DNA from: Bacteroidia bacterium
GTDB lineage: Bacteria > Bacteroidota > Bacteroidia > Flavobacteriales_D > Cryomorphaceae
DNA: 64,000 nt
NCBI GenBank assembly: GCA_030427905.1
Contig: JAUICL010000001.1
Coordinates: 124,001-188,000, forward strand
Reading direction: 5' to 3'
A program made the translations under genes and the position numbers. Below the pieces are notes generated by a model. The model had not been told where the DNA came from, searched no databases, and saw only the letters and a list, made by a program, of their open reading frames with translations. This document shows, in pieces, positions 1 through 64,000 of the stretch; within the stretch, counting starts at the first letter, position 1, and the number at the start of each line of letters is the position of its first letter.

Positions 1-1
1 C

Positions 2-55
2 ACATGGGAAAAGCTCAATCGAGTAGATGACATCAAAGCAGCCTTTAATCTTTAA
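2..55 (+). CDS. possible C-terminal end of a gene entering from the left
   Basis: A 17-codon open frame runs in from the window edge and reads TWEKLNRVDDIKAAFNL before a TAA that lies inside the terminator hairpin. It looks like the tail of a protein convergent with der, but it is too short to assign. It could equally be non-coding. Confidence 0.25.
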   Translation, partial: TWEKLNRVDDIKAAFNL

Positions 56-66
56 GGCTGCTTTTA
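34..66. terminator. bidirectional hairpin terminator between der and the left-hand gene
   Basis: An 11-bp perfect stem (35-45 with 54-64) has an 8-base loop and is followed on the plus strand by T-rich sequence. The der stop codon lies in the descending arm, so the hairpin can serve both convergent transcripts. Confidence 0.7.
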
Positions 67-1368
67 CTTTTTCCTAAAGAACAATTTGACCGGGACTCCT
101 TCTAAATTGAAGTGACGTCGGAGTTGGTTCTCCAAGTAACGCTTGTACGGATCCTTGATGTATTGCGGTAAATTGCAGTAAAATGCAAATGCCGGCCTAT
201 GCGTAGGCAACTGCATCACGTACTTGATTTTAATGAACTTTCCTTTGTAGCTCGGCGGTGGATTATTGTCGAGAATTGGTTGGAATACCTCGTTCAGCTT
301 TGAAGTTGAGATTCTAGTCGAAATACTGTCATACACATCCATCGCCTTTTCAACTGCCTTGTGAATACGCTGCTTAGTCATAGCGCTGGTGAAGATGATC
401 GGCACGTCGGTAAAGGGAGCAATACGCTCTTTAATTTCCGCTTCAAACTCCTTCATAGTCTTAGCGTCTTTCTCCACCAAATCCCATTTATTGATCAGAA
501 TCACAATCCCGCGACTGTTCTTCTCGATCATGTAAAAAATGTTCAGGTCTTGCTTCTGGATTCCCTCCGTAGCATCGATCATCAGAATACAGACGTCACT
601 TTCCTCAATACTTCGAATAGAACGAAGTACTGAGTAGTACTCAACGTCTTCGTGTACTTTGCTCTTCTTACGAATTCCCGCTGTATCAACAAGGAAGAAG
701 TCAAACCCAAAAGACTGATATCTGGTCAAAAGAGCGTCTCGTGTCGTACCAGCGCTATTGTTTACGATGTTTCGCTCTTCACCAAGCAAGGCGTTTATGA
801 AGGAAGATTTTCCAACATTCGGCTTACCGACAACGGCTATTTTTGGAATTTCCAGATCGGGAATCTCTTCTCTGTTCGGAAAGGTTTTGACCAAGGCATC
901 GAGCAGGTCTCCCGTACCACCACCATTGGTCGCCGAAATACAGTACACCTCGCCCATTCCAAGGCTATAGAACTCACTCGCCGGAAGAATTCGATCATTG
1001 GTATCCACTTTATTGGAAACGACCAAAACAGGCTTATCTGTGCGGCGCAAGAGCTCGGCGATGGCCGTATCGTGATCGGCTATTCCCGTTGTAACATCCA
1101 CCAAGAAAAGAATGGAAGTGGCTTCGTCAATAGCAAGCTCAACTTGCTTCTTGATTTCGTCTTCGAATACATCATCCGAATTGACGGTGTATCCACCTGT
1201 ATCGATAACGGAGAATTCAACTCCTGTCCACTCCGCTTTTCCGTAGTGACGATCGCGTGTCACCCCACTGGTGGGATCTACGATCGCATCTCTTCGCTCA
1301 GTGAGTCTATTGAATAATGTCGACTTACCAACATTTGGTCGTCCTACTATTGCAACAATGTTTGCCAT
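64..1368 (-). CDS. der: ribosome-associating GTPase Der (EngA)
   Basis: Der is an essential tandem-GTPase needed for maturation of the 50S ribosomal subunit in the cytoplasm. The 434-residue protein has two G domains: the first P-loop is GRPNVGKS at residues 9-16, the second is GKPNVGKS near residue 180. Each is followed by DTGG or DTAG and by NKVD or NKWD specificity motifs. A KH-like C-terminal domain follows and ends in a basic tail (FRKK). Length and order match the family. It lies immediately downstream of era on the same strand, with only a few bases between them, so the two ribosome-assembly GTPases are probably co-transcribed. Confidence 0.97.
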
Positions 1369-1369
1369 T

Positions 1370-2251
1370 TTAATGCTTGTATCCGAACGCTTTAAGTCGG
1401 CGATCTTTATTTCGCCAATCTTCGTCGACTTTAACGTAAAGTTCTAAAAATACTTTCTGGTCGATAAACTTTTCGAGAAGTTCTCTTGCTTCCGTTCCTA
1501 CCTTTTTGAGCTTCGACCCTTTGTGGCCTATGATGATACCCTTTTGAGTCTTTCGCGACACATAGATTACGGCCGATACTCGAGTAATATCAGGCTCTTC
1601 CTTGTAGCTTTCGATTTCGACTTCTACCGAGTAAGGAATTTCCTTCTGGTAATTTTCCAGGATGCGCTCGCGAATAATCTCACTCGCAAAGAATCGCATC
1701 GGTTTATCTGTCAAAGCGTCCTTATCGTAGTATGGCGGTGCTTCTGGGAGCAATTCGAGAATTCGGTCGCTCAAAGAATCCACTCCCAATCGTTCTAGGG
1801 CAGAAATCTCAAAAATCTCTGCTTTCGGAAAGTGAGAATGAAGTGATTCGCGTGCAGTTCGCACCCGTTCTTCATCGGCCGCATCTACTTTATTAATTGC
1901 GATCAAAAAGGGAATATCTAGATGCTCTAAGGCTCGATCGAAGCCAAAAAACTCCAAGTTCTTGTCGAAAACATCGATAATCAAGAGCATCACATCGGCG
2001 TCTTTCATCGCTTCCTTCACGAAAGACATCATACTCGACTGGAGTCCGTACTTGGGCTCAAGCATACCAGGTGTGTCGCTGTACACGATTTGGTAATCGG
2101 GTTCGTTGACAATCCCTACGATGCGATGCCGCGTGGTTTGAGCCTTTGGGGTAATAATCGAAATGCGCTCGCCAACCAATTGGTTCATAAGCGTCGATTT
2201 TCCCGCATTGGGTCTTCCGATTAGATTTACAAAGCCGGCTTTGTGAGCCAT
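1370..2251 (-). CDS. era: GTPase Era
   Basis: Era binds the 3' end of 16S rRNA and helps 30S assembly. The chosen start gives [20 protein letters not shown], the usual family N-terminus. A further 17 in-frame codons upstream would run through AT-rich promoter-like sequence next to the tRNA gene, so they were excluded. The protein has a G domain with P-loop [12 protein letters not shown] switch and NKVD motif, then a C-terminal KH domain with the [11 protein letters not shown] loop that contacts rRNA. At 293 residues it has normal length. It is divergent from the initiator tRNA and upstream of der. Confidence 0.96.
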
Positions 2252-2263
2252 TGAAAATTTATT

Positions 2264-2293
2264 TTGCAGACAAAGAAACAAAATATATATTTG
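2264..2293 (+). promoter_or_regulatory. Bacteroidota-type promoter of the initiator tRNA
   Basis: A -33 TTG at 2264-2266 (within TTTTG) is separated by 19 bases from a perfect -7 box TATATTTG at 2286-2293. Transcription would start a few bases before the tRNA at 2308. This matches the TTG-N19-TAnnTTTG consensus known for the Bacteroidota housekeeping sigma factor. Confidence 0.8.
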
Positions 2294-2307
2294 CACTCCC
2301 AAAACAT

Positions 2308-2380
<73 letters not shown>

Positions 2381-2386
2381 CTAAGT

Positions 2387-2416
2387 AAAGCCGATCATTT
2401 CTGATCGGCTTTTTTG
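2387..2416 (+). terminator. rho-independent terminator of tRNA-fMet
   Basis: An 11-bp stem (AAAGCCGATCA with its complement) and a 4-base loop are followed by a run of T residues, 6 bases after the tRNA. Confidence 0.9.
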
Positions 2417-2456
2417 TTTTCTTTAAGTCCAAACAAGTTTTAAACTACCTTGCTCA

Positions 2457-3014
2457 TTGAAGTCCATCTTCTTCTTTTTTAGCACCATTTTCTTTTTTGC
2501 ATGTACAGGTCATTCACCAGAAAGTACCTCCATCATCCAAAAGAACATTTCTCTAGATAGCGTCTTAACCATCGCAGCAGGGCGGTGTAAGCAGTCCAAT
2601 TTAGAACTCGATACAATTGAGTTTTGTTCAAACTACATTGTAAGTGGCCAGTCTGGATTCTCCATAGATGGAGATGAAGCTCACTACAAGTCAGAATTGA
2701 TTCGCGATGTTCTTTCAGATATCTCAACAAATAAAAATACTGTTGAATACTCCTTTATCAAAAGCCCGAACGTCCCGTTTAAAGCTTTCAAAGAGTTCAA
2801 TGAAAAAAGATCTAAAAAGTATTTTATTCGGTTGCGGCCAATTTTAGCTGGTAAAAAATATACCTGCATCTTCTTTGATGTTATTCCGCCAGGATCCACT
2901 AGGACGATGTTCGGATTTGAGATGATTTTAGAGAGCAACGGTGATATTGTTAATTGCACAGCTACTGAAACATTAATAATTCCACCTGAAGTAATTGAAG
3001 TAAGAGACAAGTAA
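2457..3014 (+). CDS. uncharacterised lipoprotein
   Basis: The 185-residue protein is not recognised. It starts at a TTG codon, which is supported because the signal peptide begins right there: KS, then a run of Phe/Ile, then FFAC as a lipobox with the cysteine near residue 16. The mature part is mostly polar with alternating beta-prone segments and no obvious catalytic motif. Residues 70-120 contain IDGDEAHYK and repeated hydrophobic-polar alternation. It is likely anchored in a membrane facing the periplasm. It stands alone between the tRNA terminator and a convergent glycosyltransferase, with about 50 bases and no terminator between them. Confidence 0.7.
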   Translation: MKSIFFFFSTIFFFACTGHSPESTSIIQKNISLDSVLTIAAGRCKQSNLELDTIEFCSNYIVSGQSGFSIDGDEAHYKSELIRDVLSDISTNKNTVEYSFIKSPNVPFKAFKEFNEKRSKKYFIRLRPILAGKKYTCIFFDVIPPGSTRTMFGFEMILESNGDIVNCTATETLIIPPEVIEVRDK

Positions 3015-3063
3015 GGTTAAATAGTAAACAGAGATCTTTCGTCATTGAAGCGCAGATAACATC

Positions 3064-4191
3064 TTACTTCTCCAACACCAGATCATAGTACCTCGTAAAC
3101 TCATCTCCCACAGCCTTCAGGCTGTACTTCTTATGAGCTTCACTCCCGATTTGGCGGAAATCAAATTGTGAGCGATTCTCGATGAGATATAACATCGCAT
3201 TTTTGAGCTCAGTCACATTTCTGGGTTTTACCAAAATTCCATTAGATTCATCCACCATCTCCGGTATTCCACCCACATCAGTTGCGATCACATTTCCACC
3301 TGTACAATGCATTTCAGCTATCACGCAAGGCAGATTCTCAAAATTGCTAAACAAGACATGGGTATCGGAGTTGAGCATAAGCTCAGCAACTTCAGAGTAA
3401 TTCAGTTGACCTTTTAACTCAATGTCGGGAGAATCCCCCTTAGATTCGATATACTTTCTAATACGCTCCGTATCACCATCACCAGCGATGATCAGCTTTG
3501 CACTACCCTGTGGCAACTGAACGAATGCATCGATAATCCCTTCGGTATTCTTGGCGCGCAAATCAAAATTGGATATGTGGATAAACCTGTATTCACTATG
3601 TTCCACTCTTTTTTTGTAGTCAAAAAGGTCGGTGTGGACACAGTTCGGAACAGTCCGGTACTCGCCTTCAATTCCTTTTTCTCGCATACTTTCACCAAGA
3701 TTTTCTGAAACGGGCAGAAACAGGTCTATATGCTCAAATACCGATTGGTTATGTCGCGCGACTTCACGTGTATAGCGGTCCGTATTCTCGGGTTTGTAGC
3801 CAGACCAATGCTCGGTGAGCACCAAAGGAACTTGAAAATGGTTCTTAAAAAAGGCCGTGTTCTGCCCAATCGGAAACAAGACATGTGCGTGGATAATCTC
3901 TGGCTTGAAGCCGATCTCTTCTACGTGTTTGAGTAATTTCTTATTAATTCGTTTTTGGGCTGCAGGGGAAGATCTCATCCATCGCGGCGCAAAAAGGTGA
4001 ATAACGTGCGTGCCACGGAGATCTCTTTCTTCCACCCTCGGCATCAAAACGCGGTTGGTGTACTCCACATGAACAACCAATACCTTATGTCCAACCTCGA
4101 TTAACGCGTCGAGGTGTCGCTCTACAAAGTTTCCATTAGTTGGAAGATACTTCGAAGGGAACCAAGATGTTGGAAAGAGGACATTCATCAA
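3064..4191 (-). CDS. GT4-family glycosyltransferase
   Basis: This 375-residue protein resembles GT-B fold retaining glycosyltransferases that transfer sugars from nucleotide donors during polysaccharide or lipid glycan synthesis on the cytoplasmic side of the inner membrane. The N-terminal Rossmann half starts with MMNVLFPTSWFPSKY and carries the glycine-rich NGNFVERH loop. The C-terminal half holds the donor site, with the E-x7-E type motif in FENLPCVIAE followed by ATDVGGIPEMV. The start overlaps the stop of the upstream deacetylase-like gene by 4 bases, so they are probably translated together. The acceptor cannot be told from sequence. Confidence 0.88.
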   Translation of the reverse strand: MMNVLFPTSWFPSKYLPTNGNFVERHLDALIEVGHKVLVVHVEYTNRVLMPRVEERDLRGTHVIHLFAPRWMRSSPAAQKRINKKLLKHVEEIGFKPEIIHAHVLFPIGQNTAFFKNHFQVPLVLTEHWSGYKPENTDRYTREVARHNQSVFEHIDLFLPVSENLGESMREKGIEGEYRTVPNCVHTDLFDYKKRVEHSEYRFIHISNFDLRAKNTEGIIDAFVQLPQGSAKLIIAGDGDTERIRKYIESKGDSPDIELKGQLNYSEVAELMLNSDTHVLFSNFENLPCVIAEMHCTGGNVIATDVGGIPEMVDESNGILVKPRNVTELKNAMLYLIENRSQFDFRQIGSEAHKKYSLKAVGDEFTRYYDLVLEK

Positions 4192-5504
4192 TCAGTAGCC
4201 GCGATTTTTGCTTCAATATAATTCACCATCTCAGTATACACATCTTGCCAGCCATTTTCGCCATCAGCTATGGTATCGTTGTGCCAAAGTGATGTAAATG
4301 TACCACCCACACGATAACATGAATCTACAAGCCTTTTAAGCTGCACTATCGCTTCTTCCTTCGGAAGTTTTAGATACGACATCAAGGTGCCATCCATAAT
4401 GGTCAATGGGAACACCTTTAAATCGGTAACCAAACCCTTTTTGAGATCAAAAAAGAAAAAAGGGCTACAAGTACCTGCTCTAAACCCAATTCCATCTGCA
4501 AACCCCATGGTGTAGTCATCTGAAATGCCCGCTTGAAGTAGGTTTCGATAGGTAGTGGGTAAATCGAGCTTCAAATAGTGTTGGCGACTGATCGTTACAC
4601 TCTCTCCAAGAATTGAGACGAGCTTGCCTATTTCATTCTTAAGGAGCTCCTTTTCGGTATTGCTGCGGTAAGATGGATGGATACCAACTTTGGCTATTGA
4701 CGAAAATTCCCTGATTAAGCTTTGCATTCCGGGTGAAGTCGGATCTAAATTTCGATCGTATTCACCACCATCACTCAACAAGAAAAAATATCGGTTATCG
4801 GAAATGCCCTTCACGATCACTTCCTTTTGAAAATTGTAGGTATCGAAAGGATCTGGAATTTTACCGCTCAAAACCTGACGGCGCTCCTTTACCTTCTCTG
4901 ATTCTCCAGCCATTAAGTTTTTGACCGTCGCTCCTAGCTTACGCTTCAGCGGTCGGTGTTTGTAGGCATATGCCACATCGATATCGAAAGTGTTGAGCCA
5001 TTTAAATCTTCGCTCCCTAAATGACAGCGATGGAAATGCGGCCTTAAGCTCGGTCATCAACATCATCAACCAAATATCTATGATAGGCTTGCCCACGAAC
5101 GGCGCTTTTCCCATGATGGACGAACTCGCTTCAAAACGGCCATGCTCGTCTCTTTTCTCGATCACATACTCTTCTACACGAGCGAGCAAGTAGAAAACGG
5201 ATGAAAAAAGATCGAAGGGAATATCGCCTTCTCCAGTCAGGAATATGGGCTCACCTTTCCAGGAATCAAATTCGATTTGTGGGTGATTCAACAAGTCTTT
5301 CCCTTCCAAATAGCCTGAACTTGGAATAGAGAAGTACTTTGACGTCTTTTCGCCGTATGAGATTACATTGGCATCGATCGGAAGATCTCGTTCATCATAG
5401 ACCAACTCGTAAGCCAGACCCAACCACTGGGCAAAAATAAACTCGACCGTATAGGAAAGCGCAGGTGTTTTTTGCCTGGCGAGGATGTAAATTCTAGATG
5501 GCAT
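4188..5504 (-). CDS. polysaccharide deacetylase-like protein (DUF7033 type)
   Basis: The 438-residue protein resembles Bacteroidota polysaccharide deacetylase-family proteins that have a distinct N-terminal domain. The start MPSRIYIL at 5504 was preferred because earlier in-frame codons lie deep in the upstream ABC-F gene; it leaves an 11-base overlap. Residues about 190-200 read NTFDIDVAYAY, resembling the metal-binding Asp motif of NodB-type hydrolases; GIHPSYRS supplies the HxxS-like histidine and RQHYLKL a further active-site strand. A late CSPFFFFDL-type segment precedes the C-terminal helices. The adjoining GT4 gene suggests a role in surface polysaccharide. The exact substrate is unknown. 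Confidence 0.75.
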   Translation of the reverse strand: MPSRIYILARQKTPALSYTVEFIFAQWLGLAYELVYDERDLPIDANVISYGEKTSKYFSIPSSGYLEGKDLLNHPQIEFDSWKGEPIFLTGEGDIPFDLFSSVFYLLARVEEYVIEKRDEHGRFEASSSIMGKAPFVGKPIIDIWLMMLMTELKAAFPSLSFRERRFKWLNTFDIDVAYAYKHRPLKRKLGATVKNLMAGESEKVKERRQVLSGKIPDPFDTYNFQKEVIVKGISDNRYFFLLSDGGEYDRNLDPTSPGMQSLIREFSSIAKVGIHPSYRSNTEKELLKNEIGKLVSILGESVTISRQHYLKLDLPTTYRNLLQAGISDDYTMGFADGIGFRAGTCSPFFFFDLKKGLVTDLKVFPLTIMDGTLMSYLKLPKEEAIVQLKRLVDSCYRVGGTFTSLWHNDTIADGENGWQDVYTEMVNYIEAKIAATD

Positions 5505-7404
5505 TGAGTTGATCTGAAAATTTTTCCCACTCTTCCAATTTCGATTCGAGCTTCTTCTCCTTACCACTCAATTCTTCCATGTGGCCCTTCACAGCTTCGT
5601 GATCTGCAAAATCTAAAGCGGCACCTTTTTCTTTCAATGCTCCAATTTCAGATTCTAGCTTCTCGATATCCTTCTCAAGTGCACCTACTTTCTTTGAAAG
5701 CTGCCACTTTTCTTTCTCATTGACTTTTGACTTTTCCTTTTGCTCTACCTTTTTGACTTCCTTCTTTTTCTTAACTCGCTCAAACTCCTTAATGGAATCC
5801 GCCTTTTTCGTAGATAAGAATTCTGAAATATCACCTGGAAACATGGTGATATCACCGTCCTTGATCTCCATAACGTGATCAGTCAATCCCTTCAAAAAGT
5901 CACGGTCGTGAGAAACGACGAGCAAAGTTCCATCAAAGCCCATAAGCGCTTCCTTCAACACGTCTTTCGAACGCATATCGAGGTGGTTAGTCGGCTCATC
6001 CAGCAAGAGAAAGTTGAACTTGTGAAGGAGAAGCTTACAAAGTGCCAAGCGGGCTCTTTCGCCACCAGAGAGTACACTCACCGGTTTAAAAACATCATCG
6101 CCTTGAAACATAAAAGCTCCCAAAAGGCTTCGAACTTTCGAGCGATAGTCTCCTGTAGCAGCATTATCAATAACTTCCAATGCCGTTTGCTTCACGGGAA
6201 GCTCTTCACTTTGATTCTGGCTGTAATAACCAATATCGACCTGCGTACCTAGTTCGCAATGCCCATCGTAGGATGATAACCCCGCTATAATCTTGGTCAG
6301 CGTCGTTTTTCCAACGCCATTCTTCCCAACAAGCGCTACTCGCTCTCCTCGGATCAATTCAAAATTCAAGTCGTTTAAGACCTTCTTTTCTCCAAAAGCT
6401 TTGCTGAGGTCTTTAGCTTCCACAACCACTTTTCCCGAACGGGCAGCCGGCGGAAAACGAAGGTGCATTGCTGCCGTATCTTCTTCATCGATCTCGATGA
6501 TATCCATCCGGTCGAGCTTTTTTATCAGGCCTTGTGCAAACGCTGCCTTACTGCTCTTCGCTCGAAACTTATTGATCAGATCTTGGGTCTGCTTTATTTC
6601 CTTTTCTTGGTTTTTCTTCGCTTCTCGCTGCTTCTGGATGATATCTTGACGAAGCTCCACAAATCGCGTGTAAGATGCCGGATAGTCGAACGTCTTTCCA
6701 TTGATGATCTCCACTGTCCGGTTTGTGACCTGATCGAGAAACTGGCGGTCGTGAGAAATAAGTATGACTCCCCCGGGATAATCCTTCAAGTACGTTTCCA
6801 ACCATTCAACTGATTCGATATCCAGGTGGTTCGTCGGCTCATCGAGCAAAATCAAACTGGGTTGGCGCAAGAGAATCTTGGCCAAAGCGATTCGCATTTT
6901 CCATCCACCGCTAAAGGCAGTCATAGGACGGTCAAAATCGGCTCGGGTAAATCCTAGCCCCATCAAGACTCGTTCGAGTCTTTCTTCTTGATTGTCCACA
7001 TCGAAAACGCCTAGTCGCACAGATGCTTCATTGAGCTTCTCCATCAATTCGATATACGCCTCTGATTCGTAATCTTCTCGACTCGATAGTTCATGACTTA
7101 ACCGCTCTATTTCAGCTTCGAGCGATTGGCTTTCTTCGAAGGCCTTCATGACTTCATCCTTGACCGATAGGTCAGATATGAAGTCAAGATCCTGAGGCAA
7201 GTATCCAATTGTAAAATCCTTCGGCGCGATGACTCGTCCACCTGTCACGGGCTGGGCGCCCATGATAACCTTAAGCAAGGTCGACTTTCCAGCTCCATTC
7301 TTCCCTACTAGACCAACCTTGTCTTTCTCTGTAAAGAACAAGTCAACGCTTCTAAAAAGCGTTCGCTCACCAAAGTGAAGATTGATCTGATTTAATTTTA
7401 GCAT
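5494..7404 (-). CDS. ABC-F family ATPase (ribosome-associated type)
   Basis: The 636-residue protein has two ABC ATPase domains in one chain and no membrane segment, the hallmark of ABC-F proteins that act on the ribosome. Domain 1 has Walker A GKNGAGKST near residue 36, signature FSGGWKMR and Walker B LILLDEPTNHLD. A charged linker of about 80 residues (around 245-320) precedes domain 2, with Walker A GKNGVGKTT, signature LSGGERAR and LLLDEPTNHLD. The last 100 residues are a Lys/Glu-rich coiled coil, as in Uup/YheS-like members. It could also be named Uup-like, but I cannot separate subfamilies by eye. Confidence 0.92.
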   Translation of the reverse strand: MLKLNQINLHFGERTLFRSVDLFFTEKDKVGLVGKNGAGKSTLLKVIMGAQPVTGGRVIAPKDFTIGYLPQDLDFISDLSVKDEVMKAFEESQSLEAEIERLSHELSSREDYESEAYIELMEKLNEASVRLGVFDVDNQEERLERVLMGLGFTRADFDRPMTAFSGGWKMRIALAKILLRQPSLILLDEPTNHLDIESVEWLETYLKDYPGGVILISHDRQFLDQVTNRTVEIINGKTFDYPASYTRFVELRQDIIQKQREAKKNQEKEIKQTQDLINKFRAKSSKAAFAQGLIKKLDRMDIIEIDEEDTAAMHLRFPPAARSGKVVVEAKDLSKAFGEKKVLNDLNFELIRGERVALVGKNGVGKTTLTKIIAGLSSYDGHCELGTQVDIGYYSQNQSEELPVKQTALEVIDNAATGDYRSKVRSLLGAFMFQGDDVFKPVSVLSGGERARLALCKLLLHKFNFLLLDEPTNHLDMRSKDVLKEALMGFDGTLLVVSHDRDFLKGLTDHVMEIKDGDITMFPGDISEFLSTKKADSIKEFERVKKKKEVKKVEQKEKSKVNEKEKWQLSKKVGALEKDIEKLESEIGALKEKGAALDFADHEAVKGHMEELSGKEKKLESKLEEWEKFSDQLNAI

Positions 7405-7421
7405 CGTATTCTAATGTAAGC

Positions 7422-7451
7422 AAAAAGGCATCCGACTTAGTCGGATGCCTT
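7422..7451 (-). terminator. terminator downstream of gldN
   Basis: A 12-bp perfect stem with a 3-base loop is followed on the minus strand by five T residues. It separates the gliding cluster from the ABC-F gene. Confidence 0.85.
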
Positions 7452-7474
7452 CTAATTTCTAACCGTTCAACAAT

Positions 7475-8332
7475 TTAATAACTCCAGAGGTCATGCTCCA
7501 TGTTGAACAACTTCATTTTTATTTCTTCCGCCATCAAGAGGCGATCCATTCCTGTATACACGTCATTCAGACTTCGGTTGTATACATTCGACTCTTTAAC
7601 GATAGTCGAACTAAACATCCGCTTCTGAAACAGGTCGTCGAACGAGCGACGCTCTGCATCGTTGAATCTATTGAAAGAATCCCAGTTGGCAAACACGTAA
7701 CGACACTCAGGGAAGTACAACCAAAACAAGGTCTCGTAAGCTCCAGTTGGCTCTCCATCTTCGGAGTAGCGCTCCTTGAGCGGTGCGATACCAATTATCC
7801 GGATGTATCGCTCTGAACGCTGACGATCAAAGAACCAGTCTTCCTTAATTCTGTACCGCGTAATATCACCAGATTCAACCGAAATTGTCTGAATGATTGG
7901 AACCATCTCTCCAGTGTCAGGGTCTTCTGTGTAGGTCGTATCAATACGCTCTAACATACCTTTTACCTGGCTTACAAGTAGTGGAGTTCTAAAATCATCT
8001 TCTTGACCTGTTACTCCAGTACTATAAGCTGTGATAGAGCCCTCAACTAGGAGAGCATCCTTGATGACATCAAATAGGTTCTTCATTCCATTCGCCTCTT
8101 CTAGAGGGTAGTATAATGGCAAGTTGATTTTCTCGCGAAGATCAATGTCTTGCCAGATTCTGCGAGCCCAAACTACGTCTGCTTCGCGAATAAAGGGATA
8201 CGACACGACTTTCTTCGTCTTGTTGTTTTCCTTGATATACGGTCCATCAAGAACTGTTTGAGCATTGGCAGTCTCAGTTGTAAAACTGATTGCTACCAAG
8301 CTTAATACTGAAAGAATGAATAACCTTTTCAT
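7475..8332 (-). CDS. gldN: gliding motility / T9SS protein GldN (PorN)
   Basis: GldN is a periplasmic component that joins GldK in the ring of the type IX secretion system. The 285-residue protein has a clear Sec signal peptide (MKRLFILSVLSLVAISFTT then an ANAQ cleavage site). The mature part begins LDGPYIKENN and contains VVWARRIWQDIDLREKIN and ITRYRIKEDWFFDRQ segments typical of the family. It is the last gene of porP-gldK-gldL-gldM-gldN, 10 bases after gldM, and is followed by a strong terminator. Confidence 0.95.
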   Translation of the reverse strand: MKRLFILSVLSLVAISFTTETANAQTVLDGPYIKENNKTKKVVSYPFIREADVVWARRIWQDIDLREKINLPLYYPLEEANGMKNLFDVIKDALLVEGSITAYSTGVTGQEDDFRTPLLVSQVKGMLERIDTTYTEDPDTGEMVPIIQTISVESGDITRYRIKEDWFFDRQRSERYIRIIGIAPLKERYSEDGEPTGAYETLFWLYFPECRYVFANWDSFNRFNDAERRSFDDLFQKRMFSSTIVKESNVYNRSLNDVYTGMDRLLMAEEIKMKLFNMEHDLWSY

Positions 8333-8342
8333 AAGCGTAAGA

Positions 8343-10028
8343 TTAAATTACACGCAAGTTGATAGATCCCAATTTACGGATTGATCCATCAGGTGCACTT
8401 GCTTTAATATTTTCAACGATCACCGTGTGATTCTTACGTACTTGTTTCAAAAGATCCTTCTGATCTGCTGTAAGGCGGTTTGAGTTAGACTTTAAAGTCT
8501 TAACGTTACCTCCCATAATAACCGTCAAATCAAATGAGGCTACAGGGTACTTTAGATCAAAAACGAAATCTTCCAAATCAGCGATTACTCCGATCGCAGC
8601 AGTAAGTTGGTTCTTCTTAACCGTTCCATCTACCGGAGTCTTACCAGCAAATTTCGCAACTGGATCTGGCACTGACTTCAAACGGAATTCGAAGTCACCC
8701 ATAGGCTTTGTCTTTCCGTTTACATCAGCCGAAACAGTTACTTTGGCCGTAGTTCCAGACTTAACTCGAGCGATGTAAGTCCCATCAGCTTGCTTCGTAA
8801 GCGATCCGGTACTGATTGTTGCTTTAAGCGATTCCTGCGGAATACCAGGAACAGAGATAGCAACAGGGTTGTCAATACCGCGGTAAAGTACGTTCATCTT
8901 GATTGGCGAAACTACTAGCGCAGGTCGGGCAACTTCGTAATCGAAACTGTAGTTGTAGTAATCAAACCCACCACCTTGCGGCTTTCTGAATTTGATAACA
9001 CCTTCCCAATGCTTATCACCAATTGAATTAGCCGGAATACGCAGTTTACCACGTCCATCAGAGCCAATATTAACTTCAATTGCATTCGGATCAGTAAGCT
9101 CCTTAGCAATCGTGTCAACTTCTGTTCCTTCCGGAGCTAGTTTAATTGTTGGCAAGTTCGTGTTGTCATAGGCTGCCAAGAAAACGTCCGCACGGAATGA
9201 ATCATTCTGTAGGATGTACGTCTTCTGTGGAAGAACAACAGGGATCAACTCTGTAAACTTATACGACGCGGCATCTACATCTTGGAAAAGGTATCCAAGA
9301 ACATCAGATTCTGCATTACGCACATCAGACTGTAACTTCGACAAGATCGTAGTTGTTGCTGCAAGTGGTACGTGGTTGAAGTTTAGAGATTCCCAAGTAA
9401 CTTTTGTTCCAGACGCATCTTTAATTTTCTCAGGGAAAGTAAAGGTGCTGTCAAGAGCGGCTACTAGTCCAGGATTGTCTTTAACCATAGCCTTCAGACT
9501 GTTTCCATAATCTGCCAGCTTCTGCTTCAATACGGTAGCACGGTAGTTGTTTCCGTCAGCATTGTCATCGCTTTTTGGACTTTCAGGCTTATCACCGATC
9601 ATCACCAAGGTATTTACATCATAGTTGTCCTTCGATGCAACATACTTTAGGCTCAAGATGGTATCACGACCTGTACTTTCGTCCTTACCGATAACTTGTT
9701 CCATAGTAAGACCTTCTGTATCAGCAATAGTCTTTGCCTTAATCAGGTCGATATGTCTAACGAGCTCGTTGGCCTGAGTCTGCAGCGACTGGGCACTTTG
9801 CCACGCTTGTCCATACTTTTCTTTGTTCTCATTATACGAAGCTGCAAATCGTCCATACTGATTTGAAAGCTTCTCATCAAAGGTCACCTTGGTAGTTTCT
9901 AGACCATTGTTGATAGTCGTAAAAGCGTCCAGGATGTCTTTAGATACGTTAAGGGCGAGAAGGGCGGTGAGTACAAGGTACATCATCCCGATCATCTTCT
10001 GCCTTGGGGTTTCTTTTCCTCCAGCCAT
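8343..10028 (-). CDS. gldM: gliding motility / T9SS motor protein GldM (PorM)
   Basis: GldM spans the inner membrane once and forms, with GldL, the proton-driven motor that powers T9SS and gliding; its long periplasmic part reaches the GldK/GldN ring. The N-terminus MAGGKETPRQKMIGMMYLV is characteristic and leads into a single transmembrane helix (about residues 13-33). The following 500 or so residues are periplasmic and end in IRKLGSINLRVI. At 561 residues it is somewhat longer than the roughly 515 usual in Flavobacterium. It lies directly between gldL and gldN. Confidence 0.96.
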   Translation of the reverse strand: MAGGKETPRQKMIGMMYLVLTALLALNVSKDILDAFTTINNGLETTKVTFDEKLSNQYGRFAASYNENKEKYGQAWQSAQSLQTQANELVRHIDLIKAKTIADTEGLTMEQVIGKDESTGRDTILSLKYVASKDNYDVNTLVMIGDKPESPKSDDNADGNNYRATVLKQKLADYGNSLKAMVKDNPGLVAALDSTFTFPEKIKDASGTKVTWESLNFNHVPLAATTTILSKLQSDVRNAESDVLGYLFQDVDAASYKFTELIPVVLPQKTYILQNDSFRADVFLAAYDNTNLPTIKLAPEGTEVDTIAKELTDPNAIEVNIGSDGRGKLRIPANSIGDKHWEGVIKFRKPQGGGFDYYNYSFDYEVARPALVVSPIKMNVLYRGIDNPVAISVPGIPQESLKATISTGSLTKQADGTYIARVKSGTTAKVTVSADVNGKTKPMGDFEFRLKSVPDPVAKFAGKTPVDGTVKKNQLTAAIGVIADLEDFVFDLKYPVASFDLTVIMGGNVKTLKSNSNRLTADQKDLLKQVRKNHTVIVENIKASAPDGSIRKLGSINLRVI

Positions 10029-10063
10029 ATTCTATCCTCGTTTCTTGACTTTAATTGAAAGGA

Positions 10064-10852
10064 TTACCCTTGCTGGTTTGACATGCTCATTGCAGAAAGC
10101 ATGTTACCATATACAGTGTTCAATGATTTCAAGTTCTTAGCAAGCTCAGAGATGTTCTCTTTGTACTTCTTCGTATCCTCAACTGAGTCAGAAAGGTTCT
10201 GCATCAATTCAGAAATACCAGAGTATAGTTCAGTAGATGTTTGAAGCTCTTTCAATTGAGTTTCGTACATACCGTTCAACTGCTCTAGGTTAGAAGTCAT
10301 ACGCTTCAGGTGTTCACCTGTAGAAGCACCTTCAGCTTGATTAGCCGTAAGGCCAGTAAGGGCTTCTGAAGCTTGCTCGTATGTATCGCTCAATTTCCCT
10401 ACTTTTTCTGAAGCTCCTCGAAGAGAGTCAGCGTACTCAGTAGTGGCAACAGATGCTTCTGTCAAATCAGAAATTTGGCTCGCTTGTGTACTAAATGTTC
10501 TTAGACCATCACCTAAGCTAGCAATGAGCTCGGGTTCTATTTTGGCATCTTCGAGCATGTGATCGAGCTGCTCAGTGATCGAACCTTGATCAGCTCTATG
10601 CGAAATAGCTTCAGTCGCAGGTTCACCAGATCTAAGCTCTGGGTACACCAATGACCAATCGATTTCTTCGTGTACGGGTTCAAATGCAGAGAAAAAGAAA
10701 ATAACAGCTTCAGTACTTAGTCCTGCAATCAACATTTCATTAGCTCCTGGCCAGTGCATGATCTTAAACAATGCACCAACAATTACGACGGCCGCTCCAA
10801 TTCCGTAGAGCTTCGCCATAAACTTTTTCCAACCTTTACTTCCTGGTTTCAT
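10064..10852 (-). CDS. gldL: gliding motility / T9SS motor protein GldL (PorL)
   Basis: GldL is the inner-membrane partner of GldM in the T9SS motor. The start MKPGSKGWKKFMAKLYG at 10852 was chosen: an AAGGAA-type ribosome site lies just upstream, whereas the longer frame would overlap gldK by 41 bases. Two transmembrane helices occupy about residues 13-60, with the conserved FKIMHWPGANEML between them and a buried acidic residue (STEAVIFFF) in the second. The remaining 200 residues are cytoplasmic and strongly helical/coiled-coil. At 262 residues it has normal length. Confidence 0.95.
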   Translation of the reverse strand: MKPGSKGWKKFMAKLYGIGAAVVIVGALFKIMHWPGANEMLIAGLSTEAVIFFFSAFEPVHEEIDWSLVYPELRSGEPATEAISHRADQGSITEQLDHMLEDAKIEPELIASLGDGLRTFSTQASQISDLTEASVATTEYADSLRGASEKVGKLSDTYEQASEALTGLTANQAEGASTGEHLKRMTSNLEQLNGMYETQLKELQTSTELYSGISELMQNLSDSVEDTKKYKENISELAKNLKSLNTVYGNMLSAMSMSNQQG

Positions 10853-10898
10853 CTTTTTCCTTGCTTTTAAAATTAATACTTGGGTTTCACTTAGGTTA

Positions 10899-12248
10899 CT
10901 AGTTCCAATCTTCAGGGTTTCCTGCTTTACCTCTTCCAAGGTAAGACATCACTGATCGGAATCCGATGTAGCACTTAGCTGTATCTTGATATTCGTAGGT
11001 TCTTGTACCATTCTGAAGGTAGAAGTATACATCCTTCCAAGATCCTCCACGAATCACTTTTCTTTTGAGCGCTGGTGGGTCATCAGCCAAAGCATCATAT
11101 TGATACTCTGAATTCAAGTCGTGAGAGAACTCATATACTGACTCGTCATAAGCTGTGTTAGTCCACTCGGCAACGTTACCAGCCATACAATATAAACCGT
11201 AGTTATTTGGTTCGTAAGACATAACATCAACAGTCATGGTCCCATTATCGTCGACATAGTCACCACGCTGTGGCTTGAAGTTAGCCAATGGACATCCTAG
11301 GATATTTCTGATGTATGGCCCTCCCCAAGGGTATGGAGAGTTTTGAAGGCCACCGCGTGCAGCATACTCCCATTCAGCCTCTGATGGCAATCTAAAACGC
11401 TGGAAAATCGTTTCACCATTTCCAATTCTGTACTCTGACAAAATCTGTGTTCTCCAAACGTTAAATGCCTTGGCCTGATTCCATGTTACACCTACCACAG
11501 GGTAGTCATCGTAAGATGGGTGCCAGAAGTACATTTCTGTTAACGGTTCGTTGAATGCATATGTGAAATCATGAACCCAAGCTAATGTATCTGGGTAAAC
11601 ATTTATCACTTCACGAATGATGAACTGAGATCTATCAGAGTGTCCTTGAATAGCGTTACTCTGACCTTTCGTGTTTGTGTATGACAAATCGAGGTCACGC
11701 CCGCTTTTCGCAGCAGCTGCTTTCAAGTCTACCCAGTAGTACTCAAATCTCAACTTACGCGTATCGATTTCTTTTCTTCTGTAGAATCGCTCGTATTCTG
11801 GTAGAAACATATCGGCAAGCTCCATACGCTCGTCTTCTCCATCCCACTCAATACGCTCTTCCCAGTTAATAATAGGTGGATCGATGAACTCACCATATTG
11901 ATCTTCTTCAATAACGTGTTCACCAATTCCAGCTTCACCCAGGTAACGGTGGGCAATAGAATCTCTTACCCAATAAACAAATTGGCGATATTCATTATTT
12001 GTGATTTCCGTATCATCCATATAGAATGCCGATACAGTTATTCGCTTCTTGTCGTTGACTTGAGCATATGGTACATCTTGGTCGTTTCCTCCCATTACGA
12101 AAGATCCAAAGTGGATGTAGTTCATACCATAGGGATTGTACTGAATCCAATCTTCTCTTGGTTGAACACCGATCAACTCACCTCGACTACCACCACCACA
12201 GCTATATAACGTAGAAGCTATGACAAGTAAAAAAAACAACTTTTTCAT
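10899..12248 (-). CDS. gldK: gliding motility / T9SS lipoprotein GldK (PorK)
   Basis: GldK is an outer-membrane lipoprotein that forms the periplasmic ring of the type IX secretion system with GldN. The chosen start MKKLFFLLV gives a lipoprotein signal ending LYSC, then GGGSRGE. The body has the formylglycine-generating-enzyme (FGE-sulfatase) fold: FVMGGNDQD, VSAFYMDDTEITNNEY, VVGVTWNQAKAF, RLPSEAEWEYAARGG, NVAEWTNTAY, VIRGGSWKD and a final IGFRSVMSY. The catalytic role of that fold is not expected here. The 449-residue protein precedes gldL with a 46-base gap. Confidence 0.96.
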   Translation of the reverse strand: MKKLFFLLVIASTLYSCGGGSRGELIGVQPREDWIQYNPYGMNYIHFGSFVMGGNDQDVPYAQVNDKKRITVSAFYMDDTEITNNEYRQFVYWVRDSIAHRYLGEAGIGEHVIEEDQYGEFIDPPIINWEERIEWDGEDERMELADMFLPEYERFYRRKEIDTRKLRFEYYWVDLKAAAAKSGRDLDLSYTNTKGQSNAIQGHSDRSQFIIREVINVYPDTLAWVHDFTYAFNEPLTEMYFWHPSYDDYPVVGVTWNQAKAFNVWRTQILSEYRIGNGETIFQRFRLPSEAEWEYAARGGLQNSPYPWGGPYIRNILGCPLANFKPQRGDYVDDNGTMTVDVMSYEPNNYGLYCMAGNVAEWTNTAYDESVYEFSHDLNSEYQYDALADDPPALKRKVIRGGSWKDVYFYLQNGTRTYEYQDTAKCYIGFRSVMSYLGRGKAGNPEDWN

Positions 12249-12329
12249 ACTGTGCAGGTTTTTAATCCTCATATAAATCCTCAATCAGCAATCTTATACG
12301 GACTGCTTTACGAATTAGTTTCAGCAATC

Positions 12330-13295
12330 TTACAAGAAACGTGGATTCTTGTAAACTTGCTTAGACAGAGGTTTTGCTAGTTTGTAACAATACCCTAGCA
12401 TAAGCTCATGACTACCACTTGAGTAGTTATTGAGCTGAGATGTTGTGAAGTCATAGGAGTAACCAATCTTCAAAGCACTCTTTCCATCGGGAAAGTGATA
12501 TTGGTATCCAGCCATTGGCGCCACAGCATCTTCAAGACGATAGGTAAACCCTATCCAAATGGTTTCGTCGTAATTAACGGTAGCATTTACATCTAATTGT
12601 GTAGAAGCCAAATCAGTTTTTGCAAGAACGCTTGGAGTCAACTTCCATTTTGACCCAATATCGAAGCCGTAACCCGCCATAAAGTACAGGTGTCGAGCCA
12701 CTTCGATATTCATATTCTCTAGATCTGCTTCGTTCAAGTGAACAACAGATGCACCCACATAGTAGTCAGGATTTGAAAGGTATAGACCGAATGAAGCATC
12801 AAACTTAGTTGCCTTTTCTCCAGACTGATTAATCAATGGGTCACCAACTCCAGTACCAATACCAGATAATCCAGCATCGTTATAGTCGTAGGCAATCCAA
12901 TCGCTGTTCAGGCTGCTTGAGATGATTCCCAAAGACACACCAATACCTAGCTTAGATGCACTGTTTCCAAGGCGGAGCTGGTAAGCGTATGAGAGCCGTG
13001 CGGCTGTACTGGCTTGAGGGCCAATTTCGTCGCGATAAACACTCAAACCAACACCACTATTGATTGATTTCACAGCCGAATAGATGTTCAACAAGCCCGT
13101 ATTAGGCTGACCTTGCAAACCAGACCATTGCTGGCGCCCCAAAAAGTTGGCGCAGAACTGATCTTTGCTACCGGCAAACGCAGGGTTTACCGACAAACGG
13201 TCGAACATAAACTGTGTAAACTGTGGATCTTGCTGCGCAAATAATGTACTAACACCTATACAGGCAGCTACTAGAGTAAGACAGATTTTCTTCAT
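12330..13295 (-). CDS. PorP/SprF-family outer-membrane protein
   Basis: The 321-residue protein belongs to the PorP/SprF family, outer-membrane barrels that work with T9SS, often in delivering or anchoring particular secreted proteins. The start MKKICLTLVAACIGVSTLFA supplies a signal peptide; eight upstream in-frame codons were dropped. The mature N-terminus QQDPQFTQFMFDRLSVNPAF is the family hallmark. The rest is amphipathic beta strands with a terminal AKPLSKQVYKNPRFL. It is first in the gldKLMN cluster, a position frequently occupied by this family in Flavobacteriia. Confidence 0.92.
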   Translation of the reverse strand: MKKICLTLVAACIGVSTLFAQQDPQFTQFMFDRLSVNPAFAGSKDQFCANFLGRQQWSGLQGQPNTGLLNIYSAVKSINSGVGLSVYRDEIGPQASTAARLSYAYQLRLGNSASKLGIGVSLGIISSSLNSDWIAYDYNDAGLSGIGTGVGDPLINQSGEKATKFDASFGLYLSNPDYYVGASVVHLNEADLENMNIEVARHLYFMAGYGFDIGSKWKLTPSVLAKTDLASTQLDVNATVNYDETIWIGFTYRLEDAVAPMAGYQYHFPDGKSALKIGYSYDFTTSQLNNYSSGSHELMLGYCYKLAKPLSKQVYKNPRFL

Positions 13296-13362
13296 GCAGT
13301 TTTTTAATTTTCTCAACAAAAAACAACCCCAAAACAGGGGTCATTAGGCGTCAAGATCGTGG

Positions 13363-13391
13363 CTAAAATAACCAAATTCCCAAATAGACAA
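13363..13391 (-). promoter_or_regulatory. candidate promoter of the porP-gldKLMN cluster
   Basis: On the minus strand a TTG (13389-13391) lies 18 bases before TATTTTAG (13363-13370), one mismatch from the TAnnTTTG box. Transcription would start about 60 bases before the porP-like start codon. Confidence 0.4.
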
Positions 13392-13451
13392 AAATTTTTA
13401 ACCTCTCATGGTTTAATTCTTGTCAGAAACGGGCTTGACTTTAGTGACCGG

Positions 13452-14624
13452 TTAACCTAACTTCTGATAGGTTCTCCACCACATATCAGGCACTTCACCC
13501 TTGCATGCTACTTCATAATCTTGGTAACTGCAAGGGACAATGTGGTGGCGATTTAATTTTCTTTTTGCTGCTCGACTACTATAAGGCACGTTCATCCACC
13601 ACTTATCAGTGCGCTTGCTCTTGTAAAAAGATAAGTGCTCGCCTTCATTAGGCATTTGCACTTTGAACTCAACGAACTGCTTCTTATTGATGAATGGGAA
13701 TTCCTTCTGGCGATAGCTAAAACCATCTAGGAGACACCATATAGCTTGTGCCACAAGCATGGCTCCTTGCCCTCCTACATCGAGGTGTGGGCGGTAGTTG
13801 TAAAAACCAACACAAGTAGCTTTATCGCTCAAGCCCGCGTAACGCGCCATTTGACAAATGGCTTCTCCTGAAAATCCATTGGGCTGATGAGTTCCTGGAA
13901 GAGCACTGTTCGAAACCGCGTTCAAATCGATGCTGATCACGTCAGCGTTTCGCAGCAAGGGCTCAGTCATCTTGAGATCGTTGGACACGATTCCCAATCT
14001 GTGGGCATCAAAGTAAAGCTTATCAATAAGCTCCAGCGTGGCCGGATTTGTCTGATAAGTCTGATAACCCAGTACACTTAAATTAAATAAGTAGCTCGGG
14101 TCATGGATCACTATTTTGCTGAGGTAGTTGTCGTTAGACAAGTCATCTCGAAACTCTCCTAAATCGATGGTAGAGTCTATCACAGCGAGATTAACCGTAG
14201 TCTCTAAAATGTGATAAGCAGAATATGCTGGATACGTAATGTCTTGCCCTCCCCCAATAATAACTACAGGTATGTTGTGATCAATTAGGGTTTCGACAAC
14301 TTTCTTGACAGCCGCATCGGTATCGTAAGGCTCCTTTCCGCCTTTGATGTCCCCAAGGTCAACAATCTTAATATCGTTTCCGTGATGAAACAGCCCATAA
14401 AACTCAGAGCGGATCGCATCTGAGCCACCATCAGCTTTCCGCAGGTCTGCTCTTCTCCCATCTTCAACACCGAGAATGACAATGTCTGCTTCTTCGATAT
14501 CGGGAAAGTGATCGGGGGTATGCACATCGACGTAAGCGTCGTACCTACGCGATTCATCCACTTCATTCTTGGGCCCAAGATCTACTGGCGTCAAGTAAAA
14601 TGAAAAGTCATCAACCCAGCTCAT
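13452..14624 (-). CDS. arginase/formiminoglutamase-fold protein with degraded metal site
   Basis: The 390-residue protein has the ureohydrolase (arginase/agmatinase/formiminoglutamase) fold pattern, but its metal-binding motifs are altered. GGDHS reads GGGQD, DAHxD reads DSTID, and SxDxDxxDP reads SIDLNAVSNS. So three of the six usual manganese ligands (two His and one Asp) appear as Gln, Thr and Asn. The fold is otherwise intact, with VVIIGGG, VNLAVIDS and ALPGTHQPNG at the expected places. It is probably not a working ureohydrolase. It sits 5 bases after topA on the same strand and near the gld cluster, an arrangement I recall from other flavobacteria. Confidence 0.72.
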   Translation of the reverse strand: MSWVDDFSFYLTPVDLGPKNEVDESRRYDAYVDVHTPDHFPDIEEADIVILGVEDGRRADLRKADGGSDAIRSEFYGLFHHGNDIKIVDLGDIKGGKEPYDTDAAVKKVVETLIDHNIPVVIIGGGQDITYPAYSAYHILETTVNLAVIDSTIDLGEFRDDLSNDNYLSKIVIHDPSYLFNLSVLGYQTYQTNPATLELIDKLYFDAHRLGIVSNDLKMTEPLLRNADVISIDLNAVSNSALPGTHQPNGFSGEAICQMARYAGLSDKATCVGFYNYRPHLDVGGQGAMLVAQAIWCLLDGFSYRQKEFPFINKKQFVEFKVQMPNEGEHLSFYKSKRTDKWWMNVPYSSRAAKRKLNRHHIVPCSYQDYEVACKGEVPDMWWRTYQKLG

Positions 14625-14629
14625 GCCAA

Positions 14630-16963
14630 TTACTTCTTGGTTCTACGACCTCTTCCTTTTGGTTTCTCAGGTGTCTCTTCAATCAGCTTGAGACAATCTT
14701 CATACGATAGGGATTTTGGATCTGTATCCTTTGGCAGTCTGATATTTCGCTTACCAGCCTTGAGATATGGCCCCCAACGTCCATTCAACAATTGTATTGA
14801 ATTGTCTTCATCGAAGATTCGAATGATTTTTTCGCGATCAGCTTTACGCTTGGCTTCAATAACTTCAATCGCTCGGGCTTCACCGATTGTCATCGGGTCG
14901 TCCCCGTCTGCTTCTTTAATGCTGTAGAAAGCACCCTTATGACGAAGGTATGGCCCAAAACGCCCAACCGCAGCAACAATGTCTTGCTCTTCATAAACAC
15001 CGACGTTTCGCGGTAGTTTGAATAAGTCTAGGGCTTCTTCTAGGGTAATGCTTGTGATGCTCTGATCGGCCCGGAGGCTCGCAAACTTTGGCTTCTCTTC
15101 GTCATCAGGACTTCCAATTTGAACCATTGGTCCAAAACGGCCGATCCGTGCAATGATTGGCTTTTGAGAAGCCGGATCTATTCCAAGTTCACGCTCACCT
15201 GTGGCGCGCTCACTGTGCTCAAGGGTTTGTTCTACAGTCGGGTGAAAATCGGAGTAGAACTTCTTGATCATCTGATTCCACTTCAACTGGCCTGCAGCGA
15301 TATCATCAAATTGCTTTTCGACTGAAGCGGTAAAATCATAACTCAGGATGCGCTCGAAATTCTCAACTAGGAAGTCGTTTACGACAATCCCAATGTCTGT
15401 TGGGAATAGTTTTGCCTTTTCGGAACCAGCATTCTCAGTTTTGACTTCTTTAGTGAGTTCACCTTTTTGAAGGGAAAGCACGTTGTACTCTCGCGGCGTT
15501 CCGTCCCGATCTTCTTTTACCACATAGCCGCGCTTCTGAACGGTAGAAATGGTTGGCGCATAAGTAGAAGGTCGTCCAATTCCCAGCTCTTCGAGCTTCT
15601 TAACCAAGCTAGCTTCCGAGTAGCGTGGTGGATGATTTGAAAATCGTTGGGTTGCAATAATCGACTTGTAAGTCAAGACGTCGCCTTTGGCCATTTTCGG
15701 AAGAAGACCTTCCGTTTCCTTGTCGTCATCTTCGTCGTCAGTGCTTTCCAGGTAAACTTTAAGGAAGCCTTCAAACTTAATCACCTCGCCTCTACCGATG
15801 AATGACCCATGATCTAGATCGGGCGATCCATCTGCTTTTACGGTCACCTTTGTTTTCTCAAGTTGAGCATCGGCCATTTGAGATGCAAGAGTCCGCTTAT
15901 ATATAAGGTCATACAAGCGTTGAGCACCTGAGTCGCCAGAAACTGACTTCAAGCCCATATCAACAGGGCGAATGGCTTCGTGAGCTTCTTGAGCACCTTT
16001 GGCCTTCGTGGTAAACTGACGTGGCTTTGAATACTCAGGCCCGAATGTCTTTTCAATTTCAGCCTTAGCCGAATTGCGAGCCTGGTCTGACAGATTCAAA
16101 CTATCGGTACGCATATATGTAATGCGCCCTTCTTCGTATAGCTTTTGAGCTACCGTCATGGTTCTGGCAACCGAGAATCCCAATTTCCTTCCAGCTTCTT
16201 GTTGAAGCGTAGATGTCGTAAACGGTGGAGCCGGGCTTTTCTTGGCTGGTTTCACTTCCAAATCGCCTACCGAAAAGTCAGCATCCTTACACGCTCTCAA
16301 AAAGGCTTCAGCTTCATCCTTTTCTTTGAAGCGCTTTGATAAATCAGCTTTAAAACTCTTTCCGCCTATTTCGAAAATGGCTTGAACACGGTAATTCGTC
16401 TCCTGCTTGAAGTTTTGAATCTCGCGCTCGCGCTCAACGATCAATCGCACCGTAACGGACTGTACACGTCCTGCACTCAAGGAAGGTTTTACCTTTTTCC
16501 AAAGAATCGGCGAAAGCTCAAAACCAACCAATCTATCCAATACACGCCGTGCCTGCTGGGCATCTACCAGGCGGTAATCTATTGACCGCGGGTTCTCGAT
16601 AGCCTTGGCGATGGCATTTTTAGTAATCTCATGAAAAACGATACGCTTGGTTTCTTTGTCTTTCAATCCAAGAGATTCTTCAAGGTGCCAGGAAATAGCT
16701 TCTCCTTCACGGTCCTCATCAGTTGCGAGCCACACGATATCCGATTTCTTCACCAAACTCTTCAATTCCTGAATCACCTTTTTCTTATCCGGCGACACCT
16801 CGTATTCGGGTTCAAAATCGTTTTCTACATCTACAGCTATCCCCTTCTTCTTCAAATCTCTTACGTGGCCGTAGCTAGATCTTACAGTAAAGTCTTTCCC
16901 CAAAAAACCTTCTATTGTTTTGGCCTTTGCAGGTGACTCTACGATGACTAAATTCTTTGACAT
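14630..16963 (-). CDS. topA: DNA topoisomerase I
   Basis: TopA is the type IA topoisomerase that relaxes negative supercoils by a 5'-phosphotyrosine intermediate. The Toprim domain begins MSKNLVIVESPAKAKTIEGF and has the acidic DEDREGEAISWH motif. The active-site tyrosine is in EGRITYMRTDS near residue 290. After residue 590 there are three repeats with the pattern GRFGP or GRWGP (IGRFGPMVQIG, VGRFGPYLRHKG, NGRWGPYLKAGK) in place of the cysteine zinc fingers of E. coli, as is usual in this phylum. A basic tail closes the 777-residue protein. It is divergent from miaB. Confidence 0.97.
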   Translation of the reverse strand: MSKNLVIVESPAKAKTIEGFLGKDFTVRSSYGHVRDLKKKGIAVDVENDFEPEYEVSPDKKKVIQELKSLVKKSDIVWLATDEDREGEAISWHLEESLGLKDKETKRIVFHEITKNAIAKAIENPRSIDYRLVDAQQARRVLDRLVGFELSPILWKKVKPSLSAGRVQSVTVRLIVEREREIQNFKQETNYRVQAIFEIGGKSFKADLSKRFKEKDEAEAFLRACKDADFSVGDLEVKPAKKSPAPPFTTSTLQQEAGRKLGFSVARTMTVAQKLYEEGRITYMRTDSLNLSDQARNSAKAEIEKTFGPEYSKPRQFTTKAKGAQEAHEAIRPVDMGLKSVSGDSGAQRLYDLIYKRTLASQMADAQLEKTKVTVKADGSPDLDHGSFIGRGEVIKFEGFLKVYLESTDDEDDDKETEGLLPKMAKGDVLTYKSIIATQRFSNHPPRYSEASLVKKLEELGIGRPSTYAPTISTVQKRGYVVKEDRDGTPREYNVLSLQKGELTKEVKTENAGSEKAKLFPTDIGIVVNDFLVENFERILSYDFTASVEKQFDDIAAGQLKWNQMIKKFYSDFHPTVEQTLEHSERATGERELGIDPASQKPIIARIGRFGPMVQIGSPDDEEKPKFASLRADQSITSITLEEALDLFKLPRNVGVYEEQDIVAAVGRFGPYLRHKGAFYSIKEADGDDPMTIGEARAIEVIEAKRKADREKIIRIFDEDNSIQLLNGRWGPYLKAGKRNIRLPKDTDPKSLSYEDCLKLIEETPEKPKGRGRRTKK

Positions 16964-17110
16964 TTCTTGTTCTATTTGAAGCCCAACATTGCAGTTGAGC
17001 AGGATGCAAAGTAAAGCAATGAAAATTTAATGTTCGCCAAAAACCATGTTGGCAAATGATTAACCCTCGACGAAATACACGAAATTTAAGGAAGAGAACA
17101 ACTCTGTCAT

Positions 17111-17142
17111 TTTGACAGGTTGTTGAAATTGTAGTAAATTTG
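17111..17142 (+). promoter_or_regulatory. promoter of miaB and following genes
   Basis: TTTG at 17111-17114 is followed 20 bases later by a perfect TAAATTTG box (17135-17142). The start codon at 17169 would have a leader of about 20 bases. The stretch 16964-17168 otherwise shows only a weaker minus-strand TTACTTTG (17007-17014) that might serve topA. Confidence 0.72.
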
Positions 17143-17168
17143 CGACCATTTTAGAATAATCGACATCA

Positions 17169-18599
17169 ATGATCTCAGAATCAAATAAGGTACTCGACGA
17201 GTCGCGGCAGGGAGAAGCAATCACGCTTGAGCAGACAGGAGCAGGAAATGGTAAAAAGTTTTACCTAGAGAGCTACGGTTGTCAAATGAATTTCTCGGAT
17301 AGCGAGATCGTCGCATCTATTCTTGCAAAAGAAGGATACGAAACAACTCGAAACCCAGAAGAAGCCAATCTGGTTTTACTTAACACCTGTTCGATTCGCG
17401 AGAATGCTGAGCAGCGCGTTCGAAATAGACTGAACCACTTCAACGTGATCAAAAAGCGAAATCCCAAATATATGATCGGGATTTTGGGTTGTATGGCCGA
17501 GCGCTTGAAAGCAAAGTTGCTAGAGGAAGAAAAATTGGTCGACATCGTCGTTGGACCTGACGCATACCGAGAGCTTCCGGGACTTATCGAAGAAGTAGAA
17601 GATGGCCGGAAGGCAGTAAATGTATTGCTTTCGCGAGAAGAAACTTATGCCGAGATCAACCCGATTCGCCTGAACAGCAATGGAATCACAGCCTTCATCT
17701 CTATCATGCGTGGGTGCGACAATATGTGCTCGTTTTGCGTTGTACCTTTTACACGTGGTCGGGAGCGAAGCCGTGATCCGGAATCGATCGTACACGAGGC
17801 CAAGTATCTACACGACCAGGGATATAAAGAAGTAACGCTCTTGGGCCAAAACGTAGACTCTTACCGATGGAATATTTCCAAAAAAGGAGAAATCATTGAG
17901 CCCGAAAAGGAAACTGTAAACTTCGCCCAGCTTCTCGAAAAAGTAGCACTGGTAGCTCCCGATTTAAGAATTCGCTTTTCAACCAGCCACCCGAAGGATA
18001 TGACAGACGATGTGCTTCACACCATGGCGAAATATGAGAATATCTGCGAATACATCCACCTACCTGTTCAGAGTGGAAGCACAACTATGCTCAAGCGCAT
18101 GAACCGTGGCTACAGCCGCGAGTGGTACATGGATCGGATTGCGGCCATTCGTCGCATCATGCCAGACTGCGCCATCTCAACTGACATCATCACAGGATTT
18201 TGCGGTGAGACTGAAGAAGAGCACCAAGACACGCTCTCTTTGATGAAAGATGTAGCTTACGAGTTTGCCTACATGTTTAAGTACTCTGAGCGACCAAAGA
18301 CTTTGGCTGAGCGAAAGTACCAGGACGATGTACCTGAAGAAGTGAAGCAACGCAGACTCGAAGAAGTCATCGAAATCCAAAATGCCAATGGACTGATGCG
18401 AAACAAAGCTTCAGTCGGTAAAACTTTCGAAGTTTTAGTGGAAGGAGTATCCAAAAAATCTGAAAACGAGTTGTTCGGTCGCAATAGCCAGAACGCTGTA
18501 GTGGTATTCGAACGTGGCGATGTACAACCAGGAACGTATGTGAATGTGAAAGTTACCGACTGCACATCAGCAACTCTTAAAGGAGAACTCGTAGCCTAA
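17169..18599 (+). CDS. miaB: tRNA-2-methylthio-N6-dimethylallyladenosine synthase MiaB
   Basis: MiaB is a radical-SAM methylthiotransferase acting on A37 of tRNAs reading UNN codons. The 476-residue protein has the N-terminal UPF0004 domain with three Cys that hold the auxiliary cluster ([24 protein letters not shown]). The radical-SAM CxxxCxxC is in [18 protein letters not shown], and a C-terminal TRAM domain ends in ATLKGELVA. Length is normal. It is followed 2 bases later by the sigma-54 activator gene and appears to open an operon reaching secG. Confidence 0.97.
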
Positions 18600-18601
18600 T
18601 C

Positions 18602-19870
18602 ATGGATATCCAACAAGTCAAACAGCGCTTCGGAATTATTGGGAATGATCCCATGCTTAACAGGGCCATCGACATTGCCATGCAGGTGGCACCCACCGAT
18701 ATTTCTGTGCTCATCAGCGGTGAGAGTGGAACGGGTAAGGAAACCATGCCCCAGATCATTCACCAGCTCTCAGCTCGAAAGCACGGGCCTTACATTGCCG
18801 TAAACTGCGGAGCTATCCCCGAGGGAACGATAGACTCTGAGCTTTTCGGACATGAGAAGGGGTCTTTTACCGGAGCTCACGAGTCGCGAAAAGGATACTT
18901 CGAAGTAGCAAATAAAGGAACCATCTTTTTGGATGAAGTCGCTGAGCTTCCACTTCAAACGCAAGTGCGCTTGCTCCGCGTTCTGGAGACTGGAGAGTTC
19001 ATTAAAGTTGGATCTTCGAAAGTGATCAAAACCGATGTGCGCATCATCGCTGCATCAAACGTCGATATCCCCAAAGCCATTCGCGAGAACAAGTTTCGCG
19101 AAGACCTATACTATCGTTTAAATTCGGTACCCATTGCCTTGCCACCGCTTAGAGATCGCGGGGTGGATGTATCACTGCTCTTCCGAAAATTTGCTGTGGA
19201 TTTTGCCGACAAGTACAAAATGCCTGCAATCAAACTCGATGAAGAAGCCAGCCACGTGCTCGAAGGGTACAATTGGCCCGGAAACATTCGTCAATTGAGA
19301 AATATTACGGAGCAACTCTCGGTAATCGAAGAAAACCGATTGATCTCTGCCGATACCCTGAAACAGTATTTACCGAATTTTTCGCACAATAATCTACCTG
19401 CTCTTGTAGGTCAAGAGAAGGCTTCAGGCGATTTCACTGAGCGAGAAATCTTGTACAAATTTCTCTATGAAATGAGACAAGACCTCGGTGATTTGAAAGC
19501 CATTGTATTGGAGCTGATGGAAAACCAAGGGACTCAAATACAGACTTCCAATCCGGAAGCAGTCAAGAGACTTTACGAAGATGTAGACTTTCACCCTTCT
19601 GTAAAGCACGATTCATATTCAAGCTCAGAATCAAATGGTGGTGGTTACTCCTACCCTGTGCGTTCTGGACATGGTGTACACTCCCCTATTCATCACCATA
19701 TAGATGATCACGAAGAAGTAGAGGAATCTCTATCTCTCGAAGACACGGAGCGCGAATTGATTCAAAAGGCACTGCGAAAGCACAACAACAGAAGAAAGCA
19801 CGCTGCCAAAGAGCTCGGCATTTCGGAACGAACCTTGTATCGAAAGATCAAAGAATACAATTTGAAATAA
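18602..19870 (+). CDS. sigma-54 type transcriptional activator (AAA+ plus Fis HTH, no receiver)
   Basis: The 422-residue protein starts directly with a short N-terminal segment and the AAA+ domain, so it lacks a receiver or other obvious sensory domain. Walker A is GESGTGKE (about residues 40-47). The sigma-54 contacting loop is GSFTGA in place of the commoner GAFTGA. Walker B is GTIFLDEVAELP, followed by R-finger region FREDLYYRLN. A Ser/His-rich linker (SSSESNGGGYSY, HHHIDDHEE) precedes a Fis-type helix-turn-helix ending AAKELGISERTLYRKIKEY. It overlaps the lptE start by one base. Targets are unknown. Confidence 0.93.
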   Translation: MDIQQVKQRFGIIGNDPMLNRAIDIAMQVAPTDISVLISGESGTGKETMPQIIHQLSARKHGPYIAVNCGAIPEGTIDSELFGHEKGSFTGAHESRKGYFEVANKGTIFLDEVAELPLQTQVRLLRVLETGEFIKVGSSKVIKTDVRIIAASNVDIPKAIRENKFREDLYYRLNSVPIALPPLRDRGVDVSLLFRKFAVDFADKYKMPAIKLDEEASHVLEGYNWPGNIRQLRNITEQLSVIEENRLISADTLKQYLPNFSHNNLPALVGQEKASGDFTEREILYKFLYEMRQDLGDLKAIVLELMENQGTQIQTSNPEAVKRLYEDVDFHPSVKHDSYSSSESNGGGYSYPVRSGHGVHSPIHHHIDDHEEVEESLSLEDTERELIQKALRKHNNRRKHAAKELGISERTLYRKIKEYNLK

Positions 19871-20373
19871 TGATTCGAAAGGGGCTATTCTTCATACTCG
19901 CCTGCATCTTGATCGAGAGCTGTACCGTTGGCTATTCCTTTACTGGAGCGGATATCCCGGCTGATGCAAAGACTTTTTCGGTCAAGACATTTAAGTTGGC
20001 AACCCCCATGGCTGCCGCCAATTACGATATCCGCATTTCTGAATCCTTTAAAGATTTGATGCTCGCTCAGACCAAGCTCGACCTAATAGAAAAAAAGGGA
20101 GATCTCCAATTCGAAGGCGTAGTCACCAAATACGAATCGAGCAATGCGGCGGTGTCTGGTGAAGAGTTTACTACGGTGAACAGATTGACCATTTCGATCA
20201 AGGTCAAGTACATCAATACCTTCGAGCGAGAGAAAAACTTTGAAAGAGTTTTCAGCAGATTTGCAGATTACAGTTCAAGTCAAGATTTTAGTGCTGTAGA
20301 AGATCAGTTGATCGAGGAGATCAATGATCAGCTTACCCAAGATATTTTCGACGCATCTTTAGGTGCTTGGTAA
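19870..20373 (+). CDS. lptE: LptE-like LPS-assembly lipoprotein
   Basis: LptE plugs the LptD barrel in the outer membrane and helps deliver lipopolysaccharide to the cell surface. The 167-residue protein has a lipoprotein signal (MIRKGLFFILACILIESC, cysteine at residue 18) followed by TVGYSFTGADIPADAKTFSV, the typical start of the Bacteroidota LptE family. The C-terminal part, with DYSSSQDFSAVEDQLIEEIND, fits the alternating beta-alpha fold. It shares the A of its start codon region with the previous stop and abuts the next gene without a gap. Confidence 0.88.
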   Translation: MIRKGLFFILACILIESCTVGYSFTGADIPADAKTFSVKTFKLATPMAAANYDIRISESFKDLMLAQTKLDLIEKKGDLQFEGVVTKYESSNAAVSGEEFTTVNRLTISIKVKYINTFEREKNFERVFSRFADYSSSQDFSAVEDQLIEEINDQLTQDIFDASLGAW

Positions 20374-21264
20374 ATGCAGCAAAGCGATATCATAAAAGCC
20401 ATTGAAGCCAAAAGTCCGGTAGGGATTCTATCGGATGATGATTTGCAATACCTCACATCGAAGTACCCTTACGCTTCTACTTTTCACGTACTACGTGCCA
20501 TTGGCCTAAAAAAGTCTGATCACATCGATGCCAAGTCGCAGTTGAATTTGGCTTCTGTCTATATTCAAGATCGGTCTAAACTCTATGAATACGTAGTGCG
20601 CAAGGGCTTACTCGATCAGATATCCTTGTCGGAAGCACTTACGAAGGATGAAGAAGAATCGCCTGAAGTCTTCAAAGAAACAATCGAAGCAAACGATACA
20701 GTACAAGAGCCAGAACTGGAGCCAACGGTAGAAGAAGGAATCGAAGTAGAAGCCGTTGATGTCGAATCGCCGATTTCAGCGACACCGCTGGAGGAAGAAA
20801 TTCTGCGGGAAGCAATTGTTCAAGTCAGCGAGATCGAAGCTAATTTTAGCCTAGAAGAACTCGATGCCCAGGAAGAAACCGACGAAAAAGAGAACCTTGA
20901 GTCCGCACCCTCATCAAAGCCATCATCTTTTGGTGCTTGGCTGATGCAAGTAGACGGGCGAAAATCAGAGCCTGACGAGAAACCCAAATCGGAAAGCAAA
21001 GCACTGATCGAAAAATTCATCCAGGAGTCGCCCCAAATTACGCCAGTGAAGACGGCATTTTTCTCTCCATCGCAAATGGGAAAGATGAGTTTGGTGGAAG
21101 ACGAGTCCTTTGTAACAGAGACTTTAGCCAAGGTTTACGAGCGTCAGGGCGACTATAAAAAAGCCGCTAGAGCATATCAAAATCTCGGGTTGAAATATCC
21201 AGAAAAAAGAGCTTACTTTGCGAACCTTCAAAATCAGGCTGAAGAGAAAATTAAAAACAATTAA
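20374..21264 (+). CDS. acidic TPR-like protein, function unknown
   Basis: The 296-residue protein has three parts. The first 90 residues are helical and begin MQQSDIIKAIEAKSPVGIL. The middle (about 95-205) is a low-complexity acidic region very rich in Glu. The C-terminal 50 residues contain one clear tetratricopeptide-like helix pair (FVTETLAKVYERQGDYKKAARAYQNLGLKYPEKRAYF). There is no signal peptide or membrane segment, so it is likely cytoplasmic. It sits between lptE and secG with no gap, a conserved-looking position that hints at envelope biogenesis, but I do not recognise a function. Confidence 0.8.
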   Translation: MQQSDIIKAIEAKSPVGILSDDDLQYLTSKYPYASTFHVLRAIGLKKSDHIDAKSQLNLASVYIQDRSKLYEYVVRKGLLDQISLSEALTKDEEESPEVFKETIEANDTVQEPELEPTVEEGIEVEAVDVESPISATPLEEEILREAIVQVSEIEANFSLEELDAQEETDEKENLESAPSSKPSSFGAWLMQVDGRKSEPDEKPKSESKALIEKFIQESPQITPVKTAFFSPSQMGKMSLVEDESFVTETLAKVYERQGDYKKAARAYQNLGLKYPEKRAYFANLQNQAEEKIKNN

Positions 21265-21266
21265 GA

Positions 21267-21602
21267 ATGAGTGTATTCATTTTCGTCCTAATTATCATCG
21301 TGTGCGTATTCTTGGCACTTATCGTTTTGATTCAAAACCCTAAAGGTGGTGGACTAGATTCAAATTTTTCAGGCGCCAACCAAATTGGTGGTGTAAAACG
21401 TACAGCTGACTTCCTTGAAAAAGGTACTTGGACTTTGGCTATCGTGCTTTTCGTTCTTTGTCTGGCTTCAGCTGGAATTTTGGGAACAAATGCCGGAAGC
21501 GTTGAAAATCCAAACAGCTTTGAAGAAACAGAGCTAACTGCTCCTGAAGCAGCCCCAGTAGAAGATACAAGTGGAGATGCGGCAGAAATGCCAACTGAGT
21601 AA
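21267..21602 (+). CDS. secG: preprotein translocase subunit SecG
   Basis: SecG is the small accessory subunit of the SecYEG channel in the inner membrane. The 111-residue protein has two transmembrane helices (about residues 3-20 and 52-72) separated by the family signature LIQNPKGGGLDSNFSGANQIGG, which I quote in parts: LIQNPKGGG and ANQIGG. The acidic C-terminal tail after residue 75 is longer than in E. coli but common in this phylum. It is 2 bases after the TPR-like gene and ends the miaB operon at a terminator. Confidence 0.95.
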   Translation: MSVFIFVLIIIVCVFLALIVLIQNPKGGGLDSNFSGANQIGGVKRTADFLEKGTWTLAIVLFVLCLASAGILGTNAGSVENPNSFEETELTAPEAAPVEDTSGDAAEMPTE

Positions 21603-21627
21603 TCCACTCTAAGATAAATCAGAATTA

Positions 21628-21666
21628 AATGTCAGTGTGTCACTTTTCGCACTGACATTTTTTTTG
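21628..21666 (+). terminator. rho-independent terminator after secG
   Basis: The stem AATGTCAGTG with its complement is followed by eight or more T residues. It isolates the groES promoter region; 21667-21759 contains no CIRCE-like inverted repeat and no perfect TAnnTTTG box that I can see. Confidence 0.9.
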
Positions 21667-21759
21667 TGCCTATGCCATTTTGTTCCTTCTAGAGACATAT
21701 GGGCGTTTGGCACACTTTCTGAAAAGTCGGAAGTCAAACCTTAAATAAGATAATATACC

Positions 21760-22038
21760 ATGTCAGTAAACGTAACTCCTCTAGGAGACAGAGTACTTGT
21801 AGAAGCTGCTCCTGCTGAAGAAAAAACTGCTAGTGGAATCATTATTCCAGACACGGCAAAAGAGAAGCCTCAACGCGGAACTGTTGTGGCCGTTGGAAAC
21901 GGAAAGAAAGACGAGCCATTAACTGTAAAAGTGGGCGACACCGTAATTTACGGTCAGTACGCTGGTACAGAAATCAAGGTAGAAGGCAACGCCTACTTGA
22001 TCATGCGCGAGTCCGACATTTTCGGAATCATCGGATAA
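21760..22038 (+). CDS. groES: co-chaperonin GroES
   Basis: GroES is the heptameric lid of the GroEL folding chamber. The 92-residue protein has the family N-terminus [13 protein letters not shown], the mobile loop region [18 protein letters not shown] and the end ESDIFGIIG. It precedes groEL by 33 bases. Confidence 0.98.
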
Positions 22039-22059
22039 TTCAATACAAACCTTAATTAA

Positions 22060-23715
<1,656 letters not shown>

Positions 23716-23734
23716 TCACATCCTAAATATTTAC

Positions 23735-23763
23735 AAAAGCCCTCCAGTTTGGAGGGCTTTTTG
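23735..23763 (+). terminator. rho-independent terminator after groEL
   Basis: A ten-base GC-rich stem (AAAGCCCTCC) with its complement is followed by five T residues. Confidence 0.92.
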
Positions 23764-23864
23764 CTTTCAATTGGTATATACAATAGAAGAGCATCCAATT
23801 AGCAATGTAACCTTTGGGCGCTCAATCGAGTTTAACTCCTTGTGAGTAAACTACTTTACACACT

Positions 23865-24041
23865 ATGAAGCAAATGGATACAGCAGGACTAACTGTACAA
23901 GATTTTAGGAGGCTTCTCAAAGTCCCCGACAAAGAAGTGATTGGTGAAGTAATCCGACTCAATTGCACCCTTTATTCGAATAGCCTTGATGTTATAAAAG
24001 TCTGCACCCGAATAAAAACGCAAAAGAGAAGTGTACTTTAA
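23865..24041 (+). CDS. possible small protein, 58 residues
   Basis: A 58-codon frame begins MKQMDTAGLTVQDFRRLLKV and ends KTQKRSVL. It lies alone between the groEL terminator and a second terminator that begins 10 bases after its stop. The composition (helical, basic C-terminus, two Cys) is protein-like. I see no strong ribosome site, which is common in this phylum. A nearby TAACCTTTG (23811-23819) resembles a -7 box but has one base too many. Function unknown. Confidence 0.45.
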   Translation: MKQMDTAGLTVQDFRRLLKVPDKEVIGEVIRLNCTLYSNSLDVIKVCTRIKTQKRSVL

Positions 24042-24050
24042 ATAAGATTG

Positions 24051-24076
24051 AAAGCCGATTGATAATCGGCTTTTTC
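24051..24076 (+). terminator. rho-independent terminator after the 58-residue ORF
   Basis: AAAGCCGATT pairs with AATCGGCTTT over a 3-base loop and is followed by T residues. Its presence right after a short frame supports an independent small transcript here. Confidence 0.85.
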
Positions 24077-24134
24077 ATTGTTATAAACCTGTTAACGTCG
24101 CTCACACCTTGAGACAATCACTTATTTTAGTGCC

Positions 24135-25460
24135 ATGAGCCGACGGCTGATTACAACCCTACTACTTCTGGCCATTGTGGCCGTTATCGGTATTGTCGCC
24201 ACACAAATCTATTGGCTCAATAAAGCCTTTGAAGTCAAGGAAGAGCAGTATTCGCTCATACTTGAACAAGAAAAAGCCGAAGCAAAAATATTCAATGACC
24301 GTATTACCATTGCTTTGACGAACGTGGCGAATGAGATTTTGACGATCAACAACGATCCGGCGCAGATTTTCCAATCGGTGAAGCAAATCAGACCAAACTA
24401 CTTCACGGTCGCAATCAACGATACAGTTCACCCCTACCTTTTGCAAAGCCTACTCAAAAGTGAGTTTGAGCAGCGCAATATCAAGGAGAATTTTGAATAC
24501 GGAATTTACGACTGCTTTACCGATAGCATCGTTTATGGTCAATACGTAGCCCTGAATGAAAAAACGACAGATTTGTCTGGCTTATCGACCGAAGCACCGC
24601 AAATAAAGTGGGACAAGGATGGGCACTACTTCGGTGTGTACTTTCCCGACAGGGACCCAGTTGACTTGGAGCCGCCGTCTGATAAGATCTCAAACTGGGC
24701 CTTCTCAGCAATTATCAGCTCTATCGTTTTCGCCTTTTTTGCCTACGCCATCTTTCTGGTGAATCGTCAAAAGCGCCTATCGGAGATGAAAACAGATTTC
24801 ATCAACAACATGACCCACGAGCTCAAAACGCCCATTTCAACAATTGGGCTTTCGAGCGAAGTCCTGCTCAAACCCGATATCGTGGAGAAGCCCGACCGGC
24901 TTCACAAATACGCGCAGCTTATTTCCACCGAAAACACGCGACTCAAACAGCAAGTCGATAAAGTTCTTCAGCTCGCTACCCTTGAGAAGCAACAACTCGA
25001 GCTAAAGCGAGCGCCAATTCACATCCACGAAGTGATTGAGAATGCATGCGAGTCGCTGCGAATGACGTATCAGGAAAAGGAAATTGACATCCAGCTCGCG
25101 CTGAGTGCCACAAATGACACGGTAAATGGCGATTTGGTACATATCAGCAATCTGATTCACAACTTGCTCGATAATGCCGTAAAGTACAGTAAAGAAGAAG
25201 TCAGAATTGAGATCAGCACATCGAATAAATCTGGTGCGGTGATCATTCAAGTTAAAGACTACGGAATCGGTATTCCAGCCAAATCGCTACCCCATATTTT
25301 CGACAAGTTTTATCGGGTTCCAAAAGGGAATAGGCACGATGTAAAAGGCTTTGGTTTGGGGCTTTACTACGTGTATGAGATGGTAACGGCTCACGATGGA
25401 AAGATTTCAGTAGAAAGTGAGCTTGGTGAGTGGACAAAATTCAATATTGAACTGAGATAG
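24135..25460 (+). CDS. membrane sensor histidine kinase
   Basis: The 441-residue protein has an N-terminal transmembrane helix (residues 5-28), a periplasmic sensing region of about 160 residues, a second helix (about 193-213), then HisKA with the phospho-acceptor in MTHELKTPISTIG. The HATPase domain has N-box NLLDNAVKYS, G1 VKDYGIGIP, and G2 FGLGLYYVYEMV. No HAMP or PAS is evident. The response regulator gene follows after 2 bases, so they form a cognate pair. The signal is unknown. Confidence 0.95.
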   Translation: MSRRLITTLLLLAIVAVIGIVATQIYWLNKAFEVKEEQYSLILEQEKAEAKIFNDRITIALTNVANEILTINNDPAQIFQSVKQIRPNYFTVAINDTVHPYLLQSLLKSEFEQRNIKENFEYGIYDCFTDSIVYGQYVALNEKTTDLSGLSTEAPQIKWDKDGHYFGVYFPDRDPVDLEPPSDKISNWAFSAIISSIVFAFFAYAIFLVNRQKRLSEMKTDFINNMTHELKTPISTIGLSSEVLLKPDIVEKPDRLHKYAQLISTENTRLKQQVDKVLQLATLEKQQLELKRAPIHIHEVIENACESLRMTYQEKEIDIQLALSATNDTVNGDLVHISNLIHNLLDNAVKYSKEEVRIEISTSNKSGAVIIQVKDYGIGIPAKSLPHIFDKFYRVPKGNRHDVKGFGLGLYYVYEMVTAHDGKISVESELGEWTKFNIELR

Positions 25461-25462
25461 GT

Positions 25463-26167
25463 ATGGCATCAAAAGTCAAAATATTGCTCGTGGAAGATGA
25501 CCCTAGTCTGGGGTTTGTTATTCAAGATTCTCTCAAAGAAGAAGGCTATACGGTGCACTTAGCTCGTGATGGAAAAGAAGGCCTGAGTCAGTTTCACGCA
25601 CAGGAATACGACCTATGTCTGCTCGACGTGATGATGCCAAAGAAAGACGGCTTCGAGCTCGCTGAAGATATCCGAAAGGTAAATTCTGAAATTCCCATCA
25701 TCTTTCTCTCGGCCAAGTCGATGGTGGAAGACAAAATAAAAGGACTCAAATCGGGAGCCGACGACTATATCACCAAGCCGTTTAGCCAGGAAGAATTAAC
25801 GCTGCGGATTGATGCTATTCTAAAGCGGACGCGAGCAGGTGGAAAAGACGAAGAGTCAAACTCACACATTCACCAACTCAGCAATTACACCTTCAATACA
25901 AATACATACGAATTGAAAGGACCGGAATTTGAACGCATCTTAACCAAAAAAGAAGCGGGAATCCTCAAGCTTTTGGCAGAGAACGTCAATAAAGTCATTG
26001 AGCGTGAGCTGATCGCTAATCTCGTTTGGGGTGATGACAGCTACTTCGTTGGGCGGAGCCTCGATGTGTTTATCACTCGCTTGCGCAAGTACTTTTCGAA
26101 AGATCCTTCAATCGCCATCACCAACATCCACGGCATTGGGTTTAAGCTCGAAACTACAGATGCTTAA
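25463..26167 (+). CDS. OmpR-family response regulator
   Basis: The 234-residue protein has a receiver domain (acidic pocket VEDD, phospho-acceptor Asp in LCLLDVMMPKKDG, Lys in ITKPFS) and a C-terminal winged-helix DNA-binding domain (LTKKEAGILKLLAE, FITRLRKYFSKDP, NIHGIGFKLE). It is the partner of the preceding kinase. Its stop overlaps the stop of the convergent phosphatase gene by 4 bases, so no terminator separates them. Confidence 0.95.
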   Translation: MASKVKILLVEDDPSLGFVIQDSLKEEGYTVHLARDGKEGLSQFHAQEYDLCLLDVMMPKKDGFELAEDIRKVNSEIPIIFLSAKSMVEDKIKGLKSGADDYITKPFSQEELTLRIDAILKRTRAGGKDEESNSHIHQLSNYTFNTNTYELKGPEFERILTKKEAGILKLLAENVNKVIERELIANLVWGDDSYFVGRSLDVFITRLRKYFSKDPSIAITNIHGIGFKLETTDA

Positions 26168-27630
26168 AACCGAACCCCAATCACCAAGACATCGTCAATC
26201 TGGCTCTGATTGCCCTTCCATTCGTTGAAGGACCTATTCAAGATCTCAAGCTGGCGTTCCATCGGAGCGTGATTGACTTCGAGCAGAAGATCTCGAAATC
26301 TACGCATGGAGTATTTTTTATCTCTTGAACCACCAAACTGATCGGCAAATCCATCCGAAATCAAGTACACGCAATCTCCTTTTTGAAACTCCATGCTGTG
26401 GGTGGTAAAGGGTTCATTCTCCAGAACGTAGTGCGTCCCTATCGGCATTTTGTCGCCTTTGACGATTTGTACATCGTTGTCTCTGACGAGAATCAGCGGA
26501 TTGTTCGCACCGGCAAACGAAAGAGTTCCAGTCGCATGGTTGACCGCAATCAACGCCATATCCATGCTATCGCTACTCTTTCCATTACCTTGCTTGAGTG
26601 AGTCGATCACTTCCTTGCGAAGGGTGTTTAGAATGGTTCCTGGGTCAAAGTTGCGCTCATCGCTAATAACTTTGTTCATCAAGGTATTCCCAATCATACT
26701 CATAAATGCCCCAGGAACTCCGTGCCCTGTACAATCGACCGCAGCGAGAATCGAGACATCACCAAAATGCTTGAACCAATAAAAGTCTCCACTTACAATG
26801 TCTTTGGGCAGGTAGAGAACGAAATGGTCTTTGAAAACTTCGCCGATGGCTTCTTGATTTGGCAAGATGGCCTCTTGAATATTCTGGGCGTATTCGATAC
26901 TCTCGATGATATCCTGACTCTTCTCTTCTACGAGATCTTTTTGGATCACCAATTCCTTATTTGTCTCTTCCAATGCCAATCGGGCTATGGTGGCCTTCTT
27001 GTTTAAGTTGTAACGCGTCTGGATAAGGAGAATCGAAAAAACAGCCACCGACAAGGTCAAAATACCTCCAGCCGATAAAAGCGTCGTCACATCCACCGGG
27101 CTATTGACATTGAGAAAGTATAGGTTAGCCAGAAGCGATATGAGAAAGATTGAAATCGAGAATTTCATATCCCAAACCACGAGCATTCCCGCTCCGATAA
27201 AAACAGCGATGTAAGAGAGCGTGTGCTTTTGGATAAACTCGGCATCCATATAGCTCCACATATAGGCGTTCTCGATGCATATCAGGACGAAAGGGATATA
27301 GATAACCCATTCTACGCTCCAGTTTTGTCTTTTGTGAAGGATGATCCCCAGCAGGGTGATCAGTGAGACTGCCAACCGCACTTGAAAAAAATCGGCCCAA
27401 AGGTGTGGGAAGTTGACATAGTCAGCAGCGGAGAAAACCAAGTTGAAGGCAAAACCTACCCAAGCACCGATCAAGTGGTATCGACTAGCCGATTTCTTGA
27501 TCTCGGTCTTCCATCTTTCCTCGGCCTTTTGCGGCTTTGCTTCTATCTGGCTGGCCAGTGGCGCAGCCGTAAACCCTTTTTGTTCTCTCGGAATTTCAAG
27601 GGCAATAGATTCTCCTAAAAAAGTTGACAT
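26164..27630 (-). CDS. membrane-bound SpoIIE/PP2C-type phosphatase
   Basis: The 488-residue protein combines about six transmembrane helices (residues 50-210), a coiled coil (about 218-265) and a C-terminal SpoIIE-type PP2C phosphatase domain. Metal-binding motifs are visible: DIVSGDFYW, AVDCTGHGVPGAFMS, LISDGFADQ and SQIDDVLVIG. Such proteins dephosphorylate anti-sigma-factor antagonists or similar partners in signalling. No partner STAS or kinase gene is adjacent; the neighbours are the convergent response regulator and the repeat island, into which its upstream region reaches. Bacteroidota often have many paralogues whose targets are unknown. Confidence 0.92.
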   Translation of the reverse strand: MSTFLGESIALEIPREQKGFTAAPLASQIEAKPQKAEERWKTEIKKSASRYHLIGAWVGFAFNLVFSAADYVNFPHLWADFFQVRLAVSLITLLGIILHKRQNWSVEWVIYIPFVLICIENAYMWSYMDAEFIQKHTLSYIAVFIGAGMLVVWDMKFSISIFLISLLANLYFLNVNSPVDVTTLLSAGGILTLSVAVFSILLIQTRYNLNKKATIARLALEETNKELVIQKDLVEEKSQDIIESIEYAQNIQEAILPNQEAIGEVFKDHFVLYLPKDIVSGDFYWFKHFGDVSILAAVDCTGHGVPGAFMSMIGNTLMNKVISDERNFDPGTILNTLRKEVIDSLKQGNGKSSDSMDMALIAVNHATGTLSFAGANNPLILVRDNDVQIVKGDKMPIGTHYVLENEPFTTHSMEFQKGDCVYLISDGFADQFGGSRDKKYSMRRFRDLLLEVNHAPMERQLEILNRSFNEWKGNQSQIDDVLVIGVRF

Positions 27631-27694
27631 AGCTTGGGGCTTTGCCAGTCTTACGAGATGTGGAGTAAAGGGTTACTATTGATCCAATTGCCCC

Positions 27695-27738
27695 CGATCC
27701 GCTGCAATTGCAATGCAACGGCACCAAATCTAAGTTTT
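27695..27738 (+). repeat. degenerate left-end palindrome (copy L1)
   Basis: A 27-bp degenerate copy (27695-27721) of the island's left-end palindrome is followed by a decayed copy of the usual tail (CACCAAATCTAAGTTTT). It is the outermost left copy. The remaining bases from 27631 to 27844 hold no gene that I can see. Confidence 0.7.
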
Positions 27739-27844
27739 CTCTTCAATACTCCATACAACCCCGCTCCGAAGCAAGGGATACTTCACACTAAGGACCAAAC
27801 CATTTGAAGCAGATCAAAAGCTGCTCACCACGCTAGTGCCGCCT

Positions 27845-28026
27845 CCCAATTCACAGCCGTCCACCCAAGCCCTAAACCACTCCCTATCAACAAAGCTCTA
27901 GTTACGGTCTTCAGACGGTGTCCTGACGGTCTCCTTACGGTCTCTTTACGGTCATGTGACGGTCTGAATACGGTCTAAACACAGTCGAAATACGTTCGCG
28001 CACAGACCAAAACCGTCTAAACACCC
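27845..28026. repeat. 182-bp repeat block 1 with nine 11-bp units
   Basis: This block is about 90 per cent similar by eye to 30518-30699. After a 59-bp leader it has nine units of the form ACGGTCTNNNN starting at 27904, 27915, 27926, 27937, 27948, 27959, 27970, 27981 and 27992, exactly 11 bases apart, the last two degenerate. A shared trailer (CAGACCAAAACCG, then CTAAACACCC) closes it. No frame of note crosses it. An 11-bp period places every unit on nearly the same face of the helix. Confidence 0.9.
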
Positions 28027-28182
28027 GCTTCGAAGCATTTGCAATGCTGCGGTCTTCCAAATCTAGTTTTTAACCGTCTAATTCCTACGGAGTGGTGCTC
28101 GTTACTAACCGTATTACTTTTCTAAGTTGGGAGTATGCAGTTCGGGCTTTAAGTTCCGCAGCATTGCAAATGCAGCGGAGCG
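28026..28182 (+). repeat. MITE-like element, copy 2 (157 bp)
   Basis: A left palindrome (28026-28052) and an inverted right palindrome (28156-28182) bracket about 100 bp without a gene. The interior starts with the same tail that precedes the transposase gene (CCAAATCTAGTTTTTAACCG) and ends with the same approach to the right end (AAGTTCCGCAGC) seen after the transposase. It looks like the transposase element with the gene deleted. Confidence 0.85.
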
Positions 28183-28191
28183 AGATAATTG

Positions 28192-28464
28192 TCAAATTTC
28201 AGACCCTTTAAAAACAAATATCATTGAGACTAGGAATAAACACATGGCTAAATTAAAAACTGAAACTGTCAGTGAAAATCGATTTCTATTTAATACATAG
28301 AAAACAGCAGAAAGCATCATCCATATTGAAAACAGTGATACATAAACCAAATCACCAAGCCCATACCCCAAAGTAAGGTCTAAAATAAAAAAGCGGACTG
28401 CAAAAATTAGGTAGAGTATTGAGTAAGAATAAAAGGATATATGTTTAAATCTCTTATTTCCCAT
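28192..28464 (-). CDS. small three-helix membrane protein, function unknown
   Basis: The 90-residue protein consists almost wholly of three hydrophobic helices: about SFYSYSILYLIFAVRFFI, then LVYVSLFSIWMMLSAVFYVL, then VFNLAMCLFLVSMIFVF. It is likely an inner-membrane protein. ATG at 28464 was preferred over an in-frame GTG at 28473; the GGAG of the neighbouring left palindrome lies 12-15 bases upstream and could act as ribosome site. The gene fits exactly between two palindromic elements, with its stop 9 bases from one and its start 9 bases from the other. I do not recognise it. Confidence 0.65.
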   Translation of the reverse strand: MGNKRFKHISFYSYSILYLIFAVRFFILDLTLGYGLGDLVYVSLFSIWMMLSAVFYVLNRNRFSLTVSVFNLAMCLFLVSMIFVFKGSEI

Positions 28465-28473
28465 CTTGGTCAC

Positions 28474-28500
28474 CGCTCCGCAGCATTTGCAATGCTGCGG
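28474..28500 (+). repeat. left terminal palindrome of the RAYT unit
   Basis: The 27-bp sequence starts CGCTCCGCAGCATTTGC and ends AATGCTGCGG. Its inner 23 bases form a stem of ten pairs with a three-base loop. The outer CGCTCCG extension is what distinguishes left from right orientation. Confidence 0.9.
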
Positions 28501-28548
28501 TCTCCCAAATCTAGTTTTTTAACCGTGTAATTCCTACCTTATAAAGTT

Positions 28549-29121
28549 GTGGAACAAGGCGTCAAGCAAAATATCAAATTCAACAAATCATACTTCTTAA
28601 CCATTACTGTTGAAGGTTGGGTCGATGTTTTCACGAGAGACATTTATCGAAATATAATTATTGACTCTTTGCGATTTTGCATCTATAAAAAAGGGTTAAA
28701 CGTATATGCCTACGTCGTGATGAGCAATCACATACACATGATCGCAAACTGCAATGAGCCTTTCCAACTTCAAGAGACTATTCGGGACTTTAAGAAGTTT
28801 ACAGCCAAAAGGATTCTCGCACAAATTGAAAATGGAAACGAAAGCAGAAAGGAATGGATGCTCGATCTTTTCTCGAGTTTTGGACAAGAGAGCCAGCGGC
28901 ACAAGAAATTCAAGTTTTGGAAATCAGGTAACCATGCCATCGAACTGTACAATTCGAGATTTACCTGGAACAAGGTGAACTACATCCACCAAAATCCTGT
29001 CCGAGCAAATCTCGTTAACAAACCAACAGATTGGAAGTACTCTTCAGCGTCTAACTACATCGAAAGCGAGTCTCTGGTTCCTGAAATCATTTTGATAACT
29101 CCTCCACTTAATTATGGCTAA
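28549..29121 (+). CDS. REP-associated tyrosine transposase (RAYT, Y1 family)
   Basis: RAYTs are single-copy relatives of IS200/IS605 transposases that nick and join single-stranded palindromic REP sequences. The 190-residue protein starts at GTG. It has the HUH metal motif as HIH in MSNHIHMIA near residue 65 and the catalytic tyrosine in the RAYT signature YIHQNPVRANLV, followed by WKYSSASNYI. A helical region with IRDFKKFTAKRIL lies between. Length is typical. It lies between left and right 27-bp palindromes that are its likely substrates. All key residues are present, so it may be active. Confidence 0.92.
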   Translation: MEQGVKQNIKFNKSYFLTITVEGWVDVFTRDIYRNIIIDSLRFCIYKKGLNVYAYVVMSNHIHMIANCNEPFQLQETIRDFKKFTAKRILAQIENGNESRKEWMLDLFSSFGQESQRHKKFKFWKSGNHAIELYNSRFTWNKVNYIHQNPVRANLVNKPTDWKYSSASNYIESESLVPEIILITPPLNYG

Positions 29122-29183
29122 AATCCTTGCTAAACCGTAATGCTCCTTCAGGGCAGGCCGACATTCTTTGCGGGTTTATAGTT

Positions 29184-29210
29184 CCGCAGCATTGCAAATG
29201 CAGCGGAGCG
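29184..29210 (-). repeat. right terminal palindrome of the RAYT unit
   Basis: The reverse complement of this 27-bp sequence equals the left end at 28474-28500 except for one base (CCGCT instead of CCGCA). Its outer edge is GCGGAGCG. Confidence 0.9.
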
Positions 29211-29228
29211 AATAACTAGTAAGCTTTA

Positions 29229-29693
29229 CTAAAATGTATCTAAACTATCTAAAAATGCATTGAAACTATAGGTTATTGGAATGATATTCTTACTGATCCC
29301 TTCCAATTCATGATCCCAAAAATACACGCACCCATGTGTCCCATCTTCACGAGATGAGATACAGATTAAATTGCCACCCGAATCAATTGCCAACGGCAAC
29401 AAATACTCTGGCAATCTTTTATTCAAAATATACATCTCAAATACTTCTTTCATCGATAGCCCCCCATTAACCTCTCCGATCGAAAAAAAATACTGAATAT
29501 CAGAACCATCACTAGAGTTTTGAAAATTAAACTCTGACGGCTCAACCTCACCTCCATTACTCACTAGCAAAAAGCTTTTGTATTCTTCCGGAAACTTGAT
29601 GGAATACTCATTCTCGAATCGCTCAATTTCTTCAAGAGATAAGTCTTGTCCGTGATTCCTAAAAATGCATTTCCTAATTCTCTTCATTTTCAA
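29229..29693 (-). CDS. SMI1/KNR4 (SUKH) family protein, orphan immunity-like
   Basis: The 154-residue protein has the SUKH pattern: LSLEEIERFENEYSIKFPEE, then FLLVSNGGEVEPSEF, YLLPLAIDSGGNLICIS, GCVYFWDHE and a final FNAFLDSLD. In bacteria most SUKH proteins neutralise nuclease or other toxins delivered by contact-dependent or secretion systems, usually next to the toxin gene. No toxin is visible here; the gene lies alone between the right end of the RAYT unit and a solo left palindrome. It may be a captured or spare immunity gene. Some SUKH proteins have other roles. Confidence 0.85.
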   Translation of the reverse strand: MKMKRIRKCIFRNHGQDLSLEEIERFENEYSIKFPEEYKSFLLVSNGGEVEPSEFNFQNSSDGSDIQYFFSIGEVNGGLSMKEVFEMYILNKRLPEYLLPLAIDSGGNLICISSREDGTHGCVYFWDHELEGISKNIIPITYSFNAFLDSLDTF

Positions 29694-29788
29694 TCATTTA
29701 AAAACCTGGACCTTCAAATGTACTTTTAACACCTACAGGTAATTCACCTACTTTTTTTTTGAAAACTGTCTAATCAAAGTGAATCCCC

Positions 29789-29858
29789 CGATCCGCCGCA
29801 TTTGCAATGCTGCGGCCTCCCAAATCTAGTTTTTTAACCAAGCAATTGCTCCGGAGCG
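29789..29858 (+). repeat. truncated element copy 4 (left end plus tail)
   Basis: A left palindrome (29789-29815) is followed by the standard tail (CCAAATCTAGTTTTTTAACC) and then, after about 15 bases, only the outermost CGGAGCG of a right end. It looks like the element with nearly all of its interior and most of the right palindrome removed. Confidence 0.75.
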
Positions 29859-29870
29859 GCTAATCATGGT

Positions 29871-30341
29871 TTACTCAAACACCAAAGGGCTGGATAAAAT
29901 AAGATAGTCGTCTGAAATCCTTCCCTGAAACAATGAATTTTTTCTAAAATTATAAACTCCGAATTGACCAGTCCGAGAATAAGTTGTAAAGATTGTTGCA
30001 CCCAATGAGCTCAGATATTTTTGAATGTACAGAGAATCCTGACTTTCAACTGGTATTGCGTAACTGACCATATATAAGTCATCATTGTTCTTACCAGAAT
30101 AAATCAACCTAATGGTAGTATCTCCATTGATCGTTTCATAAGCATCAATGTCTATTCCTTGTACCTTATTATATGAGACACAATCTGCTAAAAGATGTTT
30201 ATCTATCGTTTCTCTTGGAATACTGAACAGACTTGTATCCATATTGCATTGGTCTGCTACACTGCAACAATTAATACTGATTATAATCACAACGATAATT
30301 AATCCCTTCACTTTAGCTTTCTGTATTTGATCGTGCATCAT
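29871..30341 (-). CDS. uncharacterised exported or lipoprotein-like protein
   Basis: The 156-residue protein has a basic N-terminus and a hydrophobic segment (VKGLIIVVIIISINCCSV), so it is exported or membrane-anchored. The SINC sequence is a poor lipobox, so lipidation is uncertain. The mature part is polar with beta-prone stretches (INGDTTIRLIYSGKNNDDL) and no motif I recognise. The GGAG in the flanking left palindrome (copy 5) lies about a dozen bases before the ATG, and the stop is 13 bases from copy 4. So the gene fills the space between two elements. Confidence 0.65.
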   Translation of the reverse strand: MMHDQIQKAKVKGLIIVVIIISINCCSVADQCNMDTSLFSIPRETIDKHLLADCVSYNKVQGIDIDAYETINGDTTIRLIYSGKNNDDLYMVSYAIPVESQDSLYIQKYLSSLGATIFTTYSRTGQFGVYNFRKNSLFQGRISDDYLILSSPLVFE

Positions 30342-30351
30342 CTAACCGCTC

Positions 30352-30509
30352 CGCTCCGCTGCATTTGCAATGCAGCGGCCTCCCAAATCTAGTTTTTTAA
30401 CCGTGTAATTCCTACGGAGTAGTGCTTGTTACTTACCGTATTTCTTATCTAAGTTGGCAAGATAAACTTCGGGGTTCAAGTTCCGCAGCATTGCAAATGC
30501 AGCGGAGCG
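30352..30509 (+). repeat. MITE-like element, copy 5 (158 bp)
   Basis: Left palindrome 30352-30378 and right palindrome 30483-30509 bracket a gene-less interior that aligns with copy 2 along its full length (for example TTCCTACGGAGTAGTGCTTG against TTCCTACGGAGTGGTGCTCG). Copy 2 is 157 bp and this copy is 158 bp. Confidence 0.87.
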
Positions 30510-30517
30510 GCTTGCCC

Positions 30518-30699
30518 CCCAATTCACAGCCGTCCACCCAAGCCCTAAACCACACCAAATCAACAAAGCTCTAGTTACGGTCTCCTGACGGTCTCCTTAC
30601 GGTCTCTTTACGGTCATGTGACGGTCTGAATACGGTCTGAATACGGTCTAAACACTGTCGAAATACGTTCATACTCAGACCAAAACCGCCTAAACACCC
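30518..30699. repeat. 182-bp repeat block 2 with nine 11-bp units
   Basis: This is the partner of 27845-28026, in the same orientation. Unit starts are 30577, 30588, 30599, 30610, 30621, 30632, 30643, 30654 and 30665, again exactly 11 apart. Compared with block 1 it has one unit fewer at the beginning and one extra GAAT-type unit near the end, so units have been gained and lost while the total stayed at nine. Confidence 0.9.
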
Positions 30700-30735
30700 A
30701 TTAGAAGCTCATACAACCACTTAAATTTCAAGACG

Positions 30736-30894
30736 ATGTCAGAACAAATTGGCCCATTTCAATTCAAAAGAAAGCTGGGAAACCTGGGAGGCGAACAAAT
30801 CAAAGGCAAGTATATAGTCACACTCCCCGCAAAGATCCGCAGCATTATAAATGCAGCGGAGCACCGCGGGTTTGAACCGAAGTTGATTTTATAG
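30736..30894 (+). CDS. possible 52-residue ORF, AbrB-like or remnant
   Basis: A 52-codon frame begins MSEQIGPFQFKRKLGNL. The segment KGKYIVTLPAKIRSI loosely recalls the swapped-hairpin AbrB/MazE DNA-binding fold. Its second half coincides with a right-type palindrome (30837-30863), which is therefore translated as IRSIINAAEHR. Beyond the stop a different frame reads FIEQGQWVIKKR, which could mean a frameshifted remnant of a longer gene. No clear ribosome site. Treat as tentative. Confidence 0.35.
   Translation: MSEQIGPFQFKRKLGNLGGEQIKGKYIVTLPAKIRSIINAAEHRGFEPKLIL
30837..30863 (-). repeat. solo right-end palindrome (copy R6)
   Basis: A 27-bp right-type end with the loop changed to ATA and a final A for G. 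It is the outermost right copy, so with L1 at 27695 it brackets the whole island. Confidence 0.75.
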
Positions 30895-30913
30895 AACAAG
30901 GGCAATGGGTAAT

Positions 30914-30945
30914 CAAAAAAAGGAGCCCTTTCGAGCTCCCTTTTC
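30914..30945 (-). terminator. terminator downstream of the division cluster
   Basis: GGAGC pairs with GCTCC across a loop of about 8 bases, extended by flanking A/T pairs; on the minus strand seven T residues follow. It lies 24 bases after the yqeY stop and closes the dcw cluster. Confidence 0.82.
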
Positions 30946-30968
30946 AATCCCAAAAAATATGTCTTGCC

Positions 30969-31418
30969 TTAACTGGCTAGAAGTTTCTTTACAATGGATG
31001 CAACGACTTTTCCATCGGCCTTTCCGGCTAATTTTCCACTCGCTACGCCCATGACCTTACCCATGTCTTTCATGCCTTCAGCGCCAACTGAAGCGATAAT
31101 AGCGGCCACTTCCTTTTCGATGTCGGCTTCAGACATCTGCTCTGGCAGGAAGTCTTCAAGCACCCCTGCTTGAAACTCTTCGTCTTCTGCCAAATCAGGT
31201 CTGTTTTGCTCACGGAAAACCGCAGCCGAATCTCTTCTCTGCTTGTGCATTTTCATCAGAACCTGCATCTCCGTTTTCTCATCTATCTCGGCGTCACCAC
31301 CCTTGGTAAGCTCGAGAAGCAAGGCCGCTTTCACGGCTCTCAATGCCTCGAGTCTGGGCTTATCCTTTGCACGCATGGCATTCTTGATGCCTTCGTTTAT
31401 TTGATCTGCTAATGCCAT
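30969..31418 (-). CDS. GatB/YqeY domain-containing protein
   Basis: The 149-residue protein matches the YqeY family, all-helical proteins related to the tail of the GatB amidotransferase subunit. Typical segments are the start MALADQINEGIKNAMRAKD, the central DFLPEQMSEADIEKEV and the Gly/Lys-rich MGKVMGVASGKLAGKADGK. The family's role is unsettled; a tRNA-related function is often assumed. It starts one base from the ftsZ stop, which makes it the last gene of the dcw operon, a frequent place for it in Flavobacteriia. Confidence 0.92.
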   Translation of the reverse strand: MALADQINEGIKNAMRAKDKPRLEALRAVKAALLLELTKGGDAEIDEKTEMQVLMKMHKQRRDSAAVFREQNRPDLAEDEEFQAGVLEDFLPEQMSEADIEKEVAAIIASVGAEGMKDMGKVMGVASGKLAGKADGKVVASIVKKLLAS

Positions 31419-31419
31419 C

Positions 31420-33048
31420 TTAATCTACGTTGTCGTGAAGGTAAGGATTGTTTGGCCGAAGACCAGAACGGTTGTTTCCTTCATCATCCTTCTCATCGGT
31501 AAGCGTGTATCGAGACACTTCAGACTCACTGCTGTGCGGTACGATATCGAGTTGAATGTTTCTTCTCTTGTACGCTGGTTCTTTTTCCAATTGGTTTAGA
31601 CCTTCAGGGCTTTTGATTCGCTCTGAAATATCTCGCAGGTTCTTCAGGCGCTCGCGATTAAGTTGTGCTACCATTTCAGCATTTACTTTCAAGGAGAGAG
31701 AGTCGCTATTGTCGGTATCGCTTGCATTTCCAGAAGGCTCGTTTACCGAAGCTTCATCTTCCAATGTAAAATACTGTGCATCTGGACGCTCCTGCTGTGG
31801 CGCAGGACTCGGCTCAGAAGGTGGTACAGGTCTATCGGTATAAGAAGCCGATGGCTGAGAAGTCTTCTCTGTAGGAAGCTCATCAAAGAGATTGAAGCGC
31901 TCTACAGGTTTCTCAGCTGGCTCTGCTGGTTTCGGTGCAGGAGCCGGAGCTTCTTGTTCTTTCATATATGGCTCAGACGCATCAGTCGGTTGCGCAGGCT
32001 GCGCTACTGGCTGTGAAGGTTGAGCAGCTTGTTTTTGCTCGGAGTCAAGGTGGTGAACCACGCGCTCTTCAATGTCAAACCCCGTATCTGGTGATGTTTT
32101 AAATCCAGTGGCGATAATGGTCACGCTCAGTTTTTCTCCAAGAGTCTCGTCCATTCCATGACCCCAGATTACATCGGCTGTAGATCCAGCGGCATGCTGA
32201 ATGTAGTCGGTGATGTCGGTGATCTCATCCATCATCACTTCGGTAGCACCGTAGGTGATGTTCAGAAGAATGTATTTCGCTCCTTCGATGTCGTTGTCGT
32301 TCAACAACGGTGACTCAAGCGCCTTGGTAGCCGCCTTGATCGCGCGGTCGTCGCCTTCGGCTTCGGCCTGACCCATGATGGCCACACCACTGTCGCGCAT
32401 TACGGTGTTAACATCGTTCATATCGACGTTGATGGCACCAGTTACCGAAATAAGCTCGGCGATTCCCTTAGCCGCCGTAGTCAGGATATTATCGGCCTGG
32501 CCAAAGGCGTCTTGAAGGGAAAGGTTTCCGTGGATCTCTCTCAACTTGTCGTTTCTGATCACGAGAAGTGTATCAACGGCAGCACGCATTTCGCGCAGAC
32601 CTTCTTCGGCCTGGTTCATACGCTTTCTCCCTTCGAAGGTGAAAGGTACGGTTACGATACCCACGGTCAAGATGCCCATTTCTTTGGCAGTCTTCGCAAT
32701 CACAGGAGCTGCACCAGTTCCGGTACCACCGCCCATTCCGGCAGTGACAAAAACCATGGTGGTTTGCTTCTCCAGAATCTCCTGGATATCGTCAATATTT
32801 TCAATGGCTGCGTTCTTCCCTACTTCTGGGATAGAACCTGCACCACGTCCTTCAGTTAAACTTTGTCCCAGTTGAACTTTCATAGGGACCGGGCTGATGT
32901 CCAGGGCCTGAGAATCGGTGTTGCAAACGATGAAGTCAACACCTTTGATGCCCTGCTCGTACATGTGGTTTACGGCATTGCTACCTCCACCCCCTACACC
33001 GATCACCTTGATGATCGATGACTGGTCTTTTGGCAAATCGAAATTCAT
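31420..33048 (-). CDS. ftsZ: cell division protein FtsZ
   Basis: FtsZ is the tubulin-like GTPase forming the division ring. The 542-residue protein has the core (residues about 10-320) with GVGGGGSNAV, the tubulin signature GGGTGTGAAP and the T7-loop NVDMNDVNTVM. A long Pro/Gln/Ala-rich disordered linker (about 335-450) makes it longer than E. coli FtsZ. A conserved helical patch (VAQLNRERLKNLRDISERI) and the Bacteroidota-type end NPYLHDNVD follow and are probably the docking tail. It is 33 bases after ftsA. Confidence 0.98.
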   Translation of the reverse strand: MNFDLPKDQSSIIKVIGVGGGGSNAVNHMYEQGIKGVDFIVCNTDSQALDISPVPMKVQLGQSLTEGRGAGSIPEVGKNAAIENIDDIQEILEKQTTMVFVTAGMGGGTGTGAAPVIAKTAKEMGILTVGIVTVPFTFEGRKRMNQAEEGLREMRAAVDTLLVIRNDKLREIHGNLSLQDAFGQADNILTTAAKGIAELISVTGAINVDMNDVNTVMRDSGVAIMGQAEAEGDDRAIKAATKALESPLLNDNDIEGAKYILLNITYGATEVMMDEITDITDYIQHAAGSTADVIWGHGMDETLGEKLSVTIIATGFKTSPDTGFDIEERVVHHLDSEQKQAAQPSQPVAQPAQPTDASEPYMKEQEAPAPAPKPAEPAEKPVERFNLFDELPTEKTSQPSASYTDRPVPPSEPSPAPQQERPDAQYFTLEDEASVNEPSGNASDTDNSDSLSLKVNAEMVAQLNRERLKNLRDISERIKSPEGLNQLEKEPAYKRRNIQLDIVPHSSESEVSRYTLTDEKDDEGNNRSGLRPNNPYLHDNVD

Positions 33049-33081
33049 ATTTCTAAGGTTTTTTTGGGATTGTTGGGTTCT

Positions 33082-34365
33082 TTAAAAGTCTTCGTCTTCA
33101 AAGAAAGCTTGACCTTTCTTGATGATCATATCGAGTAAGCCGAGCTTCTTGCCCGTCCCGCTGCGAACGGCGTTCTGTCTCGGTTGATTTCTTTCTTGAG
33201 TCTTCAAGTGGTGCTCGTGACCTTTCATCACAAGACCAATACCTGTTGAGTACATCGGGCTCGAAAGCTCTTCGGCATTGTCTTTCCCCAAGTGCTCGCT
33301 CGGGTATCCGATACGGGTATCCATACCGCTCAAGTACTCCACAAGCTGCGGAAGGTAATTCAATTGCGATCCACCACCAGTCAATACAATTCCGGCGATG
33401 AGTCGTCCTTCGTAGCCCGAGTTTTTGATCTCGTACATCACCTGCTCGATAATCTCTTCGGTACGTGCCTGAATGATATTCGAGAGGTTTTGGATGGAAA
33501 TCTCTTTCGGCTCGCGCCCGCTGAAACCAGGGATGCAAACGATTTGATTCTCCATACTCTCAGAGCTCAAAGCCGATCCAAACTTGGTTTTCAACTGCTC
33601 AGCGTGCTTTCGCAAAATGCTACACCCTGCGGCGATGTCGTCCGTGATAATATTTCCACCAAAAGGAATGACAGCCGTGTGGCGAATGATTCCATCCTGG
33701 AAAATGGCGATATCTGTAGTTCCACCACCTATATCGACAAGTACTACTCCGGCTTCTTTTTCTTCCTGGCTCAATACCGCTTCCGAAGATGCGAGTGGCT
33801 CAAGAACGAGCTCCTGCACTTCTAGACCGGCTTTGCTCACACTGCGGTAAATGTTCTTTGCTGCATTTACCTTACCCGTGATGATGTGGAAGTTTGCTTC
33901 CAAACGAATTCCAGCCATCCCCACAGGATCTTTGATACCCTGCTCGTTATCGACGATGTATTCCTGTGGAAGTACGTGAATGATTTCTTCGCCTGGATTC
34001 ATAACCAATTGGTGCATATCAGCCACGAGATTATCGATATCGATAATCGAGATCACTTCTTCGTGATCCTTAGCTTTTCGGGTGAAAATACCGCGATGCT
34101 GAAGGCTGCGAATGTGCTGACCTGCTATCCCCACCACTACTTCGCCAATCTCAACGCCGGCGCGCTCCGTGGCAATGGCCAAGGCTCTTTTGATCGAATC
34201 AACAGTTTGGTTGATATTACTTACAACACCATTTCGGACCCCGAGAGATTCTGACCGGCCCATGCCGATGATCTCCACCTTATCGTGCTCATTGATACGG
34301 CCAACAATACATGCTATTTTGGTCGTTCCGATGTCAAGGCCTACTATGATTTCTGGTTCCTCCAT
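33082..34365 (-). CDS. ftsA: cell division protein FtsA
   Basis: FtsA is the actin-like protein that tethers FtsZ to the membrane. The start MEEPEIIVGLDIGTTKIAC at 34365 was preferred because the 8 codons upstream overlap ftsQ. Visible are the phosphate 1 motif GLDIGTTK, phosphate 2 VVLVDIGGGTTDIA and the adenosine motif GIVLTGGGSQL. The C-terminus (KKLGLLDMIIKKGQAFF) is a basic amphipathic helix fit for membrane binding. At 427 residues it is of normal length. Confidence 0.97.
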   Translation of the reverse strand: MEEPEIIVGLDIGTTKIACIVGRINEHDKVEIIGMGRSESLGVRNGVVSNINQTVDSIKRALAIATERAGVEIGEVVVGIAGQHIRSLQHRGIFTRKAKDHEEVISIIDIDNLVADMHQLVMNPGEEIIHVLPQEYIVDNEQGIKDPVGMAGIRLEANFHIITGKVNAAKNIYRSVSKAGLEVQELVLEPLASSEAVLSQEEKEAGVVLVDIGGGTTDIAIFQDGIIRHTAVIPFGGNIITDDIAAGCSILRKHAEQLKTKFGSALSSESMENQIVCIPGFSGREPKEISIQNLSNIIQARTEEIIEQVMYEIKNSGYEGRLIAGIVLTGGGSQLNYLPQLVEYLSGMDTRIGYPSEHLGKDNAEELSSPMYSTGIGLVMKGHEHHLKTQERNQPRQNAVRSGTGKKLGLLDMIIKKGQAFFEDEDF

Positions 34366-34369
34366 AAGG

Positions 34370-35143
34370 CTATTTTTTTGTGCAAACAATTTGGTCTTCG
34401 TATTTCAAATTTATTTTGGCGTATTTGTTCCAGTTGGCTTCTGAAACTCCGCCCTGGTAAAAGCGTCGCAGCTTTAAAAATTTCGTTTCGATCTTATCGG
34501 CATTGCCGAAAAGTACTTGGTGCTTTCCAACTTGTGGATAGGCCGTAAAACCACTTACCGGGTGGTAGGTGGTGTGTTGTATCTGGGCTTGCCAAAACGG
34601 ATCGGACGATACCACCTTGGCGTAGCTGTACAGCTCCTGGTGGATGGAATCGACCATGCTCATTTGGCCAAACTCATCGTAAGCCACATCAAATTCGCCT
34701 GTGATAACCGGCAAGCGCACACTCACTTCCCGATCGGTAGGCATCACCACACCTTCTCTCGACAAAAGCGCTGAAAAACCGTGGCGGTCGATGAGCCGCA
34801 CGATTGGTATACGCTGGTTCACTTCTACAATCAGCCGTTTGTCAATGGTTTTATATACCGTGGCCTCGGCCACAAATGGAATTTCCTTGATATTCGACTC
34901 AATCGATTTCGTTTCGATTTGATTGAGCGGACTACCCACAATTGGGCCACTGGTTTGGAGAATAAATCCACGGAGATTGTCTTCGCTCAGCAATGGAATG
35001 TCGAGATCGCGGTTGATCTCGATCAAAACTTCTTCGCAAGACGAAGACGTGCGCATACTGCCCACAAAACTGAGTAGCACAAGCACGCCGGCCATAGCCA
35101 GCGATATCCCGCAGATTCTCAATATTTTATTCGTCTTTGTCAT
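34370..35143 (-). CDS. ftsQ: cell division protein FtsQ
   Basis: FtsQ is a bitopic divisome protein with a large periplasmic part. The start MTKTNKILRICG at 35143 overlaps the murC stop by 17 bases. One transmembrane helix (about residues 8-28) is followed by a POTRA-like segment and the FtsQ beta domain, with the Bacteroidota pattern VIKKRLIVEVNQRIPIVRL-like stretch (here KTIDKRLIVEVNQRIPIVRL) and RREGVV-like LSREGVVMPTDRE. The C-terminus KINLKYEDQIVCTKK is typical. The order murC-ftsQ-ftsA-ftsZ supports the call. Confidence 0.93.
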   Translation of the reverse strand: MTKTNKILRICGISLAMAGVLVLLSFVGSMRTSSSCEEVLIEINRDLDIPLLSEDNLRGFILQTSGPIVGSPLNQIETKSIESNIKEIPFVAEATVYKTIDKRLIVEVNQRIPIVRLIDRHGFSALLSREGVVMPTDREVSVRLPVITGEFDVAYDEFGQMSMVDSIHQELYSYAKVVSSDPFWQAQIQHTTYHPVSGFTAYPQVGKHQVLFGNADKIETKFLKLRRFYQGGVSEANWNKYAKINLKYEDQIVCTKK

Positions 35144-36503
35144 CCAAAGCTTTCTTGAGTGGTTCAATCATTTTATCGATGTCGCCAGCTCCCATAGTCA
35201 ACAATACTTCAGGCTTCAATCTGGCCACTTCATCGACAAGTTCTGCACGGTCACACAACTTTTTATTCACCATGCGTATTTTATCAAATAGCATCTCGCT
35301 ATTCACCCCTTCTATCGGCTCTTCTCTCGCGGGATATATTTCCATGAGAATCAAGTCGTTTAGCTCTTCCAAGCTCGTAGCGAAATCATCAGCAAAATCG
35401 CGGGTTCTAGAGTATAAATGGGGTTGAAACACGCCCGTGATTCGCTTCTCTGGAAACAGGGTTTTTACCGACCCTACACATGCCGAGATTTCGGTGGGGT
35501 GATGTGCGTAATCGTCTATAAAAACGAGATCATCGCGCTTTATCTGATATTCAAACCGCCTTTTAACACCTTTGAAACTCGCCACAGCACCCTTAATCTT
35601 ATCGTATTCAAGGCCTAAAAACCTCGCAATCGAAATGGCGGCCAGGGTATTTTGCACATTGTGGTTACCCGGATATGGCGATGAAAGTTCGGCTTTGAAT
35701 TCACCGTTCTCATAAACCGAATACACGAAATTTCCCTCTTCCACCCTAAGATGACTGGCAGCAATTTCCAAATCGTTTTCCGAGATCCCAAAACGCTTTG
35801 CTTTCGGGTGATCCATTGAAACTTGCTCTTGGAGGGAAATCAATCCATCGGGTGATGTCAAAGACAGAAACTGTTCAAATGTCTTGTGAAAATCGGCTTT
35901 ATCGGCATAGATATCGAGGTGATCAGCATCAACTGATGTTACCACCGAAATAAAGGGCTTGAGTCGAAGGAATGAGCGATCGTACTCATCGGCTTCCACC
36001 ACAGTGTATTGAGCTTCTGGATGAAGTACTATATTGGAATTGAAGTTATTCGCGATTCCACCCAAGAAGGCGTTTACAGGCACATCGCAATGCGTGAGCA
36101 TGTGGGCCACCATAGCCGAAGTGGTCGTTTTGCCATGGGTTCCTGCTATGGCAATGGTCTTCTGCTCGGCTGTAACTTCGCTGAGCGCTTCAGATCGTTT
36201 CGAAACCAGATATCCATACTGATTGAAGTATCCGAGAATGACATTAGTCTTGGGGATAGCCGGCGTGTAAATTACCCAAGCCCGATCGAGTGGCTGAAAG
36301 AGAAAATCTTCATGAATGGCATCGATGCTATCGGTGTAGGTAATCTCAATTCCCTCCGATTCCAGCTTTTCAGTAAGCTGTGTGCGCACTCGGTCATAGC
36401 CATAAACGGCCTTACCCTGGTCTTTGAAAAACCGAGCTAAGGCGCTCATCCCTATTCCGCCAACTCCTACAAAGTAGATGCTATGTATCTGATCTAGATT
36501 CAC
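35127..36503 (-). CDS. murC: UDP-N-acetylmuramate--L-alanine ligase MurC
   Basis: MurC adds L-Ala to UDP-MurNAc in the cytoplasm, the first amino acid step of peptidoglycan synthesis. The 458-residue protein has the N-terminal UDP-binding domain starting IHSIYFVGVGGIGMSALAR, the Mur ligase P-loop GTHGKTTTSAM, the central VVEADEYDRSF motif and the C-terminal FIDDYAHHPTEI and FQPHLYSRT segments. It overlaps murG by 4 bases. Confidence 0.98.
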   Translation of the reverse strand: MNLDQIHSIYFVGVGGIGMSALARFFKDQGKAVYGYDRVRTQLTEKLESEGIEITYTDSIDAIHEDFLFQPLDRAWVIYTPAIPKTNVILGYFNQYGYLVSKRSEALSEVTAEQKTIAIAGTHGKTTTSAMVAHMLTHCDVPVNAFLGGIANNFNSNIVLHPEAQYTVVEADEYDRSFLRLKPFISVVTSVDADHLDIYADKADFHKTFEQFLSLTSPDGLISLQEQVSMDHPKAKRFGISENDLEIAASHLRVEEGNFVYSVYENGEFKAELSSPYPGNHNVQNTLAAISIARFLGLEYDKIKGAVASFKGVKRRFEYQIKRDDLVFIDDYAHHPTEISACVGSVKTLFPEKRITGVFQPHLYSRTRDFADDFATSLEELNDLILMEIYPAREEPIEGVNSEMLFDKIRMVNKKLCDRAELVDEVARLKPEVLLTMGAGDIDKMIEPLKKALDDKDE

Positions 36504-37606
36504 TTTGATGGGATGAGATTTAGGATTTCGGTTGCAATTTTCTTTGACGCATCAGGGTGTGCCAGCTTCTTCACATTCTCCGACAACTCGTTTCTTTTTG
36601 CTTCATTGTCCATCAGGGAACGGATCGCTTCATATAGCTTTTCCCTTGCTTCGGAATCGCGTACCAAAACAGCGGCATTCTCTTTCACAAGAGCCTGAGC
36701 GTTCTTTGTTTGATGATCTTCAGCCACATTGGGCGAAGGCACCAGAATGGAGGGTTTTCCCGTTAGGCAGAGCTCCGAAACCGACATGGCTCCAGCTCTG
36801 GAAACCACAACCGAAGCCAAGGCGTAGGCCAAATCCATTCGATCGATAAAGGGCGAAGTCTTCACGTTGTCGGCGTTCAATGCCTTCACAGCCTCAGCTG
36901 CTTCATCGGCATATGCCTTCCCCGACTGCCAGATCAGTTGAACCCCAGAATCTTTAAAATAGGCCAATCCGGCTTGGATAGACTGGTTGATGGTGCGCGC
37001 ACCAAGTGAACCACCAACGACCAAAAGCGTTGGTTTATTTGGATCCAAACCAAAATGGGCAGCGGCTTCTTCGCGCTTGCCTTCCAACTCCACAACGTGC
37101 TTACGCACTGGGTTACCCGTCATCACTATTTTATCGGCGGGAAACCAACGCTCTAAACCAGAATAGGAGACACAGATCCGATCAACATTCCCTGCCAGCC
37201 AGCGATTGGTGATTCCAGGAAATGAGTTCTGTTCTTGAATAACCGATGGAACACCACGCATACTGGCCACTTTGAGCAATGGCCCAGAAGCGTATCCACC
37301 GACACCGACAGCCACGTCGGGTTTAAATTTCTTGACTATCCCCTTCGCCTTCATCATGCTGCTGATCAGCTTGAATGGAAAGGATAAATTCTTCAATGAA
37401 AGCTTTCTTTGGATGCCGCTAATCCAGAGACCTTCAATTTTGTATCCCGCTTTGGGAACGCGCTCCATCTCCATGCGCCCTTTGGCTCCAACGAACAAAA
37501 TCTCTGCATCGGGGTGAATTTCCTTGATGGTATCGGCAATGGCGATGGCAGGAAAAATATGTCCACCCGTTCCACCGCCACTAATTACAATTCTAGGCGA
37601 CGGCAT
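36500..37606 (-). CDS. murG: undecaprenyldiphospho-muramoylpentapeptide transferase MurG
   Basis: MurG transfers GlcNAc from UDP-GlcNAc to lipid I to make lipid II on the inner face of the membrane. The 368-residue GT28 protein has the N-terminal GGGTGGHIFPAIAIAD loop, GGYASGP, GGSLGARTINQS and the donor-site SRAGAMSVSEL motif followed by ILVPSP. It overlaps ftsW by 14 bases and murC by 4. Confidence 0.98.
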   Translation of the reverse strand: MPSPRIVISGGGTGGHIFPAIAIADTIKEIHPDAEILFVGAKGRMEMERVPKAGYKIEGLWISGIQRKLSLKNLSFPFKLISSMMKAKGIVKKFKPDVAVGVGGYASGPLLKVASMRGVPSVIQEQNSFPGITNRWLAGNVDRICVSYSGLERWFPADKIVMTGNPVRKHVVELEGKREEAAAHFGLDPNKPTLLVVGGSLGARTINQSIQAGLAYFKDSGVQLIWQSGKAYADEAAEAVKALNADNVKTSPFIDRMDLAYALASVVVSRAGAMSVSELCLTGKPSILVPSPNVAEDHQTKNAQALVKENAAVLVRDSEAREKLYEAIRSLMDNEAKRNELSENVKKLAHPDASKKIATEILNLIPSK

Positions 37607-38768
37607 AGTTCTTTCCTTTTTTGGTTACTGGTTTCGGCTCTCCTTCAGTTACAGTACGGCTTACCGAGATAATCATACCCATGGCAATGCAGGTAAACCA
37701 CATGGATGTTCCCCCCATAGATACCAAAGGCAGCGGCTGCCCTGTAACGGGGAAGATGCTCACGGCTACGCCCATGTTGATCAAGGCCTGAATCCCAATC
37801 AAGAAACTCAACCCGACCACAAGAAGCGCGGGGAAATCTTTTTGCGTGTGCCGAGCTACTTTGACACATCGGTAGATGAAAATAATGTAGAGCAAGAGAA
37901 TTCCAGCTCCACCGAGAATGGTTCCATACTCTTCGATAATGAAGGCGTAGATCATATCGGAATAAGGGTGCGGCAGGTAGTTTCGCGAATCTCCACTTCC
38001 GGGGCCGCCTGGTAGCAAGCCACCCGACTGGATGGCCATCATGGCGTGTTCCTTTTGGTAGTTGGCATCGCTGTCACCCGATTCAAAATTTACGATTCGG
38101 GCCTTCCACGTTTCTGCACGTGGCAGCAATCCGGGAAAGCTCGAAGAAAGTACGATAAGAAACACAAAAGCGGCTACACCAGTCCCAACCGTTCCAATAA
38201 GATACTTGAAGGGCATTCCACCGATAAACAATAGGAGCATGCACACCATAAAGAGCATGGCCGCCGTAGAAAAGTTCGCAGGAAGAATGAGTCCACAAAT
38301 CAGAAGGATGGGCCCGATGATTGGGAGAAACCCTTCCTTCAGGTCTCCCAGAATATCTTTTTTGACTGTCAGCATCCGCGCCACATAGGTGATCAACACG
38401 ATTTTGGCGAGATCGGATGTTTGGAAGTTCTGATTGATGATAGGGATTTTAATCCATCGGGAAGCATCGTTGATGTTCTCTCCCATCAAGAGCGTGAGAA
38501 GCAGCAAACCAGCAGTAAGCCAAATTCCCATTTGCGCAATGCGCGCGAAATACTTGTAAGGCACCTTGTGTACGAAGTACATGATCAGAAACCCAGTTCC
38601 GAGCATAAGCGCGTGCTTAAACAAGTAGTAAAGCGTATTGCCGCCAGTGTACTTATAAGCCAGAGATGAAATACTCGAATACACGGCCAGAATAGACGTC
38701 AGCCCAAGAATCAAGCAAACCATCCAGATGGTTCGATCGCCTTTTAGGTATTTGAAAAGTCCATTCAT
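37593..38768 (-). CDS. ftsW: FtsW-type SEDS peptidoglycan glycosyltransferase
   Basis: FtsW is a SEDS-family polytopic membrane enzyme that polymerises lipid II at the septum with its partner PBP FtsI. The 391-residue protein has about ten hydrophobic helices. Family motifs include NDASRWIKIP, KIVLITYVARML, GGLLPGGPGSGDSRNYLPHPYSD, which I split as GGLLPGGPGSG and LPHPYSD, IIEEYGTILG and the late PLVSMGGTSMW. It begins inside the stop of the second MurD-domain gene (ATGA overlap). Confidence 0.96.
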   Translation of the reverse strand: MNGLFKYLKGDRTIWMVCLILGLTSILAVYSSISSLAYKYTGGNTLYYLFKHALMLGTGFLIMYFVHKVPYKYFARIAQMGIWLTAGLLLLTLLMGENINDASRWIKIPIINQNFQTSDLAKIVLITYVARMLTVKKDILGDLKEGFLPIIGPILLICGLILPANFSTAAMLFMVCMLLLFIGGMPFKYLIGTVGTGVAAFVFLIVLSSSFPGLLPRAETWKARIVNFESGDSDANYQKEHAMMAIQSGGLLPGGPGSGDSRNYLPHPYSDMIYAFIIEEYGTILGGAGILLLYIIFIYRCVKVARHTQKDFPALLVVGLSFLIGIQALINMGVAVSIFPVTGQPLPLVSMGGTSMWFTCIAMGMIISVSRTVTEGEPKPVTKKGKNYAVA

Positions 38769-39292
38769 TCTCTTTCTTTCAAATCGTTTACGACTTGGAT
38801 AAAGGCCTGACCGCGGTCGGCGTAATTGTTATAATCATCTTTTATGGCGCAGCTCGGTGAAAACACTACCGCATCGCCATCTTCAGCCATTTCATACACT
38901 TTCTGAACAGCGTCTTCCAATTCGATGCTCGCATCAAACGTGGCAACGACTCCACCCAGCTTCTTTTTCATGTCTTGTCCCAGTCCACCATACACCACGA
39001 TGCCTTCAACTTTTGCTTCCACGTACTTCTCGATCAAAGCGTAATCGCGATCGTGAGATGCCGATGCAACGAGCCATCTAATGGGCTTATCGATGCACTT
39101 GAAGGAATCTCTCGTACTCAAAAGATCACTCGCTTTGGTGTCGCAGTAAAACTCCACACCCGAAACTTTGCGCACAAAGTCGAGCCGATACGGCGTTTTG
39201 GCAATATTTCGCTTCAGACTCGGCTTGGCAGTTAAATCCTTATCGACCTGACTCTTTTTACTCTTGTGTATGGTGTACTTGTTGTCAGGCAC
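38765..39292 (-). CDS. stand-alone MurD C-terminal-domain protein 2
   Basis: The 175-residue protein aligns with only the last 150 or so residues of MurD from the same operon. MurD's HRLEFVATIHGIKFIND corresponds here to YRLDFVRKVSGVEFYCD, IVWIVGGVDKGNDYSML to IRWLVASASHDRDYALI, and LSPACASFDLFENYEQRG to FSPSCAIKDDYNNYADRG. The Mur-ligase P-loop and central ATPase domain are absent, so it cannot be a ligase by itself. The basic 35-residue N-terminal extension has no counterpart. The MurD substrate motif DSKAT reads DTKAS. It starts 2 bases after paralogue 1 and overlaps ftsW by 4 bases. Function unknown; a scaffold or regulatory role is possible. Confidence 0.85.
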   Translation of the reverse strand: MPDNKYTIHKSKKSQVDKDLTAKPSLKRNIAKTPYRLDFVRKVSGVEFYCDTKASDLLSTRDSFKCIDKPIRWLVASASHDRDYALIEKYVEAKVEGIVVYGGLGQDMKKKLGGVVATFDASIELEDAVQKVYEMAEDGDAVVFSPSCAIKDDYNNYADRGQAFIQVVNDLKERE

Positions 39293-39294
39293 GT

Positions 39295-39810
39295 TTACAG
39301 ACTTCCTTTTCTTTTTAGCTCCACCAGGCGATTGAAGTAAGCGCCTCGTTCTTTATAGTTCTCGAAGGGGTCGGATGCCCGGCAGCCCGGTGAGAAAATC
39401 ACTTCATCTTGGTCGCGAGCTAGCTCAAGGCTAATGTCGAGCGCTTCGCTCCACGTGTTTGCCGAGACAAACATGCGCGATGCACCCCACAATTTTTCGA
39501 GAAGCTTGTTGGATTGGCTTCCAACAGCTACGATGGCAGAAACTTTCTCTTCAACTACTTCAGCCAAAAGGTGCATATCTCTGCTACGCTCATTGGCTTC
39601 GGCGATCCATATCACAGGTTTTTCGAAAGTCATAAGCGACTCGGCTACCTTGTCCACAGAGGTAGCGGCTGAATCATTTATGAGTCTTACCCCTTGAATC
39701 CAACCCATTTCATTGAATTCAAACGGCATGAGATCTTTCAATCCGCGCTCACGCGATTGAATGAGCTCACTCAACCTGGCACGGTCAATATGTGCTTGTC
39801 GTTCTTTCAT
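39295..39810 (-). CDS. stand-alone MurD C-terminal-domain protein 1
   Basis: The 171-residue protein also matches the C-terminal domain of MurD without the N-terminal or ATPase domains. The start MKERQAHIDRARL at 39810 follows the murD stop by one base; longer frames would run back into murD. MurD KFINDSKATN corresponds to RLINDSAATS, so the motif lysine is lost. MurD LSPACASFDLFENYEQRG corresponds to FSPGCRASDPFENYKERG. The central Rossmann-type pattern (VIWIAEANERSRDMHLL, VSAIVAVGSQSNKLL) is intact, arguing for a folded, maintained protein. It is part of the unbroken chain murD - this gene - paralogue 2 - ftsW. Confidence 0.85.
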   Translation of the reverse strand: MKERQAHIDRARLSELIQSRERGLKDLMPFEFNEMGWIQGVRLINDSAATSVDKVAESLMTFEKPVIWIAEANERSRDMHLLAEVVEEKVSAIVAVGSQSNKLLEKLWGASRMFVSANTWSEALDISLELARDQDEVIFSPGCRASDPFENYKERGAYFNRLVELKRKGSL

Positions 39811-39811
39811 A

Positions 39812-41143
39812 TTATAGGGCTCTGATTGCTCTTTTGAATTGGTGTCCGCGCTGCTCGTAGTTTTCGAATAGGTCGAAACTCGCGCAAGCTGGTGAAAGAA
39901 GCACAACATCACCTTTGGTTCCGAAACGGTAGCCGAGATTTACAGCTTCATCTGCTGTTGATGCTTCTTCGATCACTTCGACCATCGGTGAGAAAAAGTC
40001 GATTACCTTCTTATTGTCCTTTCCAAGACAGATTATGGCTTTTACCTTCTCTCTAACGAGTGGCTCTAGCATAGAATAGTCATTGCCCTTGTCCACACCA
40101 CCTACAATCCAAACGATGGGCTCTGCGATACTCTCCAAGGCATACCATGTTGAATTGACGTTAGTCGCTTTCGAGTCATTGATAAATTTAATTCCGTGGA
40201 TGGTTGCAACGAACTCCAAACGGTGTTCTACGTTTTGGAAGTCGGATAGACTTTCGCGAACGATTTCCTTTCTGATCTCGAAGATTCTTGCTGCGACACT
40301 CGCCGCCATCGAGTTGCTGGTGTTGTGCTTGCCTTGCAATGCTAATTCGTGTATGGACATTTCAAATGGTTTATTAGTAAGGTTTACTACAATATTTTCT
40401 TCTTCTAAAAAGGCGCCTTCTCGCACCGGGTGGTTCAGGGAATAGGGATGGAACTGCGCTTTGATATCTCTCGACTCATTGCCCTTTCGGATCACTGGAT
40501 CGTCATCCCAAAAGATGAAATGATCTTCGCCATCCTGGTTCATGGTCATTCGATACTTGGCATCTATATAGTTGTCGAACTCTCCTTCGTACCGATCTAG
40601 GTGATCGGGGGTGATATTGAGCAAAATCGCTATATAGGGCTTGAAGTGAACGATGTCGTCAAGCTGAAAACTGCTCACTTCAACGACATAAACATCTCGG
40701 TCTCTCTCCGCCACTGCTCCAGCAAAACTCTGACCGATGTTTCCTACTACAGCCACATCCAAACCAGCCTTCTCAAAAATGTGGTAGATCAACGATGTCG
40801 TTGTGGTCTTCCCGTTGGTGCCTGTTATCGCTACGATCTTTCCGTCGGTATGGCGCGATGCGAATTCCACTTCTGAAATCACTTCAGCACCACCGGCCAT
40901 TAGATCTTTGATAAGAGGAATGTGCCCCGGAATGCCCGGACTTTTCACCACCAAATCTGGCTGACCAATACCACTCTTTGAGTGTCCATTTTCTTCCCAG
41001 AAAATACCCGTCTTGTTCAGAACGTCTTTGTACTTTTCTTTGACTTTGCCCCTGTCTGAAACCCTGACTTGGTAGCCGAGTTTCACACCGAGCAAGGCCG
41101 CTCCTACGCCACTCTCTCCCGCACCTAATACGAGCAAATCCAT
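39812..41143 (-). CDS. murD: UDP-N-acetylmuramoylalanine--D-glutamate ligase MurD
   Basis: MurD adds D-Glu to UDP-MurNAc-L-Ala. The complete 443-residue protein begins [19 protein letters not shown] and has the P-loop [13 protein letters not shown] near residue 105. The C-terminal domain has FINDSKATNVNSTW and LLSPACASFDLFENYEQRG. All three Mur ligase domains are present, so the two following C-domain genes are extra copies rather than its broken pieces. It shares one base with the mraY stop. Confidence 0.98.
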   Translation of the reverse strand: MDLLVLGAGESGVGAALLGVKLGYQVRVSDRGKVKEKYKDVLNKTGIFWEENGHSKSGIGQPDLVVKSPGIPGHIPLIKDLMAGGAEVISEVEFASRHTDGKIVAITGTNGKTTTTSLIYHIFEKAGLDVAVVGNIGQSFAGAVAERDRDVYVVEVSSFQLDDIVHFKPYIAILLNITPDHLDRYEGEFDNYIDAKYRMTMNQDGEDHFIFWDDDPVIRKGNESRDIKAQFHPYSLNHPVREGAFLEEENIVVNLTNKPFEMSIHELALQGKHNTSNSMAASVAARIFEIRKEIVRESLSDFQNVEHRLEFVATIHGIKFINDSKATNVNSTWYALESIAEPIVWIVGGVDKGNDYSMLEPLVREKVKAIICLGKDNKKVIDFFSPMVEVIEEASTADEAVNLGYRFGTKGDVVLLSPACASFDLFENYEQRGHQFKRAIRAL

Positions 41144-42372
41144 TAGCGAAGCTTAAGCGTCACAATGGTGAGAACAGCAAGGAGTATCCCCACAATCCAA
41201 AACCGAGACACGATTTTAGCTTCGTGTAATCCCTGTTTTTGATAGTGGTGGTGCAAGGGAGCCATCAAAAAGATTCGCCGCCCTTCTCCGTATTTCTTTT
41301 TGGTGTACTTGAAGTATGACACTTGAAGCATCACCGATAAATTCTCTATTAAAAACACCCCACAGAACAGCGGAATGAGTAGTTCTTTGCGAATAGCCAA
41401 GGCAAAAACGGCGATGATTCCACCGAGTGCCAAACTTCCTGTATCGCCCATAAATACTTGAGCCGGGAAGGAGTTATACCAAAGGAAACCGATACAGGCC
41501 CCAACAAAAGCACCGATGAAAACGGTGAGCTCTCCTGAATTGGGGATAAACATGATATTGAGGTAATCGGCAAACACCATATTACCCGAAACAAAGGCGA
41601 AAATGGCCAAGACCACTCCGATTATAGCCGAAGTCCCCGTAGCCAGGCCATCCAACCCATCAGTCATATTGGCTCCATTCGAAACGGCAGTAACCAAGAA
41701 AATCACGATTGGAATAAAGATGAGCCAAGCCCACTTTTTGGCACTCTCAGGACTCAAAAACCCGAGTAACCATGCGTAGTCAAACTCGTTGTTCTTCACA
41801 AATGGAATGGTCGTTTTCACCGACTTTTCTTCCACCCAATTGTCGCCTACATCTCCGGCCTGTGCAATCTCTACTTCGTTTTCACTAACCTTTTGCTTAC
41901 TGACAACTCCATCATTAAAAAACAGCATGGAGCCTACGATAACTCCAACCAATACCTGCCCTACAACCTTAAATTTTCCAGCCAGACCTTTTTTGTTCTT
42001 CTTGAATACCTTGATGTAATCGTCTATAAAACCGATGCTCCCGAGCATAACCGTCGTAACGAGCATGATCACGATGTAAATATTGTCGAGCCTTGCGAAA
42101 AGGAGTGTTGGAATAAGTATGGCAGAAAGGATGATCAATCCACCCATAGTCGGGGTACCCTGCTTTTGAAGCTGCCCATCGAGCCCCAAGTCACGAACCG
42201 TTTCGCCTACTTGCTTCTTGTGCAATAAGGCGATAAGCGACTTTCCGAAGAGAAGAGAAATTATCAGTGAAGTAATCACCGCCATAGCCGCTCTAAATGA
42301 GATATACTGAAATACCCCTACCCCTGGCAGATCAAAACTAGAATCGAGGAAGTCAAAAAGTGAATAGAGCAT
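41143..42372 (-). CDS. mraY: phospho-N-acetylmuramoyl-pentapeptide transferase MraY
   Basis: MraY makes lipid I by transferring phospho-MurNAc-pentapeptide to undecaprenyl phosphate in the inner membrane. The 409-residue protein has about ten transmembrane helices and the motifs [42 protein letters not shown] and [11 protein letters not shown]. Compared with the usual 360 residues it has a hydrophilic insert of about 45 residues (around 155-200, rich in Glu/Lys/Val), an enlargement I recall from other Bacteroidota. Confidence 0.97.
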
Positions 42373-43841
42373 CAGTGATTGAGCATTTTAAAGGTGTCGT
42401 GAACTATAGCGAAGTCGTCAAACGGTAATTTCTCACCATTGATATCCTGGTATTTTTCGTGGCCTTTACCCGCGATAAGAATGATATCTCCTTCCACAGC
42501 AATCGAACAGGCCATTTTGATAGCTTCTTTCCTATCTACTATCGTATTCGTTTTCTTGTAGTCCTGAGGCTCTACCCCTTTCATCATATCATCGATAATC
42601 GACTGGGGATTTTCCGTTCTTGGATTATCAGATGTGAGAATCACGCGATCGCTAAACTTGCAGGCTATTCGAGCCATCTCGGGTCTCTTAGTCTTGTCGC
42701 GATCTCCTCCACAACCCACTACGGTAATGACAGTCTCGTTCTTTGTTCGAATGTCTTCAATGGTCTTGAGTACATTCTTCAATGCATCTGGTGTGTGGGC
42801 GTAATCGACAATTGCCGCAATCCCATCCGGACTCATCACATACTCAAACCGACCAGAAACTGGGTTAATATTGCTTAGCGCTGTAAGCACATCCATTTGC
42901 GACTCACCGAGCAGCATAGCCGTTCCGTAAGCACTGAGAATATTGTAAGCATTAAACCGTCCAACCAACTTGGCATAGAGATCGAATCCATCAATATTCA
43001 AACAAAGTCCTGTAAACTGATTCTCGATGACTTTCGCCTTAAAGTCGGCCATGGACTTAAGCGCAAAGGTTTTCTGCACTTCCGACTTACAATTCTGAAG
43101 CATCGTCAGACCTTGTCGATCGTCGAGATTTACCAATGCGAATGATTCGCGTGGGAGATTATCAAATAGCAGCTTTTTCGCGCCGATATATGCATCGAAA
43201 GTCTCGTGGTAGTCGAGGTGGTCGTGCGTAATATTTGTGAATACAGCTCCTGCGAATTTCACTCCAGCAACTCGCTTTTGATGGAGGGCGTGCGAACTCA
43301 CTTCCATAAAACAATAGGTGCATCCCGCTTCTACCATTTTACGGAGAAGGGCGTTAATGCTAAGCGCATCCGGAGTAGTATGTGTCGAGGCGATTACCTC
43401 GTTGTGAATCTTATTCTCAACCGTAGAAATCAATCCTACCTTCTTACCCAAAAGCTTGTACAAGCCATAAAGCATGGTGGTACACGTGGTCTTACCATTA
43501 GTGCCCGTAATACCAACCAACCTGAGCTCATTCGAAGGATTGTCGTAGAAATTGGCGGCCATCACTCCGAGTGCGTGCTGCGAATCTTCTACTTGGATGT
43601 AGGTAATCTCTTCGCGAGTGGACTCAGGTATCTCTTCACAAACCACGGCAATTGCACCACCTTCAATGGCTTTATCGATAAACTCATGCCCATCGACATT
43701 GGTGCCACGGGTAGCCACAAATAGCGAAAACCCAACCACTTTTCGGCTATCAAAAGCGATGGCTTCAACCGCAATATTGGTTGTGCCGATCACTCGCCGA
43801 ATCTTCGTTTCGTATAGTATGTCTTGCAGGAGTTTCATCAC
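42372..43841 (-). CDS. murE: UDP-N-acetylmuramyl-tripeptide synthetase MurE
   Basis: MurE adds the third peptide residue. The 489-residue protein has the P-loop [14 protein letters not shown], the central [21 protein letters not shown] (given in part: [10 protein letters not shown]), and the C-terminal DNPR motif in [11 protein letters not shown], which in characterised MurE enzymes specifies meso-diaminopimelate. So the cell wall is probably of the mDAP type. It shares one base with mraY and overlaps ftsI by 4 bases. Confidence 0.97.
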
Positions 43842-45952
43842 GAAAGTTCTATGGTTATGGTGTTCGAATTTTTAACTGATGATCCCGGCGGGACGCTTTG
43901 CTTGGTGATCATTCCAGCACCTTGCACCTTGACTTGCAGACCAGCATCTTCAAGCAGGTAAAGTCCATCTCGTAAGCCCATCCCCACGACATTCGGAACG
44001 ATCCCATCCTTTACCGATCGTTGGTTTATCGTAACAGTATCGCGACCAGTTCGAGTGGTAACCCACTGGTAATCTTTGCTCTGATCTTGAATTGGCACGT
44101 TAAACTCTTGAAAAAGCGTTTTGAGATCGTCGGCGTTTCCGCTCATAGAAACAGGCACATGCACTGCCATCTGGTTTCTAGTTGGCTCTTGATGTTTGAT
44201 CAAATCGTAGCGCTGTGCGTAGACCTTATCAGAAATTTCTTTGAAGACTGGTCCAGCCACTTGATTTCCGTAATACACATTATTTGAAGGGCCATTTACA
44301 ACAACGATACAGGTATATTCTGGGGCTTCGGCTGGGAAGTACCCGACGAAAGAAGCCTGGTAACTCACCGCCTGATCGGACTTATAACCGTATTGAGCGT
44401 TGGCAATTTGGGCCGTCCCCGTCTTCCCAGCAATAGCATACTCTCCAAAGCGCAAGTTTGAAGCAGTCCCTTCATCAGAGACTACGCTCTCCAGCATGCG
44501 TTTAGCCATTTGAATGGTAGACCTAGAAGCAATCGCACGGTTTATAACCACAGGCTTATTAACCCGCACTACCTCACCATTTCGCTTCACCTGCTCTACA
44601 AACAAGGGCTTCACCATAACACCATCGTTGGCTACTGCATTGTAAAACGTCAAGATTTGTAGGGGGGTCATGAGCGTTTCGTACCCAATACTCATCCAAG
44701 GCAGGGTCACCCCAGACCACGATGGATCTGAAGGATCTTTAATTTTCGGCATACCCTCACCTGCTATTTCAAGGCCGAGCTGCGACCCGAGCCCCAACTT
44801 GTGAAGACGATCTACAAACCTTCGGGGATTATCGCCATAATTCTCTACTACCAATTTTGAAATGGCAACGTTGGACGATTTTTGAAAAGAAGTAAGCACA
44901 TCAATCTTCCCGTACCCTTTGTCATTGCTATCGCGCATCCAGCGATCATAAAACTTAACCCTTCCGCGCTCCGTATCTACCGAATCGGTTAGCTTCACCT
45001 TTCCATCTTCGAAAGCAGCCATCAAGGATGCTAACTTGAATGTAGAGCCAGGCTCAGTGGCCTCACCAACTGCGTAGTTGTAGACTTCTCGGTAGGTGCT
45101 GTCAGACGTCAGTGAAAGGTTAGCAATGGCCTTGACATACCCCGTCTTCACTTCCATCAAGACCGCACACCCATATCTGGCATTGTGCTTTTCCAATTGC
45201 TTTCGCAAGGCACTTGTTGCCACGTCTTGGATGTTGACGTCAATCGTTGTGTAGATATCACAACCATCTTCGGGCTCCACTTCATTACGGCTGTCAAGAG
45301 GCATCCACACCCCTCCTGCCAAACGCTTCTCATAGCGCTGACCAGGTCTACCGCGGAGCTCACTATTGTATGCCCCTTCTATTCCGACCGGCTGAACACC
45401 TTCACGCTGATACCCTACTGTGCGCGCTGCAAGACCTTTAAATGGCTGCAATCGCACGGTGCGCTTCTCGAATATGACACCACTTTTGAAACGTCCTTCG
45501 CGGAAGAGCGGAAATTCTTGAGCTTGCATCACGGCATCAAAATCCACATCATCTTGAATGAGTAGATACCGGTTGCCTTTTTCGCGAGCTCTCATCATTC
45601 GCGACTTATACTCTTGTGGCGAGCGATCTTTAAAAAGCTGACTCAGACAAATTGACAAGGAATCAATATTTGACTTTAGACGCTCATCGGTCAAACCATC
45701 TGCGCGCATATCCATCCTAATTTGATAGATCGGCACTGAAGTAGCCAACATATCGCCATTGGCAGCGTAAATATTTCCTCGAACCGGCTTAATTTCGTTG
45801 AGCTCAGTGGTCAAGTGCTCTACCTTTTCACTCCACTTCTCACCATCGATGAATTGGATATGAATGATCTTCCCAATAACCGCTAGGGCAAAGAGAACCA
45901 TTCCAATGAATACCAACCTCGCCTTGAATATCATCTTCTGCTTATCCATCAC
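43838..45952 (-). CDS. ftsI: penicillin-binding protein FtsI with PASTA domain
   Basis: FtsI is the septal transpeptidase that cross-links peptidoglycan. The 704-residue protein has one N-terminal transmembrane helix (about residues 9-27), the PBP dimerisation region, and a transpeptidase domain with active-site STFK in EPGSTFKLASL, SSN in QKSSNVAIS and KTG in IAGKTGTAQ. A single PASTA domain (IVPNVVGMGLRDGLYLLE to the end) closes it; PASTA on the septal PBP is absent in E. coli but usual in Bacteroidota. It overlaps both neighbours by 4 bases. Confidence 0.96.
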   Translation of the reverse strand: MMDKQKMIFKARLVFIGMVLFALAVIGKIIHIQFIDGEKWSEKVEHLTTELNEIKPVRGNIYAANGDMLATSVPIYQIRMDMRADGLTDERLKSNIDSLSICLSQLFKDRSPQEYKSRMMRAREKGNRYLLIQDDVDFDAVMQAQEFPLFREGRFKSGVIFEKRTVRLQPFKGLAARTVGYQREGVQPVGIEGAYNSELRGRPGQRYEKRLAGGVWMPLDSRNEVEPEDGCDIYTTIDVNIQDVATSALRKQLEKHNARYGCAVLMEVKTGYVKAIANLSLTSDSTYREVYNYAVGEATEPGSTFKLASLMAAFEDGKVKLTDSVDTERGRVKFYDRWMRDSNDKGYGKIDVLTSFQKSSNVAISKLVVENYGDNPRRFVDRLHKLGLGSQLGLEIAGEGMPKIKDPSDPSWSGVTLPWMSIGYETLMTPLQILTFYNAVANDGVMVKPLFVEQVKRNGEVVRVNKPVVINRAIASRSTIQMAKRMLESVVSDEGTASNLRFGEYAIAGKTGTAQIANAQYGYKSDQAVSYQASFVGYFPAEAPEYTCIVVVNGPSNNVYYGNQVAGPVFKEISDKVYAQRYDLIKHQEPTRNQMAVHVPVSMSGNADDLKTLFQEFNVPIQDQSKDYQWVTTRTGRDTVTINQRSVKDGIVPNVVGMGLRDGLYLLEDAGLQVKVQGAGMITKQSVPPGSSVKNSNTITIELS

Positions 45953-46338
45953 TCCCCTCCTTCTTCTAGATTGTCGAGCTCAGACACCCGAATAATTGTG
46001 GGTGGGTTGGTGGACTCTTCCAGGCCCATATCAGCAATGCTCCGCGCTATTTGAGACTGCTGTTTGAGTTGCTCAAGCCTGGCGTGAATAGCTAGGTTTC
46101 GCGCCTTGAGCTCTTGAAGCTCCGCTTCACTCGAAACCATTTCTTTCATATTGCTTTCAGCGAAATAGCCGTAGCCTATGAAACAAATCATAACACCAAC
46201 TAGGAAAACAATGAATCCCAAATTGGCTTGGACGTAATCGCGCGTCAAGAAACTACCATTGAGCACAGCAAAGAAACCCCTAGAGAAAGCTCCCTTACTC
46301 TTGGCAGGCTCTTCAGATTTCATTTTTTCCTTACTCAT
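45949..46338 (-). CDS. ftsL: FtsL-like bitopic division protein
   Basis: The 129-residue protein has a short cytoplasmic N-terminus rich in Lys/Glu, one transmembrane helix (about residues 40-60, LGFIVFLVGVMICFIGYGYF) and a periplasmic heptad-repeat coiled coil (about 68-100, with LQELKARNLAIHARLEQLK). This layout and the position between rsmH and ftsI match FtsL, the divisome linker that pairs with FtsB-type proteins. Sequence similarity in this family is weak, so the call rests on topology and position. Confidence 0.85.
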   Translation of the reverse strand: MSKEKMKSEEPAKSKGAFSRGFFAVLNGSFLTRDYVQANLGFIVFLVGVMICFIGYGYFAESNMKEMVSSEAELQELKARNLAIHARLEQLKQQSQIARSIADMGLEESTNPPTIIRVSELDNLEEGGE

Positions 46339-47248
46339 TCCTCGTTGCTATTCTCAACTTTGCGCTACGCGCTCTATTATTCTCTTCAATCTCTTTCTCA
46401 CTAGGTACTATCGGCATTCCTTTGCCTGGTGTAAATGGCCTGATCTTGTTACCAAAAAAGTCTTGCTCAACATCTCCAGAAAAGTTTCCATCACGCATAA
46501 ACCTTTTTACTAATCGATCTTCGAGCGAGTGATATGAAATCACCACTAGCTTCCCCCCCGGTTTGATCACATCAGCCGTTTGCATCAACATATCTTCCAG
46601 CACTTTCATCTCTCCGTTTACCTCTATTCTCAACGCCTGAAAGACTTGAGCTAGAAATCGGTTGAGCTTGTGCGGAGATGTGAGCTTTTCAACCACACCT
46701 ATCAATTCACCTGTGCGTGTAATTGGCGATTCAGAGCGGGCAGACTCAATAACTCGAGCAATCCTTCCCGCTTCTCGCAATTCACCATAATCTCGAAAAA
46801 CGGCCTTAAGCTGATCAACTTCATATTCGTTCACCACCTTTTCTGCCGTCAGCGAAATGGTTTTACCCATCCGCATATCGAGCGGGCCATCTTGCCGAAT
46901 CGAAAATCCACGCTCACCTTCATCAAACTGATGAGATGAAACACCTAGATCGGCAAGCACACCATCCACCTGATTGAAACCAGAAAAGCGAAGGTGATTT
47001 TTGAGATATCGAAAATTGGATTGCACAAAGAAGAAACGGTCATCTTGAATTTGCGCATTCACTACCGCATCTTCATCTTGATCAAAACTTATCAGCTTAC
47101 CATTTTCACCTAGCCTAGAAAGAACTTCGCGGCTATGCCCCCCGCCGCCAAAGGTGACATCCACATAGATGCCGTTCACATCACTTATCAATCCCCCAAC
47201 ACTCTCATTCAAGAGCACCGGGCTATGGTATTCACTATGAATCTCCAT
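46331..47248 (-). CDS. rsmH: 16S rRNA (cytosine(1402)-N(4))-methyltransferase RsmH (MraW)
   Basis: RsmH methylates C1402 in the decoding centre of 16S rRNA. The 305-residue protein has the start YHSPVLLNESV, the SAM loop VDVTFGGGGHSREVL, the DLGVSSHQFDEGERGFS motif and the late VISYHSLEDRLVKRFM. It overlaps mraZ by 14 bases and ftsL by 8. Confidence 0.97.
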   Translation of the reverse strand: MEIHSEYHSPVLLNESVGGLISDVNGIYVDVTFGGGGHSREVLSRLGENGKLISFDQDEDAVVNAQIQDDRFFFVQSNFRYLKNHLRFSGFNQVDGVLADLGVSSHQFDEGERGFSIRQDGPLDMRMGKTISLTAEKVVNEYEVDQLKAVFRDYGELREAGRIARVIESARSESPITRTGELIGVVEKLTSPHKLNRFLAQVFQALRIEVNGEMKVLEDMLMQTADVIKPGGKLVVISYHSLEDRLVKRFMRDGNFSGDVEQDFFGNKIRPFTPGKGMPIVPSEKEIEENNRARSAKLRIATRNE

Positions 47249-47699
47249 CCCTGTTCAAATCCCCCATCACTTCTTCTGAAAGCGCAGCCATATCAACATC
47301 TTCATCAATCATCGCTTCGTAATTAGCCTTACTCCAGATCTCAATTCGATCACCATTCCCCGCCACTTTGATTTCCTTTTCGATTCCAGCATAAGCACAA
47401 AGCGAAGCAGGCAAAAGCAAACGACCTGCAGAATCGAGCTCCACAGGCGTAGCACCATTATTAAACTTCCGAATAAACTTGACATTCTTCGCAACAAATC
47501 GGTTGAGCCGCCCAATTTCAGACGACACTTCGTTCCATTGCTTCATTGGATAGAGAATCAAACACTTGTCAAACATGTCACGATTTATCACAAAACCTTC
47601 ATGCACAACGTCCTGCAGCTGCTTTTTGAGCCCTGCTGGCAACATCATCCGCCCTTTGGCATCCGACTTACAATCATATTCTCCTAACAAATTGAGCAC
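47235..47699 (-). CDS. mraZ: transcriptional regulator MraZ
   Basis: MraZ is a double AbrB-like DNA-binding protein which in E. coli represses its own dcw operon. The 154-residue protein starts MLNLLGEYDCKSDAKGRMMLPAGLKKQL and has the two SpoVT/AbrB hairpins; the second carries ELDSAGRLLLPASL. It is the first gene of the cluster, and a set of MraZ-type boxes lies 40-74 bases upstream of its start, which supports autoregulation. Confidence 0.97.
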   Translation of the reverse strand: MLNLLGEYDCKSDAKGRMMLPAGLKKQLQDVVHEGFVINRDMFDKCLILYPMKQWNEVSSEIGRLNRFVAKNVKFIRKFNNGATPVELDSAGRLLLPASLCAYAGIEKEIKVAGNGDRIEIWSKANYEAMIDEDVDMAALSEEVMGDLNRDGDS

Positions 47700-47738
47700 G
47701 CGACAAGTGATTCCTCAATGCTAAAGTAGAAAATGTTT

Positions 47739-47773
47739 ACCACAATTTCCCACATCCACCCATTATTTACCAC
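47739..47773 (-). promoter_or_regulatory. MraZ operator: four TGG boxes at exact 10-bp spacing
   Basis: On the minus strand the sequence reads TGGT-N6-TGGG-N6-TGGG-N6-TGGT; the TGG triplets occupy 47770-47772, 47760-47762, 47750-47752 and 47740-47742. E. coli MraZ is known to bind tandem TGGGN boxes with a 10-bp period. A -7-like TACTTTAG (47721-47728) lies just downstream, so binding would block the dcw promoter. Confidence 0.85.
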
Positions 47774-47923
47774 TTTGTTGATAAATAATCGGAAATGCAA
47801 TCAAATCAAGGGCTAGACCAACAGATTGAAGTGGCAATTTCGGAGAATATTCAGCAGTCAAAACGAGAGAATGTCGACCTGTTTCAACAAGGACTTGTCA
47901 GGTGAGCAAAACTCCAATCAGAC

Positions 47924-47951
47924 TTGTTGTTACATATTTCAGCTATATTTG
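47924..47951 (+). promoter_or_regulatory. promoter of the alpha/beta hydrolase gene
   Basis: TTG (47924-47926) and a perfect TATATTTG box (47944-47951) are 17 bases apart. The start codon at 47967 would lie about 10 bases into the transcript, which excludes longer upstream starts. The span 47774-47923 has no other feature that I can see. Confidence 0.7.
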
Positions 47952-47966
47952 ACCACACTGTTTACT

Positions 47967-48725
47967 ATGGATATTCAGCTTAAAGAAGACGGAAAGTTCA
48001 AGTACATCGATGAAGGCTCCGGACCCAACCTATTGGTTTTGCATGGGTTGTTTGGAGCCCTGAGTAATTTTGAAGGGGTAATCAATGAGTTTAAGTCAAC
48101 GCATCGCGTACTGGTACCCATGATGCCACTTTACGACCTTCCCTTGATCAAAACAGGAGTTAAGTCCTTATCGAACTTTATTCTCGATTTTATTTCTCAC
48201 CTCAACTTAACTGATAGCATTCTACTTGGAAATTCACTAGGCGGCCACGTTGCACTTGTCACCGCAAAGTCTAACCCTGAGTTGTTTAAGGCTGTCGTGC
48301 TTACTGGAAGTTCAGGATTATACGAGAATGCTTTCGGCGGAAGTTTTCCGAGAAGAGAAGACAAAGAATACATCCGTAAAAAAATTGCCGTCACGTTCTA
48401 CGATCCCGACATGGTCACAGACGAGTTGGTTGATGTGACTTATGATCTCGTACAAGACAGAAGCAAACTCGTTAAAGTTTTAGCTCTAGCCAAATCGGCG
48501 ATTCGTCACAATATGCGTGATGACCTGGTGAACTACCCGATGCCTTTTTGCCTTATTTGGGGTAAGAACGACACCATTACACCTCCTGATGTGGCTGAAG
48601 AATTTCAGGAAAAGCTACCTGATTCAGAATTGTTTTGGATAGATAAGTGTGGACACGCACCTATGATGGAGCACCCCGCTGAATTCAATTCAATCCTTAA
48701 AGGCTGGATGACCAAAAGACTATAG
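47967..48725 (+). CDS. alpha/beta-fold hydrolase
   Basis: The 252-residue protein is an alpha/beta hydrolase. The start MDIQLKEDGKFKYIDEG was chosen because the promoter lies just before it. The oxyanion region is VLHGLFGA, the nucleophile Ser is in LLGNSLGGHVAL, the acid is Asp in IWGKNDTITPP and the His is in DKCGHAPMMEHP. There is no signal peptide, so it is cytoplasmic. The substrate cannot be told. It precedes engB by 11 bases; together with gldB, gldC and nadE nearby this resembles a conserved flavobacterial neighbourhood. Confidence 0.92.
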   Translation: MDIQLKEDGKFKYIDEGSGPNLLVLHGLFGALSNFEGVINEFKSTHRVLVPMMPLYDLPLIKTGVKSLSNFILDFISHLNLTDSILLGNSLGGHVALVTAKSNPELFKAVVLTGSSGLYENAFGGSFPRREDKEYIRKKIAVTFYDPDMVTDELVDVTYDLVQDRSKLVKVLALAKSAIRHNMRDDLVNYPMPFCLIWGKNDTITPPDVAEEFQEKLPDSELFWIDKCGHAPMMEHPAEFNSILKGWMTKRL

Positions 48726-48736
48726 CCTCCTGTTTC

Positions 48737-49378
48737 ATGGATGAACCAGAAGTATATCTCGAAGCAGAATTTCTCAAAAGCAGTAGCAAGCTTAGCGAAT
48801 GCCCGAAGCCATCGTTACCAGAGTACGCCTTCGTGGGCAGAAGTAACGTAGGTAAGTCTTCGCTCATCAATATGCTCACTGGGCGAAAAGATTTGGCCAA
48901 GACTTCGGGAAAGCCAGGTAAAACCCAACTAATCAACCACTTTTCTATCGCTGTACCCGGGAAGGACAGCCAACCGATTTGGTATTTGGTGGATCTACCA
49001 GGTTATGGATACGCCAAAGTCTCCAAAACAATCAAGGCGACTTTTCAAAAATTGATCCACCCCTACTTGGAGAGAAGAGAATCACTAAGTTGTGTGTTCG
49101 TTTTACTCGACTCGAGACATACCCCACAGGAAATAGACATTGATTTTATGTCTTGGCTGGGGCAGCACGGCATACCATTCGTGATGGTATTCACCAAAAC
49201 TGATAAGCTCAAGCCTGGAGCTCTCCAGAAGAATATTGAAAAGTATAACGAGAAAATGCTCGAGTATTGGGAAATTCTCCCAGAGCAATTCTTCACATCT
49301 TCAACGAGTGGTGTCGGACGAATAGAGCTACTCGACTTTATCGAAGCTACCAACACCGCCTATTACGAAGGTGCTTGA
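48737..49378 (+). CDS. engB: ribosome biogenesis GTPase EngB (YsxC/YihA)
   Basis: EngB is a small GTPase needed for 50S subunit assembly. The 213-residue protein has P-loop GRSNVGKSSLIN, switch-I GKPGKTQLINHF, DLPGYGYAKVS and the TKTDK specificity motif. It runs convergently into gldC with a 1-base gap and no visible terminator. Confidence 0.96.
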   Translation: MDEPEVYLEAEFLKSSSKLSECPKPSLPEYAFVGRSNVGKSSLINMLTGRKDLAKTSGKPGKTQLINHFSIAVPGKDSQPIWYLVDLPGYGYAKVSKTIKATFQKLIHPYLERRESLSCVFVLLDSRHTPQEIDIDFMSWLGQHGIPFVMVFTKTDKLKPGALQKNIEKYNEKMLEYWEILPEQFFTSSTSGVGRIELLDFIEATNTAYYEGA

Positions 49379-49379
49379 T

Positions 49380-49718
49380 CTAGCCTAGAATTCCGGTTTT
49401 CTTCCCGAAATTTTCAGCGTATTCACGCATTTCTTTGGAAACATCACCTTGCCCTGTAGCCCGATCGAACGTATCGGCCATAGTCAGAATGGTTTGATGA
49501 AAGAAGCGCTGCATATCGTACACACTCATCTCCTTATCCCAGAGATCAATGCGCATGGCATTTTCTTCGGCACCATCCCAGATTGAGAGCATGAAAGCTT
49601 TACATTCTCCCTCACCACCACCATCAGAAGCATGCCATTTCATCTCTACTGGCACCTGATTTTCATCCAGCCCTACTTCCAGGTTAATCGTCGTTTTCTT
49701 TACTACTTCTTTGCTCAT
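49380..49718 (-). CDS. gldC: gliding motility protein GldC
   Basis: GldC is a small cytoplasmic protein needed for full gliding motility in Flavobacterium; its biochemical role is unclear. The 112-residue sequence shows the family features EVGLDENQVPVEMKWHASD, AFMLSIWDGAEENAMRIDLW and a helical C-terminus with MQRFFHQTILTMADTF. It follows gldB by 4 bases. Confidence 0.93.
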   Translation of the reverse strand: MSKEVVKKTTINLEVGLDENQVPVEMKWHASDGGGEGECKAFMLSIWDGAEENAMRIDLWDKEMSVYDMQRFFHQTILTMADTFDRATGQGDVSKEMREYAENFGKKTGILG

Positions 49719-49722
49719 TAAG

Positions 49723-50733
49723 CTAAGGTCTATAATTGTTTAATATCGCTTTATCTAAGTCCTGGTACATCAAGTCTTTTAAAGAAACTTGGTCATTGCT
49801 CTCCATAAACTGGCTTACCATATCATAACCAATCCACCGGCCAGCACCACCGGGAGACTCTGGCGGCATACCAGGAGTAAATGGACCCGCTCCTACCAAC
49901 TTATTGATCAGCATCAAGTCATTGCTGTACACCAGATCGTTTTCCAGAAGGTACTTCCACATACCATAAGCACTCTCTTCACACCACATCAACTGCTCAT
50001 ACGAAAAGTTAAATACGTCTTCAAGCGGTGTTTCTTCAAGAAGAACGTGGGTGATATAATGAATCTTACCCTCAAAAACGAGACGTGACAAAACAGTTTC
50101 ACCTTTGAGTTGTTCTTGATGCTTCACTAGCACCCAACCTTTCAGCGCGTTGGGCACAAGGTATTTCGGCTGCATGGCGTCACGTTTGTATTGTGGAAAC
50201 ATATCGGGTGGAAGTCGATCGATAACATCGAGATCGGAACCCGAATACCACTCAAGTCCGATCCCTAAATAGGCCGAACTAGGGTAAACACCAATGTTGA
50301 AACCGGAATTATAGGTTATGATCTCAGGCAAGGTGTCGGTGTTAAAAAATGCCGCGTACCTTTTGAAGCCGTGGGCGAGCTGGCCTTGCTCCAATTCAAG
50401 GTTGGGGTGCACGCTTTCTATGTCGGCTTGAAGCTCCTGCCAAACGCGGTCTCCAACAAATTGTCCCAGCAATGGCGGCGTCATAGGATTGGTGTGAGAA
50501 CCTATCTGCATGATGTCCATCAAGTAAACATCCAAAAAGGGGCCGTAAACAGATTCCAAATCCCTCAACTTCTGAGCACTGAGTTGGGAAGGTTCATCAA
50601 AAAGGGCTTGATCCAGTCGCAAAATCTCACCATCGTAGTCGATTTTACTCGTATCGACATCCCATCTGGAACTCTCGCACGACCATAAACAGACTGCGGT
50701 TAGAATAAGTAAAAACCCCTTGAGTTTTATCAT
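49723..50733 (-). CDS. gldB: gliding motility lipoprotein GldB
   Basis: GldB is a lipoprotein required for gliding and T9SS function. The start MIKLKGFLLILTAVCLWSC gives a proper lipoprotein signal with the cysteine at residue 19; the longer open frame upstream runs into the divergent gene and was rejected. Family-type segments include ILRLDQALF, FLDVYLMDIMQIG, YNSGFNIGVYPSSAYLGIGL and WCEESAYGMWKYLLE. At 336 residues it has typical length. A perfect minus-strand -7 box TACTTTTG lies at 50770-50777. Confidence 0.93.
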   Translation of the reverse strand: MIKLKGFLLILTAVCLWSCESSRWDVDTSKIDYDGEILRLDQALFDEPSQLSAQKLRDLESVYGPFLDVYLMDIMQIGSHTNPMTPPLLGQFVGDRVWQELQADIESVHPNLELEQGQLAHGFKRYAAFFNTDTLPEIITYNSGFNIGVYPSSAYLGIGLEWYSGSDLDVIDRLPPDMFPQYKRDAMQPKYLVPNALKGWVLVKHQEQLKGETVLSRLVFEGKIHYITHVLLEETPLEDVFNFSYEQLMWCEESAYGMWKYLLENDLVYSNDLMLINKLVGAGPFTPGMPPESPGGAGRWIGYDMVSQFMESNDQVSLKDLMYQDLDKAILNNYRP

Positions 50734-50752
50734 TGTAAAAAATGTAATTTTG
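50720..50752 (+). promoter_or_regulatory. promoter of the outer-membrane barrel gene
   Basis: TTG (50720-50722) and a perfect TAATTTTG box (50745-50752) are 22 bases apart. The start codon follows at 50778. Confidence 0.6.
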
Positions 50753-50769
50753 GCCTGAACAAAGCATCG

Positions 50770-50777
50770 CAAAAGTA
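50770..50777 (-). promoter_or_regulatory. -7 box of the gldB-gldC promoter
   Basis: A perfect TACTTTTG on the minus strand, about 37 bases before the gldB start codon. It ends one base before the divergent gene's ATG, so the two promoters overlap within 60 bases. No clear TTG is seen at the -33 distance. Confidence 0.5.
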
Positions 50778-51560
50778 ATGAAAAAGATAGCGGCTCTAGC
50801 CTTACTAGCGCTCTTCGGAATTGAAAGCTCAATCGGACAAGACGCAACCCCAACCACCCCGCCAACACCGGCAACAACAAGCTCAAACTCACCATCTTTG
50901 CGAATGGGTATTTCAGTCTCACCCGTGTTTTCATGGTTTGGGGTAGAAGATGGCATCGACTTTGCCGTTTCTGATGGAACCAGATTCAATGTGCAATACG
51001 GGCTACATATTGACAAACGCCTTGGTGGTAATCCGAACTATTTTCTAAGCACTGGGGTATTCGTTACTAATATGGGTGGATCTATGCGATACAGCATGGC
51101 TGTGCAGCAAGACAATGGGAACTACACTATTCAAGAGTACACTTCTGATTTTCGTTTTAACTACATCAGTGTGCCAGTCAATCTGATGCTTCGAACAAAC
51201 GAAATTGGTTACATGACGTACTTTGCGCGTGTAGGTTTTGATGCAGGGTTTAACATCAAAGCAAATCACGATTACACCATAACAGGATCAAACGAAACTT
51301 TTGAAAATGAAGATGCAAGTGATTTTGTTGACCTATTCAGAGCTGGCTTGCACGTAGAGGGTGGAATGGAGTACAACTTCTCTGGCAACACTAGGTTAAT
51401 GGTCGGCATTGAATGGAACAACGGGTTGAACAATATATTCAACGACGACTTTGATGTGGTTCGCAGCAATATCAACGAAGACCCTTCTACAGCTCCTGAC
51501 ACCAAAAAAGTAAAAGCTCAACTGAACGCGATCAAGCTCAACGTGGGCGTTTACTTCTAA
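50778..51560 (+). CDS. outer-membrane beta-barrel protein (PorT-like)
   Basis: The 260-residue protein has a signal peptide (MKKIAALALLALFGIESSIG then QDA), a Pro/Thr-rich spacer (TPTTPPTPATTSSNS) and then alternating amphipathic strands ending LNAIKLNVGVYF with a terminal aromatic, as expected for an outer-membrane barrel. The pattern is that of the PorT family of Bacteroidota, but family members are diverse and true PorT function in T9SS is not proven. It lies between gldB and nadE. Confidence 0.8.
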   Translation: MKKIAALALLALFGIESSIGQDATPTTPPTPATTSSNSPSLRMGISVSPVFSWFGVEDGIDFAVSDGTRFNVQYGLHIDKRLGGNPNYFLSTGVFVTNMGGSMRYSMAVQQDNGNYTIQEYTSDFRFNYISVPVNLMLRTNEIGYMTYFARVGFDAGFNIKANHDYTITGSNETFENEDASDFVDLFRAGLHVEGGMEYNFSGNTRLMVGIEWNNGLNNIFNDDFDVVRSNINEDPSTAPDTKKVKAQLNAIKLNVGVYF

Positions 51561-51578
51561 AGAAAGTACCAAGTCTAT

Positions 51579-52358
51579 ATGAATACGAAACTGGTCGTGG
51601 ACCATATCGTTAATTGGCTGCGTGATTATGCAAACAACTGTGGCTCCAAAGGCTTTGTTGTTGGGGTTTCGGGTGGAATAGATTCAGCCGTAACGAGCAC
51701 CCTTTGCGCATTGACTGGCTTGCCGACGCTTTGCCTTGAAATGCCCATTCACCAGTCAGAAAATCAAGTAAACAGGGCGCTCAAGCACATTGACCGGCTC
51801 ATGTCGCTTCATCCAAACGTGGAGCTCAAATCACTTGAGCTTACATCCATATTCGACGCCTTTGTAGACACACTACCACCCACCGAGAAAATGGAGCTTC
51901 ACGAACTGAGCTTGGTAAACACTCGGGCTCGTTTTAGAATGAGCACCTTGTATTACTTTGCCGCGCTGCGTCAGAGTCTCGTGGCAGGAACGGGAAACAA
52001 AGTTGAAGATTTTGGTGTTGGATTTTACACCAAATACGGTGATGGCGGAGTGGATTTAAGTCCTATTGCAGACCTCAACAAAACGGAAGTGTTTGCACTA
52101 GGTAAGGAACTCGGAATTATCGATGAAATCATGACTGCCCCACCTACAGATGGACTATGGGGAGATAGCCGAACGGACGAAGATCAGTTGGGTGCGACCT
52201 ATCCCGAGCTAGAATGGGCCATGGAATTCAAAGGCGGCGAAACCGACTTGGATCCACGCCAACGCGAAGTTCTAACGATATACCGTCGACTCAACCAGCA
52301 GAATCAGCACAAGATGGTTCCGATTCCGGTTTGCCAAATTCCCAACGAGATCAAGTAA
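51579..52358 (+). CDS. nadE: NH3-dependent NAD+ synthetase NadE
   Basis: NadE makes NAD from nicotinic acid adenine dinucleotide using ammonia. The 259-residue protein has the PP-loop GVSGGIDSAVTSTL, the NARFRM-like NTRARFRMSTLY, GTGNKVEDFGVGFYTKYGDG, split here as GTGNKVED and FYTKYGDGG, and DLNKTEVFALGKELG. There is no glutaminase domain. It ends next to the convergent korB stop. Confidence 0.96.
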   Translation: MNTKLVVDHIVNWLRDYANNCGSKGFVVGVSGGIDSAVTSTLCALTGLPTLCLEMPIHQSENQVNRALKHIDRLMSLHPNVELKSLELTSIFDAFVDTLPPTEKMELHELSLVNTRARFRMSTLYYFAALRQSLVAGTGNKVEDFGVGFYTKYGDGGVDLSPIADLNKTEVFALGKELGIIDEIMTAPPTDGLWGDSRTDEDQLGATYPELEWAMEFKGGETDLDPRQREVLTIYRRLNQQNQHKMVPIPVCQIPNEIK

Positions 52359-53387
52359 TTACTTAATCTCCCAAGTATTGGTTCCAGCCAATAACGCGTC
52401 TAAGTCTCCTTTACCTTTTCGCTCAATTGCGTAGTCGATTTGCTCGTGAAGCATATCTTCATAACAAGGTCGCTCCGTTTCAAAAAACACTCCAAACGGA
52501 CGTGGTAAGCCGTTTTCTTCCGGCACTTCAAAACAACGCATCAGGACATCAGCCTTAAAGCGATTGTACTTGTCGTGTACCCAAAGATTTTCCACGGTGT
52601 ATTCCCCTGTAGTCAAATCAACTACTCTAGGTGTTGCATTCTCAAGAATCAACCCCTTGGAGCCACCTTTACCAAAAATCATTGGCTTTCCATGCTCAAC
52701 AAAAACGGTGGTATCTTCTCGGGTATCTTTATCGGTGAATTGTCCGAAGGCCCCATCATTAAAGACATTACAGTTTTGATAGATCTCAACAAGTGATGTC
52801 CCCTTGTGGCTATTGGCATCGCGAAGAATATCGCGCAGATGCTTTGGGTCGCGATCCATGGCTCTGGCTATAAAGGTACCATCGGCACCTGAAGCGAGCG
52901 AAAGCGGATTGAACGGATGATCAATAGACCCCATGGGAGTAGACTTGGTCACTTTTCCCTCCGGCGATGTTGGGCTGTACTGACCCTTTGTCAATCCATA
53001 AATCTCGTTGTTAAACAAGAGTATATTCAGGTCGAAGTTTCTTCTCAACAAGTGAATCAAGTGGTTTCCACCGATAGACAGGGCATCGCCATCACCAGTG
53101 ATGACCCAAACACTCAAATCGGGATTGGCTACTTTAAGACCACTCGCAATAGCTGGAGCGCGGCCGTGGATGCTGTGCATTCCATACGTATTCATATAGT
53201 ATGGAAATCGCGATGAGCACCCTATCCCTGAAATAAACACGATATCTTCCTTTTCAACTCCAATCTCAGGCATCACTGACTGAACCTGTTTCAGAATCGA
53301 ATAGTCTCCGCAACCCGGACACCATCGCACATCCTGATCACTACTAAAGTCCTTGGCCGTATACTGCGGCGATTCTACTTCACTCAT
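52359..53387 (-). CDS. korB: 2-oxoacid:ferredoxin oxidoreductase, beta subunit
   Basis: This is the thiamine-pyrophosphate subunit of an enzyme that converts a 2-oxoacid, probably 2-oxoglutarate, to acyl-CoA with reduction of ferredoxin. The 342-residue protein has WCPGCGDYSILKQVQ (with CxxC for the Fe-S cluster), FISGIGCSSRFPYY and the TPP motif GDGDALSIGGNH. It overlaps korA by 4 bases. The substrate is inferred from the family in Bacteroidota. Confidence 0.93.
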   Translation of the reverse strand: MSEVESPQYTAKDFSSDQDVRWCPGCGDYSILKQVQSVMPEIGVEKEDIVFISGIGCSSRFPYYMNTYGMHSIHGRAPAIASGLKVANPDLSVWVITGDGDALSIGGNHLIHLLRRNFDLNILLFNNEIYGLTKGQYSPTSPEGKVTKSTPMGSIDHPFNPLSLASGADGTFIARAMDRDPKHLRDILRDANSHKGTSLVEIYQNCNVFNDGAFGQFTDKDTREDTTVFVEHGKPMIFGKGGSKGLILENATPRVVDLTTGEYTVENLWVHDKYNRFKADVLMRCFEVPEENGLPRPFGVFFETERPCYEDMLHEQIDYAIERKGKGDLDALLAGTNTWEIK

Positions 53388-55252
53388 GAGTTGATGAATT
53401 TTAAAGCTTCTTCCTTCACTTCAATTGAAGTAAACGGCATTCCCTTAATCTTATTCAGAGGCTTGGCATCAATCAAGAATTCAGATCTGATTATGCGCAC
53501 CAACTGACCATTATTCAATTCTGGAACGAGTACTTGATCAAATGATTTCAACAGAGTCTCCAGATTCTTTGGAAACGGGTACAAATATTTCACATGGATG
53601 TGGGCCACGCTGTATCCTGTTTCAAGCATTTCTTTAACCGCTGTTTTGACCGCCCCGTAAGTCGATCCCCACGTAAGAATACAGAGCTGGGCTCCCATTT
53701 CTCCTTGATCGATCTCTTGCGCCGGGAAAACGTGAGCCAGATTCGAAATTTTCTCTGCACGTATTTTCACCATTTTCTGATGATTATCCGGGTCATACGA
53801 CACATCTCCTGTCAAATCGGCCTTTTCGAGACCACCGATTCTGTGCTCAAAGCCTTTCATTCCAGGCTTTGCCCAAGGACGAACACCTTTTGCATCTCTT
53901 TTGTACGGAAGAAAGACTTCATCTTCAGCTTTCGCAGCATACTTCGGCGCTATTTCACCAAGATCAGAAGCCGACGGATACATCCATGGCTCAGCTCCGT
54001 TGGCAATATACCCGTCGGAAAGGAGCATAACCGGGGTCATGTGCTCAACAGCTATCTTGGTCGCTTGAAAAGCCATTTCAAAACAATCTTTTGGAGATGC
54101 CGGTGCCAAGATTGGAATTGGCGCCTCGCCGTTTCGGCCGTACATAGCCTGAAACAAGTCGGCTTGCTCCGTCTTAGTCGGCAAACCAGTAGAAGGCCCC
54201 CCACGCTGCACATTAATCACAACTAAAGGCAGCTCAAGAATACAAGCCAAGCCAAGCGCTTCGCCTTTGAGCGCAATTCCAGGCCCACTCGATGCCGTCA
54301 CACCAAGATTTCCGGCAAACGAAGCTCCAATAGCCGATGTAACTGCGGCGATTTCATCTTCTGCTTGAAATGACCGCACGTCAAAATTTTTGTGTCGCGC
54401 TAGCTCGTGTAGAATATCTGATGCCGGTGTGATAGGGTATGATCCGTAAAAAAGTGAGAGACCTGCCTTTTGAGCCGCCGCGATCAGCCCGATAGCCAAA
54501 GCCTGGTTTCCCATCGCATTTCGGTACTTACCCGTAGGCATTGGTGCCGGTTTCACTTCGTATCGCGATGTAAACACTTCACTGGTGTCGCCGTAGTGAT
54601 ATCCTGCCTTTAGCACGGCCATATTCGACTCCACCAGATCGGGTCTTTTGGCAAACTTTTCTTTGAGAAACCCTTCCGTAGGCGCTAGTTCTCGATTGTA
54701 CATCCAATAGAGAAAACCGAGCACAAACATGTTCTTGCTTCGATCTTTCTCCTTGGTACCAAGATCCGAATCTTTTAAAGCTTCGCGAGTTAGCTTGGTC
54801 ACATCGATTTCAATGAGTCGATACTTCCCGTGAAAATCATTCTCAAGCGGGTTTCGCATATCGACGTATCCCGCCAGTTTCAGATTCTTTTTGTCGAATC
54901 CAGCTGTATTGGCGATAAGGGTACCACCGATTTTCAATTTATCGAGATTGGCCTTCAGTGCCGCAGCATTCATTACCACGAGCACATCGCATAAGTCTCC
55001 AGGCGTGTAGATTTCTACACTTCCAAAATTCAGTTGGAAGCCCGAAACTCCAGCGATTGTACCTTGTGGGGCTCTGATCTCGGCTGGATAATTGGGGAAA
55101 GTACTGATGTCATTCCCGAATAGGGCTGATGTATTACTAAACTGACTACCAGTCAGCTGAATTCCGTCTCCTGAGTCACCAGCAAAAAGAATGGTTACAT
55201 CCTTTTTTTCTTCTCTGACCCTAGTAGACTTCTCAGATATTTGATTTTCCAA
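53384..55252 (-). CDS. korA: 2-oxoacid:ferredoxin oxidoreductase, fused gamma-alpha subunit
   Basis: The 622-residue protein fuses the gamma domain (residues about 18-200, with FAGDSGDGIQLTG and FPNYPAEIRAPQGT) to the alpha pyrimidine-binding domain (from about 245, with YGSYPITPASDILHELARH, split as YGSYPITPASDI, and ASSGPGIALKGEALGLA). The C-terminal part has the transketolase-C like LTWGSTYGAVKTAV. This gamma-alpha fusion is usual in Bacteroidota and Actinobacteria KorA. It forms an alpha-beta enzyme with KorB. Confidence 0.94.
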   Translation of the reverse strand: MENQISEKSTRVREEKKDVTILFAGDSGDGIQLTGSQFSNTSALFGNDISTFPNYPAEIRAPQGTIAGVSGFQLNFGSVEIYTPGDLCDVLVVMNAAALKANLDKLKIGGTLIANTAGFDKKNLKLAGYVDMRNPLENDFHGKYRLIEIDVTKLTREALKDSDLGTKEKDRSKNMFVLGFLYWMYNRELAPTEGFLKEKFAKRPDLVESNMAVLKAGYHYGDTSEVFTSRYEVKPAPMPTGKYRNAMGNQALAIGLIAAAQKAGLSLFYGSYPITPASDILHELARHKNFDVRSFQAEDEIAAVTSAIGASFAGNLGVTASSGPGIALKGEALGLACILELPLVVINVQRGGPSTGLPTKTEQADLFQAMYGRNGEAPIPILAPASPKDCFEMAFQATKIAVEHMTPVMLLSDGYIANGAEPWMYPSASDLGEIAPKYAAKAEDEVFLPYKRDAKGVRPWAKPGMKGFEHRIGGLEKADLTGDVSYDPDNHQKMVKIRAEKISNLAHVFPAQEIDQGEMGAQLCILTWGSTYGAVKTAVKEMLETGYSVAHIHVKYLYPFPKNLETLLKSFDQVLVPELNNGQLVRIIRSEFLIDAKPLNKIKGMPFTSIEVKEEALKFINS

Positions 55253-55299
55253 AAACGTGTCGTTGTGTCTCTATTAAAACAATGATTGGCTTCAGAAGT

Positions 55300-55551
55300 T
55301 TAAGCTTCTTGCCCCATCAGATTTACAGCTTCCACGTGCTTAATCTCTGGCGCAATCTTCTTGATACTTTCTTCCACTCCTGCTTTCATGGTCATGTAGC
55401 TCATGGAGCAATCTTTGCAGGCACCATGGAGCTCTACCTTCACCACCATATCTTCTGTAACTTCCACCAGAGAAATATTTCCTTTATCGGCTTCTAGAAA
55501 AGGCCTAATCTGTGTTAGCGCCGTTTCAATTCTTTCTATGAGATTATCCAT
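55300..55551 (-). CDS. NifU C-terminal-domain Fe-S scaffold protein
   Basis: The 83-residue protein is a stand-alone NifU C-terminal (Nfu) domain with the CxxC pair in GACKDCSMSYMTMKAGVE, which binds and passes on Fe-S clusters. It lies between mrp and korA on the same strand, so an Fe-S carrier, an Fe-S scaffold ATPase and an Fe-S enzyme are grouped. Confidence 0.92.
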   Translation of the reverse strand: MDNLIERIETALTQIRPFLEADKGNISLVEVTEDMVVKVELHGACKDCSMSYMTMKAGVEESIKKIAPEIKHVEAVNLMGQEA

Positions 55552-55603
55552 GTAAAAGTGCGATTAGCGTATCCAACACTGCTGATTTACAGCATTATTT
55601 CCG

Positions 55604-56659
55604 CTATTTCAATTCAGTTGTAAAATTACGAATTATTTCACGAATTGCCTGTGAAGCCTGCGTGTTGTCTTGAAGGACTGCCGGCCTCCCGACATCACCC
55701 GCTTCTCTGATAGACTGCATCAGAGGAAGTTCCCCCAAAAATGGCACTTTGAGATCTTCCGCCAGCTTTCGAGCTCCTGATTCGCCAAAAATGTAATACT
55801 TCTTGTTTGGAAGTTCTGGCGGGGTAAAGTAGGCCATGTTTTCAATCACTCCCAAAACGGGTACATTAATCACATCCATTTGAAACATGGAAACAGCTTT
55901 GGAAGCATCGGCGAGGGCAATGGGCTGTGGTGTGCTCACGACTATGACTCCTGAGAGCGGCACGACTTGCACTAAGCTCAAGTGAATATCTCCAGTACCC
56001 GGAGGCAAGTCGATAATCATAAAATCGAGCTCTCCCCAGTGCGCGTCCGTAAACATCTGATTGAGTGCCTTACTAGCCATTGGTCCCCGCCACACAATGG
56101 CTTGGGATGTATCAGCAAAGAAGCCTATTGAGAGCATTTTGACACCGTAATTCTCCACCGGCAAAATCATGTTTTTCCCGTCGATCTCTGCCGTCTTGGG
56201 TTTTTCTAGCTCTACATCAAACATGAGCGGGGTCGATGGACCATAGATATCGGCATCGACTAGCCCTACTTTGAATCCGGCGTCGGCTAGGCCAGCCGCT
56301 AGATTGGAAGAAACAGTAGACTTCCCAACGCCACCCTTCCCCGATGCAACGGCGATGATGTGTTTTACTCCCGGCAGCACTTTTCTCTGGTCAGCGCTTT
56401 GCGCTTCTTTCGACAGGACATTCACCTTAATATCAACTTGGAGATCCTTGCCGAAATTTCTTTCTAACGCAAACCTACACGCATCTTCCATACGCCGCTT
56501 GGCGTGCATTGCTGGCTTGAGCACTGACAATTCGAAGCCCACCTTGTTTTCACCCAGCTCAATATTCTTGATCAGATTGAGTGTGACGATATCCTTTTTC
56601 ATATCGGGCTCCATTACGTTGCCCAACACCTTCAATATATTCTCTTTCGTTAATTCCAT
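55604..56659 (-). CDS. mrp: Mrp/NBP35-family Fe-S cluster carrier ATPase
   Basis: The 351-residue protein has an N-terminal MIP18 (DUF59) domain and a deviant Walker A ATPase GKGGVGKSTVSSNLA with LVDADIYGPSTP and DLPPGTGDIHLS. In many Mrp/NBP35 proteins a C-terminal CxxC binds the cluster; at that place the sequence reads FTPPELPNKKYYIFG, with no cysteines, a form I recall from other Bacteroidota. It is followed by the NifU-domain gene. Confidence 0.93.
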   Translation of the reverse strand: MELTKENILKVLGNVMEPDMKKDIVTLNLIKNIELGENKVGFELSVLKPAMHAKRRMEDACRFALERNFGKDLQVDIKVNVLSKEAQSADQRKVLPGVKHIIAVASGKGGVGKSTVSSNLAAGLADAGFKVGLVDADIYGPSTPLMFDVELEKPKTAEIDGKNMILPVENYGVKMLSIGFFADTSQAIVWRGPMASKALNQMFTDAHWGELDFMIIDLPPGTGDIHLSLVQVVPLSGVIVVSTPQPIALADASKAVSMFQMDVINVPVLGVIENMAYFTPPELPNKKYYIFGESGARKLAEDLKVPFLGELPLMQSIREAGDVGRPAVLQDNTQASQAIREIIRNFTTELK

Positions 56660-57018
56660 TACAATGTCAATTCAATGTTTGGATCCCAGAACGACTCTTT
56701 GAAATCGACAACGACATCGTTAACAATTTCGTGCCCTTCCTGTTCCAATAATTCTTTCATTTTGTTGGGAGTCTCAAAATGACTCTTACCGGTTAAGGCC
56801 CCCACTCTATTTACAACCCTGTGCGCCGGCACCTTTTCGGCTTGCTGATGAGAGCCATTCATAGCCCACCCCACCATTCTCGACGACCGTGCCATACCAA
56901 GATATTTAGCTATTGCACCATAATTGGTAACCCTTCCCTCGGGTATTAACCTCACCACTTGGTACACCTTTGAAAAGAAATCCTTGTTGGCTTCGCTAAG
57001 CTTGGTTACTGACATCAC
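56659..57018 (-). CDS. alkyltransferase-like protein (ATL), MGMT fold without acceptor Cys
   Basis: The 119-residue protein has the DNA-binding domain of O6-alkylguanine-DNA alkyltransferase: IPEGRVTNYGAIAKYLGMARSSRMVGWAM, given in parts as IPEGRVTNYGAIAKYLG and MVGWAM. The active-site PCHRV reads PAHRV, so the alkyl-acceptor cysteine is replaced by alanine. This is the defining feature of ATLs, which bind alkylated guanines and hand them to nucleotide excision repair. It overlaps trmB by 23 bases and shares a base with mrp. Confidence 0.9.
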   Translation of the reverse strand: MMSVTKLSEANKDFFSKVYQVVRLIPEGRVTNYGAIAKYLGMARSSRMVGWAMNGSHQQAEKVPAHRVVNRVGALTGKSHFETPNKMKELLEQEGHEIVNDVVVDFKESFWDPNIELTL

Positions 57019-57700
57019 TTAGTCTGAAGCTTACATAGTGAATATTCTTACCGACAGCCAAAAACTTCTCTTCGTAAAAGGTTTTTACATTCAGAATCTC
57101 TTGCATGTCGGGGCTAAAAGAGTCAAAATCCTTCACGTAAAGGTCATCGGTGTTGTGAATGATTTGATGGTTACCTTCTTCAATGGCTTCCATGGTTTTT
57201 TCATAGAGCACATCGCTATCCGTTTTTACGTGCACGACACCATCTGGCTTCAGAAACTTTCGATATCGCTCTAGAAAAATATTGCTCGTAATACGCTTGG
57301 TGCCTTTTTTATCCTTGGGCTGTGGGTCACTAAAGGTAAGCCAGATATGATCGACTTCATTCTTATCGAAATACGTATTGATGAACTCAATTTTAGTTCG
57401 AAGAAAAGCGACGTTTTTCATCTCATCTTCATCTGCTGTTTTGGCTCCACGCCAAATTCTGGCTCCTTTCACATCCACCCCGATAAAGTTCTGTGTAGGG
57501 TACTTCTTTGCCAGAGCTATGGTATACTCCCCTTTACCGCAGCCAAGTTCTAAGGTGATGGGTCCATCATTTTTAAAAAATTCTTCGTGCCACTTACCCT
57601 TCATATGGTGAGCGCCCGAAGTCATTTGTTCATTGGTCGGTTCGAAAACGCATGGAAACGTTTTCATCTCTGCAAAATGTTCTCTTTTCTTTTTTCCCAT
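56996..57700 (-). CDS. trmB: tRNA (guanine-N(7)-)-methyltransferase TrmB
   Basis: TrmB makes m7G46 in tRNA. The start MGKKKREHFAEMKTF at 57700 was chosen; the 12 earlier codons overlap the promoter box. The 234-residue protein has the SAM loop LELGCGKGEYTIALAKKYP, then FIGVDVKGARIWRGAK, and the TFSDPQPKDKKGTKRI tRNA-binding motif. It opens the minus-strand run that reaches korB. Confidence 0.96.
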   Translation of the reverse strand: MGKKKREHFAEMKTFPCVFEPTNEQMTSGAHHMKGKWHEEFFKNDGPITLELGCGKGEYTIALAKKYPTQNFIGVDVKGARIWRGAKTADEDEMKNVAFLRTKIEFINTYFDKNEVDHIWLTFSDPQPKDKKGTKRITSNIFLERYRKFLKPDGVVHVKTDSDVLYEKTMEAIEEGNHQIIHNTDDLYVKDFDSFSPDMQEILNVKTFYEEKFLAVGKNIHYVSFRLSDVSNQA

Positions 57701-57716
57701 GGTAATATTCGACTCG

Positions 57717-57724
57717 CAAAAGTA
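57717..57724 (-). promoter_or_regulatory. -7 box of the trmB promoter
   Basis: A perfect TACTTTTG on the minus strand 16 bases before the trmB ATG. A clear TTG at the usual -33 distance is not seen. Confidence 0.55.
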
Positions 57725-57752
57725 AGTATTCAACATTGATAAAGGGTATTCA

Positions 57753-57760
57753 TACTTTTG
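57753..57760 (+). promoter_or_regulatory. -7 box of the glycosyltransferase promoter
   Basis: A perfect TACTTTTG whose expected start point (57764-57767) falls at the proposed TTG start codon, suggesting a leaderless transcript. Confidence 0.5.
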
Positions 57761-57765
57761 GTGAA

Positions 57766-58788
57766 TTGAAGGTATTATTCGCCATACTAGACTGGGGCTT
57801 GGGACACGCTACGCGCAGCACTCCGATCATTTCCTTTTTGCAGGAGCAAGGAGCTGAGATTATCATAGCATCACGCGGGCTTTCTGGAATGTACCTAAAA
57901 AGGAATTTCCCAGAACTCCATCAGCTAACCTTCCCCGACTCTGATGTGACGTATTCATCCATGGGAGCTACCCCGTCCATCTTAGCCCGTGGCCTAGCTC
58001 AGCCTACCATCAACCAAAAGCAGAAAGAATGGACTGAAATGGCTGTTGAGCAATATGGGATCACACATATTATCTCAGACAATGTTTACGGCATTTATTC
58101 ATCCAAGGTCAGATCCATTCTGATTACACATCAGCTCCAGTTGCAAACTAAGTTGCTACAAAATCAAGTAAACAAGAGACTTGCTAAATGGATCGACCGG
58201 TTTGATGAAGTGTGGGTACCTGATGTTGAAGGTGAACACGCTCTGACCGGAGAGTTGACAAAAAACATCTACTTGAAGACCCCGGTAAAGCATATCGGCA
58301 TATTAACAGCGCTGGAAAATGTAGATGGGGGTAACATGGAATTTGAGTTTATCGCCATGTTAAGCGGTCCAGAGCCACTCCGCTCCGACTTGGAAATTAA
58401 ACTCGAAAAGCACCTGTCAAAACTTGGCGGGAATCACGCACTCGTCCGTGGAACGAATAAAGCCAAAACAACTCCGATTCGCGATAACATCACCTATTTT
58501 GACCTTGTTCAGAACGGGGAGTTGAGTCGGCTGATCGCGCAATCTAATGCGGTTATTTGTCGCTCTGGCTACTCGAGTATCATGGACCTTATAGCTCTGA
58601 GGAAGCCAGCCATACTCATCCCAACTCCAGGCCAGCCAGAACAGGCTTATCTATCGCAGCGCTGCGCCCATCGAAAGTGGTTTACTGCGAGTGAACAGAA
58701 ACGTCCGATAACCAAGGAGCCCATTTTTGGACACACCGGCGCCAACCCGTACGACTTTAAAGAAAAAATTCTGAAGGCTCTGTTTTAG
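57766..58788 (+). CDS. MurG-like GT-B glycosyltransferase
   Basis: The protein resembles Bacteroidota glycosyltransferases of the MurG/GT28-like superfamily. The conserved N-terminus KVLFAILDWGLGHATRS has no ATG before it; TTG at 57766 gives MKVLFAILDWG and 340 residues. Another in-frame TTG at 57736 would add ten residues but precedes the -7 box. The C-terminal half has the donor-site CRSGYSSIMDLIALRKPAILIPTPG, given in parts as CRSGYSSIMDL and AILIPTPG. The acceptor is unknown. Its stop overlaps the phoR stop by 4 bases. Confidence 0.85.
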   Translation: MKVLFAILDWGLGHATRSTPIISFLQEQGAEIIIASRGLSGMYLKRNFPELHQLTFPDSDVTYSSMGATPSILARGLAQPTINQKQKEWTEMAVEQYGITHIISDNVYGIYSSKVRSILITHQLQLQTKLLQNQVNKRLAKWIDRFDEVWVPDVEGEHALTGELTKNIYLKTPVKHIGILTALENVDGGNMEFEFIAMLSGPEPLRSDLEIKLEKHLSKLGGNHALVRGTNKAKTTPIRDNITYFDLVQNGELSRLIAQSNAVICRSGYSSIMDLIALRKPAILIPTPGQPEQAYLSQRCAHRKWFTASEQKRPITKEPIFGHTGANPYDFKEKILKALF

Positions 58789-59825
58789 GCTTTCTCCAGT
58801 GTGAATGAGAATGCGGACCCCTTTCCGACTTCACTACGGACATTGACGTGCTGTTTGTGTGCTTCCACAATGTGCTTGCAAATGGCCAAACCTAGACCCG
58901 TTCCACCTTGATGTCTAGATCTGCTCTTGTCCACTCGATAAAAGCGCTCAAATAGTCTTGACAAATGCTCTTGGCCGATTCCAGGGCCATTGTCTTCAAC
59001 TTCAATCAAGGTCTGGTCACCCATATCGAAGTAGCGCACAGTAGTTTGCCCACCTTCTTTGCCATACTTGATACTATTTGCAATCAAATTGGTGAGGACT
59101 TGACTAATTCTAAACCGATCAGCCAGAACCATGATTGGTTTATCGTAGGCCTTATCGAAGGCGAGTTTAATGTTCTTCTCTTCAGCGTCGCGCTCTAAGT
59201 TCTCGAAAACTTCGCGCGTCAAATCAAGAATATCCATCTTTTCGATATCGAGCTTCAGATTGCCTGACTCAAACTGGGTGATGGTGTCGAGATCTTCAAC
59301 GATCATGGTCATTCTCTCAACCGATTTTGCTGCTTTCTTTAAGAACTTCTTATTGAAGTTGGGATCTTCAAGAGCACCTTCAAGCAAAGTCAAGATATAT
59401 CCTTGGATGCTAAAAATCGGGGTCTTCAATTCATGCGCAACGTTACCGACAAACTCCTTTCTAAAATTCTCCTTTTCTCTCAGGTCTTGGATTTCGGCCA
59501 TACGATCTTCGGCCCAGTCTGCCACCTTCTTATTCACATCGCCAATCACATCTTTGGCCATGTCAAACTGAAAAGCATCACGCTCCACACGCATTGAGTG
59601 CATGTTTCGAAAAATGAGTTTGATCTTTTGATAAATGAACTGCTGGAGCGACTTATAGAAAATCAGCCAGGTGCCGAGAAATACCAGCACCGTGAAAATT
59701 AATGACTCTAGCCAATCTACACTTCCACTAATCAAAAAGCGCACCCCCACACCGATAAGTGTAGAGACTAATGTGGTAGCAAGAGCAGTAAGTAAGGCTA
59801 TTTCCCGAGGGCTTCGGCCGTTCAT
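58785..59825 (-). CDS. phoR: sensor histidine kinase, PhoR-like
   Basis: The 346-residue protein has two N-terminal transmembrane helices (about residues 10-30 and 38-60) with almost no periplasmic loop, then HisKA with FVGNVAHELKTPIFSIQG and HATPase with NLIANSIKYG, DNGPGIG and GLGLAICKHIVEAH. This architecture matches PhoR-type kinases that sense the state of the Pst/PhoU system rather than an external ligand. It overlaps the response regulator by 4 bases. The Pho assignment rests on similarity and architecture. Confidence 0.88.
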   Translation of the reverse strand: MNGRSPREIALLTALATTLVSTLIGVGVRFLISGSVDWLESLIFTVLVFLGTWLIFYKSLQQFIYQKIKLIFRNMHSMRVERDAFQFDMAKDVIGDVNKKVADWAEDRMAEIQDLREKENFRKEFVGNVAHELKTPIFSIQGYILTLLEGALEDPNFNKKFLKKAAKSVERMTMIVEDLDTITQFESGNLKLDIEKMDILDLTREVFENLERDAEEKNIKLAFDKAYDKPIMVLADRFRISQVLTNLIANSIKYGKEGGQTTVRYFDMGDQTLIEVEDNGPGIGQEHLSRLFERFYRVDKSRSRHQGGTGLGLAICKHIVEAHKQHVNVRSEVGKGSAFSFTLEKA

Positions 59826-60508
59826 TTAGCTTCGAATTTGTAGCCTACTCCCTTCACCGTTTTGATGAAGTCGCTACCAATTTTTTCTCTGAGCTTTCTG
59901 ATGTGTACATCGATTGTTCGATCACCAACCACTACATCATTCCCCCATACCGTATTGAGGATAATCTCACGTGTGAAAACGCGACCGGGTTTACTTATAA
60001 GGAGTGCCAATAGTTCGAATTCCTTCTTCGGCAAACTCATCTCGTTGCCATCTTGAAGCACTAAGTACTTTTCTTTGTCAATGACAATTCCGCCTACTTC
60101 TGCCGTTTCCGAAACCACTTCTGTCGTACCTTTTCTTCTGAGCAAAGCTTGAATTCTGGAAAGCAATACGCGAGGCTTGATAGGCTTAGAGATATAGTCA
60201 TCAGCCCCGGCATCAAACCCGGCTATTTGCGAGTAATCTTCGCCACGCGCAGTCAAAAAAGCGATTACGCTTCCATTCAACCGATCGATGTCTCTCAACT
60301 CAACACAAGTCTCGATACCATCCATATCAGGCATCATAACATCGAGTAATATAAGGTCTGGAATAAATTCTTTAGCGATACCAATTGCATCTCTTCCATT
60401 GCTTGCCGATTTAATATGATACCCCTCTTTCTCGAGGTTGTATGTTATCAGATCGATAATGTCTGGTTCATCATCTACCAGTAGAATTTTCTCTTTTGTG
60501 GCACCCAT
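59822..60508 (-). CDS. phoB: response regulator, PhoB-like
   Basis: The protein has a receiver domain (VDDEPD, phospho-acceptor in LILLDVMMPDMDGIE, Lys in ISKPIKP) and a winged-helix DNA-binding domain (LPKKEFELLALLISKPG, VFTREIILNTVWG, VHIRKLREKIG, KGVGYKFE). The start MGATKEKILLVDDE at 60508 was preferred over an in-frame ATG at 60523, which would lie at the expected transcription start of the TACTTTTG box. Members of this family bind direct repeats with an 11-bp period. Confidence 0.9.
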   Translation of the reverse strand: MGATKEKILLVDDEPDIIDLITYNLEKEGYHIKSASNGRDAIGIAKEFIPDLILLDVMMPDMDGIETCVELRDIDRLNGSVIAFLTARGEDYSQIAGFDAGADDYISKPIKPRVLLSRIQALLRRKGTTEVVSETAEVGGIVIDKEKYLVLQDGNEMSLPKKEFELLALLISKPGRVFTREIILNTVWGNDVVVGDRTIDVHIRKLREKIGSDFIKTVKGVGYKFEAK

Positions 60509-60531
60509 GGTTGAAGGATTCATAAGACTGA

Positions 60532-60539
60532 CAAAAGTA
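60532..60539 (-). promoter_or_regulatory. -7 box of the phoB-phoR promoter
   Basis: A perfect TACTTTTG on the minus strand. It would put the transcript start near 60525, giving a 17-base leader for the start at 60508. Confidence 0.5.
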
Positions 60540-60623
60540 ACGCGGGCTCGAAGCCATGGTGTTACTCTCTTGTTAAGCCTATTTTAATTCAAATATAGGA
60601 ATAGAGAAGAATTCAGCGCACCC

Positions 60624-60650
60624 TTAACATTAAGTAAACAATGAAATAAC
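60624..60650 (+). promoter_or_regulatory. candidate PhoB-type operator (11-bp direct repeats)
   Basis: Pentamers TTAAC, TAAAC and ATAAC lie at 60624, 60635 and 60646, each separated by 6 bases, an exact 11-bp period; a weaker GTAAG at 60657 continues the phase. PhoB-family regulators bind such pentamer direct repeats. The site is about 90-117 bases upstream of the lipoprotein gene. The rest of 60540-60740 shows no convincing promoter box. Confidence 0.5.
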
Positions 60651-60740
60651 ACAGCGGTAAGAGTTGCTTCATCTTGCCATCACAGAATGGAGCGTACTTC
60701 GCAGACGAATTTCAAATCGGATTAACAAAAAATTAGTTTA

Positions 60741-62003
60741 ATGAACACGCTAAAGAAAATTGCACATTCAGCCATGATTCTCGCTATGGGATCTGTGGTA
60801 CTTACATCATGTAGTGATGATGATGAAGAAGACCCTACACCATCTAAACCTACAGTACGAATTATTACAGGAGAGGAAACTTGGTCAGCTGACGAAGTTG
60901 TAACTCTTGATGGAAAAGTAGTAGTAGAAGACGGAGGTAAATTGACAATCGAGCCTGGTACTATTATTAAGGCTGCTGCTGGTCAAGGAACAACTGCTTC
61001 TGCACTGATCATTGCAAGAGGTGGTACCATCGACGCTGAAGGAGACGCTGACAACCCAATTATCTTCACATCTGCTTCTGACAACATCGAAGTTGGACAA
61101 ACTGCTGGTACGAACCTAGAAAGAGAAGATAATCAACTTTGGGGAGGAGTTATCATATTAGGTTACGCTCCTACATCTGCTGAGAATGGAGATACTGAAA
61201 CAAACATCGAAGGTATCCCTGCAGAAGCTGGTTACGGTAAGTACGGTGGAGACGACGAAAACGACGATTCAGGAGTATTCAAGTACGTTTCTATTCGTCA
61301 CGGTGGTATTTCTATCGGTGATGGTAACGAGATCAATGGTCTGACTCTTGGTGGAGTAGGTCGTGATACTGAGATTAGCAACATTGAAATCTACGGTACG
61401 CTTGATGATGGTATTGAGTGTTTCGGTGGTACAGTTGATATCGATAACGCGTTGGTATATTACCAAGGTGATGATGGACTTGACCTAGACCAAAACTACT
61501 CTGGTACTATTTCAAACTTCGCTGTTATTCACGGTGATGGTATCGGTACTGACGAGAGTCTTGAGATTGATGGACCAGAAGGATCAACTTACACTGATGG
61601 TCAATTCAAACTTATGAATGGTTTCTGCATCATTGAAGGAGAAGATGGTTCTTCTGCTGACTTCAAATCAAAAGCACAAGGATTTGTTGAGAATGTAACA
61701 TTCATGGCTGGTGGAAAAGCTGTGAAGTTCAGAACTAAATTTGATGGTGACTGCGCCCATGGTTCTGATGCATACTCAAACCTTTTGGATGGTATGTTGT
61801 CATTCACAGACTGCGACATCGAAGATGGTGTTAAAGTTTATGATGCAAACGCTGATGATGAAAACCCAACAACTTGTCCTGATGAACTAGCTGCTTCGCA
61901 AGTAACAGCTGACGAAGAAGTAACTCAGGATGGAGCTGGAAGTTCTTTCGATTACCAATCTGTGTTCAGCTGGACTTGTGCTGGCGAGCGCGGAGAACTC
62001 TAA
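60741..62003 (+). CDS. surface lipoprotein with right-handed beta-helix repeats
   Basis: The 420-residue protein has a lipoprotein signal ending LTSC followed by an acidic stretch (SDDDEEDPTPSKP), the kind of motif linked to surface export of lipoproteins in Bacteroidota. The body has repeated short strands with Gly/Asp/Asn turns: GGKLTIEPGTIIKA, WGGVIILGYAP, FKYVSIRHGGISIGDGNE, ISNIEIYGTLDDGIECFGG and YQGDDGLDLDQN, typical of a right-handed beta helix, with many Asp that could bind calcium. The function is unknown. It precedes a TonB-dependent receptor by 76 bases and next to phoBR may be a phosphate-starvation protein. Confidence 0.82.
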   Translation: MNTLKKIAHSAMILAMGSVVLTSCSDDDEEDPTPSKPTVRIITGEETWSADEVVTLDGKVVVEDGGKLTIEPGTIIKAAAGQGTTASALIIARGGTIDAEGDADNPIIFTSASDNIEVGQTAGTNLEREDNQLWGGVIILGYAPTSAENGDTETNIEGIPAEAGYGKYGGDDENDDSGVFKYVSIRHGGISIGDGNEINGLTLGGVGRDTEISNIEIYGTLDDGIECFGGTVDIDNALVYYQGDDGLDLDQNYSGTISNFAVIHGDGIGTDESLEIDGPEGSTYTDGQFKLMNGFCIIEGEDGSSADFKSKAQGFVENVTFMAGGKAVKFRTKFDGDCAHGSDAYSNLLDGMLSFTDCDIEDGVKVYDANADDENPTTCPDELAASQVTADEEVTQDGAGSSFDYQSVFSWTCAGERGEL

Positions 62004-62033
62004 TCCCAGAATAACAATTAAGCTTTAGTCTTA

Positions 62034-62061
62034 GAGCCCCGATGCTACGGTATCGGGGCTC
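62034..62061 (+). promoter_or_regulatory. intercistronic hairpin without T-run
   Basis: GAGCCCCGAT pairs perfectly with ATCGGGGCTC over an 8-base loop, between the lipoprotein stop and the receptor start. The next bases are CATATAATT, not a T-run, so it is more likely an mRNA stabiliser or partial attenuator that sets the lipoprotein-to-receptor ratio than a full terminator. Confidence 0.6.
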
Positions 62062-62079
62062 ATATAATTAATCCGAATC

Positions 62080-64000
62080 ATGTTTTTTAGTAAGTTTTCA
62101 CAGTTATTTATTGTAGTAGCGTCTCTTTTATCAGCTCAGCTGGCAATTGGACAGGAGAAAGGATTTTTAAGAGGAAACATCACCGATGGTGATTTTGGTG
62201 GCCCGATGATCGGTGCAACCATCGTACTCGCAGACAATCCAGGTGTAGGTACTATTACTGACTTTGATGGGAATTTCTCCCTCTCGTTAGACCCAGGGAC
62301 GTACACTGTGAATATTTCTTATATCTCTTATGCAACACAGTCTTTTGCCGACATAGTGATAACCGAAGGAGAAGTAACCCCGCTTGATGCGACTCTGAAG
62401 TCGGCTATTGATGAGCTAGACGTTGTAGAAGTTGTTGCAGAAGCAAGAAGAAACACTGAAAATGGTGTCTTGCTCGAAATGAAGAATGCATCGGCCGTAC
62501 AGGATGGACTTTCATCCCAGTCGATCAAAAAAGTAGGTGACTCCGATCTTTCAGGAGCAATAAAACGTGTAACTGGTGTAACCGTTCAAGGTGGAAAGTA
62601 TGTCTACGTTCGTGGGCTTGGAGACCGATACACAAAAACTACTCTTAATGGACTTGCAATTCCAGGACTCGACCCTGACGTAAACGCCGTCCAAATTGAC
62701 ATTTTCCCAACAGCAATTCTGGAAAATGTAAACGTTTTGAAATCATTCACACCGAATGAGTATGGAGATTTTACTGGTGGACTCGTCAATATTGTCACCA
62801 AAAAATTCCCTGAACAAAAAGAAACTCAAGTAAGCCTTGGACTCGGTTATGTACAAGGCCAAACTTTTAACAGCGACTACATTCTCTACAACCGTGGTGG
62901 AATGGATTGGCTAGGATTCGACGATGGAATGCGCGAGCTGCCGATCGATCAAAACACGGTAGTACCCGTAGAAGTTGAAGTAGACCCTCAACTTGAAACA
63001 ATTACCAGATCATTTGGACGCGACCTAGCTGTTAAAAGTGCTACTGCCCTTCCGAATGGATCACTATCGTTGGTTCATGGAAATCAACTTAACAAAGAAT
63101 CTGGTACTACCTATGGATATAATTTCGTGTTGAACTACCAGAATCAAACGAACTTCTACAAAGATTTTGAGTCTAATGCCTTCCTGAAGGACAACGACAA
63201 CACAGTCAATGAGCTCTTTCAGGATGAGTCGCGGATAGGTGACGTTGGTGTGAACACAGTGCAATGGAGCGCCATGGCTAGTGGATCTATGAAGAAGGAA
63301 AAGTACGCCCTAACAGGTATGCTTCTTAGAAGCCAAAGTGGAGAGACAACAGCGTCTGATCGGATTGTCAGAAACTTTAACCAAACTGGAGCCATTCTTC
63401 AAGAGTACATCCTTACTTACTCACAGCGCTCTCTATCTACTTTCCTCTTAGATGGAAACTTTAACCTTGGGAAATTACAACTCGATGTTGCTGGAGCTGT
63501 ATCTAAATCGCGGGTATACGACCCTGACTTCAGATCTACAGCTTACTCGTTAACTAATGGATCTCCTACTCTAAACCCCGGTGATGGCGCAGGTATCAAC
63601 CGCTTTTGGCGAGATCTGAATGAGTGGAATGAAAACTTCAGAGCTGACGCAACATATACTTTTTCAAAGCAGTTTAAGCTGAAAGCTGGAGCAAACATCC
63701 TTCTGAAGCAACGTGAGTTTGAAACGATAGCGTATATCCACAGCCGAAGAAACCGATCAGATGTTGATCCAGATCCAGACTGGTTCCTTCAAGAAGACAA
63801 TATTTGGACTTCTGATGACCGATCTGGGACTTACACAATTGGAAACCAAGAACCGATCAACAACTTTGAAGCTCGACAAAATGTGATGGCTGGTTACTTG
63901 ATGGCCGAACATCAAATCACTCCACTCTTTAGAGCTATATACGGTTTGCGTGTTGAAAAGGGTGACATGTTCTACACAGGAGAAGGACAAGTTGGTTTAG
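62080..64000 (+). CDS. TonB-dependent outer-membrane receptor (partial, runs off the window)
   Basis: The frame from ATG at 62080 stays open to the window edge (640 codons) so the C-terminus is missing. It has a signal peptide (MFFSKFSQLFIVVASLLSA, then QLAIGQ), an N-terminal carboxypeptidase-like domain (about residues 30-105, GPMIGATIVLADNPGVGTIT, DGNFSLSLDPGTYTVNISY), then the plug domain with VGDSDLSGAIKRVTGVTVQ and YVRGLGDRYTKTTLNG, and the beginning of the barrel. These receptors import substrates across the outer membrane with TonB energy. The lipoprotein upstream is the likely partner. Confidence 0.93.
   Translation, partial: MFFSKFSQLFIVVASLLSAQLAIGQEKGFLRGNITDGDFGGPMIGATIVLADNPGVGTITDFDGNFSLSLDPGTYTVNISYISYATQSFADIVITEGEVTPLDATLKSAIDELDVVEVVAEARRNTENGVLLEMKNASAVQDGLSSQSIKKVGDSDLSGAIKRVTGVTVQGGKYVYVRGLGDRYTKTTLNGLAIPGLDPDVNAVQIDIFPTAILENVNVLKSFTPNEYGDFTGGLVNIVTKKFPEQKETQVSLGLGYVQGQTFNSDYILYNRGGMDWLGFDDGMRELPIDQNTVVPVEVEVDPQLETITRSFGRDLAVKSATALPNGSLSLVHGNQLNKESGTTYGYNFVLNYQNQTNFYKDFESNAFLKDNDNTVNELFQDESRIGDVGVNTVQWSAMASGSMKKEKYALTGMLLRSQSGETTASDRIVRNFNQTGAILQEYILTYSQRSLSTFLLDGNFNLGKLQLDVAGAVSKSRVYDPDFRSTAYSLTNGSPTLNPGDGAGINRFWRDLNEWNENFRADATYTFSKQFKLKAGANILLKQREFETIAYIHSRRNRSDVDPDPDWFLQEDNIWTSDDRSGTYTIGNQEPINNFEARQNVMAGYLMAEHQITPLFRAIYGLRVEKGDMFYTGEGQVGL

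Follow-up and report, generated by a model that had tools for sequence, protein, structure and literature searches.

The array at positions 27695–30863 is best read as a small island of foreign-looking genes into which a domesticated transposase of a known kind has spread together with its palindromes, imitating gene cassettes. The palindromes have their ends in common in all copies, lie in one orientation and are clustered far beyond chance. Positions refer to the window, the whole 64,000-nt stretch of DNA analysed, which belongs to a genome of about 3.8 Mb (G000, the source of the array). The following features are discussed below:

SpoIIE-type phosphatase gene, 26164–27630, minus strand: membrane N-terminus, missing at the junction in relatives
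L1, 27695–27740, plus strand: truncated left-end palindrome plus flank CCAAATCTAAG, without R partner
D2a, 27841–28026, plus strand: first 186-nt direct repeat, with ACGGTCT-type tandem units, ends at L2
L2-R2, 28025–28182, plus strand: gene-less miniature element of 158 bp, 86% identical to L5-R5
g1, 28192–28473, minus strand: membrane protein of ≤93 aa (ATG at 28464), 31% GC, without family
L3-RAYT-R3, 28473–29210, plus strand: complete RAYT element (REPtron)
RAYT, 28549–29121, plus strand: 190 aa, HIH motif intact, as is the conserved tyrosine of YIHxNPV
SUKH-family protein, 29229–29693, minus strand: 154 aa, 36% GC, Pfam PF09346 (1.7e-23)
L4, 29788–29859, plus strand: left end plus about 45 nt of flanking sequence, its R end lost (7-nt stub at most)
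g3, 29871–30341, minus strand: exported or lipoprotein-like, ≤156 aa, 34% GC, without family
L5-R5, 30351–30510, plus strand: miniature element of 160 bp, ends pair over 23 or more bp, REPIN-like
D2b, 30514–30827, plus strand: second D2 copy (repeat 30514–30699), runs into a gene remnant and is then cut
R6, 30829–30863, plus strand: variant right-end palindrome that cuts off the gene remnant, without an adjoining L partner

Palindromes and the RAYT element

The initial annotation had described five left-type (L) and three full right-type (R) palindromes in one orientation, and pattern search and alignment recovered all of them as described. The L-type palindromes start at 27695, 28025, 28473, 29788 and 30351; those of R type lie at 28156–28182, 29184–29210 and 30483–30510, with a variant carrying an AT core at 30837–30862. 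Only the stub of R assigned to L4 proved weak, as it comprises 7 nt (GGAGCGG) and may simply be diverged L flank. A 27-nt core, CGCTCCGCNGCATTTGCAATGCNGCGG, is common to all nine palindromes with few differences, L and R being reverse complements of each other, and in the alignment the similarity among the nine breaks off abruptly at the outer edge of this core. All nine lie within 3.2 kb in uniform L-then-R order. Further copies in G000 were sought by pattern and DNA searches; the core pattern, with ≤2 mismatches allowed, gave 20 matches on both strands of the 3.81-Mb genome, the reversed control pattern none. Nine of the 18 distinct genomic sites fall inside 3.2 kb, compared to a maximum of 3 in 20,000 trials of random placement, and the clustering is thus not due to chance. 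Matches beyond the array were also found on contigs C1, C2, C3 and C5. Folded as single-stranded DNA, L5-R5 is predicted to form one long hairpin (z = -6.6). No GTAG/GTGG tetranucleotide was found at the palindrome foot when the L and R edges of the array palindromes were aligned, and an Rfam search gave no match.

The nine palindromes are real and cognate to the RAYT encoded at 28549–29121. Judged by its sequence, this protein is a genuine and intact REP-associated transposase: it scores 96.8 bits against NCBIfam NF047646 (REP_Tyr_transpos, cut-off 80), matches Pfam Y1_Tnp, and its HIH motif and YIHxNPV tyrosine align with those of 11 relatives. Two inverted cognate palindromes, L3 and R3, flank the gene. 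Nearly all close RAYT relatives examined likewise carry a palindrome of their own on both sides, truncated loci and those at contig edges aside, which identifies L and R as the ends of the RAYT element; the sequence of the flanking palindrome varies from genome to genome. L3-RAYT-R3 is the autonomous unit; L2-R2 and L5-R5 share its ends and are miniatures that lack a gene, and L1, L4 and R6 are decayed ends of the same family. A contig scan of genomes with RAYT as query yielded one distant match only. GC skew, used as a proxy for replication direction, had mixed signs over 13 RAYT loci and lends no support to a lagging-strand orientation rule. Tandem RAYT elements were noted in G004 (L112, 1874–2849); in the first of them the transposase gene has an internal deletion, and this element is a miniature in the making.

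The island and its small genes

In three genomes of the same family (G003, G004 and G006) ftsZ and yqeY are followed by 114–851 bp and then by a response-regulator gene and a kinase gene, and in G003 and G006 groL also follows in the syntenic block. The gap between yqeY and the response-regulator gene measures 4.8 kb in G000, and none of RAYT, the SpoIIE gene, g1, SUKH or g3 is present at this junction in the three relatives. Because the synteny is conserved without the insert, the segment 26164–30863 is particular to the G000 lineage, and the locus is a lineage-specific accessory island between yqeY and the response-regulator gene. There was no congener of G000 among the genomes searched. Identical order and content in distant relatives, or the three small genes together elsewhere without palindromes, had been considered as counter-evidence to a cassette-like array. 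Neither was encountered: the locus is absent from the relatives, and a search of the other 59 genomes gave no relative of the SUKH gene. Among the immediate neighbours (SpoIIE-type, response-regulator, HK, YqeY and FtsZ genes) RAYT is indeed the sole recombinase, and no integrase was found among the neighbouring genes.

The small genes alternate with the palindromes and are accessory, as had been proposed: their GC content is 31% (g1), 36% (SUKH) and 34% (g3) versus 45–50% in the flanking genes, and the locus is absent in relatives. They are co-oriented and all lie outside the L-R elements. The distances of 9, 18 and 12 bp between stop codons and palindrome edge were reproduced, and two of the three starts are close to the next palindrome (9, about 101 and 8 bp, counted from ATG starts). 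REPs between convergent genes are mostly located <20 bp from the 3' ends, and those between co-directional genes near the upstream 3' end (PMC3733652), so that a spacing of 9–18 bp from the stop codon is the usual REP position. The assignment of the SUKH protein to its family was upheld. For g1 and g3 no family was found in Pfam, NCBIfam or PADLOC, and PADLOC and NCBIfam gave no match for the small genes of the array. The predicted structure of g1 consists of three helices only, that of g3 had too low a confidence for structure search, and tblastn of plasmids with g3 returned no hit. Orphan-immunity arrays of the rAID type are known to carry SUKH proteins as cargo (PMC12247911), which makes a conflict role plausible; g1, SUKH and g3 are putative orphan immunity or similar conflict genes.

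The D2 blocks, the gene remnant and the lineage-specific SpoIIE-type gene had been missed in the initial annotation. D2a and D2b are 86–87% identical and bracket the array, which points to duplication of a segment; D2a is moreover 76% identical to a copy at C5:409429. The remnant (30738–30827) is 30 codons long and derives from a paralogue of a gene at C5:409429 that encodes 244 aa; R6 cuts the remnant off. Since D2b with the remnant ends at R6, the gene was presumably clipped by insertion of an element or by recombination at the palindromes. The interior of the array shows decay and rearrangement rather than tidy joining of cassettes. Independently of the RAYT palindromes, tandem units with a length of about 11 bp and ACGGTCT at their end occur at many places in G000, and possibly constitute a regulatory or separate repeat family:

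ACGGTCT-type tandem units: window 27900–27990 and 30577–30670; C5:409429, 570106, 779618 and 985248; C1:185894; C8:220793 and 306670

Similar arrangements in other genomes

The anatomy of the array is repeated at a different junction in G099, a complete genome from an unrelated family. All five close palindrome matches of this genome lie in one 3.4-kb stretch. It contains two RAYT elements, 97–98% identical and 1.31 kb apart, one of them broken, with an unrelated 171-aa gene between them; the whole element was duplicated recently. Lone L ends separate further small exported orphan genes. The island is located between duplicated gldM/gldN genes and is missing in the congeners G100 and G102, where these genes adjoin; its small genes have 24–32% GC versus 35–38% in the flanks. 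Six more small genes of the island are without palindromes, which indicates that palindromes are not required for gene gain.

In the sister genera the palindrome is dispersed in 5 of 7 genomes, mostly beside ordinary genes, and sometimes encloses a nucleotidyltransferase, a lipoprotein gene or an unknown gene. Within G000, repeats with related palindromes enclose small genes at C2:108.7–111.0, C5:518.7–519.6 and C5:1025.3–1025.9 kb, and where ordinary genes converge, other palindromes or repeats are often found between their stop codons, a position known for REPs (PMC3733652) and occupied here by many unrelated repeat copies. A 240-bp repeat family with GCGC-type palindromes (70–94% identical; L024, L025, L160, L161 and others) likewise often lies between convergent stops, and encloses DUF2971 (PDC-S31-like) and DUF4468 genes at C2:109–111 kb. 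In G002 (L231, 1877–3369) a 245-aa gene is bracketed by 95% identical repeats of 239 nt with several palindromes each, and in G036 (L124, 7767–10542) a RAYT gene is split by 2.3 kb with three lipoprotein-type genes (133, 370 and 180 aa). At L112, L119, L121, L242 and L245, in several genomes, RAYTs or palindromes were observed beside Rhs-type toxin tips and small unknown genes, hinting at toxin/immunity islands.

Origin of the array and comparison with known systems

We consider it reasonably probable that local movement or duplication of the RAYT family takes place in L-R units, and that a permissive island favours or tolerates their insertion directly behind stop codons. The RAYT, an HUH/Y1 nuclease, would cut the palindrome hairpins as single-stranded DNA, and L-R copies would re-enter the same short stretch, mostly right behind stop codons, where REPs would be tolerated or targeted. 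The low-GC genes (SUKH, membrane and exported protein) would have come by routes other than RAYT, and the repeats would then allow recombination to duplicate or trim segments, as in the D2 blocks and the gene clipped at R6. Some points stand against local hopping. One gene in each gap is not what random insertion alone would predict, and hopping of a whole RAYT element is itself unusual, as RAYTs are described as present in single copy and not copying themselves (PMC8049555). Furthermore g1, SUKH and g3 are all located immediately behind an L end with an outward TAGATTTG box, for which a purely passive view has only coincidence or shared ancestry to offer. Accretion chiefly through homologous recombination, whereby a circle or donor strand with an LR element and genes joined a resident LR and left L2-R2 and L5-R5 in duplicated D2 blocks, seems to us unlikely. 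It would account for the D2 and LR copies that bracket g1, RAYT, SUKH and g3 symmetrically, and the 86% identity of L2-R2 and L5-R5, which D2a and D2b share, fits one duplication; the G002 gene between palindrome-bearing repeats is a comparable case. However, L3, L4 and R3 inside the insert require extra transposition, the equal divergence of D2 and LR could be coincidence, and 86% identity over 160–190 bp is a poor substrate now. The two processes, recombination between repeats and local RAYT hopping, may also operate side by side.

The proposal that the RAYT or its substrates collect small genes found no support, as the genes lie outside the L-R elements and small low-GC genes are not significantly enriched near RAYTs (0.27/kb near 14 RAYTs versus 0.16/kb at 20 sites picked at random from an overlapping set of genomes; p=0.08). 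In a RAYT-based cassette system the enzyme would recognise as one unit either an R end with the L end that follows it or any L...R pair, mobilise the gene between them and build an array of small orphans, functionally like the rAID arrays of tyrosine recombinases. One co-oriented gene per gap, the presence of a SUKH gene as rAID cargo (PMC12247911), the same anatomy in G099 and further enclosed accessory genes (a 159-aa orphan at L027, DUF2971 and DUF4468 proteins at L024, AbiEii with a DUF6922 partner at L114, a nucleotidyltransferase at L232) are consistent with it; we nevertheless judge it improbable, in view also of the six palindrome-free genes in G099 and of the fact that no gene-plus-palindrome unit was found at two loci. 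In G040 and G096 a RAYT element with intact palindromes lies in a 5.5-kb block, 90% identical between the species, that contains no small genes; the element there is passed on vertically and collects nothing. In the open-access literature nothing relevant was found on RAYTs with gene cassettes. Promoters of Bacteroidota have a -7 consensus TAnnTTTG. TAGATTTG, found on the minus strand in each of the five L ends, matches this consensus, and an L end stands directly upstream of each of the genes g1, SUKH, g3 and SpoIIE. A -33 box was not recognised, and since the L ends share descent, the recurrence of TAGATTTG is not independent evidence of function. It is a rather doubtful idea that Bacteroidota RAYTs with paired L and R ends form a single-stranded DNA cassette system, a transposase-based counterpart of rAID, in which each gap would take up one small orphan gene of the conflict type (immunity, toxin-antitoxin or secreted) and the L end would give each acquired gene an outward promoter. 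An integrase-less integron array (CALIN) would likewise consist of small unrelated co-oriented genes with a recurrent palindromic sequence between them, but the palindromes are the RAYT's own ends, the neighbours include no integrase, and no RYYYAAC/GTTRRRY box pair spans any palindrome; we give this reading almost no credence. Integron sites (attC with R' and R'' boxes) are ruled out by the lack of a box pair across any array palindrome.

Like the REPtrons described with REPs, BIMEs and REPINs (PMC2817692, PMC3116915, PMC6006769), the element has an HUH/Y1 RAYT (TnpA-REP) between two inverted palindromes, extra inverted doublets folding into one hairpin, REPs near stop codons and additional copies dispersed in intergenic regions, as also seen in G000. 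In contrast, the genome contains few copies, which concentrate around the RAYT, the gaps are filled by unrelated genes that are intact, no GTAG head was found and a whole RAYT element was duplicated recently in G099. Atypical palindromes have been reported for Bacteroidetes RAYTs of subclass 2.6 (PMC6006769), and the canonical GTAG/GTGG head is not required of all RAYTs. With rAID (recombinase-associated acquired interbacterial defence) of Bacteroidales (PMC12247911) the array shares accessory genes that are short and co-oriented, SUKH among them, as well as a gene for a recombinase and motifs that recur between genes, and it is possible that it represents a RAYT analogue of these orphan-immunity arrays; however, it has a RAYT and no tyrosine recombinase among its neighbours, only three genes, putatively for immunity, and motifs (L/R elements in every gap) that are transposon ends. 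Integrons and CALINs, too, line up small unrelated genes in a single orientation among palindromic repeats; they differ by IntI, attC boxes and the joining of each gene to one site. The parts, RAYT, REP and REPIN, are known; the departure from the usual account of RAYTs lies in a few-copy, locally clustered form among intact orphan genes and in the G099 duplication, and no description of a clustered RAYT form interleaved with orphan genes was found in open-access papers.

RAYTs are described as domesticated and single-copy, and their benefit to the host is an open question. Here and in G099 the elements form clusters with local duplications and alternate with small accessory genes, which makes a role in the growth, expression or reshuffling of islands directly testable. 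If RAYT elements do not aid such islands, the array would be a warning that REP insertion behind stop codons can mimic gene cassettes.
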